Below, one piece after another: positions 1-64,000 of a stretch of 64,000 bases of DNA. The stretch covers positions 141,481-205,480 of the forward strand of contig ONND01000007.1 of the NCBI GenBank assembly GCA_900319105.1, in the 5' to 3' direction. The notes below the pieces were generated by a model that was not told the origin of the DNA, did no database searches, and was given only the letters and a program-made list of their open reading frames with translations. Numbering within the stretch: the stretch's first letter is position 1; every line of letters begins with the position of its first letter. The DNA comes from an uncultured Bacteroidales bacterium. GTDB taxonomy: Bacteria; Bacteroidota; Bacteroidia; Bacteroidales; Paludibacteraceae. The position numbers were made by a program, and so were the translations under genes.

Positions 1-1034
1 GCCAAACTCATTTCCGAACAGATGGTGTCATGCAGAAAAATCGTGTCATGAACGACCTCCCTTACCGCCATCTCGGGGTACTGCTTCATCAGTCGCTTCA
101 GCTCTTTTTTCCGCTCTTTGTCGGTCTTGCCGGGCCAGATAGAGAGTCCCACCTTCACGCCGGCCATCCACGGGTGGATAGCACCTACTCGGTCAGTGCC
201 TACTAACCCCTTGTACTCGTTCATGAACGGATAGCCGTTCTTCTCGGTCCGGAAACCCAAAGCCCCTCTATCCGCCTTGGCTGTGCTATTCATGTCATTG
301 ACCGTGTATTGACCGAAAGCGGCGATATAGAGTTCATAATGCACGTTAATTCGTATAGCGATACCTATCTCTCCGTACAGCTCGGCGTTGATCGTACGCA
401 GCCGGCGAGTCATATTCTCTTCCTGTGCCCTCACTTCTTCTCTCTCAAACCGCCCCGGCAAATCGTACAGCAGTAGTTGCCATTGTTCGTACCATCCGGT
501 ATGGATGAGCGTTCCGGAATGGTTCCGGTAGTTTGCCCACACCGGTATAGCGGCTTTGGCACCCAGGGCGGCATGCAATCCGGCACGGCTGTCCTTGTCC
601 CTGAAGTATCTGAACCGCAGACCTAACGGCACCTCTATCAGATAGGCTTGTTCTTGCTCTTTCCATCCTTCAAAAGCGGTGCGGTGGGTGTAAAGATCGC
701 CCATGTAGTCGGTCAGCGCAGAGCCGTCCTGCCATTGAGACCATTCCATGGGCTCTGTCAGCCGAGCTGTTGAAGCGATCCGGCTGAAGGATAAACCCGC
801 CTGCAGACCTACGTTCGGATGAAAGAAGAAGGTGTACCCTATGCCCGCGCCGAACGCACCGCCGATAGCTACCGTTCCTCCCTCAAGCGGATAGTTCCAA
901 TGACTCACGCCACCTGCCCCGTAGAGGTCTATGTAGTGGCGTATAGGACGCTCTTTCGGAGCCTCTTTCGCCCCGGCTGCCTTTGCTCCTGTAAGACTCC
1001 ATACTGCCAAAAGAATAAACACAATCCGTCTCAT
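1..1034 (-). CDS. Outer-membrane-type secreted protein, C-terminus cut by window edge
   Basis: The frame is open from an ATG at 1034 down to base 1, about 344 codons, so the C-terminal part lies outside the window. Residues 1-20 form a signal peptide ending near GAKAAGA. The following sequence alternates short polar and aromatic strands (for example YGAGGVSHWNY, FGAGIGYTFFFHPNVGLQAG, FRYFRDKDSRAGLHAALGAK), a pattern typical of outer-membrane beta-barrels. The last visible residues contain HDTIFLHDTI; such HDT-rich linkers often precede an OmpA-type domain in this phylum, but that domain is not visible here. It is the most downstream member of a same-strand group of surface proteins extending to 8.5 kb. 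The barrel assignment is inferred from the pattern only; the specific role is unknown. Confidence 0.7.
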   Translation of the reverse strand, partial: MRRIVFILLAVWSLTGAKAAGAKEAPKERPIRHYIDLYGAGGVSHWNYPLEGGTVAIGGAFGAGIGYTFFFHPNVGLQAGLSFSRIASTARLTEPMEWSQWQDGSALTDYMGDLYTHRTAFEGWKEQEQAYLIEVPLGLRFRYFRDKDSRAGLHAALGAKAAIPVWANYRNHSGTLIHTGWYEQWQLLLYDLPGRFEREEVRAQEENMTRRLRTINAELYGEIGIAIRINVHYELYIAAFGQYTVNDMNSTAKADRGALGFRTEKNGYPFMNEYKGLVGTDRVGAIHPWMAGVKVGLSIWPGKTDKERKKELKRLMKQYPEMAVREVVHDTIFLHDTICSEMSL

Positions 1035-1055
1035 AGCTTTTAGTCTTTTGTCTTT

Positions 1056-4000
1056 CTACTTTTTTCTTTCTACTATTCTCCCTCGTACATCGTACATCCG
1101 TCCTTCGTACATCAGATAGAGTTGTCCGCCCAGCAGAACCTTTGTACATTGTACATTGTCCCCTTGTACATTGCTATTCTCTATCCCCTCCGCAGGCCTC
1201 ATCTCGTACACACAGCTATGATACACCGTGCCGTCCTCCGTGGTCATCTCTACTTGGTAATAGCCGTTCAGACCGGGGTGCTCATAGTAGAACTGACCCT
1301 CTTCGCCGTCTAACAGACTGCCGTTCTTATACCATCGATAGGCGGTGAAAGTCAAACCTTCTTCCGTATGCAGACCGCTGTTATCCACAAAGAGCACGTC
1401 CTCTCCCTTGCGGAAGACATAACCGTCCAAATCCAGAGAGAACGTAACCGTCCGTGGGGACCCTTTGCACCCGTCGCTGCCCATCGAGGCATAGAAAAAG
1501 ACGGAGAACGCATATTGCCCTAACGCCATACCCTCTGGCAGAGGAATACGAATCATGCCGTCGGACGGCAGTATTGCCCCTTCTATATCCAGACAACCCG
1601 CTTCCTTGGCGCTTTCGCTGAACCGCACATCAAAACGGTCCGGCGATCCCTCAAGAATAGTGAAAGTCATCGCCAGGTTCCCTTCCGTCTGACATACCGA
1701 CACATGCGGCTGGACTTCGACCTCCGGAGTAGGAGTGGTATGACAGACGATCGTCACCTCATACGGACATCCCTCTTCAGTCAGGTCATGCGCCGTGAGC
1801 GCTTCACCGTCGTAGGAGAAAAGAAACTCTTCCTCATGTCCGTCCGCATAGGTGTAAGGAAAAAGATAAGGCAGGTCGTTCTCGCAGATGGTCAACACCT
1901 TTGTCTCTGTTTTGGAGCATAGCGCGATACAGGAGTCGTTGGGGAGTAGGATGGTAATCAGAACCTCTCCGGCGGAAGTAATCCAGTCCGTCAAACCGAT
2001 GGTGTCTTTCACCTGCCTCCGGAAGAGATAACTTTGGCCGGGCACAAGAATCATTCCGCCTAACTCCAGCTCCGTGGTGTCGCTCTCCGCAATCGGCACA
2101 TCATTGCACGTCCAGCGGTAGGTATATACGCCGTTCCCGCCGCTCACACGGCTTGTCTCGCGGATAGTGTCTGTACAAACGGCACTGCAGGATTCTCTCT
2201 CGTAACGGTCGATACTACCCGGGTTGATAGCATTATACACCACTACTTTGTGTGCGTGCTCGCATTCCTGCGGCAAGGCATGACACGTCTTTTCGCTCAC
2301 CTTGCGGTAGAACGTGTATTCCCCGGCTTCCGTAAAGAGATATTCAAACGAAGCCGTGCTTACTTTGGTGGCGCCTATATAAAGCGGTTCGCGTGTGTCT
2401 TCCGGCACTTTTCGCCATGTTTGACTCGCTGTGTCCAGCACCGCGTGCTCCATCTTCCATACATATTCAAACACTTCCCCTCCGCCCGAGGCATCCCGCT
2501 TGCTTTGGATCGTCAGCGTTTGCGGAAGACCGTAGATAGTATCGGGCTCTTCATATAAATCGCCCGGCTCGAACCTCCGGCGCACGTATAGATAGAAACG
2601 GCCTTCCGCTTCACCCGTGCCGCCTTTCGAGGCAGTCCATTCGGTTTTGCATTTGGTGTCGTGTACATACCGGCGGAAAGCATACTCGCCCGGCACATCG
2701 GTCGGCATCGCCCATTCGTTGTACGCGGGTTGCGACATATAGAACGTGTCTATCGGCTCAAATTGATTCGGAAAATCATTCTCGTCGTGCCCGATAATAG
2801 TGTCCCGTATGATCATGTATTGGTAGGAGACACTCCCGTTGTCCTGTTCGTCGTCCTTGCCGCCTGTGGCCTCTTTGCCCCCTCTGTTCTTGTCTATGAG
2901 CCGCACATCCTCCTCGTTCCAACACGCGGAATAGCTGTCGTTCACGATGCCGGCATCGAAAGCTTCATAACCCTTCACAAGGGTATAGATCTGCTTCACA
3001 TACCGGTCGTACGTCAGCGTTAGAATGACCTCCTGGTTGCCGCACGGCCGATGAACAGAGGCTCTATCGGAGGTCGGAGTAGGGATGTGAATAACATCCG
3101 GCGTCGGAGAGTACCACGCTCCGTCGCCATAAGTAGTATGGTGGATCTGTTCCAGCACGAACGGTTGTCGAGGGTTGTTACCTTCCTTCGGCGCTCCCAC
3201 ACCTTCTGCCCGCTCCACCGGTAACTCCTTCGCATCCAACAGAATTGTCTTAACGGACACATGAGAAGCCGGATGGTCCTGGAAACAAGCCAACTGCGGA
3301 TGACTCCATGTGCCGCCCGATGAACAAAGCCATTCCGTCTCGGGTTGTTGGTAAAAGGGGCTGTTTTTACCGATGAAATCAGTCGATTTGGCGATCGCGT
3401 AGAGCGTGTTGTCGGTAATGATTGGATCCGCAGCTCCGTAGCCCGTGGCATACATCCTCGTCAACTGCTGGTCGAAATAGACCTTCGTCAGTTGGGTCTC
3501 CGGCGCTTCGTTCTTGCCGAAGAGCGCACCTACGTGGTCAGAACCCTTGCAATAACCGATGTTATAACAGTTATCTAATACCGCCGGAGAGTGGTTCCGT
3601 CCCACTATACCGCCTACATGGTCATTGCCGTCCGTGATGATGCCCGCGTTATAGGCGTAGGCGATACGGCCGTAGTTAGACCCTACCAGACCGCCTATGT
3701 TATCGCCGTTATGGGCGATGATCTGCGCCATGTTAAAACAGTGGTGGATCGATCCACGGTGTACACCCGCTATACTGCCTACATTGCTCGTCGCGTCCGT
3801 CATGATCTGACCTTGTGCTATTCCTAAATGATGGATCACTGCCTCACTCCCGCTCTCTGCTATCAGTCCCGCCCCTTGTGGAAACAACGATGAGAGCATA
3901 TAGAGGTTGTAAATCACATGGTTAGCGCCGTCTATCTCACCCCGGAAAGGCTTCCCGGCACTGCCGATGGGTTCCCAACTCGGAGGAGTAACTGCCGTTC

Positions 4001-4235
4001 CACCTAAATCGATGTCGTCGGCGAGTACGATCTTTTTGCCTGCGAAATCATTCGAGCGGCTCGCTGAGGCTATCCAGGCTAACTCTTCCGCCGTCCGGAT
4101 TGTGTAGATTTCTCCGTTGAAATCGGGCTTTTGTGTACTCCCGTTCCAGGGACTCGAACCTTCCATATAGGTACAGGTCGCCCCTAATACCATGCTTATC
4201 AGCATAGTATTGACTCTTCTCAATACGTGTGTCAT
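1056..4235 (-). CDS. Large secreted GLUG-repeat protein with PKD-like modules
   Basis: 1059 residues with a hydrophobic N-terminus (MLISMVLGATCTYM). Residues about 40-110 resemble the start of GLUG-type beta-helical surface proteins (DDIDLGG, FRGEIDGANHVIYNLYM). Residues about 150-245 carry at least three GLUG motifs (NVGSIAGVHRG, NIGGLVGSNYG, HVGGIVGRN), a motif known from bacterial surface adhesins and M26-type IgA proteases. No protease motif is visible. Residues 300-1020 hold repeated Ig/PKD-like modules with regular Cys pairs and strands such as YTFYRKVSEKTC and YLFRRQVKDTIG. The last 25 residues carry the tail GGQLYLMYEGRMYDVRG, shared with the next two genes. A cell-surface adhesin or matrix protein is the most likely role; this is inference. 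Confidence 0.75.
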   Translation of the reverse strand: MTHVLRRVNTMLISMVLGATCTYMEGSSPWNGSTQKPDFNGEIYTIRTAEELAWIASASRSNDFAGKKIVLADDIDLGGTAVTPPSWEPIGSAGKPFRGEIDGANHVIYNLYMLSSLFPQGAGLIAESGSEAVIHHLGIAQGQIMTDATSNVGSIAGVHRGSIHHCFNMAQIIAHNGDNIGGLVGSNYGRIAYAYNAGIITDGNDHVGGIVGRNHSPAVLDNCYNIGYCKGSDHVGALFGKNEAPETQLTKVYFDQQLTRMYATGYGAADPIITDNTLYAIAKSTDFIGKNSPFYQQPETEWLCSSGGTWSHPQLACFQDHPASHVSVKTILLDAKELPVERAEGVGAPKEGNNPRQPFVLEQIHHTTYGDGAWYSPTPDVIHIPTPTSDRASVHRPCGNQEVILTLTYDRYVKQIYTLVKGYEAFDAGIVNDSYSACWNEEDVRLIDKNRGGKEATGGKDDEQDNGSVSYQYMIIRDTIIGHDENDFPNQFEPIDTFYMSQPAYNEWAMPTDVPGEYAFRRYVHDTKCKTEWTASKGGTGEAEGRFYLYVRRRFEPGDLYEEPDTIYGLPQTLTIQSKRDASGGGEVFEYVWKMEHAVLDTASQTWRKVPEDTREPLYIGATKVSTASFEYLFTEAGEYTFYRKVSEKTCHALPQECEHAHKVVVYNAINPGSIDRYERESCSAVCTDTIRETSRVSGGNGVYTYRWTCNDVPIAESDTTELELGGMILVPGQSYLFRRQVKDTIGLTDWITSAGEVLITILLPNDSCIALCSKTETKVLTICENDLPYLFPYTYADGHEEEFLFSYDGEALTAHDLTEEGCPYEVTIVCHTTPTPEVEVQPHVSVCQTEGNLAMTFTILEGSPDRFDVRFSESAKEAGCLDIEGAILPSDGMIRIPLPEGMALGQYAFSVFFYASMGSDGCKGSPRTVTFSLDLDGYVFRKGEDVLFVDNSGLHTEEGLTFTAYRWYKNGSLLDGEEGQFYYEHPGLNGYYQVEMTTEDGTVYHSCVYEMRPAEGIENSNVQGDNVQCTKVLLGGQLYLMYEGRMYDVRGRIVERKK
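1084..1112. repeat. 29-base 7-7-8-7 repeat (TCGTACA type), in coding 3' end
   Basis: Read on the plus strand: TCGTACA, TCGTACA, TCCGTCCT, TCGTACA. It lies in the last codons of the GLUG protein, where it encodes the LMYEGRMYDVR part of the tail. Related copies lie at 1142, 4264, 6313 and 34953. Confidence 0.8.
1142..1170. repeat. 29-base 7-7-8-7 repeat (TTGTACA type), in coding region
   Basis: TTGTACA, TTGTACA, TTGTCCCC, TTGTACA. A second copy inside the same gene, 29 bases from the first, encoding NVQGDNVQCTK just before the tail. It is the closest match to the intergenic copy at 34953. Confidence 0.8.
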
Positions 4236-4245
4236 AGAAAAATTT

Positions 4246-6285
4246 TTACTCTACTCTTATCCCTTGCACATTGTACATCCGTCCTTTGTACATCAAATAG
4301 AGTTTTCCGTCCTTGAGGTACTTCTTTCCCTCCCTTGAGGGGAGGGGCAGGGAGGGCTTACCCGTTGTGACTCCTTGTGCATCGGGGTTGCCGGGGATGA
4401 TAGGCGGCGTCGGGATGATCTCGTTTCCGTCGTATTTCAGTTCGCCGGTGTAGCCCAAGGTCGCAAAATCACCGATATACACGTGCAGCGGTGTGCCATT
4501 CTCATCCAAGACAGATAGCACATACGTGTACCGCGACGCCTCGTCCAGACCCGTCACTTTGAAACTCAGCGTATACGGCAGACTGCTCTCCGCAGTACTC
4601 TTGGCTGCATTCCGCTTCCCCGGCGCCGAGAAATTGATACCTAACAACTGACCTCTGTTACCTAACGTCAGTTTGCAGAATACCACGCCGTCCTTATAGA
4701 TATCGATCTGATAACTGTGCGCCGCGCTGTCCGTCGGCCAGGTGAAATCCGCGGTCGTCTCGCCCGGATCCACGGTCACCTTCCGTTGGATCATCGCTGA
4801 GTCAGGCACATCGTTCATGCGGAAACGACCCCAATACGGATGTTCGCGGTACAACTTGCGGCTGTCCGGTAGCACGCTCAGCCATGCACTGTCCGGCACA
4901 TCCGCAAACGTTCCTTCACTCACTGCCGGAGGGGTCGCCGCCCAGACAGAAATATGTGTTATCGCGCTGTCCCCTTTGAAGGCATTGTCCCCGATCAAAA
5001 CGACGTTTTTACCGATACTCAACTCCTTGAGACCGCTCCAGTTCTCAAACGCGTTCGTGCTGATCGAAATCACCTTGTCGGGAATAACGAGGCTGTCCTG
5101 CAACTTAATCCCCGAAAAAGCACTGCCGCCGATCATCGTCAGTTCGGTCGGCAGTACAATGGAATCCAATGCCGCGCAGCCCGAAAAAGCATTGTCGCCT
5201 ATTGTCGTTATGCCATTAGGCAGATGTACCCGCATCAGTGCCGTACAGCCGTTGAAAGCGGATGAGTTGATCGCCGTCACATTCTCCGGTATGGTGATTC
5301 GCTTGATTTTCGAACAGCCTTTGAACGCCTCCTGGTGAATGGCTGTCAGCGTAGAAGGCAAAATGACTGTATCCAGACTATTATTCGAGGCAAACGCACC
5401 GGCACCGATATATTTACAGCCTTCGGGCAGCACGACTTTCTTCATGCGTACCTGCTGGCATAGCTTGGCGGGCACGAACTTCACATCCGGACCAAAAAGA
5501 AAATCCCCGTTCCAATAGTCATACAGATTGTAGAATACCGACGAAGAAGTCGGCGGGTTCTTGGCGTTCCATACAATCACGGGATTAGAGTGGAGACACC
5601 ACGAGATCTGTTTGCTCGACCGGAAAGTGGCAGGGAAGAACAATGTATCCCGAAGCGGAATAGTGGCAACACTGTTCGGGTCGTATTCCGCACGATTGGG
5701 TTCGCCGTCAAAAATACTGCCGTCTATCTCCTCCAGACAGTCCGACCAGCGGACAGAGTTCAAGTGATAGCAGTTCTGGAAGGCCATCTGACCGATATAT
5801 TTCACCCCCTTGCCCAAATCGCACTTTACCATCGTTGTACAGTTGCTGAAGGCGTATTGACCTACCGTGTCCACCGAGTTCGGCAGTTTGATCTCTTTCA
5901 GCTTGTAGCATTCGTCAAACATATACGCCGGTATCTTCGTCACGCCTTCCGGTATCTCGCATTCCGTCAGGTTCCACCAGTAGCGGAAGGTGGCGCCGCT
6001 GAATCCCGTCAACCCTTCCGGCAGAGAAATCGTCTTGCACGAATTATAAGGATAATAGGTCTTGTAATCCGTCGCCCATGACGAAGCCTGCAGAACCTGT
6101 TTGTTCCACCAGAGACTATCGACGACATTCTTCAACTCGCCGTAGCCCTCAATGGTCATGTGCGCCGTCTCCGTGTCATAACTCCACGTCAGATGCTCTC
6201 CGCACACGCCTTCATAAACCGTCGCCTGAAGGCTACTTGCCATCATCGTCAGGCAAACAAGAAGAATACATACTTTCGTTTTCAT
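4246..6285 (-). CDS. BspA-like leucine-rich repeat surface protein
   Basis: 679 residues with a signal peptide at 1-21 (MKTKVCILLVCLTMMASSLQA). Residues about 80-460 are LRR_5/BspA-type repeats of 22-24 residues with the pattern AFxGCxxLxxIxLPxxLTxIGxxAF (seen as AFKGCSKIKRITIPENVT and AFSGCAALDSIVLPTELT). A fibronectin-III-like module follows (around 505-620, VDPGETTADFTWPTDSA) and then the tail DGKLYLMYKGRMYNVQG. Members of this family mediate adhesion to host proteins or other bacteria in Tannerella and Treponema; the ligand here is unknown. It lies 10 bases from each same-strand neighbour, suggesting one transcript. Near the C-terminus, a GC-rich palindrome (4320-4360) encodes SLPLPSREGKK in frame and looks like a repeat insertion. 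Confidence 0.88.
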   Translation of the reverse strand: MKTKVCILLVCLTMMASSLQATVYEGVCGEHLTWSYDTETAHMTIEGYGELKNVVDSLWWNKQVLQASSWATDYKTYYPYNSCKTISLPEGLTGFSGATFRYWWNLTECEIPEGVTKIPAYMFDECYKLKEIKLPNSVDTVGQYAFSNCTTMVKCDLGKGVKYIGQMAFQNCYHLNSVRWSDCLEEIDGSIFDGEPNRAEYDPNSVATIPLRDTLFFPATFRSSKQISWCLHSNPVIVWNAKNPPTSSSVFYNLYDYWNGDFLFGPDVKFVPAKLCQQVRMKKVVLPEGCKYIGAGAFASNNSLDTVILPSTLTAIHQEAFKGCSKIKRITIPENVTAINSSAFNGCTALMRVHLPNGITTIGDNAFSGCAALDSIVLPTELTMIGGSAFSGIKLQDSLVIPDKVISISTNAFENWSGLKELSIGKNVVLIGDNAFKGDSAITHISVWAATPPAVSEGTFADVPDSAWLSVLPDSRKLYREHPYWGRFRMNDVPDSAMIQRKVTVDPGETTADFTWPTDSAAHSYQIDIYKDGVVFCKLTLGNRGQLLGINFSAPGKRNAAKSTAESSLPYTLSFKVTGLDEASRYTYVLSVLDENGTPLHVYIGDFATLGYTGELKYDGNEIIPTPPIIPGNPDAQGVTTGKPSLPLPSREGKKYLKDGKLYLMYKGRMYNVQGIRVE
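4264..4292. repeat. 29-base 7-7-8-7 repeat in coding 3' end
   Basis: TTGCACA, TTGTACA, TCCGTCCT, TTGTACA; encodes LMYKGRMYNVQG at the end of the LRR protein. Confidence 0.75.
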
Positions 6286-6294
6286 GATCGTATA

Positions 6295-8523
6295 TTATTT
6301 GATTTGGTTTCCTCGTACATCGTACATCCGTCCCTCGTACATCAGATAGATTTGTCCGTTACGGAGGATCTTGCCGTTCGAACCCTCAAAAGTGCCGGTT
6401 TCATCGGATATTTCTTCGATAGCGGTCGGCATGTTTGCACCGAGCGTAGCAAACGAACCGGAGGTCTGGAAAAGCTCGGTATTTTGGGCATCATAAGCCC
6501 CCATCGTGTACCAATAGTGAGTGTTCTCATCCAAACCGTTATAGCGGAAGGAGAATGAACCTGCGGTATTGTCAGCAAGACGTGCAGGAGCATGCTTGGA
6601 GAAGTTGATTTCGACGAGTTGCCCCATGGAGTTGAACGTCAGCGTACAAATCTTCTCCGTGCGCTCTTCATTCGCCCAGATGATGAGGGTGTAGTAACTG
6701 GCTCCTTCTACCGCCGGCCATGTGAACTGGACGCTGTGGTCATCAGTCTGAGTCGCAACTGCCGCTTCCTTGTCCGGCTGTTTCAGCAAAGTGCTGTCCA
6801 CTTGGATAGCAAAGCCCTTCCATGTGTTGTTGGCGCGGTAGATAGCCGCGAGCGAGTCGCAGGGCACCAAAAGCACCGTCTGCCCTTGGTTGAGCAGGTT
6901 AAACGGATTGCCTTGCGTTGCAGGTACGGCCATCATAGGCGCTACGATCGTGTCAAGAACAGGTGTCACATCATTGCCCCAGAAATAACCGCCGAACACT
7001 TCATTTTCCAGCAATGTTGTTTGCCTCGAAAGCACCAACTTGTCCTTGTCTATACCTCTCAGCGAACCGGAACGCAACGTGGTGGTCTGCTCCGGCAAGG
7101 TAATAATTTCCCCGTCATGCTTAGGCGGATAAAGTGCCAAAGCCGTTGTGTCGGCAGAGAAAAGTACACCGTCTATCGTACGGAAATAATCATTGGCTTC
7201 CGGCATGCGGACGTACCAGAGTTTTTGGCATTGCTGGAAAGCATACGCGCGTATCTCACGCAGGTTCGTGCCTATTTCAATGGTCTCTAACCCCGTCGCA
7301 TTGTAGAACTGTCCCTTTCCGATGATGGCATTGTTGATCACCGCCTTGCTCAGCTTGCGCGAACCGCTGAAAACCTCTTCGCCTATGCTGGTCACAGATG
7401 CAGGAATGGTCACGCTGGTCAGATCGTACGATTCGGAGAAAGCCTCATTTCCGATTTCCTCCAGGCATGCCGGCAAGGTAAGGCTTTCCAGACTGTTTTG
7501 CACAAAAGCATATCGACCGATAGTCTTCACGTTCGGCATCTCTAACTTATGCAGATAGCTCGCCACGTAGAATGCGTAGGGAGCAATATGTTCAATGGAT
7601 TCGGGCAATGTGGTGTACACATATTTGCGATCCGGACAATAAACCAAGGTCTTCATGTCTTTGGTGCAGACTAACCCGTTCCAAGTAGTATAGTGCTGAT
7701 TGTCAGCCGCTACCGTCACCGTCTCCAGCCATCCGCTGCATATGGCGTTCGGACCGATATAGTTTACCGTCGATGGAATATGTAGTGTCTTTACCATACT
7801 GTTCAAACTAAAGAAAAGCGACAGACTCTCTATCCGTTCCACGCCCTCAGGTATAGTAAGGCTCGTGACCTTTGTACAGCCGTAGAAAGCGCTGTTGCAA
7901 ATCACTTTGATGCTGGAAGGAATCGTGTACGCTCCGCTGTAACTTCTCGGCATCAGCACAAACAGACTGTCATTATATATCGGATCTTGCAACGCATCCA
8001 AGATATAAAACGCCCACGAACTTACAGACTGAACCGAATTAGCAAGGTGTACGCGTTGCAAATTGGGCATCTGTTCAAACGATCGCTGCTCGATATACGT
8101 CACGCCTTCCGGCACGCGGAACTCAATGAGACCGGCCCCCCAGAACGCCTCAAACGGAATCTCCGTAATCGTACTGTCCGGAATGATGCACGACGTCAGA
8201 TTGGTGCACCTCAGAAAAGCGTACTGCCCCAAGTTGCGAAGCGTCTGCGGCAATGTAATGGACGTCAGTTGATTGCATTCGGCAAAGGCGCCGTCAGCCA
8301 TCTTCGATACCGCGTAATTCACGCCCTCGTACGTCACGGAGTCGTTAATAACAACGTCGCCTACCGCGGTACTGGTGCTCTGTACCGCAATTTCCGCCGT
8401 TTTTGTCGCGCCGTCAAGCGTATAGTACACGCTGTCAATCAAAACTTTCTGCGCGTACACGCATGTTCCTTTTAATAACATTACTGCTAAAACCAGCAGA
8501 CCGATCAAATTTTTTGTTCTCAT
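6295..8523 (-). CDS. BspA-like leucine-rich repeat surface protein, second copy
   Basis: 742 residues from the ATG at 8523, which begins a clear signal peptide (MRTKNLIGLLVLAVMLLKG, cleavage near VYAQ). In-frame starts further upstream lie at or before the promoter boxes at 8572-8603 and lack a signal sequence, so 8523 is preferred. LRR_5 repeats cover most of residues 50-560 (AFAECNQLTSITLPQTLRN, AFSESYDLTSVTIPASVTS), followed by a fibronectin-III-like module (SVQFTWPAVEGASYYTLI) and the tail NGQIYLMYEGRMYDVRG. It is a paralogue of the downstream gene with the same order of modules. Likely surface-exposed adhesin; ligand unknown. Confidence 0.88.
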   Translation of the reverse strand: MRTKNLIGLLVLAVMLLKGTCVYAQKVLIDSVYYTLDGATKTAEIAVQSTSTAVGDVVINDSVTYEGVNYAVSKMADGAFAECNQLTSITLPQTLRNLGQYAFLRCTNLTSCIIPDSTITEIPFEAFWGAGLIEFRVPEGVTYIEQRSFEQMPNLQRVHLANSVQSVSSWAFYILDALQDPIYNDSLFVLMPRSYSGAYTIPSSIKVICNSAFYGCTKVTSLTIPEGVERIESLSLFFSLNSMVKTLHIPSTVNYIGPNAICSGWLETVTVAADNQHYTTWNGLVCTKDMKTLVYCPDRKYVYTTLPESIEHIAPYAFYVASYLHKLEMPNVKTIGRYAFVQNSLESLTLPACLEEIGNEAFSESYDLTSVTIPASVTSIGEEVFSGSRKLSKAVINNAIIGKGQFYNATGLETIEIGTNLREIRAYAFQQCQKLWYVRMPEANDYFRTIDGVLFSADTTALALYPPKHDGEIITLPEQTTTLRSGSLRGIDKDKLVLSRQTTLLENEVFGGYFWGNDVTPVLDTIVAPMMAVPATQGNPFNLLNQGQTVLLVPCDSLAAIYRANNTWKGFAIQVDSTLLKQPDKEAAVATQTDDHSVQFTWPAVEGASYYTLIIWANEERTEKICTLTFNSMGQLVEINFSKHAPARLADNTAGSFSFRYNGLDENTHYWYTMGAYDAQNTELFQTSGSFATLGANMPTAIEEISDETGTFEGSNGKILRNGQIYLMYEGRMYDVRGNQIK
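6313..6341. repeat. 29-base 7-7-8-7 repeat in coding 3' end
   Basis: TCGTACA, TCGTACA, TCCGTCCC, TCGTACA; encodes LMYEGRMYDVRG at the end of the second LRR protein. Confidence 0.8.
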
Positions 8524-8571
8524 ATTCACATACATTTTGAGGACCCCTAATCCATGATTAGAAATTCGGTG

Positions 8572-8603
8572 CAAAATTACTGCTTTTTTTTGACATACGC
8601 AAA
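8572..8603 (-). promoter_or_regulatory. Bacteroidota promoter for the surface-protein operon
   Basis: On the minus strand: TTTG (8603-8600), 20 bases, TAATTTTG (8579-8572). The first three bases of the -7 box are the TAA stop codon of the upstream gene, and the A/G-rich spacer encodes its last residues (VKKKQ). It would start transcription of the LRR, LRR and GLUG genes. Confidence 0.75.
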
Positions 8604-9311
8604 TTCTGCAGTTGTACGATGGATATTTTCGTTATTTGTAAATGCTTGAACATCAGGAGGTTGTAAATTGCGTTCTCGGAAATAGTTGTACGCGATACGA
8701 AGAGGGCTTGCAAACCCCTTCAGCCTTGGACGGAATTCAATCGGTTCGAACGAAATTTCCTCCGAAATAGGGTATGATCCACCCTCCTTTCCCTCTCTCT
8801 CTTGGAGAGGCTCGGAGTGACGCTTTCTCTCTTCCTGAAGTTCCCGGTAAATGGCTACATATACATATTGGTAAAAACGCGAATAGGCCTTCATCCCCTC
8901 TTCGGGCTTCTCGCCGCCTTTGAATACACGGAAATAATGACGAAAGAACCGGATTCGCCATTCTATGCCTGCTAACGAATAGTCGTGCTCTAAGAGATGT
9001 GCCCGTCTCTGCGCTTCTTTGATCAATTCCCTGTTTGCAACACACGCCGCGGACCACACCTTCGGAAAATGATAAGTATAAAGTTCAAAAAGACCGTCCC
9101 TGTATCGCGCACGACGAACTATAATCCGTTTTTTGTACCTCCTGCCCTCTTTCTCTTCGTCCATTGCGCCCCATAACATATCGATTCCCGTGTTTGCACG
9201 GAAATACTTCACCCCTCTGGCGTGAGGCGTGGACCCGGCCGGCAGCGGCTCGAACTCGAACCCGCAACTTTTTAAGCCCTCAATAACTTTACTTTTTAAA
9301 TGCTTTGACAT
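8577..9311 (-). CDS. Hypothetical protein, 244 residues
   Basis: I do not recognise this family. The protein is soluble, without signal peptide or membrane segment, and rich in Arg, Tyr and Phe (RRARYRDGLFELYTYHF, FFRHYFRVFKGG). A GC-rich stretch at 8786-8822 encodes EPLQEREGKEGG in frame and resembles the small palindromic repeats seen in other genes of this window, so this loop may be an insertion. A good promoter lies at 9483-9514, giving a leader of about 170 bases. The last codons double as the promoter of the next operon. A true gene is supported by the promoter, the start at 9311 and the long frame; no function is proposed. Confidence 0.65.
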   Translation of the reverse strand: MSKHLKSKVIEGLKSCGFEFEPLPAGSTPHARGVKYFRANTGIDMLWGAMDEEKEGRRYKKRIIVRRARYRDGLFELYTYHFPKVWSAACVANRELIKEAQRRAHLLEHDYSLAGIEWRIRFFRHYFRVFKGGEKPEEGMKAYSRFYQYVYVAIYRELQEERKRHSEPLQEREGKEGGSYPISEEISFEPIEFRPRLKGFASPLRIAYNYFRERNLQPPDVQAFTNNENIHRTTAEFAYVKKKQ

Positions 9312-9482
9312 ATATTCTCCCTTTGTCCATTATCCTCTGTCCTTATAAACCAGAGTCATTCTTCTATGCATCTATAGGTCGTTCCGTATGAATCCTAGAC
9401 CTTATTCCTTCCTCTTTGCTCATAATTCACTCACATTCAGCCAAATAAGTGCATATTTTCCGTAATTAAAATAAATCGCTTG

Positions 9483-9514
9483 CAAAGATACGCATTTTTT
9501 CTTATATATCCAAA
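9483..9514 (-). promoter_or_regulatory. Promoter for the hypothetical gene at 8577-9311
   Basis: On the minus strand: TTTG (9514-9511), 20 bases, TATCTTTG (9490-9483). It is divergent from the promoter at 9550-9581. Confidence 0.75.
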
Positions 9515-9549
9515 TTTTATCCCATTAAAAATGTTTTTTGGCTTAATAA

Positions 9550-9581
9550 TTTGCATAAATGCAAAACTTTTACTACCTTTG
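9550..9581 (+). promoter_or_regulatory. Promoter for the TPR membrane regulator
   Basis: TTTG (9550-9553), 20 bases, TACCTTTG (9574-9581). The ATG at 9559 lies inside this promoter, so translation should start at the ATG at 9601. Confidence 0.82.
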
Positions 9582-9600
9582 CACTCGCAAAATCAAACTT

Positions 9601-11070
9601 ATGCTGTCCTTTAAATCTTTTCATAGCGTCTATTGGGTACTTCCGGTAGTGATCCTTCTAACTGTTTCCTGCGGAGGAAATGATTCCTTGCGGCTTCTGG
9701 AGCAAGGCGAACAGAACTACACAGCCGGCACGTCCTCTAATTATGCCAGCCATTATGAGGAGTCGGTCTATTACCTCAAGCAGGCAGAAGAGATGTTCTT
9801 GGATATCGATCCTGCGGCGCTCACGCCGGAACTAAGGGCAAAGCGCACTAAGTTGCTCAGTCTTACATGGTTTCATCTGGGCAATACCTCTGAGAGCGAG
9901 ATGCTTTATGAGATAGCCAATACCTATTACCGCAAAGCCGTTCCTCTGCTCCTGGAGAGTCAAAACCTCACCTATCTGGCTTGTGCCTATCGTGACATAG
10001 CACGCACGATGGAGCTCACCGGGGGAGACCGGGACAGTGTGTTGTACTATTTCGCGCAAGCGGAACGCTATGCAAGGGAGGCAAAAAGTGAGGTGCTGGA
10101 GTTAGATACCCGGGCGTATCGATACCAACTCTGTTATCCGGACAGCATCGCACAGCGCTTGGAGGTATGCCGCCGTCTGGCGGAGGAGTTCGGCGCTCAT
10201 GCCCGCTATTCGGAGATAGTGGAGATGTTCTTATCCTCTGGCAAGACCGATTCGGCGGCGTATTACCTGGAGCGCTTGCAGCCCAAGGATTCGGCGTATA
10301 CCTACTGGTTCGAGCAGAGTTACACATACCTGCAAAGCAAAATACTGCTCCGGCAGGGAAAGGCTCGTGAAGCCTATTCCAAGTTGCTCGACCTTTACGA
10401 CCGGAAGATAGAGGAACTCCAGCGAGATGCGGGTGCGCGCACCTATGCCCTCACGCTTCATTACGACGTAGCCCGGGAGCAACAGCTGGCGCAGGAGGCG
10501 CAGCGCGAACGGAGGTGGCAGAGGACGATCTCTGCTGTGCTCGTGCTCTTATTGGTCGTGTTAGTCGGACTCTTCGTCGTCCTCTGGCGCTACTGGCACC
10601 ATCGCCGCCATGAGCAGGAGCGGCAGCTGGAAGCGATGAGGGATAAGTATATCCAGCAGTTACAATTGGCGCTCGAACGACTGCAACAGAAAGTGAACCT
10701 GACACGCGAGATAGAGCTGCAACGCATGAGGGGCAATGAGGTGGCGTTCCCTAAATGGCTGCAGACTTACCGCGACGAGCAGCTGACCATGAGCAAGGAG
10801 AGCCTCGATGAACTGATCCAATCGATTGACAAAGCACTCGACGGCGCAATCAGCAGGTTAAGGAAGGAATATCCGGAACTGACCGAATCGGATATGCAGT
10901 TCGCGATCCTCTCTATCATCGGTGCTTCGGATACGGACATGTCGATCGTGCTGAATGTACAGAAACAGACAATCTACCACCGCCGCCAGATCGTTCGCAA
11001 GCACGTTAATCCCGCTATCGAAGACATCGACGCCTGGCTCCGCTCCTACGTCCTATCGACCAACCCCTAA
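9601..11070 (+). CDS. TPR membrane-bound transcriptional regulator (lipoprotein-like)
   Basis: 489 residues from the ATG at 9601. The N-terminus has a lipobox (LLTVSC, Cys24), followed by about 270 residues of TPR-like helices (YYLKQAEEMF, YYRKAVPLLLES, YYLERL). One membrane segment lies near 308-330 (AVLVLLLVVLVGLFVVLW), then a coiled coil, then a cytoplasmic C-terminal helix-turn-helix around 430-470 (LTESDMQFAILSIIGASDTD, QTIYHRRQIVRKH). This layout is typical of Bacteroidota one-component TPR regulators. Having both a lipobox and a later membrane segment is common in this group. It sits beside the fructan locus but is convergent with it, so a role there is unproven. Its stop codon lies in the first unit of a CCCCTAA repeat. 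Confidence 0.82.
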   Translation: MLSFKSFHSVYWVLPVVILLTVSCGGNDSLRLLEQGEQNYTAGTSSNYASHYEESVYYLKQAEEMFLDIDPAALTPELRAKRTKLLSLTWFHLGNTSESEMLYEIANTYYRKAVPLLLESQNLTYLACAYRDIARTMELTGGDRDSVLYYFAQAERYAREAKSEVLELDTRAYRYQLCYPDSIAQRLEVCRRLAEEFGAHARYSEIVEMFLSSGKTDSAAYYLERLQPKDSAYTYWFEQSYTYLQSKILLRQGKAREAYSKLLDLYDRKIEELQRDAGARTYALTLHYDVAREQQLAQEAQRERRWQRTISAVLVLLLVVLVGLFVVLWRYWHHRRHEQERQLEAMRDKYIQQLQLALERLQQKVNLTREIELQRMRGNEVAFPKWLQTYRDEQLTMSKESLDELIQSIDKALDGAISRLRKEYPELTESDMQFAILSIIGASDTDMSIVLNVQKQTIYHRRQIVRKHVNPAIEDIDAWLRSYVLSTNP

Positions 11071-11106
11071 CCCCTAATCCCCTAACCCCTAATCCCCTTT
11101 ACGGGG
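11064..11106. repeat. CCCCTAA heptamer repeat followed by a GC-rich hairpin
   Basis: Two CCCCTAA units, T, two CCCCTAA units, T, then CCCCTTTACGGGG, which can fold. The first unit supplies the TAA stop of the upstream gene. G-rich sequence continues to about 11120. Confidence 0.8.
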
Positions 11107-11131
11107 AGGCCGGGTGGGGCTCAACGACCAA

Positions 11132-11161
11132 GAAAAAGCCCCTCCATACCGGAGAGGCTTC
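11132..11161 (-). terminator. Terminator at the end of the fructan operon
   Basis: On the minus strand a stem AAGCCTCTCC / GGAGGGGCTT with loop GGTAT is followed by TTTTTC. One C-A mismatch is visible on one strand, which becomes a G-U pair in the minus-strand RNA, so it fits the minus-strand operon best. Confidence 0.7.
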
Positions 11162-11193
11162 TGTTGGCGGCGTTGGCCGTTAGCGGTTCGCCA

Positions 11194-12042
11194 TTACTTC
11201 ATTTCTACGCCGAGGGCGTTATAGGTCTTGCCGCTTTTCTCAATGACGAGTTGACCGTTGCGGAAGGACTTAACTGCCTTTGCCTCTGCAGCGGTGTTGT
11301 CAATACCCGTTGTACCGCTCATGACCAGGACAATATCCGTTACATTGAACGCATTGAGCTGCTCTTTGTTGAACTGAATCATCCACTTACCGGCATTAGC
11401 GAGACGTGAACGAAGTGCATCGGTGAGCGGGAGTTCCTTGTATCCCTCTCCATCCGTCATGTCAGCTTGGCTGGCGATTTGACCTTCCGGATCCCAATTC
11501 TCTTTTACGTTGATGATGTAGTTCGTACCTGCGGCCTCTGAGTAGAAACGGATAGCTGTTGCTTTGGAGAAATCCACATTGCAATAGCCGTCGCGATAGA
11601 GCTCGAGTGTGCTCCACTCGTCAGCCCAGAAGAAACCGGTCCAAACAGTGATACCGTCTTTGAGGGTCTTGCCATCGTTGAGTTCCACCTTGGTTGCAGT
11701 GAAGTTCGCACCGATGATCTCCAGGCCATAGAGTTTCAGGCTGTCCACAGCAGTTTGGGTGAGGAACTGCTCGAATACCCCGCCATCTTTGATCCACGCT
11801 GCCTCGCGGCTACCGGCAAGGTGATCAAAATGTTCATTCATCACTTTGAACTCGATACCATCCGTTGCATCCGAGTAGGTAACAACGATCTTCTGACCGG
11901 CAGTTGCGTTAGCGAACTGAGCGGCTGCAATCTGAAGGCCGCCATCTGACCAAGATACATGCTTCGAACCTGTCCAAATGTCCGTAGCATTCACATTCAT
12001 TACCAGCGCTGCGAAAAGCGCAATTAGAGAAATTTTCTTCAT
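11194..12042 (-). CDS. Secreted protein with two beta-rich repeats and C-terminal tail
   Basis: 282 residues with signal peptide 1-19 (MKKISLIALFAALVMNVNA). Two similar halves can be seen, each with a Trp-led start (IWTGSKHVSW; VWTGFFWADEWSTLELY) and an ending like GANFTATKVEL / NAFNVTDIVLV, suggesting two beta-sandwich domains such as carbohydrate-binding modules. The last 25 residues (FRNGQLVIEKSGKTYNALG) match the general tail of the surface proteins in this window. It is the last gene of the fructan locus and a paralogue of the gene upstream. A surface glycan-binding role is plausible from context only. Confidence 0.75.
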   Translation of the reverse strand: MKKISLIALFAALVMNVNATDIWTGSKHVSWSDGGLQIAAAQFANATAGQKIVVTYSDATDGIEFKVMNEHFDHLAGSREAAWIKDGGVFEQFLTQTAVDSLKLYGLEIIGANFTATKVELNDGKTLKDGITVWTGFFWADEWSTLELYRDGYCNVDFSKATAIRFYSEAAGTNYIINVKENWDPEGQIASQADMTDGEGYKELPLTDALRSRLANAGKWMIQFNKEQLNAFNVTDIVLVMSGTTGIDNTAAEAKAVKSFRNGQLVIEKSGKTYNALGVEMK

Positions 12043-12115
12043 AATTCTAAATTTTTTGAAGGGTTAATAAAAAGGGTTAATTACTCATATGCTATAGGCA
12101 TAATGTGTGTTCAAA

Positions 12116-13000
12116 TTAATAAACATAGAAACAATTGGTACAATCGTCCGGACTAATGGGAAGGAGAACGACGTCGGTGAGATGGAATGCCGCGCCATCA
12201 TTCTTGTCACATTGTATTTTCAACGTCCCTTCGCCGGAGGACATGAATGTGGTAAATTTTCCTCTCATTGTTTCGTCTAATGGGAGTTCGAAATACTCGT
12301 TTGTCTTCGTCATATCATCCTGATCGGCAATTTTCACCATAGGAGCCCACGCCTGAATAATATTCATTTTAAAATCAGTACGATTCGCATCATGGTAAAA
12401 GCGGATAGCTTTATATTTGCTAAAATCCACTCCAGTCAATGCCTCTTTGTACAAATCCAACGTCGTCCAAGTATCCATAATAAAAGGATGAGGTATAGTA
12501 GGAACTTGCATCCATAGAACTTTTCCAAATTTCACGCTACCAGCCTTACCCGTATATAATTCCACACGATTAATTGTCATGTTTTCTCCATAGATACGAA
12601 TATTTTGACCTCCCTTGATTGCATCTATCATTTCTTGGGTCAAATAGCATGAAATCGGCAACGAACTTACACGAAAATCCGTCCCCGGAAAATGATAATC
12701 GGGATTATCTCCACCTACATATATTTTATGAGGTTCACTTTCTTTTCCACTAGGTATAAATCCATTGATAAATATCTCATTCCCGGGTACAGCATAGCTG
12801 AAGAAATCTTTACTAATAAAACAACCATTCGACCAATCGGAATATCCACCAAGCGGAAAATCTTTTACACGGTCTTCATTATCGTTTGCAGGAACAAAGT
12901 CTCCTGGTGTAGGGTATAAAATTGATATCCAATCTCCCGCCATGAGGTTTGCCATGCTTGCCATCAAAAGGGCAGTCAATACATAAAATTTCGTTTTCAT
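12116..13000 (-). CDS. Secreted paralogue of the preceding protein, without the tail
   Basis: 294 residues with signal peptide 1-21 (MKTKFYVLTALLMASMANLMA). Shared segments with the 11194-12042 product include GENMTINRVELYTG, TWTTLDLYKEALTGVDFSKY, AIRFYHDA and FHLTDVVLL, so the two are tandem paralogues. This copy stops at DDCTNCFYVY just after the second domain and lacks the C-terminal tail. Its codons are visibly more AT-rich than those of the neighbours. Context suggests a fructan-locus surface protein; no direct evidence of ligand. Confidence 0.72.
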   Translation of the reverse strand: MKTKFYVLTALLMASMANLMAGDWISILYPTPGDFVPANDNEDRVKDFPLGGYSDWSNGCFISKDFFSYAVPGNEIFINGFIPSGKESEPHKIYVGGDNPDYHFPGTDFRVSSLPISCYLTQEMIDAIKGGQNIRIYGENMTINRVELYTGKAGSVKFGKVLWMQVPTIPHPFIMDTWTTLDLYKEALTGVDFSKYKAIRFYHDANRTDFKMNIIQAWAPMVKIADQDDMTKTNEYFELPLDETMRGKFTTFMSSGEGTLKIQCDKNDGAAFHLTDVVLLPISPDDCTNCFYVY

Positions 13001-13026
13001 AACCGTTTGTGTTTTTTATGTGAGTA

Positions 13027-14631
13027 TTAAAGTTTTTGTCCCATAGAGGTGTATTTATGTCCGTCACGGCAGATGATCATCTGACCGTTCTCCATGCGTT
13101 TGAAGGCGCCTTCTTTTCCTTCTATAACCGGAAGGGATGTCGGTTTATTGGGGTTATAGACCTGCTGCCGGATGGCGGTTATTTGAATAGAGCCGTCATA
13201 ACATTTGATGCTCCATGATTTACCCGACATACCATAGATACGGTTCGTATAACTAACCTGTCCGTTGATATACAGCACGAGCACCGAGCGGTCGATATAG
13301 ATGTCTATATGATAGATGCGGTCGGCTGGCTGCGAGAAGAAATATCCGTCTATGTATGGGATGAAACCCATGGCGTCGGGTCCCTCTTGCTCGAAGTTCA
13401 CCTTCGCCATGTTGTTTGCTTCCGGATTAACGATAAGCGAATAATAGCGTCCCGACCAACTCTCTTTGGCTATGGAGACGCCGAATTTCGTTTGTGCGGA
13501 ACTCGCCGTGACGGTGAAAGAGAGATGTGTTTTATCGCTGAGTGCAGGTAGTTCGATAGAGCCTCCTGCTGCTATGGATGTAGCGGTAGTCGATACCGAT
13601 ACCTCATCGTTAAACCAATTACGCACAGTCTCTATCTCTCCCAAGGTGAGCGATCCGTCGTCATGCTGGATTAGACGATGTGCCACCAATGTACCTGCCC
13701 AATCCGGTTCGCCGTTGTCATTATTGACGGCGGTGTTGTTATTGTCCCTCCGCGTCGGGCACCAGCCCCAGATATACCGGTTGGAGCCGTCCGAAGCAGT
13801 CTTGCCCGCATAGAATCCGCGGGAGTCCAAGTACCCCTCATGGTTATCCGGCCAGACAGGGTTGTCATCCTTTGTACAAGCTGCCAGACCTTCATAGGTC
13901 TTCGATTTGAAGTACTGTACACGGCGGATCTCTTTGTGTAACTCGCTATAGACCAGATACCACCATTCGCCCATCTTGAACACATTGGGACACTCGTAAA
14001 AGCGATCCCATAGGGTATTCATAAACAACCCTTTGTGAGTCCAATTCCGGCAATCGGAGGATGTAAATTCCGCTAATACATTACGGCCGTCCTTGCCGGT
14101 GGCTACTAACATATGGTACACACCGTCTTCCGTACGGAACACCTCCGGGTCACGGAAATCATTACGGTAATAATACCATTCATTGCCGTTCAATCTCAAG
14201 TCTGTCTTGCTCCACTCGACTCCGTCGGTTGATGTCGCACTCATCACTACCTGCCTGTTCTCCCAGTCGGACGGATGGTACTTGTTTCCGGTATAAAACA
14301 AATAATACAACCCGTCTTTATGACACCGGATCACGGATCCGGTGCCGATCGCCGCATCCTGCGCCCATCTATTGCCGGTAGGCAGGACTTCACCCAAGGC
14401 GTTATAGTGCGTCAAGTCCATTGTCTCTATGGCATACACGGGATGATAGGTAGCCGGATCATTCGGACGGAACTCCTGCAGATAATAAATCCTGAAGAGT
14501 CCGCTCTGCGCATCGTAAAACGGCATAGGGTCGCCACACCAGCCGGATGCAGGTTGATAGTAATACCCTTCTGTTGAGAATGCTATACCACTAAGGGTGC
14601 AAAAGAGTAAGATAGATAATATTCGTTTCAT
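13027..14631 (-). CDS. GH32 family protein (GDPMPF type), secreted, with tail
   Basis: 534 residues with signal peptide 1-19 (MKRILSILLFCTLSGIAFS). All three GH32 landmarks can be seen: WCGDPMPFYD (nucleophile Asp, residues about 32-41), FRDPEVF (transition-state stabiliser Asp, about 158-164) and YECPNVF (acid/base Glu, about 212-218). A C-terminal beta-sandwich follows (ISIAKESWSGRYYSLIVNPE) and then the tail MENGQMIICRDGHKYTSMG. Fructan-active enzymes with this GDPMPF variant of the usual WMNDPNG motif are common in Bacteroidales fructan loci. It is probably a beta-fructosidase or levanase on inulin- or levan-type substrate; the linkage is not predictable by eye. It is a tandem paralogue of the next gene upstream. 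Confidence 0.85.
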   Translation of the reverse strand: MKRILSILLFCTLSGIAFSTEGYYYQPASGWCGDPMPFYDAQSGLFRIYYLQEFRPNDPATYHPVYAIETMDLTHYNALGEVLPTGNRWAQDAAIGTGSVIRCHKDGLYYLFYTGNKYHPSDWENRQVVMSATSTDGVEWSKTDLRLNGNEWYYYRNDFRDPEVFRTEDGVYHMLVATGKDGRNVLAEFTSSDCRNWTHKGLFMNTLWDRFYECPNVFKMGEWWYLVYSELHKEIRRVQYFKSKTYEGLAACTKDDNPVWPDNHEGYLDSRGFYAGKTASDGSNRYIWGWCPTRRDNNNTAVNNDNGEPDWAGTLVAHRLIQHDDGSLTLGEIETVRNWFNDEVSVSTTATSIAAGGSIELPALSDKTHLSFTVTASSAQTKFGVSIAKESWSGRYYSLIVNPEANNMAKVNFEQEGPDAMGFIPYIDGYFFSQPADRIYHIDIYIDRSVLVLYINGQVSYTNRIYGMSGKSWSIKCYDGSIQITAIRQQVYNPNKPTSLPVIEGKEGAFKRMENGQMIICRDGHKYTSMGQKL

Positions 14632-14678
14632 AATGGGTCAGCACAGGCGGTAATCAGCCGCCTGTGCCGTAGGAGGTA

Positions 14679-16262
14679 TTAATATTGTTTGAGTTGGATA
14701 TCCGATACATTGATCGCTTTACCGTAGTTATTGACCGACCAGCAGTTGCGTGCCACGCCATAGATGCGGTTGGTATATGCCAGACAATCGTTGATATACA
14801 TCGTAACGACGGAATTATCGGTATAGATATCAATATGGTATATATTATCCGCCGGTTTGTTGAACTTATAGCTGTCGATTGCTTTGATAAAGCCTTGCCC
14901 TTCGGGGCCCTCTTCCTCGAAATTGATCTTGCGCTTGGCGCCTCCGTCTTCGGGATTGACAACGAGGGTGTACCACTTCTTGCTATCCGTACCACGAGCG
15001 AAGGATATACCGAACTTATCGGCGCACTCCACGGTAAGGGAGAGATGGTTCTGGTATCCCAGACGGCTGTAGAGGGTGCAGGAATCGGTAGTTATCATCG
15101 CCTTCACCTCTTTGGTCTTGTTGTACTTGGCTTTGATCCCCGGCACTTCTCCGAGCGTCAAAGAGCCATCCTCGTGTTGGATCAGACGGTGTGCAACCAG
15201 CGTACCGGCCCATTGGGGTTCGCCTTCGGGATTGGTCTTGGTATTATTGTTTCCTTCGCGCGTCGGGCACCATCCCCAGATGAGACGGTCAGTACCGTTG
15301 GTAGCCGTCTTACCGGCATAGAAACCGCGGCTGTCGAGGAAGCCCTCATGGTCATCCGGCCATATACCTGCGTCACCCGCTGTACAGGCTTTAAGATCCG
15401 CCAAGGTATGACCCTTGAAATACTGCACGTGGCGACCCCATTCTTTGCCTTTTCCGCCGGAGAGCTCGCTATAGACGAGATACCAGTAGTTGCCCATCTG
15501 GAACACATCCGGGCACTCATAGAAACGATCCCACATCATGGGCATGAAGATACCTACATGTGTCCAGTCCTTGAGGTTCGGCGAGGTGTACTCCACGAGG
15601 TTACCTTTGCCTCCCACGCGGGTAGAAATAATCATATGCCACAGATCGTCGGCGAAGAAGATACAGGGGTCACGGAAATCCTGCGCACTGTATCCATCCA
15701 CTACACCGCGCAGACGGAAGAGCGGATCCTTCGTCCAGGTCTTGAAATCCGGCGAAGTAGCCCGCATGATCACCTGTACATCCTCTCCGGCTTTCGGCAT
15801 CTCGCGCTCACCGGTGTAATAGATGTAATAGAGGTGCTCCGCTTCGCTATAGACCACACATCCCGTACCGAGGTGCGCATCCTGCTCAGCTGACGAGCCG
15901 GTCGGCAATACCTGGCTCAAGGGACTGTAATTTGCAGCATCCTTGGTCTCCAAACCCCAGTAAGGGTGGAACGTAGCCTGGTTAGGACGAAACTCCTGCA
16001 GGTAAAGCACCTTGAAGGACTTGGTGTTTTGATCGAAGAACGGCATCGGATCGCCTACAAAACCGGTGTACGGCGCGTAGTAGGTTGTAGCCGGCTTCTC
16101 ATCGCCGGAGGCATAATAAGTCGTTGTGCCATCCCAGTCTTTCTGCTCGGGTTCATCGCTTTTCTCGCAGCCGGAAAGAGTAGCACATATTAACATGAGA
16201 CCTACTCCTACTCTCCCCATATGGAGGGAGAAGATATTATTCATTGTTGCTTTCATACCCAT
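14679..16262 (-). CDS. GH32 family lipoprotein (GDPMPF type)
   Basis: 527 residues with a lipobox ATLSGC (Cys32), so probably anchored in the outer membrane. Catalytic landmarks are FVGDPMPFFD, FRDPCIFF and YECPDVFQM, all intact. The C-terminal sandwich contains ISFARGTDSKKWYTLVVNPE. The start overlaps the upstream stop by one base (TAATG), pointing to translational coupling; starts at 16256 and 16244 are alternatives. The signal peptide carries an in-frame GC-rich palindromic stretch (16209-16232, encoding SLHMGRVGVG) resembling other repeat insertions here. Together with its paralogue downstream it would cut fructan at the cell surface. Confidence 0.86.
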   Translation of the reverse strand: MGMKATMNNIFSLHMGRVGVGLMLICATLSGCEKSDEPEQKDWDGTTTYYASGDEKPATTYYAPYTGFVGDPMPFFDQNTKSFKVLYLQEFRPNQATFHPYWGLETKDAANYSPLSQVLPTGSSAEQDAHLGTGCVVYSEAEHLYYIYYTGEREMPKAGEDVQVIMRATSPDFKTWTKDPLFRLRGVVDGYSAQDFRDPCIFFADDLWHMIISTRVGGKGNLVEYTSPNLKDWTHVGIFMPMMWDRFYECPDVFQMGNYWYLVYSELSGGKGKEWGRHVQYFKGHTLADLKACTAGDAGIWPDDHEGFLDSRGFYAGKTATNGTDRLIWGWCPTREGNNNTKTNPEGEPQWAGTLVAHRLIQHEDGSLTLGEVPGIKAKYNKTKEVKAMITTDSCTLYSRLGYQNHLSLTVECADKFGISFARGTDSKKWYTLVVNPEDGGAKRKINFEEEGPEGQGFIKAIDSYKFNKPADNIYHIDIYTDNSVVTMYINDCLAYTNRIYGVARNCWSVNNYGKAINVSDIQLKQY

Positions 16263-17629
16263 TATTTAGATAAATAGTTAATAGCATTTTCCGTTATTTT
16301 CGACACGTTGGCATGGTAGTATTCGGTAACGCCTTCGGCAACGGTGTACCAGTCATAGCAACCGGATCCGATACAGATAATACCTCCGTGTGTGCCGTTT
16401 GCCGGATATTCCCATGCCACCACTGCGTCATTGCCACCGGCTATATCAACAGCACCGGTTTTGGAGCAGAACACCTCCTTGGTAGCATAGCCACCCCAGT
16501 CCGCACCAATGTGGTATTGCGCGGTAGAGTTGGTAATACGGTAACCCTTATCGCAGGTATATACCGAATTGAGGTTCTCGGGGTTCATCAGAAGGTTCTG
16601 CCAGATCGCATGATCGGTATGACCGGCAATACTGAACTCCCAGGGATTGTTAACCGTCTCAGCTTTGTCCTCATCCTGTCCCCAGCAGTTGTTAGGCACA
16701 CAATCCGCCTCGCCGAGGTAAGCCGGCAGGTAGGTCGCATAGCGGGTAAGGAGGAAGGCACCGCCGTTGTTGTAGTACTCCTTCAGTTTATCAACCGCAG
16801 GCAGTGCATCGGCAGCGTTGGTCTCGAACTGACCCTTGCCGTCAACACCTCCGTCTTTATGGAAATGCCACCAGATCACCTTGCACTCACTCAGATCCAC
16901 ATGTCCTGCAGCGATGTCGGAGAACGACGCGTATTGCGCATCCTCGATCGTGCTCAGCAGCCATGCGCAGGCAGCCTGTTCCTCTTTGTTGAGCTGCTGC
17001 TGGGTCGGCGCTAAACCGGCATAGAGCGCTTTGGGCTTGCCCATCACCTTGACGGTAACTACGTAGGCTGTCGAAGCGGTGTTATAGGTCACAGTGAAGG
17101 TTACCGGATTCGTGAAATCATGTGCCACACCGCTCGCCGGCGTTATGGTCGCACCTTCGGTAGCGGTAATAGTAGGCACGAGATTCTTGATATTCGTTCC
17201 CTCGGGTACTTGTACCGTGATCGTATGTTGCGATTCGTTGATTATACCTACGAACTCATTATTGAGTACGAATCCGATGATACGTGCCTCGTCGTGTTTG
17301 ACGCGAATGGTGAACTCCTGGTATAAGTTACCGTTGGTTACAACCACGGTACGCGGCGAGAGGAGGTTCAGTTGGTCTCCCACATGGAGGTTTGCCTCTG
17401 CGCCGGCAGAGAGTTGGAGGGCTGTGACAGTCATCAGTTGCTCGTCATACTTCTCCGGGATAGCTACCATGACGGTTCTCTTCACCGGATCAATCGTGCC
17501 TTTGTACAGGCTATCCAGCGTGATGGATTCGATATTACAATCGCCTTCTAAATTGAACGAGTTGTCTTTTTTGCAGCTTGCCAGCATTACTGAGCAAAGC
17601 GCAAAGATATATACCATTAGTCGTTTCAT
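16262..17629 (-). CDS. Surface fructan-binding lipoprotein, DUF4960-like (SusE position)
   Basis: 455 residues with lipobox VMLASC (Cys19). The N-terminal 200 residues hold two Ig-like modules (IESITLDSLYKGTIDPVKRT; GFVLNNEFVGIINESQHTIT). The C-terminal half (about 205-450) has a Rossmann-like, Trp-rich region (CKVIWWHFHKDGG, GGAFLLTRYATYL, GIICIGSGCYDWY) as in DUF4960 proteins. Its place directly after SusD and before the GH32 genes matches the surface glycan-binding protein of the known B. thetaiotaomicron fructan locus (BT1754-BT1765). It would hold fructan at the surface for SusCD. The DUF4960 label comes from recall of the family, not a search. Confidence 0.82.
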   Translation of the reverse strand: MKRLMVYIFALCSVMLASCKKDNSFNLEGDCNIESITLDSLYKGTIDPVKRTVMVAIPEKYDEQLMTVTALQLSAGAEANLHVGDQLNLLSPRTVVVTNGNLYQEFTIRVKHDEARIIGFVLNNEFVGIINESQHTITVQVPEGTNIKNLVPTITATEGATITPASGVAHDFTNPVTFTVTYNTASTAYVVTVKVMGKPKALYAGLAPTQQQLNKEEQAACAWLLSTIEDAQYASFSDIAAGHVDLSECKVIWWHFHKDGGVDGKGQFETNAADALPAVDKLKEYYNNGGAFLLTRYATYLPAYLGEADCVPNNCWGQDEDKAETVNNPWEFSIAGHTDHAIWQNLLMNPENLNSVYTCDKGYRITNSTAQYHIGADWGGYATKEVFCSKTGAVDIAGGNDAVVAWEYPANGTHGGIICIGSGCYDWYTVAEGVTEYYHANVSKITENAINYLSK

Positions 17630-17630
17630 A

Positions 17631-19343
17631 TTACCATCCTCCTATGTTTTGTGTATAATGTCCGTTAGATGCGGCGATCTGCGAGAACGGGATCGGCAGG
17701 TATTCGTTCTTATTGGCGGTAAAATGTGCCTCATTGTAAATCGCGCAGTTATCCGCCTCCTCTGCGTAGTACTTGTTGATCACTTTCTCTGCTTCGCCCC
17801 ATCGCACGAGGTCAAAGAAGCGCTCGGACTCCATAGCGAGTTCCAGACGGCGCTCCATCTTCACACGCTCCAGTGTCTCCTCTTTGCCGAAGCCGCCGGT
17901 ATAGGGTTTGACGAGGATATGTGCTCCGTAGTTGATGTCATATCCGTCGAGCATACCTGTACTTTGTGCTGCGCGTGAACGGATGCGGTTGACCAGGCTG
18001 ATAGCGTCCGGCAGGTCGGTACCGAGTTGCGCCTCTGCCTCGGCACGCATCAGCAGAACGTCGGCATAGCGAAGCACAATACGGTTCATCGGGCTGCCCC
18101 ACCATGCTCCTTTGATCAGGTACTCGCTGTCGGGATCCACATTATGCTTGAAGGACACATAGTAGCCATAGAGCCCGTTCGAACGGCTCCAGGTCTGAGT
18201 CTTGGCCATCATATAGTTCGGGTTGAACATGTACGGGAATCCGGGCACACCTACGGTAAGCCACAGACGAGGGTCGGCATTATCGCTCACTTTCCAGTCC
18301 GTCTGGTTGAAGTTATCGAGCAGAGGCAGACCGGCATCGTCGGTATGGAAAGCGTTCACCAGGTTCTGGCTGGGTTTGTAGAAATCACAACCTCCATCGG
18401 TCACACCCGGTATATTCGGTACGATCAGACCGTACGACCAGTTGCAGTTACCGTTCTTCGTACCGTCGTTCATCGAGTACTGCATCGCCCAGATGCTCTC
18501 ACGGCCGTTCTCGTACTGCGGCTCGGGACGGAAATTATTATGCAGGTCGGGCTCGAGGTCATAGCCGGCATAGAGCGACGGATCGGTATATTTGATGACC
18601 TGCTTGAGATCCTCCTCGTTGATACTCGTTACCTGATGCGAATTGGGGTTATCCTGACGATACGCCTTGTACAGATATACTTTGGCGAGGAGAGCAGCCG
18701 CAGCTGCCTTGGTAGGACGGCCTACCTCCACCTGAGCCTGAGGCAGCGCATTAAAGGCGGCGGTCAGGTCATTGGCGATCACCTGCCATCCTTCGTCATT
18801 GCTGTACTCCGTATTGGAGAGGTTATTATAGTCCGCCTGTGACATATCCCGCTGGATCACAAAGGGGATGTTCTTATACAGACGTTTCAAGAGGAAATGT
18901 CCGTAGCCGCGGAGAAAATACATCTCGCCCAACCGCTGCTCTTTGAGCTTGTAGGAGTCGTCCATCTCCAGCAATTCGTCGATTGCAGCGTTGGTACGAC
19001 TGAGCGCATTATAAAGACGCACCCACATATCATTGATATTCCAGTTGGTGGTCAATATACCTTGCGAGATCTCTAACTGGTGGAATACATCGCCGTCTGA
19101 GGTTCCGTTTCCGCCTTTGTAGGCATCGTCGGAGCGGACGTCGAAATTCCACATGGAGAAGGAGGAGTTGATGTCTTCGGCGGAGATGAAGACGGCATAC
19201 GCAGAGATCACCATGTTCTCCACCTGCTTCGGATCCCGTACCTGCTCTTCGCTCAAGGTCGCTTGCGGGACATTCCCGTCCAGAAACGAACAGCCGCAGA
19301 GCATTGTACCCAGGACAAACGTTAATATCTTATTTGTTTTCAT
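17631..19343 (-). CDS. susD: SusD/RagB-like nutrient-binding outer-membrane lipoprotein
   Basis: 570 residues with lipobox TMLCGC (Cys18). Typical SusD features: helical TPR-like N-terminal half (YNALSRTNAAIDELLEM, EMYFLRGYGHFLLKRLYKN), the segment RPTKAAAAALLAKVYLYKAY, and the C-terminal RYADVLLMRAEAEAQLG ... INRIRSRA and ERRLELAMESERFFDLVRW. SusD caps the SusC barrel and delivers oligosaccharide to it. It is separated from SusC by 70 bases of heptamer repeats, and followed after one base by the DUF4960-like lipoprotein. The fructan substrate is inferred from the GH32 and fructokinase neighbours. Confidence 0.95.
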   Translation of the reverse strand: MKTNKILTFVLGTMLCGCSFLDGNVPQATLSEEQVRDPKQVENMVISAYAVFISAEDINSSFSMWNFDVRSDDAYKGGNGTSDGDVFHQLEISQGILTTNWNINDMWVRLYNALSRTNAAIDELLEMDDSYKLKEQRLGEMYFLRGYGHFLLKRLYKNIPFVIQRDMSQADYNNLSNTEYSNDEGWQVIANDLTAAFNALPQAQVEVGRPTKAAAAALLAKVYLYKAYRQDNPNSHQVTSINEEDLKQVIKYTDPSLYAGYDLEPDLHNNFRPEPQYENGRESIWAMQYSMNDGTKNGNCNWSYGLIVPNIPGVTDGGCDFYKPSQNLVNAFHTDDAGLPLLDNFNQTDWKVSDNADPRLWLTVGVPGFPYMFNPNYMMAKTQTWSRSNGLYGYYVSFKHNVDPDSEYLIKGAWWGSPMNRIVLRYADVLLMRAEAEAQLGTDLPDAISLVNRIRSRAAQSTGMLDGYDINYGAHILVKPYTGGFGKEETLERVKMERRLELAMESERFFDLVRWGEAEKVINKYYAEEADNCAIYNEAHFTANKNEYLPIPFSQIAASNGHYTQNIGGW

Positions 19344-19345
19344 AT

Positions 19346-19415
19346 CTTTAAACTTTAAACTTTAAACTTTAAACTTTCAACTTAAATACTTCTTTCAACT
19401 TTCAACTCTCAACTT
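19346..19415. repeat. CTTTAAA heptamer repeat between susC and susD
   Basis: Four CTTTAAA units (19346-19373) and a CTTTCAA, followed by looser CTTTCAACT / CTCTCAACTT units running into the last codons of susC. It fills the whole susC-susD gap and so replaces any ordinary intergenic hairpin. Confidence 0.85.
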
Positions 19416-22400
19416 AGAAAGTCACCTTTGTTCCGAGCGTAACAGTCAACGGAATAGGATATTTGAAATTGGGGTTCTCCGGATCTACGCCCGTGAAGGA
19501 CTTGCCATGGATCGTGAAGACGTTCTGTGCAGAGAGGTAAAAACGCCAATTCTGCATCTTCATCTTTTCCGTAGCCGATTTGGGGAGGTTGTAACCCAAT
19601 TGGATATTACGCAGTTTGAGGAACGATCCGTCTTCTACCCAATAGGTGGACACACGCTTCTCGTTGTTATTATCCGAGAGGGAAAGCGCCGGGATATTAC
19701 TGTCCGGGTTCGTCGGACTCCAGGCATCCAAGAGTCGAGTACCCTTATTGAGGAAACCGATGTTCAGACCAGCCCAGATATCCGTCTCACGCTTGAGATC
19801 GGAGATCACATCTACTTTGCCTACGCCCTGGAAGAAGAGCGTGAGGTCGAATCCTTTGTACTCGAAATAGAAATTGGCACCGAACGCCACAGCGGGAACA
19901 GGCGAGTAGATCCAGTCCTGATCCGCCTCGTTGATAACACCGTCATTATTGAGGTCCTTGTAGCGAATACGACCCAGACCTGCGCCCTCCTGATACGCAT
20001 GGTTGTCGATCTCGTCTTGCGATTTGAAGATGCCGTCTGCGATATATCCTACTTGCGAACCGATGGCATGTCCGATGACGGACTTAACGCCATTACCGCC
20101 GAAGCGTCCGCTGGATGCGACTGTACCCGGCAGATCGACTACCTTATTGCTGTTATGCGAGATGTTCGCTGCTATATCGTACTTGAATCCGCCGCTGGTC
20201 TGATTGCGATAGCCTACGCTGAACTCCACACCCATGTTATCTACAGCGCCGGCGTTCACCCATTGGCTCGATCCTTCACCCATCGCAGCGATACCGTCCA
20301 TGAAGACGAGAATGTCCCTTGTCTGCTTGTAGTACCAGTCGAACGATCCGTAGAACGTTTGTTTGAAGAACGAGAAGTCCAGACCGACGTTCGTCTGCAT
20401 CGTGGTTTCCCATTTGATGTTATCATTACCAATCTGGTTGCGCTTGAAACCCGAAGGCAGCGTCTGACCACCATTGGTTCCCATGATATCATACGAGGTG
20501 CCATAAGACTGACCGCCTGACTCTACTACACCGTAGTTAGGTATATAGATCGTGTAACGTGCCACCGAGGATATATCCTGGTTACCGGTCTGACCCCATG
20601 ATACACGCAGCTTGAGGTCATCCATCCACGACGATGCGCCGCTCATGAATTTCTCCTGACTGATACGCCATCCGGCAGAAACAGAGGGGAAGAAAGCAAA
20701 GCGGTTGTTCTTACCGAAGCGGCTCGATCCGTCGCAACGCGCGGTAAAAGAGAACAGATACCGGTTGTCATAGGAGTAATTCGCTTTCGCAAAGAACGAG
20801 AGAAGCGAATAGCTGCCGGCGCTACCGTACGCCTGCGCCTTGCCTACACCGGCATCCGGCCACATATAATCCGGAGTGAGGATCAGGAAGTCCTCTTTAT
20901 AACCGGAGAACCACTGATCAATGGATTTATTCAACTCGGTACCTACGAGGAAGTCCGCACGGTGCTTGCCGATCTCCAGGTTATAGGTTACAATCGCATT
21001 CCAGAGCCATTTGGTCCAGTGCTCCTGCTTAGCCTCCACGCCGTTCTTGTCATTCGCCATCGTTCCCTCCGTAATAGGATAGGTGAAGATACGCTGACGT
21101 TTCTGCGCATAGTCGATACCCGCGGATGTGCGGATATGAAGGCCCTTGATCGGGTTGACGTCAATGAACGCATTACCGAAAATACGCCAATAGACGTATT
21201 GGTTGTCTTTATTACGTTTGAGACGCGCCAGCGGGTTCTCACGGTCTGGATAGCCGCCTACAGGACCTGCGAACTCGCCGTCCTTCGTATAAACCGGCAG
21301 AGAGGGGTTGAACTGCAACACGTTCTCCAGGAAATTATCCGGAGCTGCTACCTCGGAGGTGCGGCTCAGCGTGAAGTTCTCGCCGATCGTCACCTTGTCA
21401 TTGAAGAGCTTGAAGTCGCTGTTGGCACGAGCCGAGAAACGATCAAAATTGGTATATTTGATGATACCGTCATTGCGATAGTACCCTAACGAGAAGAAAC
21501 TACTACCTTTCTTACCGCCGTGCGAAACAGACACATTGTAGTTCTGCGCCCAACCCGGACGGGTGGTCTCCTTGTACCAGTCGGTATTGGCAGCAGGTAC
21601 CGTACCCGCTTCATCAAGATATTTATTCATCGTGATCGTATTGAGCACCGGATAGCCTTGGTCATTATAACCCCAATCGTAGTGATAGCCTAAGGCATTG
21701 CTATTCGGGTTGGTGCCGTCATTGACGTACGCCTGCCACATCACCCGGCCAAACTGCTCTGAGTTCAGCACTTTCATCTTATTCACGTAGTTCTGCGAGG
21801 ATACCGAAGCGTCGAACGTCACATTGAGTTTGCCCTCCGTGCCTTTTTTCGTCGTGATGATGATCACACCGTTCGCAGCACGCGATCCGTAGATAGAAGC
21901 CGAAGCGGCATCCTTGAGGATCTGAATAGACTCGATGTCGTTCGGGTTCAGTTCGTGCATGCCGGACTTGGTCGCTACTCCGTCGATGATATAGAGCGGG
22001 TCTTTGTCATTGAGCGTACCCTCACCGCGGATACGGATGGTTGCCGCTCCGGATGGATTACCATCCGCTTGAATGTTCAGACCCGGCACACGACCTTGCA
22101 GCGCCTTCATGGGATTGTTCTCTTGCTGTTTCTCCAAATCAGCCGAACTGATGGCGGAGATAGCACCGGTAAGGTCAGCCTTGCGCTGGGTGGTATAACC
22201 CGTGACAACAACCTCTTCGAGGATCTCGCTGTCTTCTGCTAACAGCACTTTTAAGTTTTCGCCGGCACCCATCGTCTGCGTGGCATAGCCTACGTAACTG
22301 ATCTCCAGCGTCGCATCGTCAGCTACCTCCAGCACGAAGTTACCGTCGAAATCGGTAATCGTTCCGTTGGTGGTACCTTTCTCTAATACACTGGCTCCGA

Positions 22401-22509
22401 TGATCGGTTCACCCGTCGCCTGATCCACAACAACACCCTTAGCGGGTCGTGCCATAGCAGAAAGAGCGAAAAGCACCATCAGTAGCCCTGTGAAAAATGT
22501 TTTTCTCAT
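19414..22509 (-). CDS. susC: SusC/RagA-type TonB-dependent outer-membrane transporter
   Basis: 1031 residues with signal peptide 1-20 (MRKTFFTGLLMVLFALSAMA). The N-terminal carboxypeptidase-like domain (GVVVDQATGEPIIGASVLEK, TDFDGNFVLEV) is followed by the TonB box region (EEVVVTGY), the plug (ISSADLEKQQENNPMKALQG, VRIRGEGTLNDKDPLYIIDG-like segment, SASIYGSRAANGVIIITTK) and a 22-strand-type barrel ending in ...TVTLGTKVTF. It imports fructo-oligosaccharides across the outer membrane using TonB energy; substrate from context. It lies 19 bases downstream of the fructokinase and is probably in the same long transcript. Confidence 0.96.
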   Translation of the reverse strand: MRKTFFTGLLMVLFALSAMARPAKGVVVDQATGEPIIGASVLEKGTTNGTITDFDGNFVLEVADDATLEISYVGYATQTMGAGENLKVLLAEDSEILEEVVVTGYTTQRKADLTGAISAISSADLEKQQENNPMKALQGRVPGLNIQADGNPSGAATIRIRGEGTLNDKDPLYIIDGVATKSGMHELNPNDIESIQILKDAASASIYGSRAANGVIIITTKKGTEGKLNVTFDASVSSQNYVNKMKVLNSEQFGRVMWQAYVNDGTNPNSNALGYHYDWGYNDQGYPVLNTITMNKYLDEAGTVPAANTDWYKETTRPGWAQNYNVSVSHGGKKGSSFFSLGYYRNDGIIKYTNFDRFSARANSDFKLFNDKVTIGENFTLSRTSEVAAPDNFLENVLQFNPSLPVYTKDGEFAGPVGGYPDRENPLARLKRNKDNQYVYWRIFGNAFIDVNPIKGLHIRTSAGIDYAQKRQRIFTYPITEGTMANDKNGVEAKQEHWTKWLWNAIVTYNLEIGKHRADFLVGTELNKSIDQWFSGYKEDFLILTPDYMWPDAGVGKAQAYGSAGSYSLLSFFAKANYSYDNRYLFSFTARCDGSSRFGKNNRFAFFPSVSAGWRISQEKFMSGASSWMDDLKLRVSWGQTGNQDISSVARYTIYIPNYGVVESGGQSYGTSYDIMGTNGGQTLPSGFKRNQIGNDNIKWETTMQTNVGLDFSFFKQTFYGSFDWYYKQTRDILVFMDGIAAMGEGSSQWVNAGAVDNMGVEFSVGYRNQTSGGFKYDIAANISHNSNKVVDLPGTVASSGRFGGNGVKSVIGHAIGSQVGYIADGIFKSQDEIDNHAYQEGAGLGRIRYKDLNNDGVINEADQDWIYSPVPAVAFGANFYFEYKGFDLTLFFQGVGKVDVISDLKRETDIWAGLNIGFLNKGTRLLDAWSPTNPDSNIPALSLSDNNNEKRVSTYWVEDGSFLKLRNIQLGYNLPKSATEKMKMQNWRFYLSAQNVFTIHGKSFTGVDPENPNFKYPIPLTVTLGTKVTF

Positions 22510-22528
22510 GATTATTTGATATTTAGGA

Positions 22529-23431
22529 TTATTTTAAGTTGTCGGGAAGTACAGGCATAGCGCCGTTTTGAGTGCACACATATGCGGAAACAGCTACTGC
22601 TTTCTCGTGCGCCTCACGGATCGATTTGCCGAGCAGGATCTGCGCCACGAAGGTAGCGGTGAACGAGTCTCCGGCACCGACGGTATCTGCCACTTTCACT
22701 TTCGGAGTAACTACATAACTCTCTTCGGTCGCGGTGAATACATACGATCCGATCGCGCCACAGGTAAGGATGAGCATTTTCAGGTCGTACTTGGCGATCA
22801 AGTCGCGGCATACGAGGCGCGTCTTCTCCGGATCTTCGGCGATCAGATGGCCGGGAACGGTAGAAACGCCGAGCAGCATAGTAGCTACTACATCCAGTTC
22901 CTCGTCGTTGATCTTGAGCACGTTCGCACGGCTTAGACTCTCTGCGATCACTTCTGCCGTGTACCAGTTCTGACGCAGGTTGATGTCGAACACACGCAGG
23001 GCATCCTGCGGCGCTTCGTCGAGGAAGGTATGGATCGTCTCACGGCTGGTCTGGGAGCGCTGGGCGAGCGAACCAAAGCAGATCGCCTGCGCATGACGAG
23101 CCACATAGAGCATGTCTTCGGTCAGAGGGATATTATCCCATGCCACACCGAGACAGATATCGTACTGCGGTACACCCTTCGAGTCGAGCGTCACCTTGAC
23201 CGTTCCGGTCGGTTGCTCTACTACGGGCAGAATATGATCCAGTCCCACTTTCTCGAAAGTCTCTACGATCTCTTCGCCCAACTCATCATCGCCTATGGCT
23301 GAGATAGCCCAGCCGTCCAAACCAAATTGAGATACATGGTACGCAAAGTTCGCCGGAGCTCCGCCGAGTTTGCGCCCTTCAGGCAGGCAATCAAATAAGG
23401 CCTCACCTATACCTACTACATATTTTTTCAT
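22529..23431 (-). CDS. Fructokinase, PfkB family
   Basis: 300 residues, cytoplasmic. The N-terminal PfkB signature is seen in GEALFDCLPEGRKLGGAPANFAYH (substrate-binding G-G-A-P-N) and the C-terminal signature in DTVGAGDSFTATFVA (catalytic Asp and anion hole GAGD). The bacterial fructokinase subfamily is indicated by IGEALFD and LGGAPANFA. It would phosphorylate fructose released from fructan, giving fructose-6-phosphate. Position between the permease and SusC matches the known Bacteroides fructan locus. Gaps to neighbours are short (18-19 bases), so operon expression is likely. Confidence 0.92.
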   Translation of the reverse strand: MKKYVVGIGEALFDCLPEGRKLGGAPANFAYHVSQFGLDGWAISAIGDDELGEEIVETFEKVGLDHILPVVEQPTGTVKVTLDSKGVPQYDICLGVAWDNIPLTEDMLYVARHAQAICFGSLAQRSQTSRETIHTFLDEAPQDALRVFDINLRQNWYTAEVIAESLSRANVLKINDEELDVVATMLLGVSTVPGHLIAEDPEKTRLVCRDLIAKYDLKMLILTCGAIGSYVFTATEESYVVTPKVKVADTVGAGDSFTATFVAQILLGKSIREAHEKAVAVSAYVCTQNGAMPVLPDNLK

Positions 23432-23449
23432 ACGATTAGATATTAATTG

Positions 23450-24616
23450 TTATTTCTTTATTTTCAGCGTATAGAACGCCAGGTAGATTGCACCTACCGT
23501 CATGACGCAAACTGCGCCGATGGTGCCGAACGTCTGTGAGGCATAGCCCATGAATAGCGGGAAGATCGTTCCGCCAAACAGACCCATGATCATCAGACCG
23601 GATACCTCGTTCTGTTTCATCGGCTCCGCTTTGAGCGCTTCGGCAAAGACGATGGAGAAGATATTCGAGTTACCGAATCCCACCAGCGCGATACCGGTAT
23701 AGAGCATGAGTTGCGTTTGACCGAAACTCATCAGCGCCATAGCCGCTACAATCATCAATGCGCTGATGGCGAAGAAGGTCTTGCTTGATACATAGCGCAG
23801 GATGAACGAACCGCTGAAACAGCCGATCGTACGGAAGATAAAGTATAGCGAGGTGGCAAATGCCGCCTGATGCAAGGTCCACCCCAGACGCTCCATGAGC
23901 AGTTTAGGAGCGGTAGTGTTTGTTCCGACATCGATACCTACGTGGCACATGATGCCGAGGAAGCAAAGGAGCACGAACGGACGCCCCAGCAGCTTGAAGC
24001 AATCTGCGAAACCCGAAACTTTGCCTTCGATAGGCTTCTCTTCGATGCGGGTCAGATAGAGGAAAATAGTGGCCAAAACACCGATGATACCATACACGAC
24101 GAAGATAATGCGCCAATCCAAGCCGAAGGACGGAATGGCAGCTACGGCTCCCCAGGTCATGATGATCGGCGCCATGAACGATGCAATCGCTTTGACGAAC
24201 TGGCCGAACGTCAAAGTAGCCGCCAGTTTATCGCCGCTGATCAGATTCGTTACCAACGGGTTAAGGCTCGTCTGCATGATCGCATTGCCGATACCGAGGA
24301 GCGAGAAAGCGACTAACATCAGGTAATAACTATTCCCGCAAAGAGGCAATAAAAGCGATAATAGCGTCACGCCTAACGAGACGAGCACCGTGTTCTTACG
24401 ACCGATACGGTTCATCAGCGTCGAGGTCGGCACCGAGAAGATCAAGAACCAGAAGAATACCAGACTCGGAATAAAATACGTCTGCGATTCGGTCAAGCCG
24501 AGATCTGCTTGTACATGATTGGATGCCGCGCCAACAAGATCCACAAAGCCCATCGTGAAGAAGGTCAGCATCACTGGCAAGAATGCCAATTTATTTACCA
24601 TTTTGTCATTTTCCAT
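23450..24616 (-). CDS. MFS sugar permease (fructose)
   Basis: 388 residues with 12 predicted membrane segments and the start MENDKMVNKLAFLPVMLTFF. Motifs of the FucP/GlcP-like branch of MFS are visible: GFVDLVGAASNHVQADLGL, STLMNRIGRKNTVLVSLGV (loop 2-3), GIGNAIMQTSLNPLVTNL and GFGNSNIFSIVFAEALK. It carries sugar over the inner membrane, most likely fructose, since it is placed between a GH32 and a fructokinase as in the B. thetaiotaomicron locus. The substrate is from context. Confidence 0.88.
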   Translation of the reverse strand: MENDKMVNKLAFLPVMLTFFTMGFVDLVGAASNHVQADLGLTESQTYFIPSLVFFWFLIFSVPTSTLMNRIGRKNTVLVSLGVTLLSLLLPLCGNSYYLMLVAFSLLGIGNAIMQTSLNPLVTNLISGDKLAATLTFGQFVKAIASFMAPIIMTWGAVAAIPSFGLDWRIIFVVYGIIGVLATIFLYLTRIEEKPIEGKVSGFADCFKLLGRPFVLLCFLGIMCHVGIDVGTNTTAPKLLMERLGWTLHQAAFATSLYFIFRTIGCFSGSFILRYVSSKTFFAISALMIVAAMALMSFGQTQLMLYTGIALVGFGNSNIFSIVFAEALKAEPMKQNEVSGLMIMGLFGGTIFPLFMGYASQTFGTIGAVCVMTVGAIYLAFYTLKIKK

Positions 24617-24644
24617 TTGTTCATTTATTTAGCTATTTAACAAT

Positions 24645-26060
24645 TCAGATTTTCACATCATAAATAGTTGCTTTGCCGCCTTCTACCTTAATATGATTAT
24701 ACGGTTTGGACGGGAAAACGAGGTTCGTCATTGCCCAGTAGCCGTTGGCGTCGAACGCCTCGATAGAGCAATGATCGATGAAAAGGATTACGCGGTACGT
24801 ATCTTGCTTAACGAAGAGCGGCGTGGTCGTCGCGCCTGTGAAATCCGCGGAGAAAGAGCAGTCGCCCGACTCGGTGCGGTCCATGGTGAAGGTATGTTTA
24901 TAGACATTGAGGGTCATGACCACGTTCTCCCCTTTGTCATTGGAGAGGGTGATGACGCCCGTCTCGGTGCTGCTCATCTCCAGTTCGATGATCGCAGCGT
25001 CACCGAGTTGCTGGGTTTCCTCGCCCTTAATAGCCATGCTTTCCGCCGAAGGCACTACGCGTACGCGCACCTCGCCCGCGTCATCCTTATAAAGACTCAA
25101 ATCGCGCGCGATGGTGTTCTGCGAGCGGAAAGCTACGGTAGGTACATTGTTCGCGTACTGCCAGTTGGACATCCATCCTAGAGACACGATACGTTGATCC
25201 GGCGCATTATGCCAGGTGAAGGTGCTATAGTTATCTTTACCATAGTCCAGCCATTTGGTCTCTTCGGGATCATCGGTACAAGTGAAGGTATGTCCGTCCC
25301 ATTGGCCTACGAAATACTGCGTGGCACTGCCACCGAAAAGACCGCCCGGGTTGAGGCTCACCAGTAAGACCCATTGGTCGTCGAATTGCAGCAGTTCCGG
25401 GCACTCCCATACGCCGCCGTGTGCGCCGTAGCCGGTACCGAAAGAGGACTCGTATTGCCATTGTTTGAGATCAGCCGAGGAATAGAAACGTATCTCCTGC
25501 TGACATGCCAGCGTCATGAGCCAGCGGTTGCTCTGCACATCCCAACTCACTTTCGGGTCGCGAAAATCAGCGATGTCACCCGTCAGAACGGGGTTGCCTT
25601 CGTACTTGGTGAATGTCATACCACCGTCAAGACTATAAGCGATCGACTGATGCTGGCCGCATATCTCCGACTGGGTAAAGACAGCCACGATGGCATTCTC
25701 TCCAAAGCCCGCCGTGTTAGTACGGTCTATCACGATAGAGCCGGAGAAGATGGTTCCTAACGAGTCCGGAGAAAGAGCAATCGGCTGGGGCTCCCAATGG
25801 ATGAGATCCGTTGAGGTAGCATGCCCCCAGTGCATCGGGCCCCAGGTCGTACCGAAAGGATTGTGCTGATAATAAAGATGCCATACTTGAGCGGCTTCGT
25901 CATAGAACATACCGTTCGGGTCATTCATCCAGTTCTGCAACGGAGAATGATGATACACGCTGCGATACGGTTCATCGGTGGGATGATGAGCCGGTAGGCG
26001 GGTACAGGATGCCATGGCGCAAGCCAGGAAAAATAAGAGGAAAATTGTTGTCTTTTTCAT
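24645..26060 (-). CDS. GH32 fructan beta-fructosidase lipoprotein (WMNDPNG type)
   Basis: 471 residues from the ATG at 26060, which starts a lipoprotein signal peptide (MKKTTIFLLFFLACAMASC, Cys19). A longer reading frame starts at 26159, but that lies upstream of the promoter boxes. Classical GH32 motifs are intact: QNWMNDPNGMFY (nucleophile Asp), ADFRDPKVSW and WECPELLQF (acid/base Glu). The five-blade propeller is followed by the beta-sandwich (IDHCSIEAFDANG). This is the canonical exo-acting type that releases fructose from inulin, levan or sucrose-type ends. It is the first gene of the operon. Confidence 0.93.
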   Translation of the reverse strand: MKKTTIFLLFFLACAMASCTRLPAHHPTDEPYRSVYHHSPLQNWMNDPNGMFYDEAAQVWHLYYQHNPFGTTWGPMHWGHATSTDLIHWEPQPIALSPDSLGTIFSGSIVIDRTNTAGFGENAIVAVFTQSEICGQHQSIAYSLDGGMTFTKYEGNPVLTGDIADFRDPKVSWDVQSNRWLMTLACQQEIRFYSSADLKQWQYESSFGTGYGAHGGVWECPELLQFDDQWVLLVSLNPGGLFGGSATQYFVGQWDGHTFTCTDDPEETKWLDYGKDNYSTFTWHNAPDQRIVSLGWMSNWQYANNVPTVAFRSQNTIARDLSLYKDDAGEVRVRVVPSAESMAIKGEETQQLGDAAIIELEMSSTETGVITLSNDKGENVVMTLNVYKHTFTMDRTESGDCSFSADFTGATTTPLFVKQDTYRVILFIDHCSIEAFDANGYWAMTNLVFPSKPYNHIKVEGGKATIYDVKI

Positions 26061-26092
26061 CGTATTAATCGTTTTTGGTTTTTTTGACGGTG

Positions 26093-26124
26093 CAAAAGTA
26101 CTACAAATTATACACGCGCACAAA
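26093..26124 (-). promoter_or_regulatory. Promoter of the fructan utilisation operon
   Basis: On the minus strand: TTTG (26124-26121), 20 bases, TACTTTTG (26100-26093). The region up to 26205 is AT-rich with two TTGCA/TGCAA-type stretches (ATGTTGCAAAATATG at 26130-26144 and TTTTGCAACATTT near 26178) forming an inverted pair, a candidate site for the AraC regulator encoded next door. Confidence 0.75.
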
Positions 26125-26210
26125 AAAATATGTTGCAAAATATGACACGTATGTTTCACTGCAACAAATCGTGCATATTTTGCAACATTTCTACCACTCG
26201 GGCGCTGCTT

Positions 26211-27686
26211 CTACCTTGCGCTGGGCAGATGCCCGAAATACTCCTTATAGCATTTGGAGAAATAGCCGGGAGAGGAGAAACATAGTTCGAGCGCCACCTG
26301 CTGGATGGTCATGTCGGTGGTACGCAGCAACTCATCCGCGCGGACTAACCGGCGCTCACGGATGTAGTCTAAAGGCCCCTTGCCGGTGATTGCCTTGACG
26401 CGGCGGAAAATCTGCGTGCGGCTCAACGCAAGCGCGCTACCCAGAAACTCCACATTCAGCTTCGGATCGGTCAAATGGTCATCTACAATCTGCTTCAGCC
26501 TTTCCCCGAAGGCTACATCGCGGTGACTCAGTTGAATGGCTTCCTGTACCTCCTCCAACTGCGGTAAGATATCCCGCTTGATTTCCTTTTTGATGCTTCC
26601 CTGGGAATAGAATAAAAAAGCGAGTATGATCAGGAAAAGAAAACTGACGCCTACGATGATCAACACGATCACTATGCGCCCATAGCGGATCTGTTGCCAT
26701 CGCGATTCGGATTGCAACTGTACTATATGCAGGGTCTCAAAATCATGCATCCGCGCGCGGTACTGCATCAGCATCGGATTGGCAATACTGGCATCTATCA
26801 GGATGGTCTCCAGTATCGTATCGCGCACAAAGGGCTCTCGGGACAATATGTGCGCGGCTGTTTCTATAATCATATCTCCTCGTGAGGGATAGGTGGCGGA
26901 GCACTCGATGGTGCCGTCCAGGATAGCCTCCAACCCCAGTGTAATACCGTCCACACCCATGATCCGCACGCTGCCTTTTCCGTACCCTTTACTGTCGCGT
27001 ACTGCCTCTGCCGCTCCGATAGCCATCAGGTCGTTATGCGCCACAATGGCATCTACATCCTTGTGACTCCGCAGATAGTCGGCCACTACGCGGTAGGCGT
27101 CCTCTTTGTACCACGCCCCCATGACGGACGCTACTTCGGGATGGATGCCGCCGGATTGGGCTATCCGGTCTGCCATTCCTTGGTGACGGAGCGTTGCCGG
27201 CGTCGAGCCGGGAAGACCGGCTACCTCTAATACATGAAGCGCCTGTTTTTGGGTCGATTGGATAGATAATACCCAGTCCGCCATCAACTGACCTACACGG
27301 TAGTTGTCTCCGCCGATAAAAGCAGTCCAATCCTCACCGCTTACTCGCCTGTCTGCAATAATGACAGGTATTCCCGCGCTATAGGCTCGGGTAACGGCAG
27401 GCTTGACCTCCTCCCCTACATTAGGACTGACAATCAGCAAATCCACCCGCTCGGCGATGAAACTGTCTATCTGCGCGCATTGCAACTCACTACTGCCGTA
27501 CGCGATGCGCCGCGATATGCGCATCTCCGGATGCAGCAATAACTCACGCTCCATCTCATCATTCATTTTTTGCCGCCACGCATCATCCAAACATTGGCTC
27601 AGACCGATACGATACTGTCCCTGACGCGTGCTACATCCCGTCAAAACAAATAGTAAAACAAATGTACTGATAATTATGTTTCTCAT
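26211..27686 (-). CDS. Membrane sensor-regulator: sugar-binding domain, one TM, AraC domain
   Basis: 491 residues with lipobox-like VLTGC (Cys18). Residues about 25-300 form a type I periplasmic binding domain as in LacI/RbsB proteins (IGLSQCLDDAWRQKMNDEME, VDLLIVSPNVGEEVKPAV, GIPVIIADRR, DAIVAHNDLMAIGAAEAV). A membrane segment follows near 333-357, and after about 35 residues an AraC-type DNA-binding domain (about 395-485: LALSRTQIFRRVKAITGKGP, IQQVALELCFSSPGYFSKCYKEYFG). Fructan loci of Bacteroides usually use a hybrid two-component sensor with this sensing domain plus kinase, receiver and AraC; here kinase and receiver are absent. The family and position suggest it senses free fructose and activates the adjacent operon. 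The length and clean domain joins argue against a simple frameshift. Confidence 0.85.
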   Translation of the reverse strand: MRNIIISTFVLLFVLTGCSTRQGQYRIGLSQCLDDAWRQKMNDEMERELLLHPEMRISRRIAYGSSELQCAQIDSFIAERVDLLIVSPNVGEEVKPAVTRAYSAGIPVIIADRRVSGEDWTAFIGGDNYRVGQLMADWVLSIQSTQKQALHVLEVAGLPGSTPATLRHQGMADRIAQSGGIHPEVASVMGAWYKEDAYRVVADYLRSHKDVDAIVAHNDLMAIGAAEAVRDSKGYGKGSVRIMGVDGITLGLEAILDGTIECSATYPSRGDMIIETAAHILSREPFVRDTILETILIDASIANPMLMQYRARMHDFETLHIVQLQSESRWQQIRYGRIVIVLIIVGVSFLFLIILAFLFYSQGSIKKEIKRDILPQLEEVQEAIQLSHRDVAFGERLKQIVDDHLTDPKLNVEFLGSALALSRTQIFRRVKAITGKGPLDYIRERRLVRADELLRTTDMTIQQVALELCFSSPGYFSKCYKEYFGHLPSAR

Positions 27687-27706
27687 GCTGCAACATTTTC
27701 ACACTG

Positions 27707-27738
27707 CAAAATTAGCGCTTTTTTTTGACATATGCAAG
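27707..27738 (-). promoter_or_regulatory. Promoter of the sensor-regulator gene
   Basis: On the minus strand: CTTG (27738-27735), 20 bases, TAATTTTG (27714-27707). The spacer is the common TATGTCAAAAAAAAGC-type sequence of this genome. Divergent from the tamB promoter. Confidence 0.75.
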
Positions 27739-27766
27739 CATACACGCATTTTTTTTCATCTTTTTA

Positions 27767-27798
27767 TTTGCGTATGCCGTTTTTTTTTCGTACCTTTG
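27767..27798 (+). promoter_or_regulatory. Promoter of tamB
   Basis: TTTG (27767-27770), 20 bases, TACCTTTG (27791-27798). It shows that any start upstream of 27798 is not used and supports the ATG at 27815. Confidence 0.82.
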
Positions 27799-27814
27799 CA
27801 GCCGCAAAGGTCAG

Positions 27815-30800
27815 ATGAAGCGAATAGGCTACATATTATCCGTGTTGATCGTGAGCGTATTGCTGGTAAGCGGTATGCTCATCGCCGCGTTGATGAGCGA
27901 CCGCGTCGAGACGGCTGCCGTGCGCCTCGTGGCGGAGGAGTTCTCCCGCGCGCTCGGTACCAAAGCGAGCGTGGGCGCGATGGAGTATCGTTTCCCCGCG
28001 CGCGTCGCACTCAAGGATGTCTATATCGAGGACCGGCAGCGCGACACCCTCTTGTATGCCGGAGAACTCTATGTCCATTTACGGCCCTTGGCGCTCAAGA
28101 ACAACGAGATACGCTTCAGTCATGTACGCGTGCAGGATGTCGTAGCGAACCTCTACCGCTTGCCCGATAGTACCTGGAACTACGCGTTCCTCATCCCTCC
28201 GAAGGAAGAGAAGAAGAAAGAGTCATCCCCGCTGCAGAGCTTGATCTCAGTCCGCGATATACGGCTGGATAACATACGTGTCCGGTATGAGGACTACGAG
28301 GCCTTCTTGGATCATGCCCGGATGGACCTTCATCAGTTCAGCGAAGACAAACTCGACGCGCAAATCTCTGAACTCGCCGGCACCGTCCACCGTTCACCGT
28401 CCACCGTCCACCGTCCACCCTTTAAGGTCGAAGACCTCCAGGCTCATCTGATCATCAATGACTCGGCGCTGCTGATGCCGACCCTTACCGCACGTCTGCC
28501 ACGCTCACGGCTCGACATAAGCGGTATAGAGGTGCGGTTCCCGCAAGGCGATACCTTATACCTCAGCAAGTCTGCGCATGACATCACTTTCGCCCTCAAT
28601 TTTCATGAGGCGGAGTTGGTGCCATCGGACTTGGCGCTCTTTGTGCCGCAGATGAAGCGTCTGCATAAGCCCGTCACCTTAGCCGGTACATTCGGCGGCA
28701 CACTTGACTCGCTCTATTTCCGCAATATAGCCATCCGCTATGATGGACAGGCCGTGCTTGAAGGCGACGTGAGTGCGGTAGGTCTGCCGGATCTCAAAAA
28801 CCCCTACCTGCGTGCTAATCTCAAGGATCTGCAGACCAACGCTGCCCGCCTGCAGGATTTCCTCTCACGGCTCCAAGGTCGGCCTGTTCAGTTGCCCGCG
28901 GAGCTGCACCGCTTAGGTACGATCCACTACCGCGGATTAGCCGAAGGACGGCTCCATGACCTGACGCTCCACGGCGCGTTCCGTACCGCCCTGGGGGCTA
29001 TCACGACGGACGGTGAGTTTCACGCCGATTCGCTCTTTGCGCACATGGATTATGACGCGCGTATCGTGGGACGTAACTTCCGCTTGGGGCGCATGGTCAA
29101 TCATGCGCCGTTGCGCTCCGTGACGCTCGATGTGCAATCCAAGGGCGAGATCTTCGCCGGCGACTCAACCCACGAGCGTACTATCTACGGTGACGTCAAG
29201 GCGTTCGTGCGCCAACTGACCTATAAGAACTACACCTATAGTGCCCTGCGTTTTGACGGACGGTACGAGCCCGGACGATACGCCGGACGAAGCAGTATAG
29301 ATGACGAGCACCTGAAGGCGGAGTTCGACGGCGTGGTCAAGCTGCGCAATGTCGATCCCGAGATCAATTGCAACCTGCGGTGCCATCATTTCGATGTGCA
29401 GCCTTTCGGTCTGACCGGCCTGCTCAGCACCCTCCGTACACGCTTTGCTTTAGCGGTTGATCTGAATGGTTCGGAGACGGAGCGAGTGAGTGGCTATATG
29501 ACAATCGACTCCCTCTTCGTCGCCACCTCCCGCGACTCAATCCTCATGAACCAGATGACGCTTCTCGCCTCCGGTGAGGTAGGGCATAGCAAGGCGTTCA
29601 CCCTGCGCTCCGACTATCTCACAGCGCAGCTGGACGGCATTTTCCGATACAAAGATATTGGTCCGGCTTTCCAGGCGATGATGCATCACTATCTGCCATC
29701 GGCGGTGTTGGCGCCAGCGGAAGAATGGCAACCTGTCTCCTTTAACCTCCGCGCCGACGGTCAGCGACTGAGGGATATACAACGGCTCTATACGGCGCCT
29801 TTCACCCTCAGCGATCATCCGGTCTTCACTGCCGACGCGCGGCTGGAGAACGGCGAAGAGCCGCATATAGAAGCGCGTTTCTTTGCGCCGGGAGTACGTG
29901 CCGGTAGTACACCGGTGCACGACCTGACGGTGACGCTCAATACGATTGATACCCTGCGCCACCAGGGCGGTAAAGGCTCGGGACTCTCCTTCAGTATATC
30001 CGCCGAGGCGCTGCAGATGCATACTGTCCTCTCGGCGCTCGCCTACCACGATACGCTCCTGACGCATCTCACGCTCCGACAGCAGGCGATGATGGACGAG
30101 ATGCTACCCGAGGGATGGCGCAATCTCACCCCGCGCGAGTTACAGCGTGCTCTATCGGATCTCTCCGGACGCGAACGACAACGCGCTCTGCTTTCCGCCC
30201 AGCGCGCCGGTACCTACGGAGGAGACCTCAAGCTGATCACACGTTTCACCCGTTATAACAAACAGCCGCTCATCGACGTGCACATGTTGCCCGGCACACT
30301 GCTCCTGCGCGACTCGCTATACTCCCTCTCGGAGAGTCGTATCACGTATTGCCAAGCGGACCAAACGGTAGAGGTGGATCACTTTAATTTTGAAGGCGGA
30401 GGCCAACACTTGCGCGTACATGGTGTAGCGTCGAAGCGAGCCACCGATACGCTTGCGGTCGATCTGCAGAAAGTGAACGCAGCTTATGTCGTGCCCTTCA
30501 TCCTGCCCGTCCAGACGATTATGTTCAATGGCCTGCTGACCGGTCAGGCGAGCATCACCAGCGTGCTTAAAAAGCCGCAGATAGATACGCAGATACATAT
30601 TGACTCGATGGGGCTGAACAACTGCTATTTCGGCGAGGCTGAAGTGGATTTGCATATTAGCGACTCTCTCGCCTTCCACGCCGATGTCAACAGGCCGGAC
30701 CGTAAGGTAGTGGACCTCGACGGCAAAGCGCTCTTCGACGGAACAGGCCGATGGGAACTGGATATGACGGCGGACTCAGTGCCGCTGGCTTTTGTCAACC

Positions 30801-32455
30801 ATTGGACCGCTACGGTGCTGGAGGATCTGCAGGGCAACGCCACCGGCCGCGTGGTCGTAGGCGGCTATAACGGGATGGTCTATGTGCTGCTGAACGCAGC
30901 GGCGCAGAACGCATCCCTCACCCTCCCTTGGACCGGATGCCGATATACGATACCCGAGGACACCATCGTCATGGATACAACCGCTATCCTCTTCCCCAAC
31001 GTCCATCTGACCGATGCCGAGGGCAACAGCGTGACCATCGACGGCGGGATCTACCATGACCAGTTCCGCGATTTTGCCCTCGACCTGCATGTGGAGGCAG
31101 ATAATGCGCTGGTCTTCGACCAGGATAAACAGGGCGAGATGCTACGCGGGCATGTTTATGCCAACGGTACGGTGGATGTGTTCGGAAATGAAGATGACCT
31201 GACCGTACTCGCCGACGCGGTTACTACCCGTAACTCGTTCTTCCGGCTCAGCATAGACCAGGTGTCCAATGCCAGCTCGTCTAACTTCATCCATTTTGTG
31301 GAGCACCCCGATACCACCGCAGGTGCCCTCCAGGAGACCGACCTCGATAACATAGACATCGATATCAATGCGGTCAATGCGCCGGCAGTAATAGCCACCC
31401 GTCGAGCCAAATGTCTGTTGCAGTTAGGCATCGAGGTGAACCCGCAGTTGCAGTTCCAACTGGTGCTCGGCGAGCGGAACGGAGACATGATCCAGGCGCG
31501 GGGAAGCGGTGCGCTGAGGCTCACGTATGATACCGAGACCGGCGACACGCGCCTGTTAGGTACCTACGAAATCGAGCGCGGTACACTCAACTATACGATC
31601 GCTAACATGATCCGTAAGGAGTTCAGCATTGCCGACGGATCGACCGTCGTCTTCTCCGGCGAACCCTCTAACCCGCAACTCGACGTGACCGCCAAGTATC
31701 GCGTGACGGCGAACCTCAAGGACCTCTTCGGCGAAGATATAGACATGCTCTCGACCAGCCGCACGAACATACCCGTCTTGACCTGTCTGCACCTCAAAGG
31801 ACCGCTGACGAACCCGATCCTCTCTTTCTCGCTTGAGTTCCCCCTCAGCGACCAGTCAATCCAGCAGCAGGTACGCCAGATCATTAACACGGACGAGATG
31901 CTAATGCGTCAGGTGGTTTATCTCCTGGCTTTCGGACGCTTCTTCACGCCCGAGTCGATGAAGTACAACGCCCAGTCCGCAACGCTCAACTCCACCTATT
32001 CGCTGCTCTCTTCGACCGTCACGGGACAGATCAACGCCTGGCTGTCCAAACTGACGAATATGTTCACCCTCGGTGTGGCGATCCGTGCCGACGGTGAGGG
32101 AGCTACCGCCAGCCAGGAGTACGAGGCGCAGTTCCAGTTGCAGCCGATAGACCGGCTTATCATCAATGGTAATTTCGGCTACCGGTACAACGATATATCC
32201 AACCGGCCTTTCTTCGGCGACCTGGATGTAGAGGTGCTCCTGACCCCCGACGGCCAGTGGCGACTCAAGGGATACACCCATACTGTCGATAAGTACTCGC
32301 TTCGCCAGGCCGCTATGATACAAGGCGTAGGCTTCATGTGGAAGAAAGATTTCAACTGGCCGTCGCTCCAAAAGAAAGAGAGCAAGGAGAAAGGTGAGCC
32401 GGTGGTCGTTCATGTAGAGAAACCCAAGAAGGAAAAGCCCAAGAAAAAAGAGTAG
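27815..32455 (+). CDS. tamB: TamB-like translocation/assembly protein (AsmA/DUF490 family)
   Basis: 1546 residues from the ATG at 27815. One N-terminal membrane anchor (residues 4-24) is followed by a very long beta-rich body of the AsmA/TamB type (ALKDVYIEDRQRDTLLYAGE, NIRVRYEDYEAFLDHARMDL) and the C-terminal TamB/DUF490 domain (around 1150-1500: YEIERGTLNYTIANMIRKEF, GEPSNPQLDVTAKYRV, LSFSLEFPLSDQSI). These proteins bridge inner and outer membranes and support outer-membrane protein or lipid transport. The C-terminus is Lys-rich. Residues encoded at 28381-28415 (GTVHRSPSTVHRPPF) come from a seven-base tandem repeat and look inserted. Confidence 0.88.
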   Translation: MKRIGYILSVLIVSVLLVSGMLIAALMSDRVETAAVRLVAEEFSRALGTKASVGAMEYRFPARVALKDVYIEDRQRDTLLYAGELYVHLRPLALKNNEIRFSHVRVQDVVANLYRLPDSTWNYAFLIPPKEEKKKESSPLQSLISVRDIRLDNIRVRYEDYEAFLDHARMDLHQFSEDKLDAQISELAGTVHRSPSTVHRPPFKVEDLQAHLIINDSALLMPTLTARLPRSRLDISGIEVRFPQGDTLYLSKSAHDITFALNFHEAELVPSDLALFVPQMKRLHKPVTLAGTFGGTLDSLYFRNIAIRYDGQAVLEGDVSAVGLPDLKNPYLRANLKDLQTNAARLQDFLSRLQGRPVQLPAELHRLGTIHYRGLAEGRLHDLTLHGAFRTALGAITTDGEFHADSLFAHMDYDARIVGRNFRLGRMVNHAPLRSVTLDVQSKGEIFAGDSTHERTIYGDVKAFVRQLTYKNYTYSALRFDGRYEPGRYAGRSSIDDEHLKAEFDGVVKLRNVDPEINCNLRCHHFDVQPFGLTGLLSTLRTRFALAVDLNGSETERVSGYMTIDSLFVATSRDSILMNQMTLLASGEVGHSKAFTLRSDYLTAQLDGIFRYKDIGPAFQAMMHHYLPSAVLAPAEEWQPVSFNLRADGQRLRDIQRLYTAPFTLSDHPVFTADARLENGEEPHIEARFFAPGVRAGSTPVHDLTVTLNTIDTLRHQGGKGSGLSFSISAEALQMHTVLSALAYHDTLLTHLTLRQQAMMDEMLPEGWRNLTPRELQRALSDLSGRERQRALLSAQRAGTYGGDLKLITRFTRYNKQPLIDVHMLPGTLLLRDSLYSLSESRITYCQADQTVEVDHFNFEGGGQHLRVHGVASKRATDTLAVDLQKVNAAYVVPFILPVQTIMFNGLLTGQASITSVLKKPQIDTQIHIDSMGLNNCYFGEAEVDLHISDSLAFHADVNRPDRKVVDLDGKALFDGTGRWELDMTADSVPLAFVNHWTATVLEDLQGNATGRVVVGGYNGMVYVLLNAAAQNASLTLPWTGCRYTIPEDTIVMDTTAILFPNVHLTDAEGNSVTIDGGIYHDQFRDFALDLHVEADNALVFDQDKQGEMLRGHVYANGTVDVFGNEDDLTVLADAVTTRNSFFRLSIDQVSNASSSNFIHFVEHPDTTAGALQETDLDNIDIDINAVNAPAVIATRRAKCLLQLGIEVNPQLQFQLVLGERNGDMIQARGSGALRLTYDTETGDTRLLGTYEIERGTLNYTIANMIRKEFSIADGSTVVFSGEPSNPQLDVTAKYRVTANLKDLFGEDIDMLSTSRTNIPVLTCLHLKGPLTNPILSFSLEFPLSDQSIQQQVRQIINTDEMLMRQVVYLLAFGRFFTPESMKYNAQSATLNSTYSLLSSTVTGQINAWLSKLTNMFTLGVAIRADGEGATASQEYEAQFQLQPIDRLIINGNFGYRYNDISNRPFFGDLDVEVLLTPDGQWRLKGYTHTVDKYSLRQAAMIQGVGFMWKKDFNWPSLQKKESKEKGEPVVVHVEKPKKEKPKKKE
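28381..28415. repeat. CACCGTC heptamer tandem repeat inside tamB
   Basis: Five units of CACCGTC (the second is CACCGTT) followed by CACCC. As the unit is seven bases, a change in copy number by one would shift the tamB frame. Confidence 0.85.
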
Positions 32456-32476
32456 CCGTTCGGGCTACTCTTTTTT
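32449..32476. terminator. Bidirectional terminator between tamB and pnp
   Basis: Perfect 9-base stem AGAGTAGCC / GGCTACTCT with a five-base loop, T-run on the plus side; on the minus strand the AAAAAAG of the tamB Lys codons supplies the T-run. The tamB stop codon TAG is in the left arm. Confidence 0.88.
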
Positions 32477-32481
32477 ATTGT

Positions 32482-32510
32482 ATCGACCATGCATGGTCGA
32501 TTCTTTTTTT
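32482..32510 (+). terminator. Second hairpin after tamB, 20-base perfect palindrome
   Basis: ATCGACCATGCATGGTCGAT is a perfect palindrome followed on the plus strand by TCTTTTTTT. The T-run overlaps the pnp stop codon. Confidence 0.7.
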
Positions 32511-34770
32511 ATCCGCGCTTCTCAGGACGCGGTCCGCGACGCTCGGGACGGGGACCTCTTTCGAGACGTGCTCCGTCGCTGTTCTCGCGACGAGGGCGCT
32601 CACGCTTCTCCGGCTCGGTATAGCCTTCGGGTTTCTCCTTCAGCGCACGGGCGCTCAGACGGAACTTACCGGTCTTCTGGTCGATCTCTAACAGCTTGAT
32701 GCGGATGTGATCGCCCTCTTTGATGCCGGTCTCTTCCATGGTCTCGTAGCGCTTCCAGTCGATCTCGCTGATGTGCAGCAGACCTTCCTTACCAGGCATG
32801 AACTCTACGAAGCAGCCGTACGGCATAAGGCTCTTAACCACCGAGTCGTACTCTTCGCCTACCTCCGGCAGAGCCACAATCGCCTTGATCTTCGCGATAG
32901 CGGCTGCCATCTGTTCGCCGTTGTTGGAGGCAACCTCTACCTTACCGCCCTTCTCATCTTCGTCGATAGAGATGACAGCGCCGGTCTCAGCCTGGATGCC
33001 TTGGATGATCTTACCGCCCGGGCCAATAACAGCACCGATCATGTCTTTCGGGATATAGAAGGAAGTGATACGCGGAGCGTGCGGCTTGAGGTCGGCACGC
33101 GGAGCCGGCATGCACTCGAGGATCTTACCGAGGATGTACATACGTGCCTCGTGCGCCTGTGCGAGCGCGTTCTCTAATATCTCATAACTCAGACCATCTA
33201 CCTTGATATCCATCTGGCAAGCGGTCAGACCGTCCTTCGTACCGGTGGTCTTGAAATCCATGTCGCCCAGGTGGTCCTCATCGCCGAGGATATCGGAGAG
33301 GATAGCGTAGTTCTTACCCTGGTTCTCCGAGATCAGACCCATCGCAATACCGCTGACAGGCTTCTTCATCGGAACACCGGCATCCATGAGCGCGAGCGTT
33401 CCGGCGCAAACGGTAGCCATAGAGCTGGAACCGTTGGACTCCAGAATATCACTTACTACGCGTACGGTATAAGGAAAATCTTCAGGGATCATGTTCTTCA
33501 GCGCACGGCAAGCGAGGTTACCGTGACCGATCTCACGACGGCCTACACCACGCTGCGCCTTAGCCTCACCCGTTGAGAACGGCGGGAAGTTATAGTGCAG
33601 CAGGAACTTATCGGTGCCCTGGATCAATGCCTCGTCAACGATCTTCTCGTCACGGCTGGTGCCGAGGGTCACAGTCGAGAGAGATTGAGTCTCACCACGG
33701 GTAAAGATAGAACTTCCGTGAGGGCCGGGTAGGTAACCCACCTCACACCAGATCGGACGGATCTCAGTGGTCTTACGGCCGTCGAGACGCTTGCCCTCGT
33801 CGAGCACAGCGCGACGCATCGCCTCTTTCTCGACATCGTGATAGTAGCGGTCAACCAATGCTGCTACCTCGTCGATATCCACGCCGAGAGCCTCTGCACG
33901 GGCAGCCATATAATCGGTTTTCTCCGTCTTGAAATCCTCGCATATCTGGCTGAACATCGCCTCGCGGTGGTGCTTGTCGGTGTCAGCACTCGTAGCCTGT
34001 GCGTAAGCACGTGCGTAAGAGTAGTCGTGTACCGCTTGCTTCAACTCATCGTCGTTCACCTCGTGGCAGTATTCGCGCTTGGTCTCTTTGCCATAAGCCT
34101 TCATCATCTCGTTGATAGCGAGGCACTGCGGCTTGATGGCCTCGTGCGCAGCCTTGATTGCCTCCAGCATAACGGATTCGGGCACTTCTTTCATCTCGCC
34201 CTCAACCATCATAATGTTGTCATACGTAGCGGCTACCATTAGTTCGAGGTCTGCATGCTCGCACTGCTCGAAAGTCGGGTTGATCACCATCTTACCGTCC
34301 ACGCAGGCTACACGTACCTCACTCACCGGACCCTCAAAAGGAATATCCGAGCAAGCAAGAGCCGCACCTGCTGCGAGTCCGGCAATGCTCTCTGGCATGT
34401 CGATACCGTCAGCGGAATACATCGTTACGTTAACGAATGTCTCTGCGTGATAGTTGGAAGGGAAGAGGGGACGAAGGGCGCGGTCAATCAGACGTGCAAT
34501 CAGGATCTCATAATCTGATGCTTTGCCTTCGCGGCGGGTAAAACCGCCCGGGAAGCGTCCTGCGGACGCAAATTTCTCTTTGTACTCTACGGTCAGCGGC
34601 ATAAAATCAGTGCCGGGAACCGCATCTTTTGCGGAGCAGACGGTGGCGAGAATCATCGTGTTGCCGAGGGTTGCCATCACAGCGCCATCGGCTTGTTTGG
34701 CCAACTTGCCTGTCTCCAGTTTGATCACTCGTCCATCGGGAAGAGCGATTTCTTTGGTAACAATATTCAT
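32509..34770 (-). CDS. pnp: Polyribonucleotide nucleotidyltransferase (PNPase)
   Basis: 753 residues. Two RNase PH domains (first about 1-220; second about 315-550 with [13 protein letters not shown]-like [26 protein letters not shown] and the catalytic region SGIAMGLI ... [14 protein letters not shown]), then a KH domain ([20 protein letters not shown]) and an S1 domain ([20 protein letters not shown] ... GLLHISEID). The C-terminus is an Arg/Glu/Gly-rich tail of about 50 residues ([25 protein letters not shown]), common in this phylum. It degrades RNA phosphorolytically from the 3' end and is part of RNA turnover. A good promoter lies 67-98 bases upstream. Confidence 0.97.
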
Positions 34771-34836
34771 CTTAAATTCGTTATAAATAGTCGCCGTTTG
34801 CGACCTTGTTAATTAATAGACCTACAAAAAGTCGCA

Positions 34837-34868
34837 CAAAGGTACAGCTTTTTTTTGACATACGCAAT
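34837..34868 (-). promoter_or_regulatory. Promoter of pnp
   Basis: On the minus strand: ATTG-like -33 (34868-34865), 20 bases, TACCTTTG (34844-34837). The spacer is again TATGTCAAAAAAAAGC-type. Confidence 0.72.
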
Positions 34869-34920
34869 AGATTTTTTCATTTTGCATGCAATTTTCGACA
34901 TTTCGGGCCTTTTGGGACAC

Positions 34921-34949
34921 AAAAAAACGCCACCGAAGTGACGTTTTTG
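34921..34949 (-). terminator. Terminator of rplS
   Basis: Minus strand: AAAAACGTCAC, loop TTCG, GTGGCGTTTTTTT. The one non-Watson-Crick pair is G-U in the minus-strand RNA but C-A in the other, so it belongs to rplS. Confidence 0.82.
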
Positions 34950-34952
34950 TCA

Positions 34953-34981
34953 TTGTACATTGTACTTTGTTCCTTTGTACA
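34953..34981. repeat. 29-base 7-7-8-7 repeat directly after the rplS stop codon
   Basis: TTGTACA, TTGTACT, TTGTTCCT, TTGTACA, ending exactly one base before the rplS stop codon (34982-34984). Same family as the copies inside surface-protein genes at 1084, 1142, 4264 and 6313. Confidence 0.82.
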
Positions 34982-35335
34982 TTACTTAGCGCGGCGCTCT
35001 TGGATGCGGGCTTTCTTACCCGTACGCTCGCGGAGGTAATACAGTTTAGCACGACGTACTTTACCGTACTTGTTCACTGTAATGCTCTCAATGAAGGGGC
35101 TGTCCATCGGGAAGATACGCTCTACACCAACGTTGCCACTCATCTTACGAACCGTGAAGCGCTTCTTGTCGCCGCTACCGTGGATGCAAATAACATCACC
35201 GCGGAACTCCTGTACACGCTCTTTGTTTCCCTCTTTGATACGGTAACCGATAGTTACCTGATCACCTGCCTTGAATGCAGGGAATTCTTTCTTCTCGCCG
35301 GCAAAAGCTTGCTCAGCTACCTTGATTAAATCCAT
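34982..35335 (-). CDS. rplS: 50S ribosomal protein L19
   Basis: 117 residues, of normal length for L19. Family segments: FKAGDQVTIGYRIKEGNKER, QEFRGDVICIHG, FTVRKMSGNVGVERIFPMDS, PFIESITVNKYGKVRRAKLY and YYLRERTGKKARIQERR. It sits at the 30S-50S interface. It is monocistronic here, with its own promoter (35453-35484) and terminator. The 118-base leader (35336-35452) is long enough to hold a regulatory structure but I could not define one. Confidence 0.98.
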   Translation of the reverse strand: MDLIKVAEQAFAGEKKEFPAFKAGDQVTIGYRIKEGNKERVQEFRGDVICIHGSGDKKRFTVRKMSGNVGVERIFPMDSPFIESITVNKYGKVRRAKLYYLRERTGKKARIQERRAK

Positions 35336-35452
35336 TTCGTTTACTCTTTTTTATGGATTCGTTAATACGTTAAGAGCATTTACTACTATTCGGTCGTTAA
35401 CTCATTCACTCGTTAACCCCTAATTCAATCGCCAGAGGCTCAAAACGGGCTG

Positions 35453-35484
35453 CAAAATTACTGCTTTTTTTTGAATTGACCAAA
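35453..35484 (-). promoter_or_regulatory. Promoter of rplS
   Basis: On the minus strand: TTTG (35484-35481), 20 bases, TAATTTTG (35460-35453). Divergent from the aroC promoter. Confidence 0.8.
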
Positions 35485-35509
35485 TAAAATTGCATTTTTT
35501 TGTCTTTTT

Positions 35510-35541
35510 CTTGCATATTTACGAAAAAAGCAGTACTTTTG
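35510..35541 (+). promoter_or_regulatory. Promoter of aroC
   Basis: CTTG (35510-35513), 20 bases, TACTTTTG (35534-35541); the ATG follows only 9 bases after the -7 box, so the leader is very short. Confidence 0.75.
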
Positions 35542-35550
35542 TAGCGAATT

Positions 35551-36579
35551 ATGAACGTGTTCGGAGATAAATGGACGTTTACGAGCTTCGGTGAGTCTCA
35601 CGGAGCCGCGATAGGCGGTGTACTGGACGGTGTACCTGCCGGGCTACCTATCGATCTGGACAAGATCCGTGAAGAGCTGGAGCGTCGGGCAGGGAAGAAA
35701 CCTAACCCCGACCATTCCCTTAAGGGAAGGGAGACAGGAGTATCACCTCGAGCGGTGCGCGAACCGGATGAAGTGGAGTGGCTCTCCGGTGTCCTTCGGT
35801 CTGTCAGTCCGGAGGACGGTCTGTCAGCAGAGCGGTCTGTCAGCAATGCAGTCTGTCAGCAAAGCGGTCTAATAACTCTCGGTACCCCGATCGCCTTCAT
35901 CATTCGCAACAAGGATGCGCGGCCGGAGGATTACGAATGGCTCAAACACTCCTATCGCACCGGACACGCCGATAAGGTATACGAGCAGAAATATGGTATT
36001 CGCGACTGGCGCGGAGGCGGCAGAGCGAGTGCACGCGAGACGGCAGCACGCGTGGTAGCCGGAGGGATAGCCAAGCAGGAGTTGGCGCAGAAAGGCATTG
36101 ATATCCATGCAGAGTTGATCCAAGTGGGCGCAGAGACGGACCCGGCTAAGTTCGCCGACACGATTGCTGCTTATCAGCGCGAGGGAGACTCTATAGGAGG
36201 CATCGTGGAGTGCCGCATCCAAGGCCTGAAAGCAGGAACAGGCGAACCGATCTTCGATAAACTGCAAGCGCATCTCGCCTTTGCGATCATGAGCATCAAT
36301 GCCTGCAAAGGGTTTGAGTACGGTACCGGTTTTGGCGGCGTCACGCAGCCAGGATCAGCCATCAATCATATTTCCGGAGGTATCGCCGGAGGTATTTCCG
36401 ATGGTTCGGAGATTATCTTCCGCTGCGTCTTCAAACCCACACCCACTACGCCAAAGGCATTGGAAGAAGTGACAAAGGGACAAAGTACAAAGGTCGGTCG
36501 CCATGATGCGTGTGTGGCGGTAAGGGCAGTGCCGGTAGTCGAAGCGATGACAGCTCTCGCTCTGGTACAGTTTTTGTAA
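35551..36579 (+). CDS. aroC: Chorismate synthase with two in-frame repeat insertions
   Basis: 342 residues. Chorismate synthase turns EPSP into chorismate using reduced FMN, the last shared step of aromatic synthesis. Signatures: FGESHGAAIGGVLDGVPAG (1st), YGIRDWRGGGRASARETAARV (2nd, minus one residue) and GRHDACVAVRAVPVVEAM (3rd). Two stretches are longer than usual: LKGRETGVSP (around residue 53, coded by a CCCTTAAGGG palindrome at 35717-35726) and about 25 residues between LSGVL and TLGTPIAFII (around 83-108), coded by a 16-base tandem repeat. Frame is kept through both. The conserved active-site blocks are intact, so it may still work. Confidence 0.93.
   Translation: MNVFGDKWTFTSFGESHGAAIGGVLDGVPAGLPIDLDKIREELERRAGKKPNPDHSLKGRETGVSPRAVREPDEVEWLSGVLRSVSPEDGLSAERSVSNAVCQQSGLITLGTPIAFIIRNKDARPEDYEWLKHSYRTGHADKVYEQKYGIRDWRGGGRASARETAARVVAGGIAKQELAQKGIDIHAELIQVGAETDPAKFADTIAAYQREGDSIGGIVECRIQGLKAGTGEPIFDKLQAHLAFAIMSINACKGFEYGTGFGGVTQPGSAINHISGGIAGGISDGSEIIFRCVFKPTPTTPKALEEVTKGQSTKVGRHDACVAVRAVPVVEAMTALALVQFL
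35797..35870. repeat. 16-base tandem repeat inside aroC
   Basis: CGGTCTGTCAG occurs at 35797, 35817 and 35833, CAGTCTGTCAG at 35849 and CGGTCT at 35865: after the first spacing of 20 the period is 16. Because 16 is not divisible by three each unit encodes different residues. Confidence 0.85.
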
Positions 36580-36625
36580 AGAAAAAAATGAATAAATAGT
36601 AAATAATCAAACAGTAAATAGTATT

Positions 36626-36859
36626 ATGGCAACAAAGAAATTAACCCGCTCGACCAATAAGATTTTGGCTGGCGTTTGCAGCGGAATCGCCGAGTATTTT
36701 GAAGTAGATCCAACTTTAATGCGTATCTGCTATGCAGCTTTATCTGTCTTTAGTGCAGCATTCCCCGGTCTCATTCTCTACATCATTATGATGTTGGTAA
36801 TGCCGGAGAAAAGTCAGGACAAGAATGACGGATTTGAGGATGCAGAAGTGGTGAAATGA
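36626..36859 (+). CDS. PspC-domain small membrane protein
   Basis: 77 residues. PspC domain: KKLTRSTNKILAGVCSGIAE, YFEVDPTLMRICYAALSVFS, then a membrane segment (FSAAFPGLILYIIMMLVMP, about 42-61). Such proteins take part in envelope-stress responses, but the partner genes of the classical phage-shock system are not near. The stop codon overlaps the start of the next gene (ATGA), so they are co-translated. Confidence 0.9.
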   Translation: MATKKLTRSTNKILAGVCSGIAEYFEVDPTLMRICYAALSVFSAAFPGLILYIIMMLVMPEKSQDKNDGFEDAEVVK

Positions 36860-38763
36860 AAGAAAAGCCAACCATCATTGATTTTGTGGAGCATTATACC
36901 CACAAATTCAGCGAACATGTGTTTCTTCGTGAGAAGATTGACGATGTTTGGACGACTACTACCTTCCAAGAGACGCGCGAGCAGGCGCATCGCATCGGTG
37001 CCGGAATGATGGCACTCGGTCTGCAGAAAGGCGAGCGCGTAGCCTTGCTCAGCCAGGGACGTAACCTTTGGGTCACCGGCGAATTGGGTATTCTCTATGC
37101 CGGCGGTGTGAATGTGCCGCTGAGTATCAAGTTAGAGGAAGCCAGCGATCTGCTGTTCCGTATCCAGCACTCCGACGCACGGTTTATCATGTGCTCCGAG
37201 CAGCAGCTGCCAAAGATCCGGAAGATCCTGCCTGACTGTCCGAAGGTGGAGAAAGTGATTGTTTTTGACCCCTTGGAGCAATACGAGGAGAAAGAGATCT
37301 GTATCAACGAAGTGATCGCGCTCGGCGATGCACTCTTGGCTAAAGACCAGGCGTCTTTCCAAGCGCGGTATGAGTCAGTCGGACCGAACGACTACGCCAA
37401 CATCAGTTACACGTCCGGCACGACAGCAGACCCGAAAGGTATTCTGCTGACGCACCGTAACTACACCGCGAACGTGGAGCAAGGCGCGTCGGTTATCCAC
37501 TGTGATGTCGATGATGTCATGTTGATCATCCTGCCGCTGGACCACTGTTTTGCGCACGTGGCAGGTTTCTACACGATGATGTCTTATGGCGGTTCGATCG
37601 CTACGGTGCCCGTGGGCAAAACAGCCATGGCGACCCTCAAGAACATTCCTATCGCTATCAAAGAGGTACGTCCGCATATCATGTTGTCCGTGCCTGCCCT
37701 GGCGCGTAATTTCAAAAAGAGTATAGAGGCCGGTATCAAAGCAAAAGGGCCCAAGCTAGAGAAATTGTACAACTTCGCCCTCCAGAACGCGATCGAGTAC
37801 AACCGCGAGTATTGGAACCGCGGCGGGCTGAAGAACGCGTGGCGTTACCCCTTGGTTAAGCTCTTCGACAAACTGATCTTCAAAGCCGTAAGGGATAATT
37901 TCGGCGGCAGGATGAAGTTCTTCGTGGGCGGTGGAGCCTTGCTCGACATCGCGTTACAACGCTATTTCTGTGCAGTGGGCATGCCGATGTTCCAAGGATA
38001 CGGTCTGAGTGAAGCGACACCGATTATCTGCTCCAACTCTGCCGACGGCGCTATCTTCGGTTCGTCCGGACGCATCGTCAAGCCGATGGAGTTGAAGATC
38101 TGCGATGCGGAAGGTAACGTTGTGCCGGACGGTGAACGCGGCGAGATCGTCATCAAAGGAGAGAATGTGATGGCGGGCTACTGGAAGAACCCTGAATCGA
38201 CCGCATCTACTATCATCGACGGCTGGTTGCACACCGGCGACATGGGGTACGTCACCAAAGAGCACCCGGGATATCTGTGGGTGGTAGGACGATTCAAATC
38301 GCTCCTCATCCGTGCTGACGGCGAGAAATACAGCCCCGAAGGATTCGAGGATTCACTGACCGACGGAAGTATTTACGTGGATCAATGTATCTTGCACAAC
38401 AACCAAGACCCCTATACGATCCTGCTGATGGTGCCCAATAAAGAGGCATTACAGGCTTGGGCGAAGTCGCAAGGCAAAGACCCGGAGACCCGTGAAGGCA
38501 AGGAGTGTATGCTGCTCAAGATCCAAAGCGAAGTGGACTCGTACCGCCCCGGAGGAAGCAGAGACGGCATCTTCCCGGAGGCTTGGCTGCCCACCTCCAT
38601 CGCTGTCTTGGACGAAGCATGGACAGAGCAGAACCATCTCGTCAACTCCACCATGAAAGTGGTACGAGGCAAAGTGGAAACCTATTTCCAAGACCGCATC
38701 GACTATGCCTATACAGCGGAAGGCAAAGAGCTGATGAACGAAAAGAACCTTGCTGATATTTGA
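36856..38763 (+). CDS. Long-chain acyl-CoA synthetase (AMP-forming)
   Basis: 635 residues of the ANL superfamily. AMP-binding P-loop ISYTSGTTADPKGILLTH (about 177-194), GYGLSEATPIICSNS (A5 motif, about 377-391), GWLHTGDMGYV (A7) and GRFKSLLIRADGEKYSPEG (A8, with catalytic Lys-type hinge). It activates fatty acids to acyl-CoA in two steps through acyl-AMP. It begins by a four-base overlap with the PspC gene. The terminator arm starts inside its last codons. Confidence 0.9.
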   Translation: MKEKPTIIDFVEHYTHKFSEHVFLREKIDDVWTTTTFQETREQAHRIGAGMMALGLQKGERVALLSQGRNLWVTGELGILYAGGVNVPLSIKLEEASDLLFRIQHSDARFIMCSEQQLPKIRKILPDCPKVEKVIVFDPLEQYEEKEICINEVIALGDALLAKDQASFQARYESVGPNDYANISYTSGTTADPKGILLTHRNYTANVEQGASVIHCDVDDVMLIILPLDHCFAHVAGFYTMMSYGGSIATVPVGKTAMATLKNIPIAIKEVRPHIMLSVPALARNFKKSIEAGIKAKGPKLEKLYNFALQNAIEYNREYWNRGGLKNAWRYPLVKLFDKLIFKAVRDNFGGRMKFFVGGGALLDIALQRYFCAVGMPMFQGYGLSEATPIICSNSADGAIFGSSGRIVKPMELKICDAEGNVVPDGERGEIVIKGENVMAGYWKNPESTASTIIDGWLHTGDMGYVTKEHPGYLWVVGRFKSLLIRADGEKYSPEGFEDSLTDGSIYVDQCILHNNQDPYTILLMVPNKEALQAWAKSQGKDPETREGKECMLLKIQSEVDSYRPGGSRDGIFPEAWLPTSIAVLDEAWTEQNHLVNSTMKVVRGKVETYFQDRIDYAYTAEGKELMNEKNLADI

Positions 38764-38775
38764 GCAAGGTTCTTT
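38745..38775 (+). terminator. Terminator of the acyl-CoA synthetase gene
   Basis: Stem GAACCTTGCT / AGCAAGGTTC with loop GATATTTG, followed by TTT; stop codon TGA lies at the loop end. Confidence 0.82.
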
Positions 38776-38809
38776 CCTTATCTATACGCGTACGTACGCG
38801 CGTTATTTA

Positions 38810-40264
38810 TTATTTGACTACAACCGGCTCATATTTCGGAACAAGCGTCTTCATTACAGACCAGCCGATGAGGTAAGCCACAGCGCAGATACAGAAGATG
38901 ATCATGTATCCTGCGGGTTTGCCGGTGAAGCCTGCGAACTTAAATGCCTCGCCCATCTGAGCAGCGTGGTCGAAGAGCATACCCGAACCCTTGTTGATGA
39001 GGAACGAGCCTACACCGCCTGCCATAGCACCGATACCGGTGATGGTAGCCACAGCCGATTTCGGGAACATATCACCCGTCGTCGAGAAGATATTGGCACT
39101 CCAACTCTGGTGAGCAGCGCCCACGATACCGATGATGATAGCTACTGCCCAAGGACCATAGACACCACCGAGCGGCTGTGCGAACAATGCAAAGATCGGG
39201 AAGAACGCAAAGATCAACATAGCGCGCATACGACCTGCGTACGGCTCCATGCCTTTCTTCTCCACGAAGATCTTCGGCAGATAACCGCCAAACAACGAGA
39301 TAACCGTTACAATCGCGTACAGCGTGAAGATCAAAGCAATACCTTGCGGGTCAGAAGCCTTGATACCAAACTGATCTTGGAAATAAGCCGGCGCCCAGAA
39401 GAGGAAGAACCACCAAACGCCGTCGGTCATGAACTTACCAAACGCAAACGACCAGGTCTGTTTGTGCTTGAAAGCCTCGCCAAACGACATCTGTTTTTCA
39501 GCTTTCTCACCGGATGGCTGTCCGTCTCCAGAGACGCTCCGGTCGTCTTGGTGGATATACTCAAGCTCTGCCTCGTTTACATGCTTGGACTCCTCGGGTT
39601 TGTCATAGACAAAAATCCAGATACCTGCCCAGATGAAGCCCAGCGCACCGATGATGATGAACGCCATCTCCCATCCGAGGCTCTTCGCCAGCAGAGGGAT
39701 AGTAGCCGGAGCAGCGAGCGCACCTACCGATGCACCTGCATTAAACAGGGCGGTAGCGAACGCACGGTCTTTCTTCGGGAAATACTCGGCAGTCACCTTG
39801 ATAGCAGCAGGGAAGTTTCCTGCCTCACCAAGGCCCAAGACCAAACGGCAGAAGAGGAACAGGTACACACTCACCATCGAGATGGTACTTACAATCGTTC
39901 CGGTCGCTTCCAACAGCGCTGCCTTGCTCTCCAAGCCAACAACCTGCTCGGTAACCCATCCGCATCCTGCGTGCATAACGGCACCTAACGACCAAACGAT
40001 GATCGCCCAGAGGTAACCTTTCTTCGTGCCCATCCAGTCGATGAACTTACCGGCGAAGAGGCAGAAGATAGCGTACGCGATAGAGAACACACCCGTGATC
40101 GTTCCGTAGTCGGAATCGGTCCAGTGGAACTCAGGCTGAATAAACTCTTTGAAGGTCAACGACAGAACCTGGCGGTCCATATAGTTAACCGTAGTGGCGA
40201 AGAAAAGCATCGCACACATGACCCAACGCCAGTTGGTCATGACAGCTTTTTTTACGTCATTCAT
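38810..40264 (-). CDS. exuT: MFS hexuronate transporter (ExuT-like)
   Basis: 484 residues, 12 membrane segments, anion:cation symporter branch of MFS. Motifs: TTVNYMDRQVLSLTF in helix 1, GKFIDWMGTKKGYLWAI (loop 2-3), FCRLVLGLGEAGNFPAAIKV (RxxLGxGEaxxFPa signature of hexuronate/glucarate carriers). Imports glucuronate and/or galacturonate with protons. Only two bases separate it from the upstream aldolase gene, so it is the last gene of the hexuronate operon. Confidence 0.9.
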   Translation of the reverse strand: MNDVKKAVMTNWRWVMCAMLFFATTVNYMDRQVLSLTFKEFIQPEFHWTDSDYGTITGVFSIAYAIFCLFAGKFIDWMGTKKGYLWAIIVWSLGAVMHAGCGWVTEQVVGLESKAALLEATGTIVSTISMVSVYLFLFCRLVLGLGEAGNFPAAIKVTAEYFPKKDRAFATALFNAGASVGALAAPATIPLLAKSLGWEMAFIIIGALGFIWAGIWIFVYDKPEESKHVNEAELEYIHQDDRSVSGDGQPSGEKAEKQMSFGEAFKHKQTWSFAFGKFMTDGVWWFFLFWAPAYFQDQFGIKASDPQGIALIFTLYAIVTVISLFGGYLPKIFVEKKGMEPYAGRMRAMLIFAFFPIFALFAQPLGGVYGPWAVAIIIGIVGAAHQSWSANIFSTTGDMFPKSAVATITGIGAMAGGVGSFLINKGSGMLFDHAAQMGEAFKFAGFTGKPAGYMIIFCICAVAYLIGWSVMKTLVPKYEPVVVK

Positions 40265-40266
40265 AA

Positions 40267-40935
40267 TTATTTCTTACAACCTTTAATGATTTCAAAACAC
40301 TCTTTGCACTTGTCGGTAACGTACTTCCAGTCGCCGGCTTTTACCTTGTCGCTCGGGAACAACTTGCTGCCCATGCCTACGCAGTAAACACCTGCTGCGA
40401 ACCATTTCTCGAGGTTCTCTTTCTCCGGAGCCACGCCACCGGTAACCATGATCTTCGACCACGGTATCGGAGCCATCAGACCCTTCACCATGTTCGGACC
40501 ATAGACATCACCCGGGAACAGTTTGGTCAGGTCGCTACCTAACTCCTGTGCCTTACCGATCTCGCTTACCGAGCCGCAACCCGGGCAGTAGGGAACAAGA
40601 CGACGGTTGCAAACCGGAGCAATCTCCGGATTGAACAACGGACCGACTACGAAGCAAGCGCCCAACTGGATATACAGCGCAGCCGTCGGAGCATCCACTA
40701 CAGAGCCCACGCCCAGTGCCAGTTCGGGGCACTCAACAGCAGCCCACTTAACCAGCGGACCGAATACCTCGTGCGCAAAGTCGCCACGGTTGGTGAACTC
40801 GAACGCGCGTACGCCGCCTTCGTAGCAAGCCTTAATCACGTTCTTACAAACTTCCACGTCCTTGTGATAGAACACAGGAACCATCGGTGCAGCGGCAATC
40901 TTCGCCATCACCTGAAATTTATCAAATTTAGCCAT
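40267..40935 (-). CDS. eda: KDPG/KHG aldolase
   Basis: 222 residues of the class I KDPG aldolase family. Visible motifs: [30 protein letters not shown] (catalytic Glu region), [44 protein letters not shown] (Schiff-base Lys region) and [16 protein letters not shown]. It splits 2-keto-3-deoxy-6-phosphogluconate into pyruvate and glyceraldehyde-3-phosphate. It follows kdgK by 76 bases and precedes exuT. Confidence 0.95.
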
Positions 40936-41011
40936 AATTTTATTGGATTATGGACCGCTCGCTCTGCTCGCTTATTCCTTTAGCGGAGCGGTCCTTATTC
41001 TTTATTCCTAA

Positions 41012-41935
41012 TTAGCGTTGAACACGTCCGTTAGCGTTACCACCTGCGAGGCTCAATACCTCATCTTCGCTTACGAGGTTGTAGTCGCCGTTGATGGTGT
41101 GCTTCAGAGCCGAAGCAGCTACTGCGAACTCAAGAGCCGAAGCCTGGTCGCCCGGATACTTGAGCATACCGTGGATCAGACCGCCGGAGAACGAGTCACC
41201 GCCACCTACGCGGTCGATGATCGGGTTGATCTCGTAACGCTTGCTCTGGTAGAACTCCTTGCCGTTGTAGATCATGGCTTTCCAGCCGTTGAACGTAGCG
41301 CTGTAGCTCTCGCGCAGCGTCGAAACAACATACTTGAAGCCGAACTCTTTCATCATCTGCTCGAAGATGCCTTTGTAGCCCTCAGCGTTGGTCTCGCCGC
41401 CTTCTACATCTGCATCCGGCTTGAAGCCGAGACACAGCTCTGCATCTTCCTCGTTACCGATACATACATCTACGTACTTCATCAACGGACGCATGATCGA
41501 GATAGCTTTCTCGCTGGTCCACAGTTTCTTACGGAAGTTCAGGTCCACCGAAACGGTTACGCCGTGACGCTTTCAGCAGCTTTGTCCGAGATAGCCGGAG
41601 TGATGCCGCTCCAGTGGAACCATGCTGCACCTTCCATGATCTTGTCGAAGTCAAAATCCTTCGGATCTGCCTCAGCGATAGCGCTGTGAGCACGGTCGTA
41701 AATGACCTTGGACGGACGCATCGAAGCGCCGGTCTCGCAGTAGTACAGACCTACGCGGTCGCCGCCACGAACGATATAATCGTCCTTCACGCCATAACGA
41801 CGCAGTGAGTTAACGGCAATCTGACCGATCTCATGTTTCGGCAGTTTGGTTACCAGATAAGCCTCGTGACCATAGTTAGCGCACGAAATAGCTACGTTAG
41901 CCTCACCACCACCGGGGATGATACGGAAAAATGAA
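41012..41935 (-). pseudogene. kdgK: 2-keto-3-deoxygluconate kinase, frameshifted and lacking its 5' end
   Basis: Two frames together cover most of a PfkB-type KDG kinase. The upstream part runs from about 41935 (IIPGGGEANVAISCANYGHE, LVTKLPKHEIGQIAVNSLRR, GGDRVGLYYCETGASMRPSK, WFHWSGITPAISDKAAESV) and hits a stop at 41557; the downstream part (GVTVSVDLNFRKKLW to stop at 41012) includes RVGGGDSFSGGLIHG with the catalytic Asp. Against the family pattern about 11 residues are missing at 41564, leaving five bases, so a gap of 28 bases is inferred. The first 25-30 residues, including the start codon, are absent: sequence changes to AT-rich DNA of the adjacent island near 41940. The gene would not make a working enzyme as given. 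Confidence 0.85.
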
Positions 41936-42009
41936 TTAAATTGGTTAATATTGTTGTTTGTTTTGTTTGTTGTTTTTCTTTGTTTATATTATCTATTGTT
42001 CTGTTTTTT

Positions 42010-42050
42010 AGGATTTGGCCTTCGTCTATTAGCCCCGAATTTTATTCGGG
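42010..42050. repeat. REP palindrome 1 (downstream of RAYT)
   Basis: Starts AGGATTTGGCCTTCGTC, ends in CCCGAAT-TTT-ATTCGGG (42034-42050). It is a 41-base unit repeated at 42091-42131. Confidence 0.88.
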
Positions 42051-42090
42051 TTTGAATTATTCTGTGTTATCTTTTGTCTTATTGCTGTTG

Positions 42091-42131
42091 AGGATTTGGC
42101 CTTCGTCTATTAGTCCCGCATTTTATGCGGG
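42091..42131. repeat. REP palindrome 2, supplies the RAYT stop codon
   Basis: Same 41-base unit but with stem CCCGCAT-TTT-ATGCGGG: the A-T pair of copy 1 is a C-G pair here, with both arms changed together. The minus-strand TAA stop of the RAYT gene (42123-42125) lies within the loop/stem. Confidence 0.88.
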
Positions 42132-43214
42132 TTTGTTCAATGCCTCGCATATTCCCTCTGCCATTTTATTCATCACCACACACTCAGCTCTGGTCACATG
42201 AGGCTTGTCCGGATTATGCTGCCACGGCGATAGTATCAACATCCTTCCCTCTGCGACCGCCTCAAACAATCCCTCTGCCGGCTTGTAATACTCCCCAAAT
42301 CCATTATCCGCTATATAAATAATGGTATGTTTCTCGCGCAGCAACACCTCCAATACCTCCTTCTCTTTCGGGCTAATGAACGGCGACACCATCACTACCC
42401 CTTTACGAGCCGCCAGCACACATCCGTTCATATACTCGCGTAGCCGTGTCGCGTCTCCATGCTGCTCAGCATCTTCCACCCAAATCCTCCGTACATGTAC
42501 CGGCGAGAACTTCTCTGCCTGCATAATGCCTACATTCCCAATTCCGCTATATTTCTGTCCCGCTATCTCTATATCTCGCTGCACTCTGAAATATCCCGGC
42601 ATCAACCTTTTCGTTGCTAACCTCTGCGGGTTCATCTGCACATAGCGGATCATCGTTTGTAGTTGCCCTTTGTGTGACATCGGACGCACAAAAGGCCGCT
42701 CTGTGAATATTGGAAATGGGAAACCTCCGTTCTTATCTCCCGCCTTGCCTCCTTGCTCTCCTTCGTCCATTAGCCCCGAATTCAATTCGGGATAAATAGC
42801 ATGGCATGCAATGTCCCCTTCGTTTGTTAACCCCGAATTTAATTCGGGACTAATTGACGAAGGAATTGTTCTTCCGAGTTTTTTTGCTCCTTGCCAGAAT
42901 CCTCGAACGACCGTATTGAATGTCTTATCCATCGGGCGTGTTACATAAATAATAGCATGCAAGTGGTCTGGCATAAGACAATATTGAAGGATTCGCGTTT
43001 CCGGATAGTAATTATGAAGATTCACTAACTCATCAACAAGTCTATCCCCCATCTCAGTCCTTTCCACCACTGCCTGTTTTGGATCACTCTCAGGAATGAC
43101 AAGCCTTCCCAATAAACTCTCTCTGCTTGGCACAACCAGCGTAACGTGGTAAATGCCGACACCTCTCCATGCCGTTCCCGTCTCTTGCCATTTCCATGTC
43201 TCCTGTTCTGCCAT
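42123..43214 (-). CDS. REP-associated tyrosine transposase (RAYT) fused to a Rossmann-like domain
   Basis: 363 residues from the ATG at 43214; a TTG at 43235 is a weaker upstream start. The N-terminal Y1/HUH domain has GIYHVTLVVPSR, YCLMPDHLHAIIYV (HUH pair at 84 and 86) and the candidate catalytic Tyr191 in MIRYVQMNPQR. Between these two blocks lie two REP-coded peptides, SPELNSGLTNEG and YPELNSGLMDEG (about 122-152). The C-terminal 100 residues (AARKGVVMVSPFISPKEKEV, TIIYIADNGFGEYYKP, RMLILSPWQH) resemble a DprA/SLOG-type Rossmann fold, which is not part of classical RAYTs. RAYTs cut and join single-stranded DNA at REP hairpins. The fold of the C-terminal part is inferred by eye. Confidence 0.85.
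   Translation of the reverse strand: MAEQETWKWQETGTAWRGVGIYHVTLVVPSRESLLGRLVIPESDPKQAVVERTEMGDRLVDELVNLHNYYPETRILQYCLMPDHLHAIIYVTRPMDKTFNTVVRGFWQGAKKLGRTIPSSISPELNSGLTNEGDIACHAIYPELNSGLMDEGEQGGKAGDKNGGFPFPIFTERPFVRPMSHKGQLQTMIRYVQMNPQRLATKRLMPGYFRVQRDIEIAGQKYSGIGNVGIMQAEKFSPVHVRRIWVEDAEQHGDATRLREYMNGCVLAARKGVVMVSPFISPKEKEVLEVLLREKHTIIYIADNGFGEYYKPAEGLFEAVAEGRMLILSPWQHNPDKPHVTRAECVVMNKMAEGICEALNKPA
42760..42791. repeat. REP palindrome 3, in frame inside RAYT
   Basis: CCTTCGTCCATTAGC followed by stem CCCGAAT-TCA-ATTCGGG (42775-42791). Codes YPELNSGLMDEG on the minus strand. Confidence 0.88.
42817..42863. repeat. REP palindrome 4, in frame inside RAYT
   Basis: Core CCCGAAT-TTA-ATTCGGG (42832-42848) inside a longer inverted repeat with outer arms CCTTCGT (42817-42823) and ACGAAGG (42857-42863). 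Codes SPELNSGLTNEG on the minus strand. Confidence 0.88.
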
Positions 43215-43348
43215 TTTCTTTGTATCTTTTTTCAACTAGTGACAATCTGTCACCGCTTCACGATGTGCCACTTTGCGTCTGTATTTCTATTATCGGTCTC
43301 TCTCCCTTCCGTCCTAGATCCATCCACCTGTCTTCCATTAGTCTCCAT

Positions 43349-43392
43349 CGGATGCCGATCGGGTGCTCATCGGATGCTGATCGGGTGCTCAT
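43349..43392. repeat. Four 11-base tandem units upstream of RAYT
   Basis: CGGATGCCGAT, CGGGTGCTCAT, CGGATGCTGAT, CGGGTGCTCAT, an alternating pattern. The rest of the 43215-43430 gap shows no gene. Confidence 0.85.
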
Positions 43393-43430
43393 TATGACGT
43401 CACCCTGACATCTACGGGAGAATTCCCCGA

Positions 43431-43796
43431 TTATCCGTTGTTCGTGTTACTTTCCTCCTGCTTTCTCTCCTCGCTCAACTCATGTTTGATATAATCGTAC
43501 AGCCTCCCTTGTATAGGCTTGTTATATTTCCTTGCTTTCTTTAGTGCCTCCTCATATCGTGCCTGCCATTCCGCCTTACGCTCCGGATCATGCATGATTG
43601 CCTTCGTCTCCGCCATCAGTTCCGCAAAACGCTTGGCAGTTGGGTGTTCCGCCTTTGCTTTCTTTGTCTTCTTGCTCAACTCCGGTTTCGCACACACAGC
43701 AGCCCATTCCCCGTTTCCCGGAATCCGCCGTGCATAATGTCTCTGATCCACATTCCCCTGCAACCGATCCACTATATTCACCCACTTCGCTTTCAT
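43431..43796 (-). CDS. Small basic hypothetical protein
   Basis: 121 residues, strongly charged (Lys, Arg, Glu), without signal or membrane segment. The N-terminal part (MKAKWVNIVDRLQGNVDQRH, YARRIPGNGEWAAVCAKPE) resembles small Bacteroidales proteins often found near mobile elements; the C-terminal 70 residues are helical (AKRFAELMAETKAIM, EEALKKARKYNKPIQGRLYD). I do not recognise a defined family and propose no function. It lies between the RAYT gene and a split REP copy. Confidence 0.6.
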   Translation of the reverse strand: MKAKWVNIVDRLQGNVDQRHYARRIPGNGEWAAVCAKPELSKKTKKAKAEHPTAKRFAELMAETKAIMHDPERKAEWQARYEEALKKARKYNKPIQGRLYDYIKHELSEERKQEESNTNNG

Positions 43797-43838
43797 TTTT
43801 ATCTATCTTCTTTATGCGACTTTTTTGAGCATTTGTCT

Positions 43839-43897
43839 CCTTCGTCCATTAGCCCCGAAATAATCGTACCCCTTGTGGGTTAAGAATTTTATTCGGG
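43839..43897. repeat. REP palindrome 5, split by a 27-base insert
   Basis: CCTTCGTCCATTAGCCCCGAA (the 5' half of the unit, 43839-43859) and TTTTATTCGGG (43887-43897) are separated by 27 bases, within which ACCCCTTGTGGGT (43868-43880) can fold. Confidence 0.8.
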
Positions 43898-43954
43898 AAC
43901 ATCTTCCAATCCTCTTTTATCTGAACTCTTATGTCACTTCAATATATCCGTATT

Positions 43955-45004
43955 TTATAATTTTTTATACATGGTAACTATCATATCTGCTAATTCGTTA
44001 GCTTCAATCTCCATCAGTAATGATTTCATATTCCAGCAATTGGAGTGCCACCCTACATATCGCTCCGCTGCTTCTCTATTTACAGTTGTTTCATCCACAT
44101 AAATTGTCCGTTTAGGATCTGCTCCTATTGCTAAATCTACCTCTTTAAATATTCGTTCATCAGGCTTACAACAATGCATTTCATATGACAGGAAAATATC
44201 ATCAAAGTTTTCTTCTATATGAGGAGAATACCGCATCCCTATGTCAAACCAATGCCGTGAGTTAGTATTTGCCAATAGGAACATCCGATATCCTTTGCTA
44301 CGCAAGTCTTTAATCTGCTCCCAAATTAAATCTGGTATATCGGATAGAAAATTATTCCAAGCAAATATGACATCCATTTTTGAAGTACCTGACTTACTAT
44401 GCTTTAATACTTCCTGAATAAATGTTTCTGTTCTCATTCCTCGATTGTATGCATCAATTAGAGTACCTTTTTGATTTGGGTTGTTAAGTCCCAATACCTG
44501 ATATATGCTTCTGTCGTCCATAAATCGACAAAAAACATCACGACATCTGCTAATATCTGGCTTCATCAACACTCCTAAATCCAAGATAATATTATCTGCG
44601 TCAACTATTTTTTTTTCATTATAACCAGTAAAAAAAGAACTATTCTCTAATGTCAAATCCTTACGAGAAGATATGTGTTTTGCCTCATATACATAGCCTA
44701 TCCACTCCTCTATATCATCCAAAAACTCATAAATTTCAGTTTCGTGCAACACACTATAAGACTCTGCTTTGGGGAATAAACCTCTATTCTTTGCATTACA
44801 ATCTTCTTGCCATTCGTCGCTATGATAATATGCAGCGAGAGATTTTATCTGCGGTAATAATTTTTCTTTCTTACGCTGCAACTGTTCTTTTGATAATTTA
44901 TTTTCTTCAATCTCTTCTATTAATGAATAAACAGGTTTTACTAATGTTAGTAAAATCTTCTCCATCTTCTCTATACGCTCAATATGCTTATAATTTTTTC
45001 CCAT
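43955..45004 (-). CDS. DUF4298 domain fused to a HAD-family phosphatase
   Basis: 349 residues. Residues about 8-110 match the DUF4298 pattern (IERIEKMEKIL, LPQIKSLAAYYHSDEWQED, GLFPKAESYSVLHETEIYEF). Residues about 135-345 form a HAD hydrolase of the YihX/epoxide-hydrolase-like branch: motif I IILDLGVLMKPD, motif II FLLANTNSRHW, motif III KPDERIFKEV, motif IV TIYVDETTVNREAAERYVG. It is cytoplasmic. Base composition is much more AT-rich than the chromosome around. It lies next to an Mrr-type nuclease on the same strand (56 bases apart), so they may act together, but substrate and role are unknown. Confidence 0.8.
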   Translation of the reverse strand: MGKNYKHIERIEKMEKILLTLVKPVYSLIEEIEENKLSKEQLQRKKEKLLPQIKSLAAYYHSDEWQEDCNAKNRGLFPKAESYSVLHETEIYEFLDDIEEWIGYVYEAKHISSRKDLTLENSSFFTGYNEKKIVDADNIILDLGVLMKPDISRCRDVFCRFMDDRSIYQVLGLNNPNQKGTLIDAYNRGMRTETFIQEVLKHSKSGTSKMDVIFAWNNFLSDIPDLIWEQIKDLRSKGYRMFLLANTNSRHWFDIGMRYSPHIEENFDDIFLSYEMHCCKPDERIFKEVDLAIGADPKRTIYVDETTVNREAAERYVGWHSNCWNMKSLLMEIEANELADMIVTMYKKL

Positions 45005-45060
45005 TTAGTTTTTTTAGTCGTCCCTCCCGTTTGAAGGCCCCAAAATAAAACCTGACGTAT

Positions 45061-45969
45061 TTATTCTTCAAAGAAATAACCAGCGTCTAATCTCTTAACT
45101 ATATATGATCGACTTAATGAAACTCCGACATTACATTCTATCATATAATTAGCCAACTCCTTACCGTCCATCAAAACGACTTTAACGTCTCCTTTCGGTT
45201 GGAACAAACGTGCTTCTTTGGAGAAATAAGATGTAGTAATGAATACCCCTTTCTTGGCTCCTTGACCGACTAACGCGCCAACGAACTTCTGGATTTCAGG
45301 TTGTCCCACACAATTATTCCAGCGTTTTGCTTGTACGTAAATTTTGTCAAGTCCGAGTTTATCTTCTTTGATTACCCCATCAATGCCATCATCCTTAACA
45401 TATGCTGTAACCATGCCGGCATCTTCAGAAGAATCCCCATAACCAATCGCTATTAGTACATCCACTACTATTTGTTCGAACTTTTGAGGAGAGACATCCT
45501 TTAACGATGCTAATACTTCACTTGCTAATTGATTATTGAGTTGAGAATACACTTCTTCCAAAACTTCTCTTGGAGTTTTCTCAGCTTCTTCTGTAGTGAT
45601 TATTTCTTTTCTCTGCTTGGTATTTGCTTTAGGTTTACGCCCATAAAACTCCACAAATGCGGGGTACTCGGACAAAGTACGCAAAGTTACTTCACCAGCT
45701 TTCAATCTTTTTAATCCTTCGGCAGTAATTTTATACTGCCCGTTCACAGCTTTTTCCGCCAAACCTGCTTTACGCAGATATGTTCCCGCCCACAAAACAC
45801 GGTTATAGACCTGCGTCTGGCTTTGGTTGGCAATTCGCTCTTGTGCCTCCTCTTCGGTAAGCCCAAAATATTTTATCGCAAATTCTACAAGATCCTTGTT
45901 CTTGTGGATGTTTCCATCCGACAAGCACTTCAAATAGGGTGTAAAAAAACTATCAAACTTTGGTACCAT
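45061..45969 (-). CDS. Mrr-type restriction endonuclease
   Basis: 302 residues. An N-terminal winged-helix Mrr_N-like domain (about 1-100: YLKCLSDGNIHKNKDLVEFA, YNRVLWAGTYLRKAGLAEKA, YKITAEGLKRLKAG) is followed by the Mrr catalytic domain (about 160-275: SPQKFEQIVVDVLIAIGYGD, DDGIDGVIKEDKLG, IYVQAKRW, GVFITTSYFSKEA). The D-(x)n-QxK nuclease core is present as GIDGV ... VQAK. Mrr proteins cut DNA carrying foreign or modified bases and need no partner methylase; none is present here. Located at the right end of the AT-rich island. Confidence 0.9.
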   Translation of the reverse strand: MVPKFDSFFTPYLKCLSDGNIHKNKDLVEFAIKYFGLTEEEAQERIANQSQTQVYNRVLWAGTYLRKAGLAEKAVNGQYKITAEGLKRLKAGEVTLRTLSEYPAFVEFYGRKPKANTKQRKEIITTEEAEKTPREVLEEVYSQLNNQLASEVLASLKDVSPQKFEQIVVDVLIAIGYGDSSEDAGMVTAYVKDDGIDGVIKEDKLGLDKIYVQAKRWNNCVGQPEIQKFVGALVGQGAKKGVFITTSYFSKEARLFQPKGDVKVVLMDGKELANYMIECNVGVSLSRSYIVKRLDAGYFFEE

Positions 45970-46045
45970 TGTTTTGTTAATTAGTTATTGAGTAATTATC
46001 CTCAGTTCTTTCAGCTAATCAGGATTGCGTGTTTTCTTAAACCAC

Positions 46046-46085
46046 TTCCCACCTGCCGCTCCGTTTAGAAACGGCAGGCGGGGAA
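46046..46085. repeat. Hairpin-forming element near the right island edge
   Basis: TTCCC-A-CCTGCCG pairs with CGGCAGG-CG-GGGAA (12 pairs with a small bulge); the interior CCGTTT / AAACGG can form a competing hairpin. No T-run follows on either strand, so it is not a simple terminator. Confidence 0.7.
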
Positions 46086-46121
46086 ATAGTTCTTAGCCCT
46101 AAATGGCACGATGATTTTAAA

Positions 46122-47509
46122 TTAAAATTTAAAATACTGCTTCGCGTTGTTGTAGCAGATATCTTCGACCATCTGTTGAACGCGGGCTTTCTCGTAGCCG
46201 GTGTACGGGATCATGCCGTTCTCGATGTCATTGCCGAGGACGTTACAGAGCGTGCGGCGGAAATACTCGTGACGCGGGTAACTCAGGAACGAACGGCTGT
46301 CGGTCAGCATACCTACCATGCGGCTCAAGAGACCGAGGTTGGAGAGTGCCATCATCTGCTTCTCCATACCGTCTTTCTGATCGAGGAACCACCAGCCCGA
46401 ACCGAACTGAATCTTGCCCGGTACCGAACCGTCCTGGAAGTTACCCAACATAGTAGCGATTACCTCGTTTGCACACGGGTTGAGGTTGTAGAGAATGGTC
46501 TTAGCGAGGTGTCCTTCGCTGTTCATCTCATCGAGGAAATGGCTCATCGCTTTTGCGGTGGTGAACTCGCCGATGGAGTCGAAACCGGTGTCTGCTCCAA
46601 GTTGTGCGAACATCTTCGAGTTGTTGTTACGGATTGCGCCGTAGTGGTATTGTTGCGTCCAACCGGAAGCGTAGTCCATCTCAGCCTGTGCGTGCAGATA
46701 AGCGTGCTTGTACTGACGAATCTCATAAGCGCTCAACTCTTTGCCTGCGAGAGCTTTCTGGAAGATCGCGTTGATCTCTGCGTCGGTATATGGCTCATCG
46801 TAGAACTCCTCGATACCGTGGTCAGAGAGACGGCAACCCATCGACTCAAAGAAGTCATGACGTTTCTGGAGGGCATCCACCATGTCCGCGAAGTTACGGA
46901 TCTCCACGCCGGCAACCTTAGCCAGTTTCTCGATATATGCTTTCCAAGTAGCAGCTTCGATGTTCATACCAGCGTCCGGACGCCAAGTCGGCAACATGCG
47001 TACCTCTGCGGTCGGGTCTTCTTTGACCATCTTGTGCCATTCGAGGCTGTCAGCCGGATCATCGGTCGTACAAACGAGCTCTACATGGTAGTGCTTCATC
47101 AGTCCGCGCGGGCAGAACTTCGGATCGTTGGCAATCAGGTCGTTGCACTTGTCATAGATAGCACGTGCGGTCTCGGGGTTCAGACGCTCCTCAATGCCGA
47201 AAGCGGTCTTGAGCTCCAGATGGGTCCAGTGGTAGAGCGGGTTGCGGAAAGTGTAAGGAACGGTCTCCGCCCATTTCTCGAATTTCTCCCAGTCGGTCGT
47301 GTCCTTACCGGTGCAATACTTCTCGTCCACACCGTTCGAACGCATAGCACGCCATTTGTAGTGGTCGCCCATGAGCCAGATCTGTGCGATGGATTCGAAA
47401 CGTTTGTTCTCGGCAACCATCTGCGGAATAAGGTGGCAGTGATAATCGATTACAACTCCTGCGCGGTCTCTGTTTGCAGCAGGAAATCTTTGTCCATGAA
47501 AGGCTTCAT
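46122..47509 (-). pseudogene. uxaC: Glucuronate isomerase with a frame-breaking gap near the start
   Basis: The ATG at 47509 opens MKPFMDKDFLLQTETAQEL and then a stop; the other frame continues with IDYHCHLIPQMVAENKRF and the rest of UxaC to 46122 (WLMGDHYKWRAMRSNGV, PLYHWTHLELKTAFGI, CTTDDPADSLEWHK, SYPRHEYFRRTLCNVLGNDI). Against E. coli UxaC ten residues are missing between AQEL and IDYHCH with two bases left, so a 28-base gap is inferred at 47450/47451. A start at 47420 would give 432 residues but lose the metal-binding HCH motif. UxaC isomerises glucuronate and galacturonate to their keto forms. Could be a real mutation or an assembly error. Confidence 0.85.
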
Positions 47510-47559
47510 AATTTAAAGAGATTTATTGTGTTAAATGATTAGTGCATAATATCACGCTG

Positions 47560-47567
47560 CAAAGATA
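47560..47567 (-). promoter_or_regulatory. -7 box for uxaC
   Basis: TATCTTTG on the minus strand, 50 bases before the uxaC ATG. No clear TTTG lies at the usual distance, so this promoter may need an activator. Confidence 0.6.
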
Positions 47568-47608
47568 GTACTTTTTTTACAATAATATGTGTAAAAATTG
47601 ACGCAAAA

Positions 47609-47640
47609 TTTGCACATCTCATAAAAAAGATGTACCTTTG
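47609..47640 (+). promoter_or_regulatory. Promoter of the polyprenyl synthase gene
   Basis: TTTG (47609-47612), 20 bases, TACCTTTG (47633-47640). Confidence 0.82.
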
Positions 47641-47657
47641 CAGCGAATTTGGAGAAA

Positions 47658-48653
47658 ATGGCAAGTTTAACGGAAATACGGCAACCTATAGAGAACGGTT
47701 GGAAACAGTACGAGCGTCTGATGGAGTCTTCGTTGCGGGCAGAGAACAAACTGCAGCAGGAGGTGCTTCGTTATGTGGGTTCGCGTCGTGGCAAGCAGTT
47801 ACGACCGTTGTTGGTGTTGCTCGCTGCGCAGATATGTAATCCTATGACGGACAAGACGTTCCGTTCGGCGGTCGCGTTGGAACTCCTGCACACGGCGAGT
47901 CTGATCCATGACGATGTAGTGGATAGTTCGGACACACGCCGAGGAGTAGCCGCTGTGCATACCAAATGGACCAATAAAGTGGCAGTGCTCATTGGCGATT
48001 ATATGTTAGCGAAAGTGATCGGCCTGACGGCAGAGGTGCGTAACATCCGTATTCTGGAGATTGTGGCGAACCTCGGTAAGAGTCTCAGTAGCGGCGAAAT
48101 GGTTCAGTTGCACGTCGGACAATCCATGTGGATCGACGAAGCGCAGTATTATCAGGTGATTGACCAGAAGACCGCACAACTCTTCCAAGCTTGTGCAGAA
48201 GCCGGTGCCGAGAGTGCAGGTTGTACTCAGCGGCAACGTGCGGCCTTACGTGAATACGGACGGTTGCTTGGCCTGTGTTTCCAGATCAAAGATGATATCT
48301 TTGACTACAGCGACTTGGAAGAGATCGGCAAGCCGACAATGAGCGATCTGATGGACGGCAAAGTGACGTTACCGCTGATCGAAGCACTACGTCGCGCCCC
48401 CAAAGAAGAGGCGGAGGAGATCAAGGTGAAAGGCGAAAGCTTAGTGGCGAAAAGTTTTTCGCCGGATGAAGAAACGCGGACATTGGAGGAGATCAAGGCT
48501 TTTGTATTGCGGTTCAAGGGGGATGAGTATGCTGTGCAGAAGATGTTAGAACATAAAAAGAAAGCCACGGAAGCACTAAGCGTTTTCCGTGACTCAGCTG
48601 AGAAACGCAGTCTAATCGCCTTACTCGACTACGCTATCAATCGCGTTCAATAA
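47658..48653 (+). CDS. ispB: Polyprenyl diphosphate synthase (long-chain, IspB-like)
   Basis: 331 residues from the ATG at 47658, preceded by GGAGAAA; an upstream TTG at 47649 is less likely. First Asp-rich motif LLHTASLIHDDVVDSSDTRRG, including GKQLRPLLVLLAAQ before it, and second motif FQIKDDIFDYSD. Enzymes of this type add isopentenyl units to make the side chain of menaquinone or related lipids. Product chain length is not predicted. It ends three bases from the convergent sufD. Confidence 0.92.
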   Translation: MASLTEIRQPIENGWKQYERLMESSLRAENKLQQEVLRYVGSRRGKQLRPLLVLLAAQICNPMTDKTFRSAVALELLHTASLIHDDVVDSSDTRRGVAAVHTKWTNKVAVLIGDYMLAKVIGLTAEVRNIRILEIVANLGKSLSSGEMVQLHVGQSMWIDEAQYYQVIDQKTAQLFQACAEAGAESAGCTQRQRAALREYGRLLGLCFQIKDDIFDYSDLEEIGKPTMSDLMDGKVTLPLIEALRRAPKEEAEEIKVKGESLVAKSFSPDEETRTLEEIKAFVLRFKGDEYAVQKMLEHKKKATEALSVFRDSAEKRSLIALLDYAINRVQ

Positions 48654-48656
48654 AGA

Positions 48657-49274
48657 CTAAAAAGTCTCTTCTTCGAAGAACGTTAAAATTTTAGCTTTTA
48701 TTTTTTCGTCAGAAATTGTTTCCACCACTTCTTTCATAAACGCGTTAACGAGGAGTTGACGCGCTTTTTGTTTGTCGATGCCACGTTGCTGCATGTAAAA
48801 GAGTGCGGACTCATCGAGTTGTCCGGTCGAGGCGCCGTGTGTCGCTTTGACGTCATCAGCGTATATCTCCAGCTGCGGCTGTGTGCGCATGACGGCTGTC
48901 TCCGAAAGGAGCAGGTTGCGGTTGGTCTGATGAGCTTCGGTCTGTTGGGCATCCTGCGCGATCTTAAGATCACCGATAAAACGTCCGCGGGAGTTGTCGG
49001 CGAGAACGAATTTGATGAGCTGGTTAGATGTTCCTCCTCCCACAGCGTGCGTAACGTGGGTCTCAGCGGTTACTTGTTCATCGCCGTGCAAGTTCTCCAG
49101 CCCGTAAATCTCCGTCTGACAGCCTTCTCCTAATTGGTTCACCGTAATAGAGAACGACGCATTGATCACATGAATCTTCACATGCGAACCGGCTTCCTGA
49201 TCTATCTGAAGATTCACCTCCTCGTTGACGAAGACACGTTCGAATATTTCGCCTTTAGATATTCTCATATCCAT
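48657..49274 (-). CDS. sufD: Short SufD-like Fe-S assembly protein (SufBD core only)
   Basis: 205 residues, about half the usual 400-450 for SufD. It lacks the N-terminal helical domain and keeps the beta-helix core and C-terminal part: [29 protein letters not shown] (His of THG, conserved in SufD), [17 protein letters not shown]. It overlaps sufC by 20 bases, implying tight co-translation. In the SUF system SufB-SufC-SufD builds Fe-S clusters; no sufB or sufS is in this window, so the partner must lie elsewhere or be absent. Alternative start at 49268. Confidence 0.82.
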
Positions 49275-49998
49275 GTTCTTCGAGTTCGAGGGCTAAGGAT
49301 TTGTCGCCTGTTCTGACGATCTTGCCATCTGCAAGGACGTGTACAAAATCCGGTACAATGTAGTCCAGAAGCCGCTGATAGTGGGTGATGACGATAGATG
49401 CGTTCTGCGGCGTTTTGAGTTTGTTCACGCCTTCGGCTACGATGCGGAGTGCGTCGATATCGAGACCGGAGTCTGTCTCATCGAGGATAGAGAGACAGGG
49501 CTCGAGCATCGCCATCTGGAAGATCTCGTTTTTCTTCTTCTCACCGCCGGAGAAGCCTTCGTTCACCGAGCGGTTATTGAGTTTGTCGGGCAGTTCCAAG
49601 AGTTTTTTCTTCTCCCGCATAAGAGTCAGGAACTCTTTGGGTGAGATGGGTCCTTTTCCTTCGTATTCGCGTTTGGCGTTGAGTGCGGCACGCATAAAAT
49701 TATTCATACTCACGCCGGGTATCTCGACCGGATATTGAAAACTAAGGAACACGCCCGCACGTGCGCGTACCTCGGGCTCCATCGCCAGCAGGTTCTCACC
49801 GCGCAGGTACACTTCGCCGCTCGTCACTTCGTACGCAGGATTGCCGGTGAGTACCGCAGAGAGGGTGGATTTACCAGCTCCGTTGGGTCCCATAATGGCA
49901 TGGACCTCACCTTCATTGATGACGAGGTTCACTCCTTTTAATATCTCTTTGCCACCGATAGAGGCATGAAGGTCTTTTATTTCTAATAACTTGCTCAT
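49255..49998 (-). CDS. sufC: SufC, Fe-S assembly ATPase
   Basis: 247 residues, normal size. ABC-type ATPase: Walker [15 protein letters not shown], SufC-specific signature [14 protein letters not shown], Walker [15 protein letters not shown], and the His switch ITHYQRLL. Energises SufBD for cluster assembly in the cytoplasm. Upstream lies a 94-base unit bordered by a 14-base direct repeat, then the M28 peptidase gene. Confidence 0.95.
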
Positions 49999-49999
49999 T

Positions 50000-50107
50000 T
50001 CTTAAAAATAGTACATTTTTTGCTCCGCTTTAAACCAGCTGATTACCCGCTGATGACCAGCTGATTACCAGCACTTGCTCCCGAGCGCCCAAATCTTAAA
50101 AATAGTA
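50000..50107. repeat. Short insertion-like unit bordered by 14-base direct repeats
   Basis: TCTTAAAAATAGTA occurs at 50000-50013 and 50094-50107. Between them, ACCAGCTGATTAC (50034), CGCTGATG and ACCAGCTGATTACCAGC (50056-50072) are repeated. It fills the gap between sufC and the next gene. Confidence 0.72.
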
Positions 50108-50112
50108 AACTT

Positions 50113-51096
50113 TTAGAGTTGGCTCATTACCACTTCTCCGACGGCCTGCAGGGTCTGTTTGCTGATATTCGTCAGATCGTCGTTGCGAGTGTGCCACCAA
50201 TGCGGGAAACCCGTTGCATTGCGGATGTCGTAATGAATGATGTCCACGCACGGGATGCCTGCTATATAATTGATGTAGTAATGATCGTCGGTAATGGGGT
50301 ATGATTGCATATTATTGAACATGGCTCCGTAGCCGAGTTGCTCGGCAGAACGCCAGATGCTTTGTTGATAATTGGCGGCATATTGGGTGGAGTACATCTC
50401 CCTCGGAAAGGACGCGTCCGGCGCACCGACCATGTCGAGGATTATTCCAAAGGAATAGACCGCTGACTGGTTCTTTGCATAGTTGGTAGCCCAGAGTTGT
50501 GAGCCGAGGCACCAGGTGTCTTCGCGTTCCTGTCCAGTGTAGAAATGCGGCGTACCCATGTCTTCGCAATCAAAGAGCACGATATCCACCGGAGTGCGGA
50601 GGGTAGAGTCGGCGAGTCGTTGACCTAACTGACGTGCTACTTCGAGGAGCACCCCAACACCGCTGGCGCCATCGTTAGCACCCGGCACGTTGTAAAAGCG
50701 GTCGGCGTATTCCTCTTCTTCGTCACACCAGGGACGTGTGTCATAGTGTGCGCCAAGGAGAATATGCGGACGGTTGGCTATATCGGGCGTAGAGAAATGC
50801 GCAATGATATTGTATATCTGCTGCATGTTTCCCCGGTAATCGGGCATCTGTCCGCGTTGCAGTTCCACTTTAGCGCCGCGTGCACGGAGCTGCTGAATGA
50901 ACCAAACGGCACAATCATTATGCGCTTTGCTATTCGGCACGCGCGGGCCGTACGCCATCTGCGCCTCGATATAGGCATAAGCAGAATCGGCGCAAAACGG
51001 CGGACGGGGTGCGGTAGCCTGTTTCTTTCCCGAACAAGCGGAAAATAAACATACTACGCTTGCTATCAATCCGAGGATATATAGTTTACTTTTCAC
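50113..51096 (-). CDS. M28-family lipoprotein, glutaminyl-cyclase-like
   Basis: 327 residues from a GTG at 51096; a lipobox CLFSAC (Cys21) follows a proper signal peptide. Zn-binding M28 landmarks: LLGAHYDTRPW, PGANDGASGVGVLLEVARQL, DIVLFDCEDMG, ITDDHYYINYIAGIPCVDII and the C-terminal HTRNDDLTNIS. The GAHYDTRPW / DCEDMG / TDDH set is like that of type II glutaminyl cyclases of Bacteroidales, which cyclise N-terminal Gln of exported proteins, but an aminopeptidase cannot be excluded. Located in the periplasm or on the membrane. Confidence 0.8.
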   Translation of the reverse strand: MKSKLYILGLIASVVCLFSACSGKKQATAPRPPFCADSAYAYIEAQMAYGPRVPNSKAHNDCAVWFIQQLRARGAKVELQRGQMPDYRGNMQQIYNIIAHFSTPDIANRPHILLGAHYDTRPWCDEEEEYADRFYNVPGANDGASGVGVLLEVARQLGQRLADSTLRTPVDIVLFDCEDMGTPHFYTGQEREDTWCLGSQLWATNYAKNQSAVYSFGIILDMVGAPDASFPREMYSTQYAANYQQSIWRSAEQLGYGAMFNNMQSYPITDDHYYINYIAGIPCVDIIHYDIRNATGFPHWWHTRNDDLTNISKQTLQAVGEVVMSQL

Positions 51097-51120
51097 GTTT
51101 ATCTTTTTTATTAAGACCGA

Positions 51121-52080
51121 CTATCTTGCATTCGTTTCGCTGATAGACGTATGGTTTTGAATGGCACGTATAGTGCACGCGATAATACCCGCCAGCGATT
51201 CCACACGCAGTTTGGAACAACGGGATGTATCTATCGGAAGCGAATCTGTACAAATCAGTTCTTCCAGGGCGGACTCTTCTATCTTCTGGCAAGCGTTTCC
51301 GCTGAGCACACCGTGAGTCACAACGGCACGGATAGACTTTGCTCCGCCTTCTTTCATTACTTCAGCGGCTTTGCATAGTGTACCGGCGGTGTCTGCGATG
51401 TCGTCAAAAATCACCACATCCTTGCCGTAGATATCACCTAATACCCGTATTTCCGATACTTTGTTGAAATCCGGACGGTTCTTGTAACATATCACCATGG
51501 GAACCTCATGCTCAGTCATGGTATGGAGTTTCTTGGCGAAAGTGGAAGCACGTTTGGAACCTCCGATATCAGGAGACGCAACAATCAGTTTTTTTAGATT
51601 CATGCCGGCTACACACGGAGCCAAAACATTCGATCCATAGATATGATCCACCGGAATATCGAAGAATCCCTGTATCTGTTCGGCGTGCAGATCGACGGTA
51701 ATGATGCGGTCGGCTCCCGCGGCTTGGAGCATGTTCGCTACCAGTTTGGCACCAATTGAGACACGCGGTTTGTCTTTCCGGTCTTGACGCGCCCATCCGA
51801 AATACGGAATGACGGCAATGACTTTGTAGGCACTTGCGCGCTTAGCCGCATCTATCATGAGCAGTAATTCCATCAGATTGTCGCTTGACGGACAGGTGGA
51901 TTGCACCAAATAGACGGATTGTCCTCGAACGGACTCTTCAAAATAGGCGCAGAACTCGCCGTCGGAGAAGCGATCGATGCGTACATTGCCTAACTGGCAA
52001 CCTAACTCATCACATATACGCTTTGCCAGTGCTTCTCCTTTGGAACCGGCAAAGATTTTAAACTGGTTGGTCTCTTCCAT
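51121..52080 (-). CDS. prs: Ribose-phosphate pyrophosphokinase
   Basis: 319 residues. Motifs: FSDGEFCAYFEESVRG, STCPSSDNLMELLLMIDAAK, IPYFGWARQDRKDKPRVSIG, DLHAEQIQGFFDIPVDHIYG and the PRPP-binding loop VVIFDDIADTAGTLCKAAEV. Makes PRPP from ribose-5-phosphate and ATP for nucleotide, His and Trp synthesis. Lies 24 bases after a small DUF4290-like gene on the same strand. Confidence 0.97.
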   Translation of the reverse strand: MEETNQFKIFAGSKGEALAKRICDELGCQLGNVRIDRFSDGEFCAYFEESVRGQSVYLVQSTCPSSDNLMELLLMIDAAKRASAYKVIAVIPYFGWARQDRKDKPRVSIGAKLVANMLQAAGADRIITVDLHAEQIQGFFDIPVDHIYGSNVLAPCVAGMNLKKLIVASPDIGGSKRASTFAKKLHTMTEHEVPMVICYKNRPDFNKVSEIRVLGDIYGKDVVIFDDIADTAGTLCKAAEVMKEGGAKSIRAVVTHGVLSGNACQKIEESALEELICTDSLPIDTSRCSKLRVESLAGIIACTIRAIQNHTSISETNAR

Positions 52081-52104
52081 TATTTTTTAGCCTTTTGGGC
52101 CGGA

Positions 52105-52419
52105 TTATTTCTTTTTCTTCTTTTGTCCTGTTATAGGAGCATTGGGTTGCGCCATCATCTGCTCGAAAGCAGGCGAGTCGCAGGTTAGTTTGCCATCCGA
52201 GAGGCGGATGATATCTTCGCGAACGCGTTGCAGCCCTGCTTCCTGATCTCGGTTCCATACCAGATTGCGTTGACGCATGCACTGCGCTATGTACAACTCC
52301 AGTGAGTCGCGCTCCTGGCTTGGCTCAAGCGTTGTAGCATAAGCAATCATATCCTGTACGATGCGGCCGTAGTTGCGCATCTTAATAGGTGTTGTGTTTC
52401 TATTTAGTTGCTGTGTCAT
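52105..52419 (-). CDS. Small DUF4290-like protein
   Basis: 104 residues. The core MRNYGRIVQDMIAYATTLEP, SQERDSLELYIAQCMRQRN matches the start of DUF4290 (pattern LPEYGRNIQxMVxxxxxIED), a family confined to Bacteroidota; the region LWNRDQEAGLQRVREDIIRL agrees loosely with the later part. It is about half the usual length and ends in five Lys residues. No function is known. Its closeness to prs suggests one transcript. Confidence 0.6.
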   Translation of the reverse strand: MTQQLNRNTTPIKMRNYGRIVQDMIAYATTLEPSQERDSLELYIAQCMRQRNLVWNRDQEAGLQRVREDIIRLSDGKLTCDSPAFEQMMAQPNAPITGQKKKKK

Positions 52420-52445
52420 GACATTGGGTCATTTAGTCCATTTGC

Positions 52446-53540
52446 TTATTTCTTGCGGATGAGGTAGATCATCGTAGGGAAGTGGTCTCCGTAGCCGTTC
52501 TGCCAAACACCGGCTTTGTGTGTACGCAGCGGAGCTCCTTTATCCTTACCTTCCTGCACGGAGAGGAAAGGCTTGTTGAAGACCTGCGACTTCCAATACG
52601 CCCATCTGCCGCTGTTCTTATCTTCGTTCAGCAGCGGTTCGGAGATGATGATCTGGTCGAAGAGGTTCCATCCTCCGTTGTAGAACAACGTGCCGGTACC
52701 GTTTGCCAAATGGATCCACATCGTGTTGTACCATCCTTGCGGCTCTACCTGGCTGGGTTTCTTGCGTGCTTTGATTACATCTTTGCAAGAGTGATTGTCC
52801 GGATCATCGTTCAAGTCACCCATAATGATGATTTTTGCTTTCGGCTCTTTGAGATAGATGGAGTCGCATATGTGCATGCTCAGCATAGCGGCTGTGTCAC
52901 GTCCCGGACGGGAAGAGAGTTCGCCTCCATAACGGCTGGGCCAGTGGTTGGTGATCATATGGATCTTCTCCGGCCTGCCGTCGCCCATCAGATAGCCTGA
53001 TACCAGTAACTGCAAACGGGTCTTGATCTCACCTCCGTCAGCATAGTGTGCCTTCAGTTCGTATCCTTTGATAGTGACCGGTTTGAAGAGTACCGAGTCA
53101 TAGAGGAACCCCACGTCCACACCGCGGCGGTCCGGACCTTCTAACAAGATCGGTTTCAACCGACGTCCGTATTTGCTATTCGTTACTGCGCATAAATCGT
53201 ACAGACAACCGATATTCTCCACCTCGGCCACGCCGATACAAGCTGCTCCGCGAGGGTCGTAGTCCGTACCCAACGCACTGACTGCTTCTGCCATTTTCTG
53301 CAGTTTGTTCTCGTACTTATATGAGTTCCACTTCATACCGCCGTCGGGCAGGTACTCGTAATCGTTCTTGCCTTCGTCATGAATGGTGTCGAACAGGTTC
53401 TCCAAGTTGTAGAACGCAATACAACGCACGTACTGACCTTGGCTGGATTCGTCCTGCGTTTTGTTGTTCTTGTCAGCGGCATTCATCGAAGCGCTGAATG
53501 TCAGCAGCAGAGCTGCGACCCAAAGCATTGTGTGTTTCAT
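52446..53540 (-). CDS. Secreted endonuclease/exonuclease/phosphatase-family protein
   Basis: 364 residues with signal peptide 1-21 (MKHTMLWVAALLLTFSASMNA). EEP fold: FYNLENLFDTIHDEGKND (N of the active site and metal region), IGVAEVENIGCLYDLC (metal-binding Glu), VDVGFLYDS, ITNHWPSRYGG (His), IIMGDLNDDPDN (catalytic DLN) and GYGDHFPTMIYL (final SDH-like Asp-His). Likely a periplasmic or surface nuclease or phosphatase; the substrate is open. Has its own promoter divergent from ssb. Confidence 0.88.
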   Translation of the reverse strand: MKHTMLWVAALLLTFSASMNAADKNNKTQDESSQGQYVRCIAFYNLENLFDTIHDEGKNDYEYLPDGGMKWNSYKYENKLQKMAEAVSALGTDYDPRGAACIGVAEVENIGCLYDLCAVTNSKYGRRLKPILLEGPDRRGVDVGFLYDSVLFKPVTIKGYELKAHYADGGEIKTRLQLLVSGYLMGDGRPEKIHMITNHWPSRYGGELSSRPGRDTAAMLSMHICDSIYLKEPKAKIIIMGDLNDDPDNHSCKDVIKARKKPSQVEPQGWYNTMWIHLANGTGTLFYNGGWNLFDQIIISEPLLNEDKNSGRWAYWKSQVFNKPFLSVQEGKDKGAPLRTHKAGVWQNGYGDHFPTMIYLIRKK

Positions 53541-53599
53541 AAGATATCAATAGTTATTCATTAGATGCTCCCTAAAAGGCATATTTTCCAAATCGGCTA

Positions 53600-53631
53600 C
53601 AAAGTTACAGCTTTTTTTTGATATACGCAAG
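53600..53631 (-). promoter_or_regulatory. Promoter of the secreted EEP protein gene
   Basis: On the minus strand: CTTG (53631-53628), 20 bases, TAACTTTG (53607-53600); spacer TATATCAAAAAAAAGC type. Confidence 0.75.
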
Positions 53632-53665
53632 TCTTTGTATAAAAATATACAAATTTCTTGAATTA

Positions 53666-53697
53666 TTTGCATATGTCAAAAATTATTTGTACCTTTG
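53666..53697 (+). promoter_or_regulatory. Promoter of ssb
   Basis: TTTG (53666-53669), 20 bases, TACCTTTG (53690-53697). It rules out the start at 53658 and supports the ATG at 53754. Confidence 0.83.
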
Positions 53698-53753
53698 CAG
53701 CCGGAAACCGGATTTTAGCCGGAGTATTACAAACAATTCAAACAAATCTAATT

Positions 53754-54215
53754 ATGTCGAGTGTAAACAAAGTGATTTTAATTGGTAACGTTGGTGCAGA
53801 TCCCGAAGTGCGTTACCTGGACAGAGGCGTCGCAATTGCTACCTTTAATTTAGCTACTACAGAACGTGGGTACACCATGCAGAATGGTACTCAAGTGCCG
53901 GATGTAACGGAATGGCACAGTGTTGTTCTTTGGCGTAATCTCGCCGAATGGGCACAACAGAATTTGCGCAAAAGCATGAAGATCTATGTGGAGGGAAAAC
54001 TCAAGACGCGCAGTTGGGAGAAAGACGGTCAGATTCGTCGCAAAACAGAGGTGATCGCAGAGAATGTGCAGATTCTCTATCGCCCTGAGCAGTACAGACG
54101 TGCGGACGGATTGCAGGTGAATAATGAGGCAGAAGAAGCCGCTGCAGCAGCGGATAGCGCTCAGGAGGAATCGATACAAGAACAACGCGGAGGATTTTTC
54201 AATAATATCTTCTGA
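53754..54215 (+). CDS. ssb: Single-stranded DNA-binding protein
   Basis: 153 residues from the ATG at 53754. OB-fold motifs: VNKVILIGNVGADPEVRYLD, VATFNLATTERGY-like IATFNLATTERGY, VTEWHSVVLWRNLAEWAQQN, SMKIYVEGKLKTRSWEKDGQ. The C-terminal tail ends GGFFNNIF rather than the usual acidic DDxPF, and is acidic only further upstream (NEAEEAAAAADSAQEE). The stop codon shares one base with the start of the acyltransferase-like gene (TGATG). Confidence 0.95.
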   Translation: MSSVNKVILIGNVGADPEVRYLDRGVAIATFNLATTERGYTMQNGTQVPDVTEWHSVVLWRNLAEWAQQNLRKSMKIYVEGKLKTRSWEKDGQIRRKTEVIAENVQILYRPEQYRRADGLQVNNEAEEAAAAADSAQEESIQEQRGGFFNNIF

Positions 54216-55174
54216 TGACCAACAAAGAGCGATATATTGAATGGGTCGGTCAGCAGGAATATGTGCCTGTGATGATGTCGCCCTGGTGGATGGATGCCGT
54301 TTGTGCCGGCAAGGAATGGGACGTGCTTTTAGCCGAGGATGAGGAAGGACAGATAGTGGGCGCTATGCCTTACCTCTTGCGCAAGCGCGCGTGGTTCAAA
54401 TATATAATCATGCCGCAACAGACTCAAACGGGAGGTATATGGGTGACTGCTGAGATCACTGCCGATAAATGGAAAACGGCGGAGGTATGCCGGCAGATCA
54501 AAGAACAGTTGGACGGAATGGGCCTGGCCTATTACTACCAGCAGTACTTGCCCGGCAGTCTATGCGTCGATGCAATGCACGGTTTAGGCTTCAAGACGCA
54601 CGAACGGATCACTTATCGTGTGAATGACCTGAGTAGTCTGGATGCGGTTATTGATTCGTTTAGCAAGAATAAAAAACGTCAGTTGCAGAAGGCGCTCAGC
54701 TTGCGAGCGGAGCGCGGTATGAATCCTGAGGATTTCTATCGTTTCCATGTGCGCTGCTTGCGCGCGAGAAATCGTGAGATCAGTTATTCACGGGAGTTCC
54801 TGCTGGTATTGGAGCGTAAGGCGCGTCGTCTTGGTCAATGCGAGATCGTGACAATCAGCAATGCTGACGGGCAACCCTATGCTGCGGCTTTCGTTGTATG
54901 GGATGCGCATAACATGTACTATCTCATCCCTTGTTTCGACCCGGCTTTCAAGGAGTCCGGTGCTAGTGCGTTGCTGGTGCTCGAGTGCATGAAATTAGCC
55001 CGAGAGAAACACGTGAACTTCGATTTTGAGGGTTCGATGGACCGCGGTACCGCGAAACACTACAAGCAGTTCGGTTCCACACCGGTAAAGTACTACTCCG
55101 TCGAGAAATACTACAAACCGATCTTCCGCCTCGCTGTGTGGTTCCAGAAGATCCGCGAACTCAGCATGCACTAA
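54215..55174 (+). CDS. FemAB/GNAT-like acyltransferase
   Basis: 319 residues. The C-terminal half matches FemAB/BioF2-type GNAT proteins of surface-glycan clusters: FSKNKKRQLQKALSL (the conserved xKxRRxIRKA-like block), FRFHVRCLRARNREISYS, AFVVWDAHNMYYLIPCFDP, VNFDFEGSMDRGTAKHYKQF (conserved G-S block). The N-terminal half is a related but degenerate domain. It probably transfers an acyl or aminoacyl group to a sugar or lipid. It is joined to ssb and to the glycosyltransferase by one-base overlaps. Confidence 0.8.
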   Translation: MTNKERYIEWVGQQEYVPVMMSPWWMDAVCAGKEWDVLLAEDEEGQIVGAMPYLLRKRAWFKYIIMPQQTQTGGIWVTAEITADKWKTAEVCRQIKEQLDGMGLAYYYQQYLPGSLCVDAMHGLGFKTHERITYRVNDLSSLDAVIDSFSKNKKRQLQKALSLRAERGMNPEDFYRFHVRCLRARNREISYSREFLLVLERKARRLGQCEIVTISNADGQPYAAAFVVWDAHNMYYLIPCFDPAFKESGASALLVLECMKLAREKHVNFDFEGSMDRGTAKHYKQFGSTPVKYYSVEKYYKPIFRLAVWFQKIRELSMH

Positions 55175-56115
55175 TGAACGTCTTGTTCCTACAAACCGCT
55201 CACTCCGCATTTGACGATCGTATTTACTATCATCAACGCGTGAGTTTGGAGAAGGCTGGGCATAAATGTGCTTTTGCCAATTTTGTCAAAGAGGTAAAGG
55301 ACATCCCACAGATTATTATATGTGACACACCAAAAGCAATATGGGAAGCACGCAAAGCTTTTAAAAACTCCCATATTGTTTATGACATCACCGAATGGTA
55401 TCCTTCTAAAAAGAACCTCCGCAACATCTCACCATGGCTAAGACCTCTCAAATGGTGTGTGTTAGTAATTGCCAATATCTATGCCGGTTGGGTAGTTGAT
55501 GCATTTATCTTTGGAGAATACTATAAAGCGAGACCTTTTAGATTTCTTTTCCATTGGAAACGTCATTTGTATCTCTCTTATTATCCTTCACTCAGTTACA
55601 TTCAACCCACGACTCCACACGATTTATCCACAGAAGTACGACTCTTTTATGCTGGACAAAAAACTACAGAGAAAGGCTATGAGCGAGTACAGCAAGTTAC
55701 CCAATTGTGTCAAGAAAAAATGCCCGATAGACATTTTGTGCTGACCGCTGTTAATGGTCTGACATTTGAAGATTTTTGTCAAGAAATTACAACGCACGAC
55801 ATATTTCTTGATTTACGGAACGATGACATAGAAAATACTCACTGTCTTCCTATCAAACTATTTTACTATATGGCAGCTGGCAGACCTGTGATTTACTCTG
55901 ATCTTAAAGCCATCCATCTTGGCGTTCCGGAGATAGTGAATGATTCGTTAGTAAAACCGAATAATTTGGAACTCATCGTCCAAAAGATTTGCCATTATAT
56001 AGAACAACCCAATTTCTATAAAGAACAAAGTAGCAGAAACCTTTCATTAGCACAAACAAAGTACAATTGGGCGTTACAAAGCAAAAGTTTCATTCATTTT
56101 ATTAATCATCTATAA
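55174..56115 (+). CDS. Glycosyltransferase, GT4-like
   Basis: 313 residues from the ATG at 55174 (TAATG overlap). The GT-B C-terminal half is visible: VRLFYAGQKTTEKGYERVQQ, HFVLTAVNGLTFEDF, THDIFLDLRNDDIENTHCLP, IKLFYYMAAGRPVIYSDLKA (the E/K-x7-E region is altered to IENTHCLPIKLFYYMA), GVPEIVNDSLVKPNN. It would add a sugar during surface polysaccharide assembly. Base composition turns AT-rich from about 55.2 kb onward compared with ssb. Confidence 0.8.
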   Translation: MNVLFLQTAHSAFDDRIYYHQRVSLEKAGHKCAFANFVKEVKDIPQIIICDTPKAIWEARKAFKNSHIVYDITEWYPSKKNLRNISPWLRPLKWCVLVIANIYAGWVVDAFIFGEYYKARPFRFLFHWKRHLYLSYYPSLSYIQPTTPHDLSTEVRLFYAGQKTTEKGYERVQQVTQLCQEKMPDRHFVLTAVNGLTFEDFCQEITTHDIFLDLRNDDIENTHCLPIKLFYYMAAGRPVIYSDLKAIHLGVPEIVNDSLVKPNNLELIVQKICHYIEQPNFYKEQSSRNLSLAQTKYNWALQSKSFIHFINHL

Positions 56116-57719
56116 TGCACGGCTTCTTCGGTTCATATAAGGCAAATGTCACATGGGACTTATCAAGTTTTGAGGATAAGTCTTTTGTCAAACGCACCCA
56201 CAGCGAAGGCTATTTTCAACTGACACAAGTGACGTTGCCTAAATTCCTGAATGACAAGTATTTTGCAGAAATTGATGATTGTTTCCTTGCCACGGAAGGC
56301 GTTTTGTTTGAAGCAGACAAGCCTGAAGAAGCCATCGCACGGTACCGCAACGGCGAAACAACCTTTTGGAATAGTTGGCGTGGCTCATTCGCCGGAGTTT
56401 TGTATGATAGCAAAACAGACACTTTACTGGTTTTCAATGACCATATAGGCAGCAAAATGCTGTTCTACGCAAAAACGAAAGACGGTTTCGTTTTTGCGAG
56501 TGATCTACGAATAATCACAACTATGCTTGATTATCATTCTCTCCAAAACTCCTTTGTGTCCGCTATTCTTGAAAAAGGATACAATAATAATAACCTTACT
56601 TTTGTAGAAGGAATTTTTCGGCTCACGACAGGCCAATATATTCATTTAAGAGGTTCCTGCATCAGTTTGGCACAATATCACCAATTTGACAATAGGCCCT
56701 GGATGTACGACGAAGCAAACATGCTAAAAGAGACAAATAGATTATTTCGTCAAGCTGTTAAACGAGTCATTAGAAAGAACGAACAAGAAAGGCTTCAACA
56801 TTTTTATCCGTTAAGTGGTGGTTTAGACAGCCGGTTGACTCAATGGGTTGCCCGACAACTAACAAAACAAGCCATTACTAATTTCACCTTCTCTCAGACC
56901 GGACACTATGATCATTTACTACCACATGAGATTAGTAATACTTTAGGTAACAAATGGATGTTTTTACCATTAGATGGTGGTGATTATATAAAAAATGTTG
57001 ATGGTGTTTGCGAGCGTACGGAGTGGCTTGTGAATTACATATTACCTATCGAAGCAGATTATTTTGCAGAACTGCAAAATTGGGATAAAATAGGAGTTGT
57101 ACTTACAGGTATCAATGGCGATAATATTTTCGCCACTGAAACAGACAATGCACATGAAATTGAACGAATTTGCACACAAGGATTCAATGGATATAGTTTA
57201 GGTTCTCCTTTAATCTTTCAGCATTATACTGAGAGTTATTCCCCTTTCTGTGATGTTGATGTTTTAGATTATGTATTACACGTGCCAACTATAAAACGGC
57301 GGAACTATTATTTCTACGATCGACTTATTCTTTCATACTATCCTGACATGGCCCAATGGCATCACAAGCACATGCCAATAGGTCGTCGCCCTCCAATGGT
57401 AACAATTATGGGAAGAAACATTCCTTTGCGAGATGTTGCTAAACGCATTTGTCGAACTCTATTGAAAAGACTTCATATCTACGATGCCTACCTTGCCACA
57501 AAAGAGGAGTCCATGAATCCGTATGATTATTGGAGCGAAGAAAACCCTTCCATAAAGGCATACATGCAAGATTATTATACCAGACACAGCCAATTATTAT
57601 CTGGTTATCCTTGGTTTCATCTATGCGAAGAGAAGATGCGGATTGGTTCTCTCATAGAAAAAGGAAAAGTTCTTACAATAGAAAGCGCTATAACCCATCT
57701 TAACCTCCATGTTTGTTAA
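56115..57719 (+). CDS. Asparagine synthase-like protein, glutaminase Cys replaced
   Basis: 534 residues. The N-terminal class II amidotransferase-like domain (about 1-180) begins MHGFFG where active enzymes have MCGI, so the nucleophilic Cys2 is His; FASDLRIIT is kept. The C-terminal synthetase domain has the pyrophosphatase loop SGGLDSRL (234-241) and VVLTGINGDNIF, as in AsnB-type proteins. It could make an amide or similar bond using free ammonia or another amine. Such proteins occur in surface-glycan and peptide clusters. One-base overlap (TAATG) with the glycosyltransferase and four-base convergent overlap with the next gene. Confidence 0.82.
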   Translation: MHGFFGSYKANVTWDLSSFEDKSFVKRTHSEGYFQLTQVTLPKFLNDKYFAEIDDCFLATEGVLFEADKPEEAIARYRNGETTFWNSWRGSFAGVLYDSKTDTLLVFNDHIGSKMLFYAKTKDGFVFASDLRIITTMLDYHSLQNSFVSAILEKGYNNNNLTFVEGIFRLTTGQYIHLRGSCISLAQYHQFDNRPWMYDEANMLKETNRLFRQAVKRVIRKNEQERLQHFYPLSGGLDSRLTQWVARQLTKQAITNFTFSQTGHYDHLLPHEISNTLGNKWMFLPLDGGDYIKNVDGVCERTEWLVNYILPIEADYFAELQNWDKIGVVLTGINGDNIFATETDNAHEIERICTQGFNGYSLGSPLIFQHYTESYSPFCDVDVLDYVLHVPTIKRRNYYFYDRLILSYYPDMAQWHHKHMPIGRRPPMVTIMGRNIPLRDVAKRICRTLLKRLHIYDAYLATKEESMNPYDYWSEENPSIKAYMQDYYTRHSQLLSGYPWFHLCEEKMRIGSLIEKGKVLTIESAITHLNLHVC

Positions 57720-59278
57720 GGTGAATTTTTTCTAAAAAGGCTATGACATGTATCTTGCTGCACATAAGATACTGCGAACAAATCTAGTAATGAGTGTATC
57801 ATGTCTTCTGTACAATAATCTACTGAGCAATCTATGTATAGAGGATTACTCTTTTCATACACCTTGTTCTGCCAAAATATACATGGGATTTCATATAGAC
57901 TACGAGTAATGTGGTTAAATGACCTTCCCGCATAGAAATCGTAGTCATAAATTTCCTCTCCATGATCTGAAAAATAGAGCATGGCACAACTATGTTGTAC
58001 CCTGCACAACCTATTCAAAACACTATCTATGACCCAATCATTATAGCGAACAGCATCATCGTACGCATTAATCACACATTTTTGTTTTGAAGAAAGTTGA
58101 TTAACAAAAGCAGAACAAATATCATTACTGCTAAAGAAATTAAAATTTTGAGGATAACGACTTTCATAGGGGAAATGATTGCCTATTAGATGAAAGAAGA
58201 TTGCTTTCCGGCTAGAAGAAGTATCATCAAGAATAGTATCTAGATGACATAACAAAGCCCCATCAAACTGTTCTGAATCATCACATAGGTGATAAGTTGT
58301 ACACAATTTTGCGATAGAAGAGAAACCAGTAGGTTGAGAGTTAGCTGTATTATTCTTACCCTCAAACGGGTCAAACCAATAAGTATGCCAACCTGCCGCA
58401 TTTAATAACTCTGGCAATGTCGGACTATTCCATCTTGCCTCTGGATTGGCCCTATTTGCGAACGTCAACACTTGCTGCAAAACCTCTTGAGTCATGAAAG
58501 ATGGAGATTCGACATTCCTATATATTCGTATATCCTCTCGTTTATCAAGAAGAGGTGTTGTCTGTCGACAATAACCATATAAAGAACAATGATTTTTATT
58601 CAAACTTTCACCGATAATAACTACCACTGTTGCCACACTATCTTGGAAGTTATTCATTACTTGGCCTGAAAGATCTTGACGAGATAGCATAAAATTCCTT
58701 GCTCTTTGCACATCGGCATAATATCCACGATAACTATTGTAAAAATTGATACATGGCACATTATATCGAACTCCTGGAATTAATACTAACGACATAGACA
58801 ACAAGCAGCCAATAAAGGATATTGTTTTGGAGTGATTACAGCATGTCTCCTTCTTCTTTCTTTCTCGACAGGCCAATACAAGTAATGAACAACAAATAAT
58901 CATATAACAAAATAGTAGCGCCCACTGCCATAATTGTATCATAGATAGAAATCCTCTCGCCTCTGCAGGATTGGTATCAAAAATTACCCAAAACTGAGTA
59001 CGGATAAGCACACTCTTATCTATTAAGAACCACCCTGCCTCTATAAACGCTGGAACTAAGGCAAAAACAGAAAAAAGAACAAGCACTATCCCCCCTATTT
59101 TTCCTTTTATCAATAAACAAAAACAAGTTAACAATATTACAAATAAAGTATTATACACGATAAGATCGTGCCTATCATCGAGATCTAAAACAAAGAAAGA
59201 AAAGACAATCGTAATGCCACACACCCACAATAGGTAAAACGATGTCCATTTGTTGTATTTTAACCAATTTTTTGCCAT
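57716..59278 (-). CDS. Phosphoethanolamine transferase-like membrane protein
   Basis: 520 residues. Five membrane segments in the first 165 residues, then a periplasmic sulfatase-fold domain: VVVIIGESLNKNHCSLYGYC (nucleophile position is Ser225 in GES where many have Thr), TPLLDKRED, HLIGNHFPYESRYP (His region) and CAMLYFSDHGEEIYD (metal Asp-His). Related enzymes (EptA/CptA) add phosphoethanolamine to lipid A or core sugars. Has its own promoter, which is a near copy of the flippase promoter. Confidence 0.87.
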   Translation of the reverse strand: MAKNWLKYNKWTSFYLLWVCGITIVFSFFVLDLDDRHDLIVYNTLFVILLTCFCLLIKGKIGGIVLVLFSVFALVPAFIEAGWFLIDKSVLIRTQFWVIFDTNPAEARGFLSMIQLWQWALLFCYMIICCSLLVLACRERKKKETCCNHSKTISFIGCLLSMSLVLIPGVRYNVPCINFYNSYRGYYADVQRARNFMLSRQDLSGQVMNNFQDSVATVVVIIGESLNKNHCSLYGYCRQTTPLLDKREDIRIYRNVESPSFMTQEVLQQVLTFANRANPEARWNSPTLPELLNAAGWHTYWFDPFEGKNNTANSQPTGFSSIAKLCTTYHLCDDSEQFDGALLCHLDTILDDTSSSRKAIFFHLIGNHFPYESRYPQNFNFFSSNDICSAFVNQLSSKQKCVINAYDDAVRYNDWVIDSVLNRLCRVQHSCAMLYFSDHGEEIYDYDFYAGRSFNHITRSLYEIPCIFWQNKVYEKSNPLYIDCSVDYCTEDMIHSLLDLFAVSYVQQDTCHSLFRKNSP

Positions 59279-59288
59279 ATTTCGAGTT

Positions 59289-59320
59289 CAAAGGTACAAA
59301 AATATTTGTAAATATACAAA
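59289..59320 (-). promoter_or_regulatory. Promoter of the EptA-like gene
   Basis: On the minus strand: TTTG (59320-59317), 20 bases, TACCTTTG (59296-59289). Spacer TATATTTACAAATATTTTTG type. Confidence 0.82.
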
Positions 59321-59334
59321 TTTATCGGAATTTA

Positions 59335-59367
59335 TTTGCACTTATCACAAAGAAACGTCTAACTTTG
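59335..59367 (+). promoter_or_regulatory. Orphan divergent promoter
   Basis: TTTG (59335-59338), 21 bases, TAACTTTG (59360-59367). It matches the tonB promoter region at 60917-60948 but no convincing gene follows on this strand. Confidence 0.6.
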
Positions 59368-59583
59368 TAACCGATTTTGAAATAATCGTGTTGTTGGGCT
59401 ATACAATCAAGACTCACTACAAAGCCATTCCAACATGAGATGTAAACCTACTAATATAATAATGAGTGGCATCGGACAATCTAATAGTTCTGTCGTTTTT
59501 TCTTATCTAAACTTTTGTAAGAAACGGATTTAAATATAATAGCCACACAATTATTATATACCTCATGGAAGCATATCAAAAAT
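59368..59583. other. Non-coding gap behind the orphan promoter
   Basis: Part of the 305-base gap between 59279 and 59583. No open frame of credible length, hairpin terminator or RNA gene is seen. It may hold a small RNA or a gene remnant from the duplication of the promoter region; I cannot show either. Confidence 0.4.
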
Positions 59584-60861
59584 CTACAGCGATTTTTCGT
59601 ATTTATGCACCAAATTCATTAGCCATATATATTGTATTCCATTAATAATTGCACTTACCACCGCATAACAGGCAACTGCCAAAGCAAAATTATTATAATA
59701 AATCCCAAGCCCTAAACCCAACAAACGCATTACGGCTATTATAATTTCGAAATACAAACCGTACTTTTGCTTGAAAAATATGCTATACAAATAACCTACT
59801 GATCCGCACAAGAACACACACAATAACCAAGGGAGCATCCATCTTATATAAATACCCGTCATACGCCATTCAGAGCCAAGTATCAATTCTACCATAGATG
59901 GAAGAATAAACCACGCTCCAATAAATAACGGCAACAAAGCACTCAATGCTATTATAGTAAAACTTCTATGAACCTGTGCTATTGACCGATGAGCATTTAC
60001 CATTTCAGACACTCGCTGATAAAGGACTTGGAATAGTGCATTGGTTAACATACTGAGAGGAACGAACGAAAGAGTTACTGCCATTGACCATAATCCCACT
60101 TCATGTGCAGAAAAAAAAGGAGTTAGTAATAGCACCGGCAATTGTCCTGCAGTGTAATTAATTAAGCTATGAGGCATACTAAATTTAGGGAAATTAGCAT
60201 ACCGCACAACCACATAGCGTATTTTCTCTTTCTGCCACGCCAATGACATATAGAAAAATTTCTTTGCGCTTGACAATATTGTGACAGATAGTGAGCATAA
60301 TGGCGCAAGAACAGAAGCAAAAATGAGACCTCCATTTAAACAACCTAATAATCCAAATCCAAGTTTATAGCCTGCAGCAAAGAAAGATTGTGACATCTGA
60401 TAACTAGAAATCTGTTTGTATGCCTTTTGACGAATGAACCAATAATTCAGCACATTCCAGATTCCAGACAGCAACACATAAATTGGTAGCAGCCAATAAA
60501 AGTTTTCTAATGTTGGAGAATTAAATATTCCTGCTATTTTTCCAGCAAAGGGAATTGAGAAAAATAGCAATAATGATGTAGCTGCTATCAAAGAGAAAGA
60601 AAAAACAGTTATGGCACGCGCATCCTCCTCTTCTTTCGGAAGAACAATAGCTTCATGATATCCAAGGGTGGATAGAATAATAAGCACACCACTAATGGAT
60701 GCAAATAAACTCAGCACTCCAAAATCCTCCGGAGTGTACATACGTGTCAAAACGGGATAAACTAATAGCCCGATTGCCTGCGCGATGACGTTCGCAGAAA
60801 GAAGCTTGCCTACGTTACGAGCAGAGGGAGAATTCCATATTTTTGCTACAAATTTCTTCAT
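59584..60861 (-). CDS. Polysaccharide flippase (Wzx/MATE-like)
   Basis: 425 residues from the ATG at 60861; an upstream start at 60993 lies beyond the promoter boxes and is rejected. About 12 membrane segments. Family markers: LLSANVIAQAIGLLVYPVLT, RMYTPEDFGVLSLFASISGV, LGYHEAIVLPKEEEDA and NYWFIRQKAYKQIS. Such proteins flip lipid-linked sugar units over the inner membrane for O-antigen, capsule or exopolysaccharide. It fits with the nearby glycosyltransferase, but has a separate promoter. Confidence 0.9.
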   Translation of the reverse strand: MKKFVAKIWNSPSARNVGKLLSANVIAQAIGLLVYPVLTRMYTPEDFGVLSLFASISGVLIILSTLGYHEAIVLPKEEEDARAITVFSFSLIAATSLLLFFSIPFAGKIAGIFNSPTLENFYWLLPIYVLLSGIWNVLNYWFIRQKAYKQISSYQMSQSFFAAGYKLGFGLLGCLNGGLIFASVLAPLCSLSVTILSSAKKFFYMSLAWQKEKIRYVVVRYANFPKFSMPHSLINYTAGQLPVLLLTPFFSAHEVGLWSMAVTLSFVPLSMLTNALFQVLYQRVSEMVNAHRSIAQVHRSFTIIALSALLPLFIGAWFILPSMVELILGSEWRMTGIYIRWMLPWLLCVFLCGSVGYLYSIFFKQKYGLYFEIIIAVMRLLGLGLGIYYNNFALAVACYAVVSAIINGIQYIWLMNLVHKYEKSL

Positions 60862-60870
60862 TTTCGGGTG

Positions 60871-60902
60871 CAAAGGTACAAAAATATTTGTAAATATACA
60901 AA
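60871..60902 (-). promoter_or_regulatory. Promoter of the flippase gene
   Basis: On the minus strand: TTTG (60902-60899), 20 bases, TACCTTTG (60878-60871). Nearly identical to the EptA-like gene promoter. Confidence 0.82.
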
Positions 60903-60916
60903 TTTTTCTAATTTTA

Positions 60917-60948
60917 TTTGCACATATCGCAAAAAAGTTGTACCTTTG
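60917..60948 (+). promoter_or_regulatory. Promoter of tonB
   Basis: TTTG (60917-60920), 20 bases, TACCTTTG (60941-60948). Confidence 0.83.
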
Positions 60949-60987
60949 TAGCCGATTTTGATAATTACGACCTAAAAAACACGTGAT

Positions 60988-61665
60988 ATGCAAGTCAAGA
61001 AGTCAGAACAAGCCAGTCTGGAGAAAGACAAACTCGTCTATGTATTGATGGGTTTGGTTTTCGTGCTCAGCCTCGTTTATGTAGCGCTTGAGTGGACGGA
61101 AAGAGAGGTTACCAAGTATGAGGTAACAGACACCGAGTTCCTCTTTGAGGAAGAAGTAGAGATTCAGCAAACAAGTCAGGAGACTCCTCCTCCCCCTCCA
61201 CCCCCTGCAGTGCAAGAGGTTGAAGTGCTGAACGTAGTAGAGGATAACGTAGAGACCGAGTCTATCGAGGTTACGTCCGAGGAGACGGAGCAAGAAGTCG
61301 TTATCGCCGCTCCCGTTGAGGCACCGGTTGAGGAAGAGGAAGAAGAGGTGGTCTTCGTTGTAGTAGAGAAGATGCCGGAGTTCCCTGGTGGTCAGCAAGC
61401 GTTGTTTAAGTACCTGAGCGAGAACGTGAAGTACCCTGTTATTGCGCAGGAGAACGGTATCCAAGGTCGTGTTATTTGCCAGTTTGTAGTAAACAAGGAC
61501 GGTGCTATCGTTGATATCGAGGTAGTTCGTTCCGGTGGAGACCCCTCGCTGGATAAAGAGGCTGTCCGCGTCATCAAATCGATGCCTAAGTGGAAACCGG
61601 GTCAGCAACGTGGTAAGCCCGTACGTGTAAAATACACAGTGCCGGTTAACTTCAAACTGCAATAA
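60988..61665 (+). CDS. tonB: TonB-family energy transducer
   Basis: 225 residues. One membrane anchor (residues 17-35, VYVLMGLVFVLSLVYVALEW), a Pro run (PPPPPPP, about 67-73) and a linker that is Glu/Val-rich rather than Lys-rich, then the TonB C-terminal domain (about 125-225: EKMPEFPGGQQALFKYLSEN, IQGRVICQFVVNKDGAIVDI, DPSLDKEAVRVIKSMPKWKP, GKPVRVKYTVPVNF). It passes proton-motive energy to outer-membrane transporters such as SusC. No ExbB/ExbD genes are near. recG follows 38 bases later. Confidence 0.93.
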   Translation: MQVKKSEQASLEKDKLVYVLMGLVFVLSLVYVALEWTEREVTKYEVTDTEFLFEEEVEIQQTSQETPPPPPPPAVQEVEVLNVVEDNVETESIEVTSEETEQEVVIAAPVEAPVEEEEEEVVFVVVEKMPEFPGGQQALFKYLSENVKYPVIAQENGIQGRVICQFVVNKDGAIVDIEVVRSGGDPSLDKEAVRVIKSMPKWKPGQQRGKPVRVKYTVPVNFKLQ

Positions 61666-61703
61666 GTCGAGCGGCTTGACAACCCGCTTAGCCATGCGGA
61701 AAT

Positions 61704-63797
61704 ATGGAATTAGCCTATAGAGATATAGCATATTGTAAGAATGTCGGTGCCAAGCGTGCCGACATTCTTCGTAATGAGCTCAATGTCCGCACTGCGCTCG
61801 ATATGATACGGCAGTACCCGTATAAGTATATCGACCGAAGCAGATTCTATCGTATCGCCGAACTGAACGACGAAGACACGTACGTGCAGATTATTGGCGA
61901 AGTGACCGAATGGCACACTGTTGGTATCGGCAAGGCGCAGCGGCTAAGTGCTATGTTCAATGATGGAACGCATCAATGTGAGTTGGTGTGGTTCAAGGGT
62001 GTGCAGTACGTCAAACTGCAACGCGGTGTTAAGTACCTGCTTTTTGGTAAACCCAGCCGGTTCAATCATATTTTCAATTTTGTACATCCGGAGTTGACAC
62101 CGTGGAGCAAAGTGACGCCGGAGATGACACAAGGTCTGGAGCCGTACTATAACACAACGGAGCGGATGAAGCGTGTGAACCTCAATTCAAAGGCGATGCG
62201 CACGATCATTGCAGATCTGATGCCGGATGTAAAGAAAGGGGTACCGGACACAATAGGCGTGGATATATTGCAGCGGTACCGATTGATGTCGCTCACGGAG
62301 GCTTTAGTCAATGTACATTTCCCGAAGGACACCCCCTCCATGCAAAATGCGAGGGCAAGGCTAAAGTTTGAGGAGTTATTCTATATCCAGCTGCAGATCC
62401 TTAGGCAGATGAAGCGTCGGGAGCAGAATCCCGGCTTTGCGATGCCGATAGTGGGAAATAGGTTCCATGCCTTGTACAAAGCTTTGCCCTTTGCCTTGAC
62501 CGGAGCGCAGAAACGTGTGATCCGGGAGATACATGAGGATCTCAAGTCCGGTCATCAAATGAACCGCTTGCTGCAAGGAGATGTGGGTTCGGGTAAGACG
62601 TTGGTGGCATTGCTATGCTGTCTGTTGGCAGTAGATAACGGCTATCAGACTTGTATCATGGCACCGACGGAGATCTTAGCGAACCAACACTATGAGACCT
62701 TAAAAGCTTTCCTGGCTCCGCTGGGTGATGCAGTTCATGTGGCATTGCTGACGGGATCGACGACGCCCAAGAACCGTGTGCCGATTCATAATGGTCTCAT
62801 GAACGGTTCGATACATATATTAATAGGAACGCACGCGTTATTGGAGGACAATGTACAGTGGCAAAACCTAGGTTTCGTGGTTATTGATGAACAACACCGT
62901 TTTGGTGTAGCGCAACGTGCGAAACTATGGACTAAAAACCAGATGCCTCCGCATATATTGGTCATGACCGCAACTCCTATCCCGCGTACATTAGCTATGA
63001 CGGTGTATGGCGATCTGCATGTGAGTATTATTGATGAGTTGCCGCCGGGACGTAAACCGATCCAGACAGTGCATTATTCGCTGCAGAAACGGGCTCAGGT
63101 CTATTCGTTCATGCGCCAGCAGATACAGGCAGGACGGCAGATATACGTTGTTTTCCCGCTAATCAAGGAGAACGAGAAGATGGATCTGCAGGATTTGCAG
63201 AACGGTTTCAATGAGTTGTGCGAGGCCTTTCCGGAGTACAAGATCTCGATGGTACACGGTCAGATGAAGGCTGCCGACAAGGATATGCAGATGCAACGCT
63301 TCGCGAGTGGCGAGACACAGATCCTTGTGGCTACGACAGTGATTGAGGTGGGTGTGAATGTGCCGAACGCGACGGTGATGATGATTCAGAATGCAGAGCG
63401 GTTCGGCCTTAGTCAGTTGCATCAGTTACGCGGTCGAGTAGGACGGGGTGGCGAGCAGAGTTATTGTTTGTTGCTGACGAATACGGAGATCAGTACCGAC
63501 ACCCGTAAGCGGATGGACATCATGGTCGCTACTAACGATGGTTTCCGTATTGCGGAGGCGGATCTGCAGTTAAGAGGCCCCGGCGATTTGGAAGGAACAC
63601 TGCAATCCGGTACGCCGTTTGACCTGCATATAGCGAACTTGGCAACCGACGGTCAACTGCTTACGCTGGCTCGCCAGGCCGCATTGGATATCCTGAATAC
63701 GGATCCGCTACTGGAGGACGAGCGCAACCGGATATACAAGCGCCAACTGGATGTGTTGCGAATAGAGCAAAGTTACAACTGGGGAGAGATAAGCTAA
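61704..63797 (+). CDS. recG: ATP-dependent DNA helicase RecG
   Basis: 697 residues. Wedge/OB domain (about 50-150), then helicase motifs I (LLQGDVGSGKTLVALLC), Ia (MAPTEILANQHYETL), II (VVIDEQHRFGVAQR), III (VMTATPIPRTLAMTVYG), IV-VI (FPLIKENEKMDLQD, EVGVNVPNATVMMIQNAERF, LHQLRGRVGRGGEQSYCLLL) and the C-terminal TRG-like block (FRIAEADLQLRGPGDLEGTL). Remodels stalled forks and branched DNA. Ends at a shared terminator. Confidence 0.97.
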   Translation: MELAYRDIAYCKNVGAKRADILRNELNVRTALDMIRQYPYKYIDRSRFYRIAELNDEDTYVQIIGEVTEWHTVGIGKAQRLSAMFNDGTHQCELVWFKGVQYVKLQRGVKYLLFGKPSRFNHIFNFVHPELTPWSKVTPEMTQGLEPYYNTTERMKRVNLNSKAMRTIIADLMPDVKKGVPDTIGVDILQRYRLMSLTEALVNVHFPKDTPSMQNARARLKFEELFYIQLQILRQMKRREQNPGFAMPIVGNRFHALYKALPFALTGAQKRVIREIHEDLKSGHQMNRLLQGDVGSGKTLVALLCCLLAVDNGYQTCIMAPTEILANQHYETLKAFLAPLGDAVHVALLTGSTTPKNRVPIHNGLMNGSIHILIGTHALLEDNVQWQNLGFVVIDEQHRFGVAQRAKLWTKNQMPPHILVMTATPIPRTLAMTVYGDLHVSIIDELPPGRKPIQTVHYSLQKRAQVYSFMRQQIQAGRQIYVVFPLIKENEKMDLQDLQNGFNELCEAFPEYKISMVHGQMKAADKDMQMQRFASGETQILVATTVIEVGVNVPNATVMMIQNAERFGLSQLHQLRGRVGRGGEQSYCLLLTNTEISTDTRKRMDIMVATNDGFRIAEADLQLRGPGDLEGTLQSGTPFDLHIANLATDGQLLTLARQAALDILNTDPLLEDERNRIYKRQLDVLRIEQSYNWGEIS

Positions 63798-63801
63798 AAA
63801 A

Positions 63802-63825
63802 AAGACCGCGTTGGCGGTCTTTTTT
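63802..63825. terminator. Bidirectional terminator between recG and rpsU
   Basis: Stem AAGACCGC / GCGGTCTT with loop GTTG; T-run on the plus side and an A-run before it that gives a T-run on the minus strand. Confidence 0.87.
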
Positions 63826-63844
63826 AGTGTCGGAGGGACGATAA

Positions 63845-64000
63845 TTACATATCGTCGTGAGCGTGCAACGACTGCACATACTTCGCATGTGCCATCTTGA
63901 TTCGCTTCAGCTCACTCGGTTTGTCGAATTGCTGACGACGACGAAGCTCTTTTACGACACCCGTCTTATCGAATTTGCGTTTGAATTTCTTAATCGCGCG
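63845..64000 (-). CDS. rpsU: 30S ribosomal protein S21, N-terminus beyond window
   Basis: The last 51 codons are present: RAIKKFKRKFDKTGVVKEL, RRRQQFDKPSELKRIKMAH, AKYVQSLHAHDDM, stop at 63845-63847. These match S21 of Bacteroidota (about 63 residues), so about 12 residues and the start are outside. S21 takes part in initiation by the 30S subunit. Confidence 0.95.
   Translation of the reverse strand, partial: RAIKKFKRKFDKTGVVKELRRRQQFDKPSELKRIKMAHAKYVQSLHAHDDM

Follow-up and report, generated by a model that had tools for sequence, protein, structure and literature searches.

Bacteroidales RAYT genes that carry REP hairpins within their own reading frame contain what behaves, by comparison of related genes, as a swappable cassette: the protein segment with the HUH motif and the adjoining hairpin appear to be replaced together. 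This cassette is the new element of the present analysis. It was recognised from a gene in a 64,000-nucleotide stretch of an uncultured Bacteroidales genome, the whole of which we call the window and to which all positions refer unless a locus is named. The initial annotation missed that hairpin and HUH segment move together. We consider it probable, though far from settled, that the gene is a RAYT with a self-labelled specificity cassette, in which the HUH segment is predicted to read the foot of the REP, with the in-gene REP as the putative site of its own enzyme.

The RAYT (TnpAREP-like) gene of the window (42123–43214, minus strand) encodes 363 residues with an HUH and Tyr core followed by a DprA/SLOG-like domain, as delineated by catalytic residues, structure model and Foldseek. 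Its motifs are DHLH (HUH) and YVQMNP (Tyr). In alignment A1 with 69 relatives (69 of 72 thinned proteins, three having been removed by hand) H84, H86, Y191, N195 and P196 are invariant and D83 is nearly so. The AlphaFold model of the whole protein (pLDDT 85.6, pTM 0.79) matches the E. coli RAYT structure 4er8 with a Foldseek E of 1e-3 and prob 1.00; together with the invariant residues this bears out the RAYT identity first assigned to the gene. NCBIfam REP_Tyr_transpos matched the protein at 2.8e-6 with 27.3 bits, under its cut-off of 80, the sole Pfam match was Y1_Tnp at E 0.28, and searches of PHROGs and PADLOC with the protein gave no match. The gene combines an HUH motif and a single Tyr in a Y---NP context with the E. 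coli RAYT fold and an associated REP family, as expected of RAYT / TnpAREP class 2, and its product is most likely a REP-processing HUH/Tyr nuclease, as predicted from its sequence. The own genome holds five RAYT loci, the window copy and four others that are 58–67% identical to it, one of which (contig C26) has an in-frame stop. An IS200/IS605 insertion sequence was considered and rejected, as near-identical copies are lacking in the own genome.

Two parts of the gene matter for what follows. The HUH segment (residues 57–116; 42867–43046, minus strand) is the protein part of the swapped cassette, delimited by an identity drop between orthologues and by its correlation with REP feet; it contains the HUH motif at 42957–42965 and W107 at 42894–42896. 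The linker (42714–42872, minus strand) lies after W107 and before the next strand. It is mostly encoded by two REPs, and its residues 122–162 are modelled with pLDDT below 50 and predicted to be disordered.

The window has five copies of one head-plus-palindrome family, at 42019, 42100, 42760, 42817 and 43839, as had been claimed. The head is CCTTCGTC-N-ATTAG and not GTAG as first proposed, the copy at 42817 having 3 mismatches. With up to 3 mismatches the head pattern matches the window 6 times, whereas 100 shuffles averaged 0.14 matches and never reached 6; the sixth match belongs to the copy at 42817 as its second, opposite foot, this copy having feet on both sides where the other copies have one. 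This double-foot in-gene REP (42814–42866, listed without strand) has its inner stem-loop at 42832–42848 and an outer stem CTTCGT/ACGAAG. The other in-gene REP (42757–42809, also listed without strand) has a single foot, its head on the plus strand and its stem-loop at 42775–42791. The two are read in frame as the peptides SPELNSGLTNEG and YPELNSGLMDEG, in agreement with the initial annotation. A further REP on the plus strand (42097–42149, stem-loop 42115–42131) marks the 3' end of the gene and holds the stop codon at 42123–42125 inside its hairpin, again as described before; a single-foot copy on the same strand lies downstream of the gene (42016–42068, stem-loop 42034–42050). The stems of these two differ by a paired A-T to C-G change, which had been noted correctly. 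Upstream of the gene is a plus-strand variant with a loop of about 35 nt (43836–43915), and a similar long-loop form occurs on contig C1 of the own genome. The inner motif of the long-loop variant, AATAATCGTACCCC(T/C)TGTGGGT, is found both at 43836–43915 and at positions 605–657 of locus L031.

A search of the own genome for such units, proposed earlier as a check, finds them present in small number: the head with up to 2 mismatches occurs at 8 places. A model of the hairpin family matches, at E ≤ 0.1, 6 in-gene hairpins and at least 18 other places, the latter count being a lower bound as 150 of 558 candidates were scored. The hairpins inside the genes of all five RAYT loci score best with it, and part of them belong to the training set of the model. 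Three of the other places were inspected against the open reading frames; two are intergenic and one lies across a gene end. As to the further suggestion that the REP/RAYT system is self-inserting, orthologues do vary in carrying 1, 2 or 3 REPs in the linker, but no insertion event was seen.

Within the genus the gene has a match at E ≤ 1e-10 in 109 of the 151 genomes sampled, with a maximum of 11 matched stretches per genome; one gene may yield two stretches. An order-wide sample of 295 genomes has matches at E ≤ 1e-6 in 40, and in 26 of the 40 they cover the N-terminal half only, as in short RAYTs. Relatives of full length that share the C-terminal domain extend to several further families. 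The named records (the best 80 of 103) come for the most part from Bacteroidales assemblies of gut and rumen, under the labels Paludibacteraceae, Prevotella or Bacteroidales, and one isolate, Xylanibacter brevis ATCC 19188 (L207), has a relative without a recognisable linker REP. The plasmid and phage collections searched contain no relative. One gene (L205) lies on a contig labelled Alphaproteobacteria, which may be a binning error. From these largely metagenome-assembled sources 153 full-length distinct genes were extracted, 11 of 164 being partial and left uncounted. The set draws on part of the genus matches and on the best 80 of the 103 loci, and it consists of better-scoring relatives; the fractions given below are therefore valid for near relatives.

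In 130 of the 153 genes the linker, from the W helix to the PIFT block, contains a perfect hairpin with a 3-nt loop and a stem of 6 bp or more; in 116 the stem is 7 bp or more. Hairpins of at least 7 bp have a density of 7.46 per kb of linker (131 in 17,571 nt); for the remainder of these genes it is 0.297 per kb (43 in 145,011 nt), and 24 of those 43 are at the gene end. Among the remaining 23 genes, 11 have a degenerate hairpin that matches the hairpin model at E < 0.1, a model trained on linker hairpins and bound to score linkers highly. Perfect or degenerate, a linker hairpin is found in 141 of 153 genes, and 12 have no recognisable linker REP. Ten distant full-length relatives (L225–L234), taken without a control, include five with a hairpin of at least 7 bp of other sequence in the linker region. 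Hairpins of this kind enclose the stop codon of 18 of 152 genes, compared with 3 of 3601 control codons.

Reading frame and base pairing both indicate what is conserved here. The codon position of the loop centre of the perfect hairpins is 1 (68 genes), 2 (57 genes) or 0 (5 genes), and the linker peptide varies, for instance between SPELNSG-like and SPNDIRDN-like forms. In alignment A2 (81 of 83 thinned hairpins, two removed by hand) all 6 outer pairs show paired changes and 66% of outer cells are paired, the outer stem having played no part in the selection of hairpins; the inner stem is 98.6% paired, in part forced by that selection. The covariation score of the whole structure is 0.456 compared with 0.152 when shuffled (0 of 500), and versions of the structure slid along the alignment pair at 28–48% compared with 83.6%. 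Another measure of covariation, the number of further pair types, was unremarkable (38 of 500). The initial annotation had argued for selection on the hairpin from one paired change, and this now holds for both stems across the relatives. Because the stems change in pairs and the reading frame of the hairpin differs between genes, it is the DNA that is kept and not the peptide; the alignments show a hairpin conserved, to judge from these substitutions, as nucleic acid.

In-gene copies also tend to be built differently. At least 4 of the 6 outer pairs are present in 59 of 108 linker hairpins compared with 21 of 136 at other places of these loci (98 beyond the gene and 38 within it but not in the linker), and the median score of the weaker foot is 0.6 in linkers and -10.1 elsewhere, with a matrix learned from linkers. 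All hairpins were oriented, and the double-foot set also filtered, with this head matrix, which favours linkers in the head score. The in-gene copy thus tends toward a head on both strands, where other REPs tend to have it on one. At L172 (3343–3395) the in-gene REP forms a perfect 21-bp stem with both feet wholly paired.

One locus illustrates the exchange. Between uxaC and kdgK, where flank blocks are 77–96% identical, three types of HUH segment occur among related species: A (window, L034, L035), B (L036, L037, L038, L053) and C (L078, L084). In all three types kdgK adjoins the RAYT gene, and uxaC is its neighbour on the opposite flank in sequences that extend far enough (window, L144, L145, L149, L150). 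Between types, DNA identity falls from mostly 80–100% to mostly 36–73% at about nucleotide 150–180 and recovers at about nucleotide 480–540, past the linker. At the protein level, C compared with B is 84–96% identical in the N segment, 45% in HUH, 91–94% in Y and 95–98% in the C segment. The feet differ by type (CTTCGTC, TCTCCGT and TTTCGTC). The pattern extends beyond this locus. Among 129 pairs of proteins at least 85% identical in residues 8–50 and 190–355, identity over residues 57–116 is below 60% in 55, 60–80% in 12 and at least 80% in 62, a two-humped distribution; for the control segment 228–287, with pairs chosen by residues 8–56 and 288–355, it is below 60% in 6 of 137. These comparisons show residues ~57–116 and the hairpin as one block that has been exchanged between otherwise similar genes. 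A donor gene was identified for none of the cassettes.

Over 94 thinned genes the distance between in-gene feet correlates with the distance between HUH segments (57–116) at rho 0.346 (0 of 499 permutations), compared with 0.086 for N (3/499), 0.074 for Y (2/499) and 0.080 for C (8/499); thinning and the other segments of the same proteins serve as the control for relatedness. The correlation is strongest at residues 56–79 and not at 96–119, which adjoin the REP, and differences in variability between residue windows could contribute to this peak. The nearest REP outside the linker (59 thinned loci) gives 0.135 for HUH and 0.158 for residues 56–79 (each 0/499), compared with 0.043 for N (86/499), -0.034 for Y and -0.051 for C; taking the best pair of outside-linker REPs, the values are 0.151 and 0.177 (each 0/499), with N at 0.084 (22/499). 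The correlation of outside-linker REPs with the HUH segment (0.13–0.18) is weak. Of single residues, P29, which is not part of the HUH segment, correlates best in this set, and 76, 77 and 79 come next.

Resemblance between the in-gene REP and its neighbours points in the same direction when feet are considered. Whole-REP identity showed little: a close copy (at least 30/43) of the in-gene REP is present in the flanks examined for 26 of 130 genes, and median identity is 24 for own flanks compared with 23 for the flanks of other loci. Feet were then compared alone, and 51 of 120 outside-linker REPs have feet nearer to their own in-gene foot than to those of 90% of other genes (12 expected), or 29 of 73 when counted per locus. 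We also considered whether paralogues of one genome have orthogonal feet; their mean distance is 0.536 compared with 0.492 permuted (p 0.036), and this is left unclaimed because near-identical pairs are as frequent as expected (4 compared with 3.9).

In the reading we favour, the HUH segment, mainly residues 56–87, would read the foot sequence, and the in-gene REP would be the enzyme's cognate site, so that a cassette swap would change enzyme and site together. The enzyme would bind the site as single-stranded DNA, which the DprA-like domain may help to hold; two feet would give a headed hairpin on both strands, and the enzyme could act on either. The outcome of such action might be autoregulation, cis preference or exchange with a paralogue. 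A bolder version, which we regard as speculative and rather doubtful, is a self-diversifying nuclease that would cut the double-foot REP in its own gene on both strands, with repair from a paralogue swapping segment and site together; if true, specificity would change while the system always carries its own key. It is also conceivable, though on balance unlikely, that the hairpins are passively tolerated: REPs would often land near a RAYT gene, those in the flexible linker would survive, and the hairpin would be roleless. The predicted disorder of the linker and the varying number of REPs (1–3) among orthologues are in keeping with this, as is the published view, in the accessible part of the study of subclass 2.4, that insertions in flexible parts may leave the protein unaffected (PMC6006769). 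Yet 141 of 153 genes have the hairpin, whereas for 104 of 130 the flanks examined show no close copy, both stems show paired changes, and linker copies with their double foot are built differently from other copies.

Co-travel might also come about without any relation of specificity, if recombination breakpoints simply flank both HUH segment and REP. The REP does adjoin the segment, identity drops at about nucleotide 150–180 and recovers at about 480–540 around both, and the correlation for REPs beyond the linker is weak. Those REPs lie beyond the swapped block, however, and still track HUH and not Y or C, and the in-gene peak is at residues 56–79 and not in the REP-adjoining 96–119; we hold this account to be quite unlikely. 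An improbable last candidate is a role at the RNA level, in which an mRNA hairpin would control translation or decay of the RAYT message. The hairpin does sit in the coding part of the message, and REP hairpins have been suggested, in the available portion of the source, to down-regulate RAYT expression in the manner of IS200 (PMC3733652). Against it, G-U and A-C combinations are about equally frequent in the outer stem on the sense strand (46 compared with 44 in 83 thinned hairpins), which is weak evidence, and REPs in non-coding sequence tend to share the feet. The self-labelled cassette remains our preferred reading of the exchange.

The role of RAYTs in their hosts and the way they recognise REPs are open questions in the field. 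The TnpAREP of E. coli acts on single-stranded REP hairpins, which it recognises and cuts in a strand-specific manner, the foot being crucial (PMC8266576). REPs inside the gene of their own transposase, first taken for a novelty of the window, have been published for subclass 2.4 by Quentin et al. (2018), where, in the part of the article at hand, REPs lie between HUH and Tyr and double-foot REPs are described (PMC6006769). With this subclass the present group shares the class 2 HUH/Tyr core with WQ, an in-frame REP in its own gene, double-foot REPs and hosts in the Bacteroidetes. As far as that part goes, subclass 2.4 differs in its motifs (NH[IFV]H and YIxNNP compared with DHLH and YVxMNP), its foot (GT[AG]G compared with a CGTC/TTAG type), the place of its insertion (between beta3 and alphaC, apparently before W, compared with after W107) and its size (median 194 aa without a C-terminal domain, compared with 363 aa and a DprA-like domain), and we rejected membership because motifs, foot, site of insertion and domain composition all differ (PMC6006769). 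Subclass 2.6, as the same portion describes it, shares Bacteroidetes hosts, an alphaC:beta4 insertion and REPs without GT[AG]G; its insertion is 21 aa long and not reported there as a REP, its tail has 29 aa, and its motifs NH[LIV]H and YIH[QN]NP are not those found here, so that this assignment was rejected as well (PMC6006769). The RAYTs with a DprA-like domain are a different group, distinct from subclasses 2.4 and 2.6. Short Bacteroidales RAYTs (L237–L252), several with 2.4-like motifs, have strong hairpins after the HUH motif, mostly with 4-nt loops and several with GTAG.

Many feet of the present group contain CGTC or variants of it. The CGTC-tagged REPs of Di Nocera et al. (2013) have stems of 8–9 bp and loops of 4–5, and are described in the accessible portion of that paper without transposase association (PMC3733652). 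Common to both are a short palindrome, an unpaired CGTC at one end and Bacteroidetes hosts; here the inner stem is 7, the loop 3, and the REPs lie beside and inside a RAYT gene. Because stem and loop differ we regard the likeness to these elements, as described in that portion, as a resemblance only. The group points to a possible transposase partner of Bacteroidales REPs that have CGTC-like feet, and offers many candidate enzyme–target pairs within single genes, from which the foot-reading residues could be mapped by comparison.

The C-terminal domain (residues 228–363; 42126–42533, minus strand) sets these proteins further apart. Modelled alone (pLDDT 93.4), it has ShosA as top Foldseek match (E 1.7e-3, prob 1.00, TMq 0.57), followed by DprA of Helicobacter and Streptococcus (E 0.03–0.07, prob 0.91–0.97, TMq ~0.50, rmsd 5.8–6.7; rmsd 4.7–6.7 over DprA matches at E 0.03 or weaker) and then by an unrelated entry at prob 0.66, with no match at E ≤ 0.001; the whole-protein model matches ShosA at 1e-4. 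The DprA/SLOG-type domain proposed initially is moderately supported as to fold, but direct profile–profile comparison with DprA does not support it: hhalign gave Prob 0.5 and E 0.11, with the register as expected. The DprA Pfam family had no hit in the 56 members of alignment A3, drawn from 79 listed C-terminal domains. A stand-alone 156-aa protein in another genome (G176) bridges both, with PF02481 at 1.5e-5 (under cut-off) and positions 240–333 of the RAYT profile at 2e-7. The SLOG-type Rossmann fold of DprA and ShosA is shared, whereas the DprA signature GTR and SGLAxGxD (A4) is replaced by HVRR and SPFISPKE; because the signature is not retained we call the domain DprA/SLOG-like and not DprA, a model-based assignment in which we place moderate confidence. 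A fusion of RAYT and DprA-like domain was not found in print in the open-access literature searched, preprints apart, and the titles and abstract openings retrieved there for SLOG or DprA with transposase or HUH were on other subjects.

The surroundings of the window gene offer some further observations. Beside it, kdgK (41012–41928) is missing roughly 86 nt at its start that relatives have (junction 41928/41929), and near 41548–41557 it falls into two open reading frames; because of the missing start and the split it looks broken in the own genome. Between uxaC and the RAYT gene lies a gene for an Mrr-like methyl-directed restriction enzyme of type IV (45061–45969; PADLOC mREase_IV 1.3e-75); 43955–45004 encodes a HAD-like hydrolase fused to a DUF4298-like N-terminal part. 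A 121-aa open reading frame at 43431–43796 matched no family at useful E-values in Pfam, NCBIfam or PHROGs, and its DNA is conserved beside the RAYT gene in several orthologous loci. Upstream of the RAYT gene, a short tandem repeat of 11-base units occupies 43346–43389.
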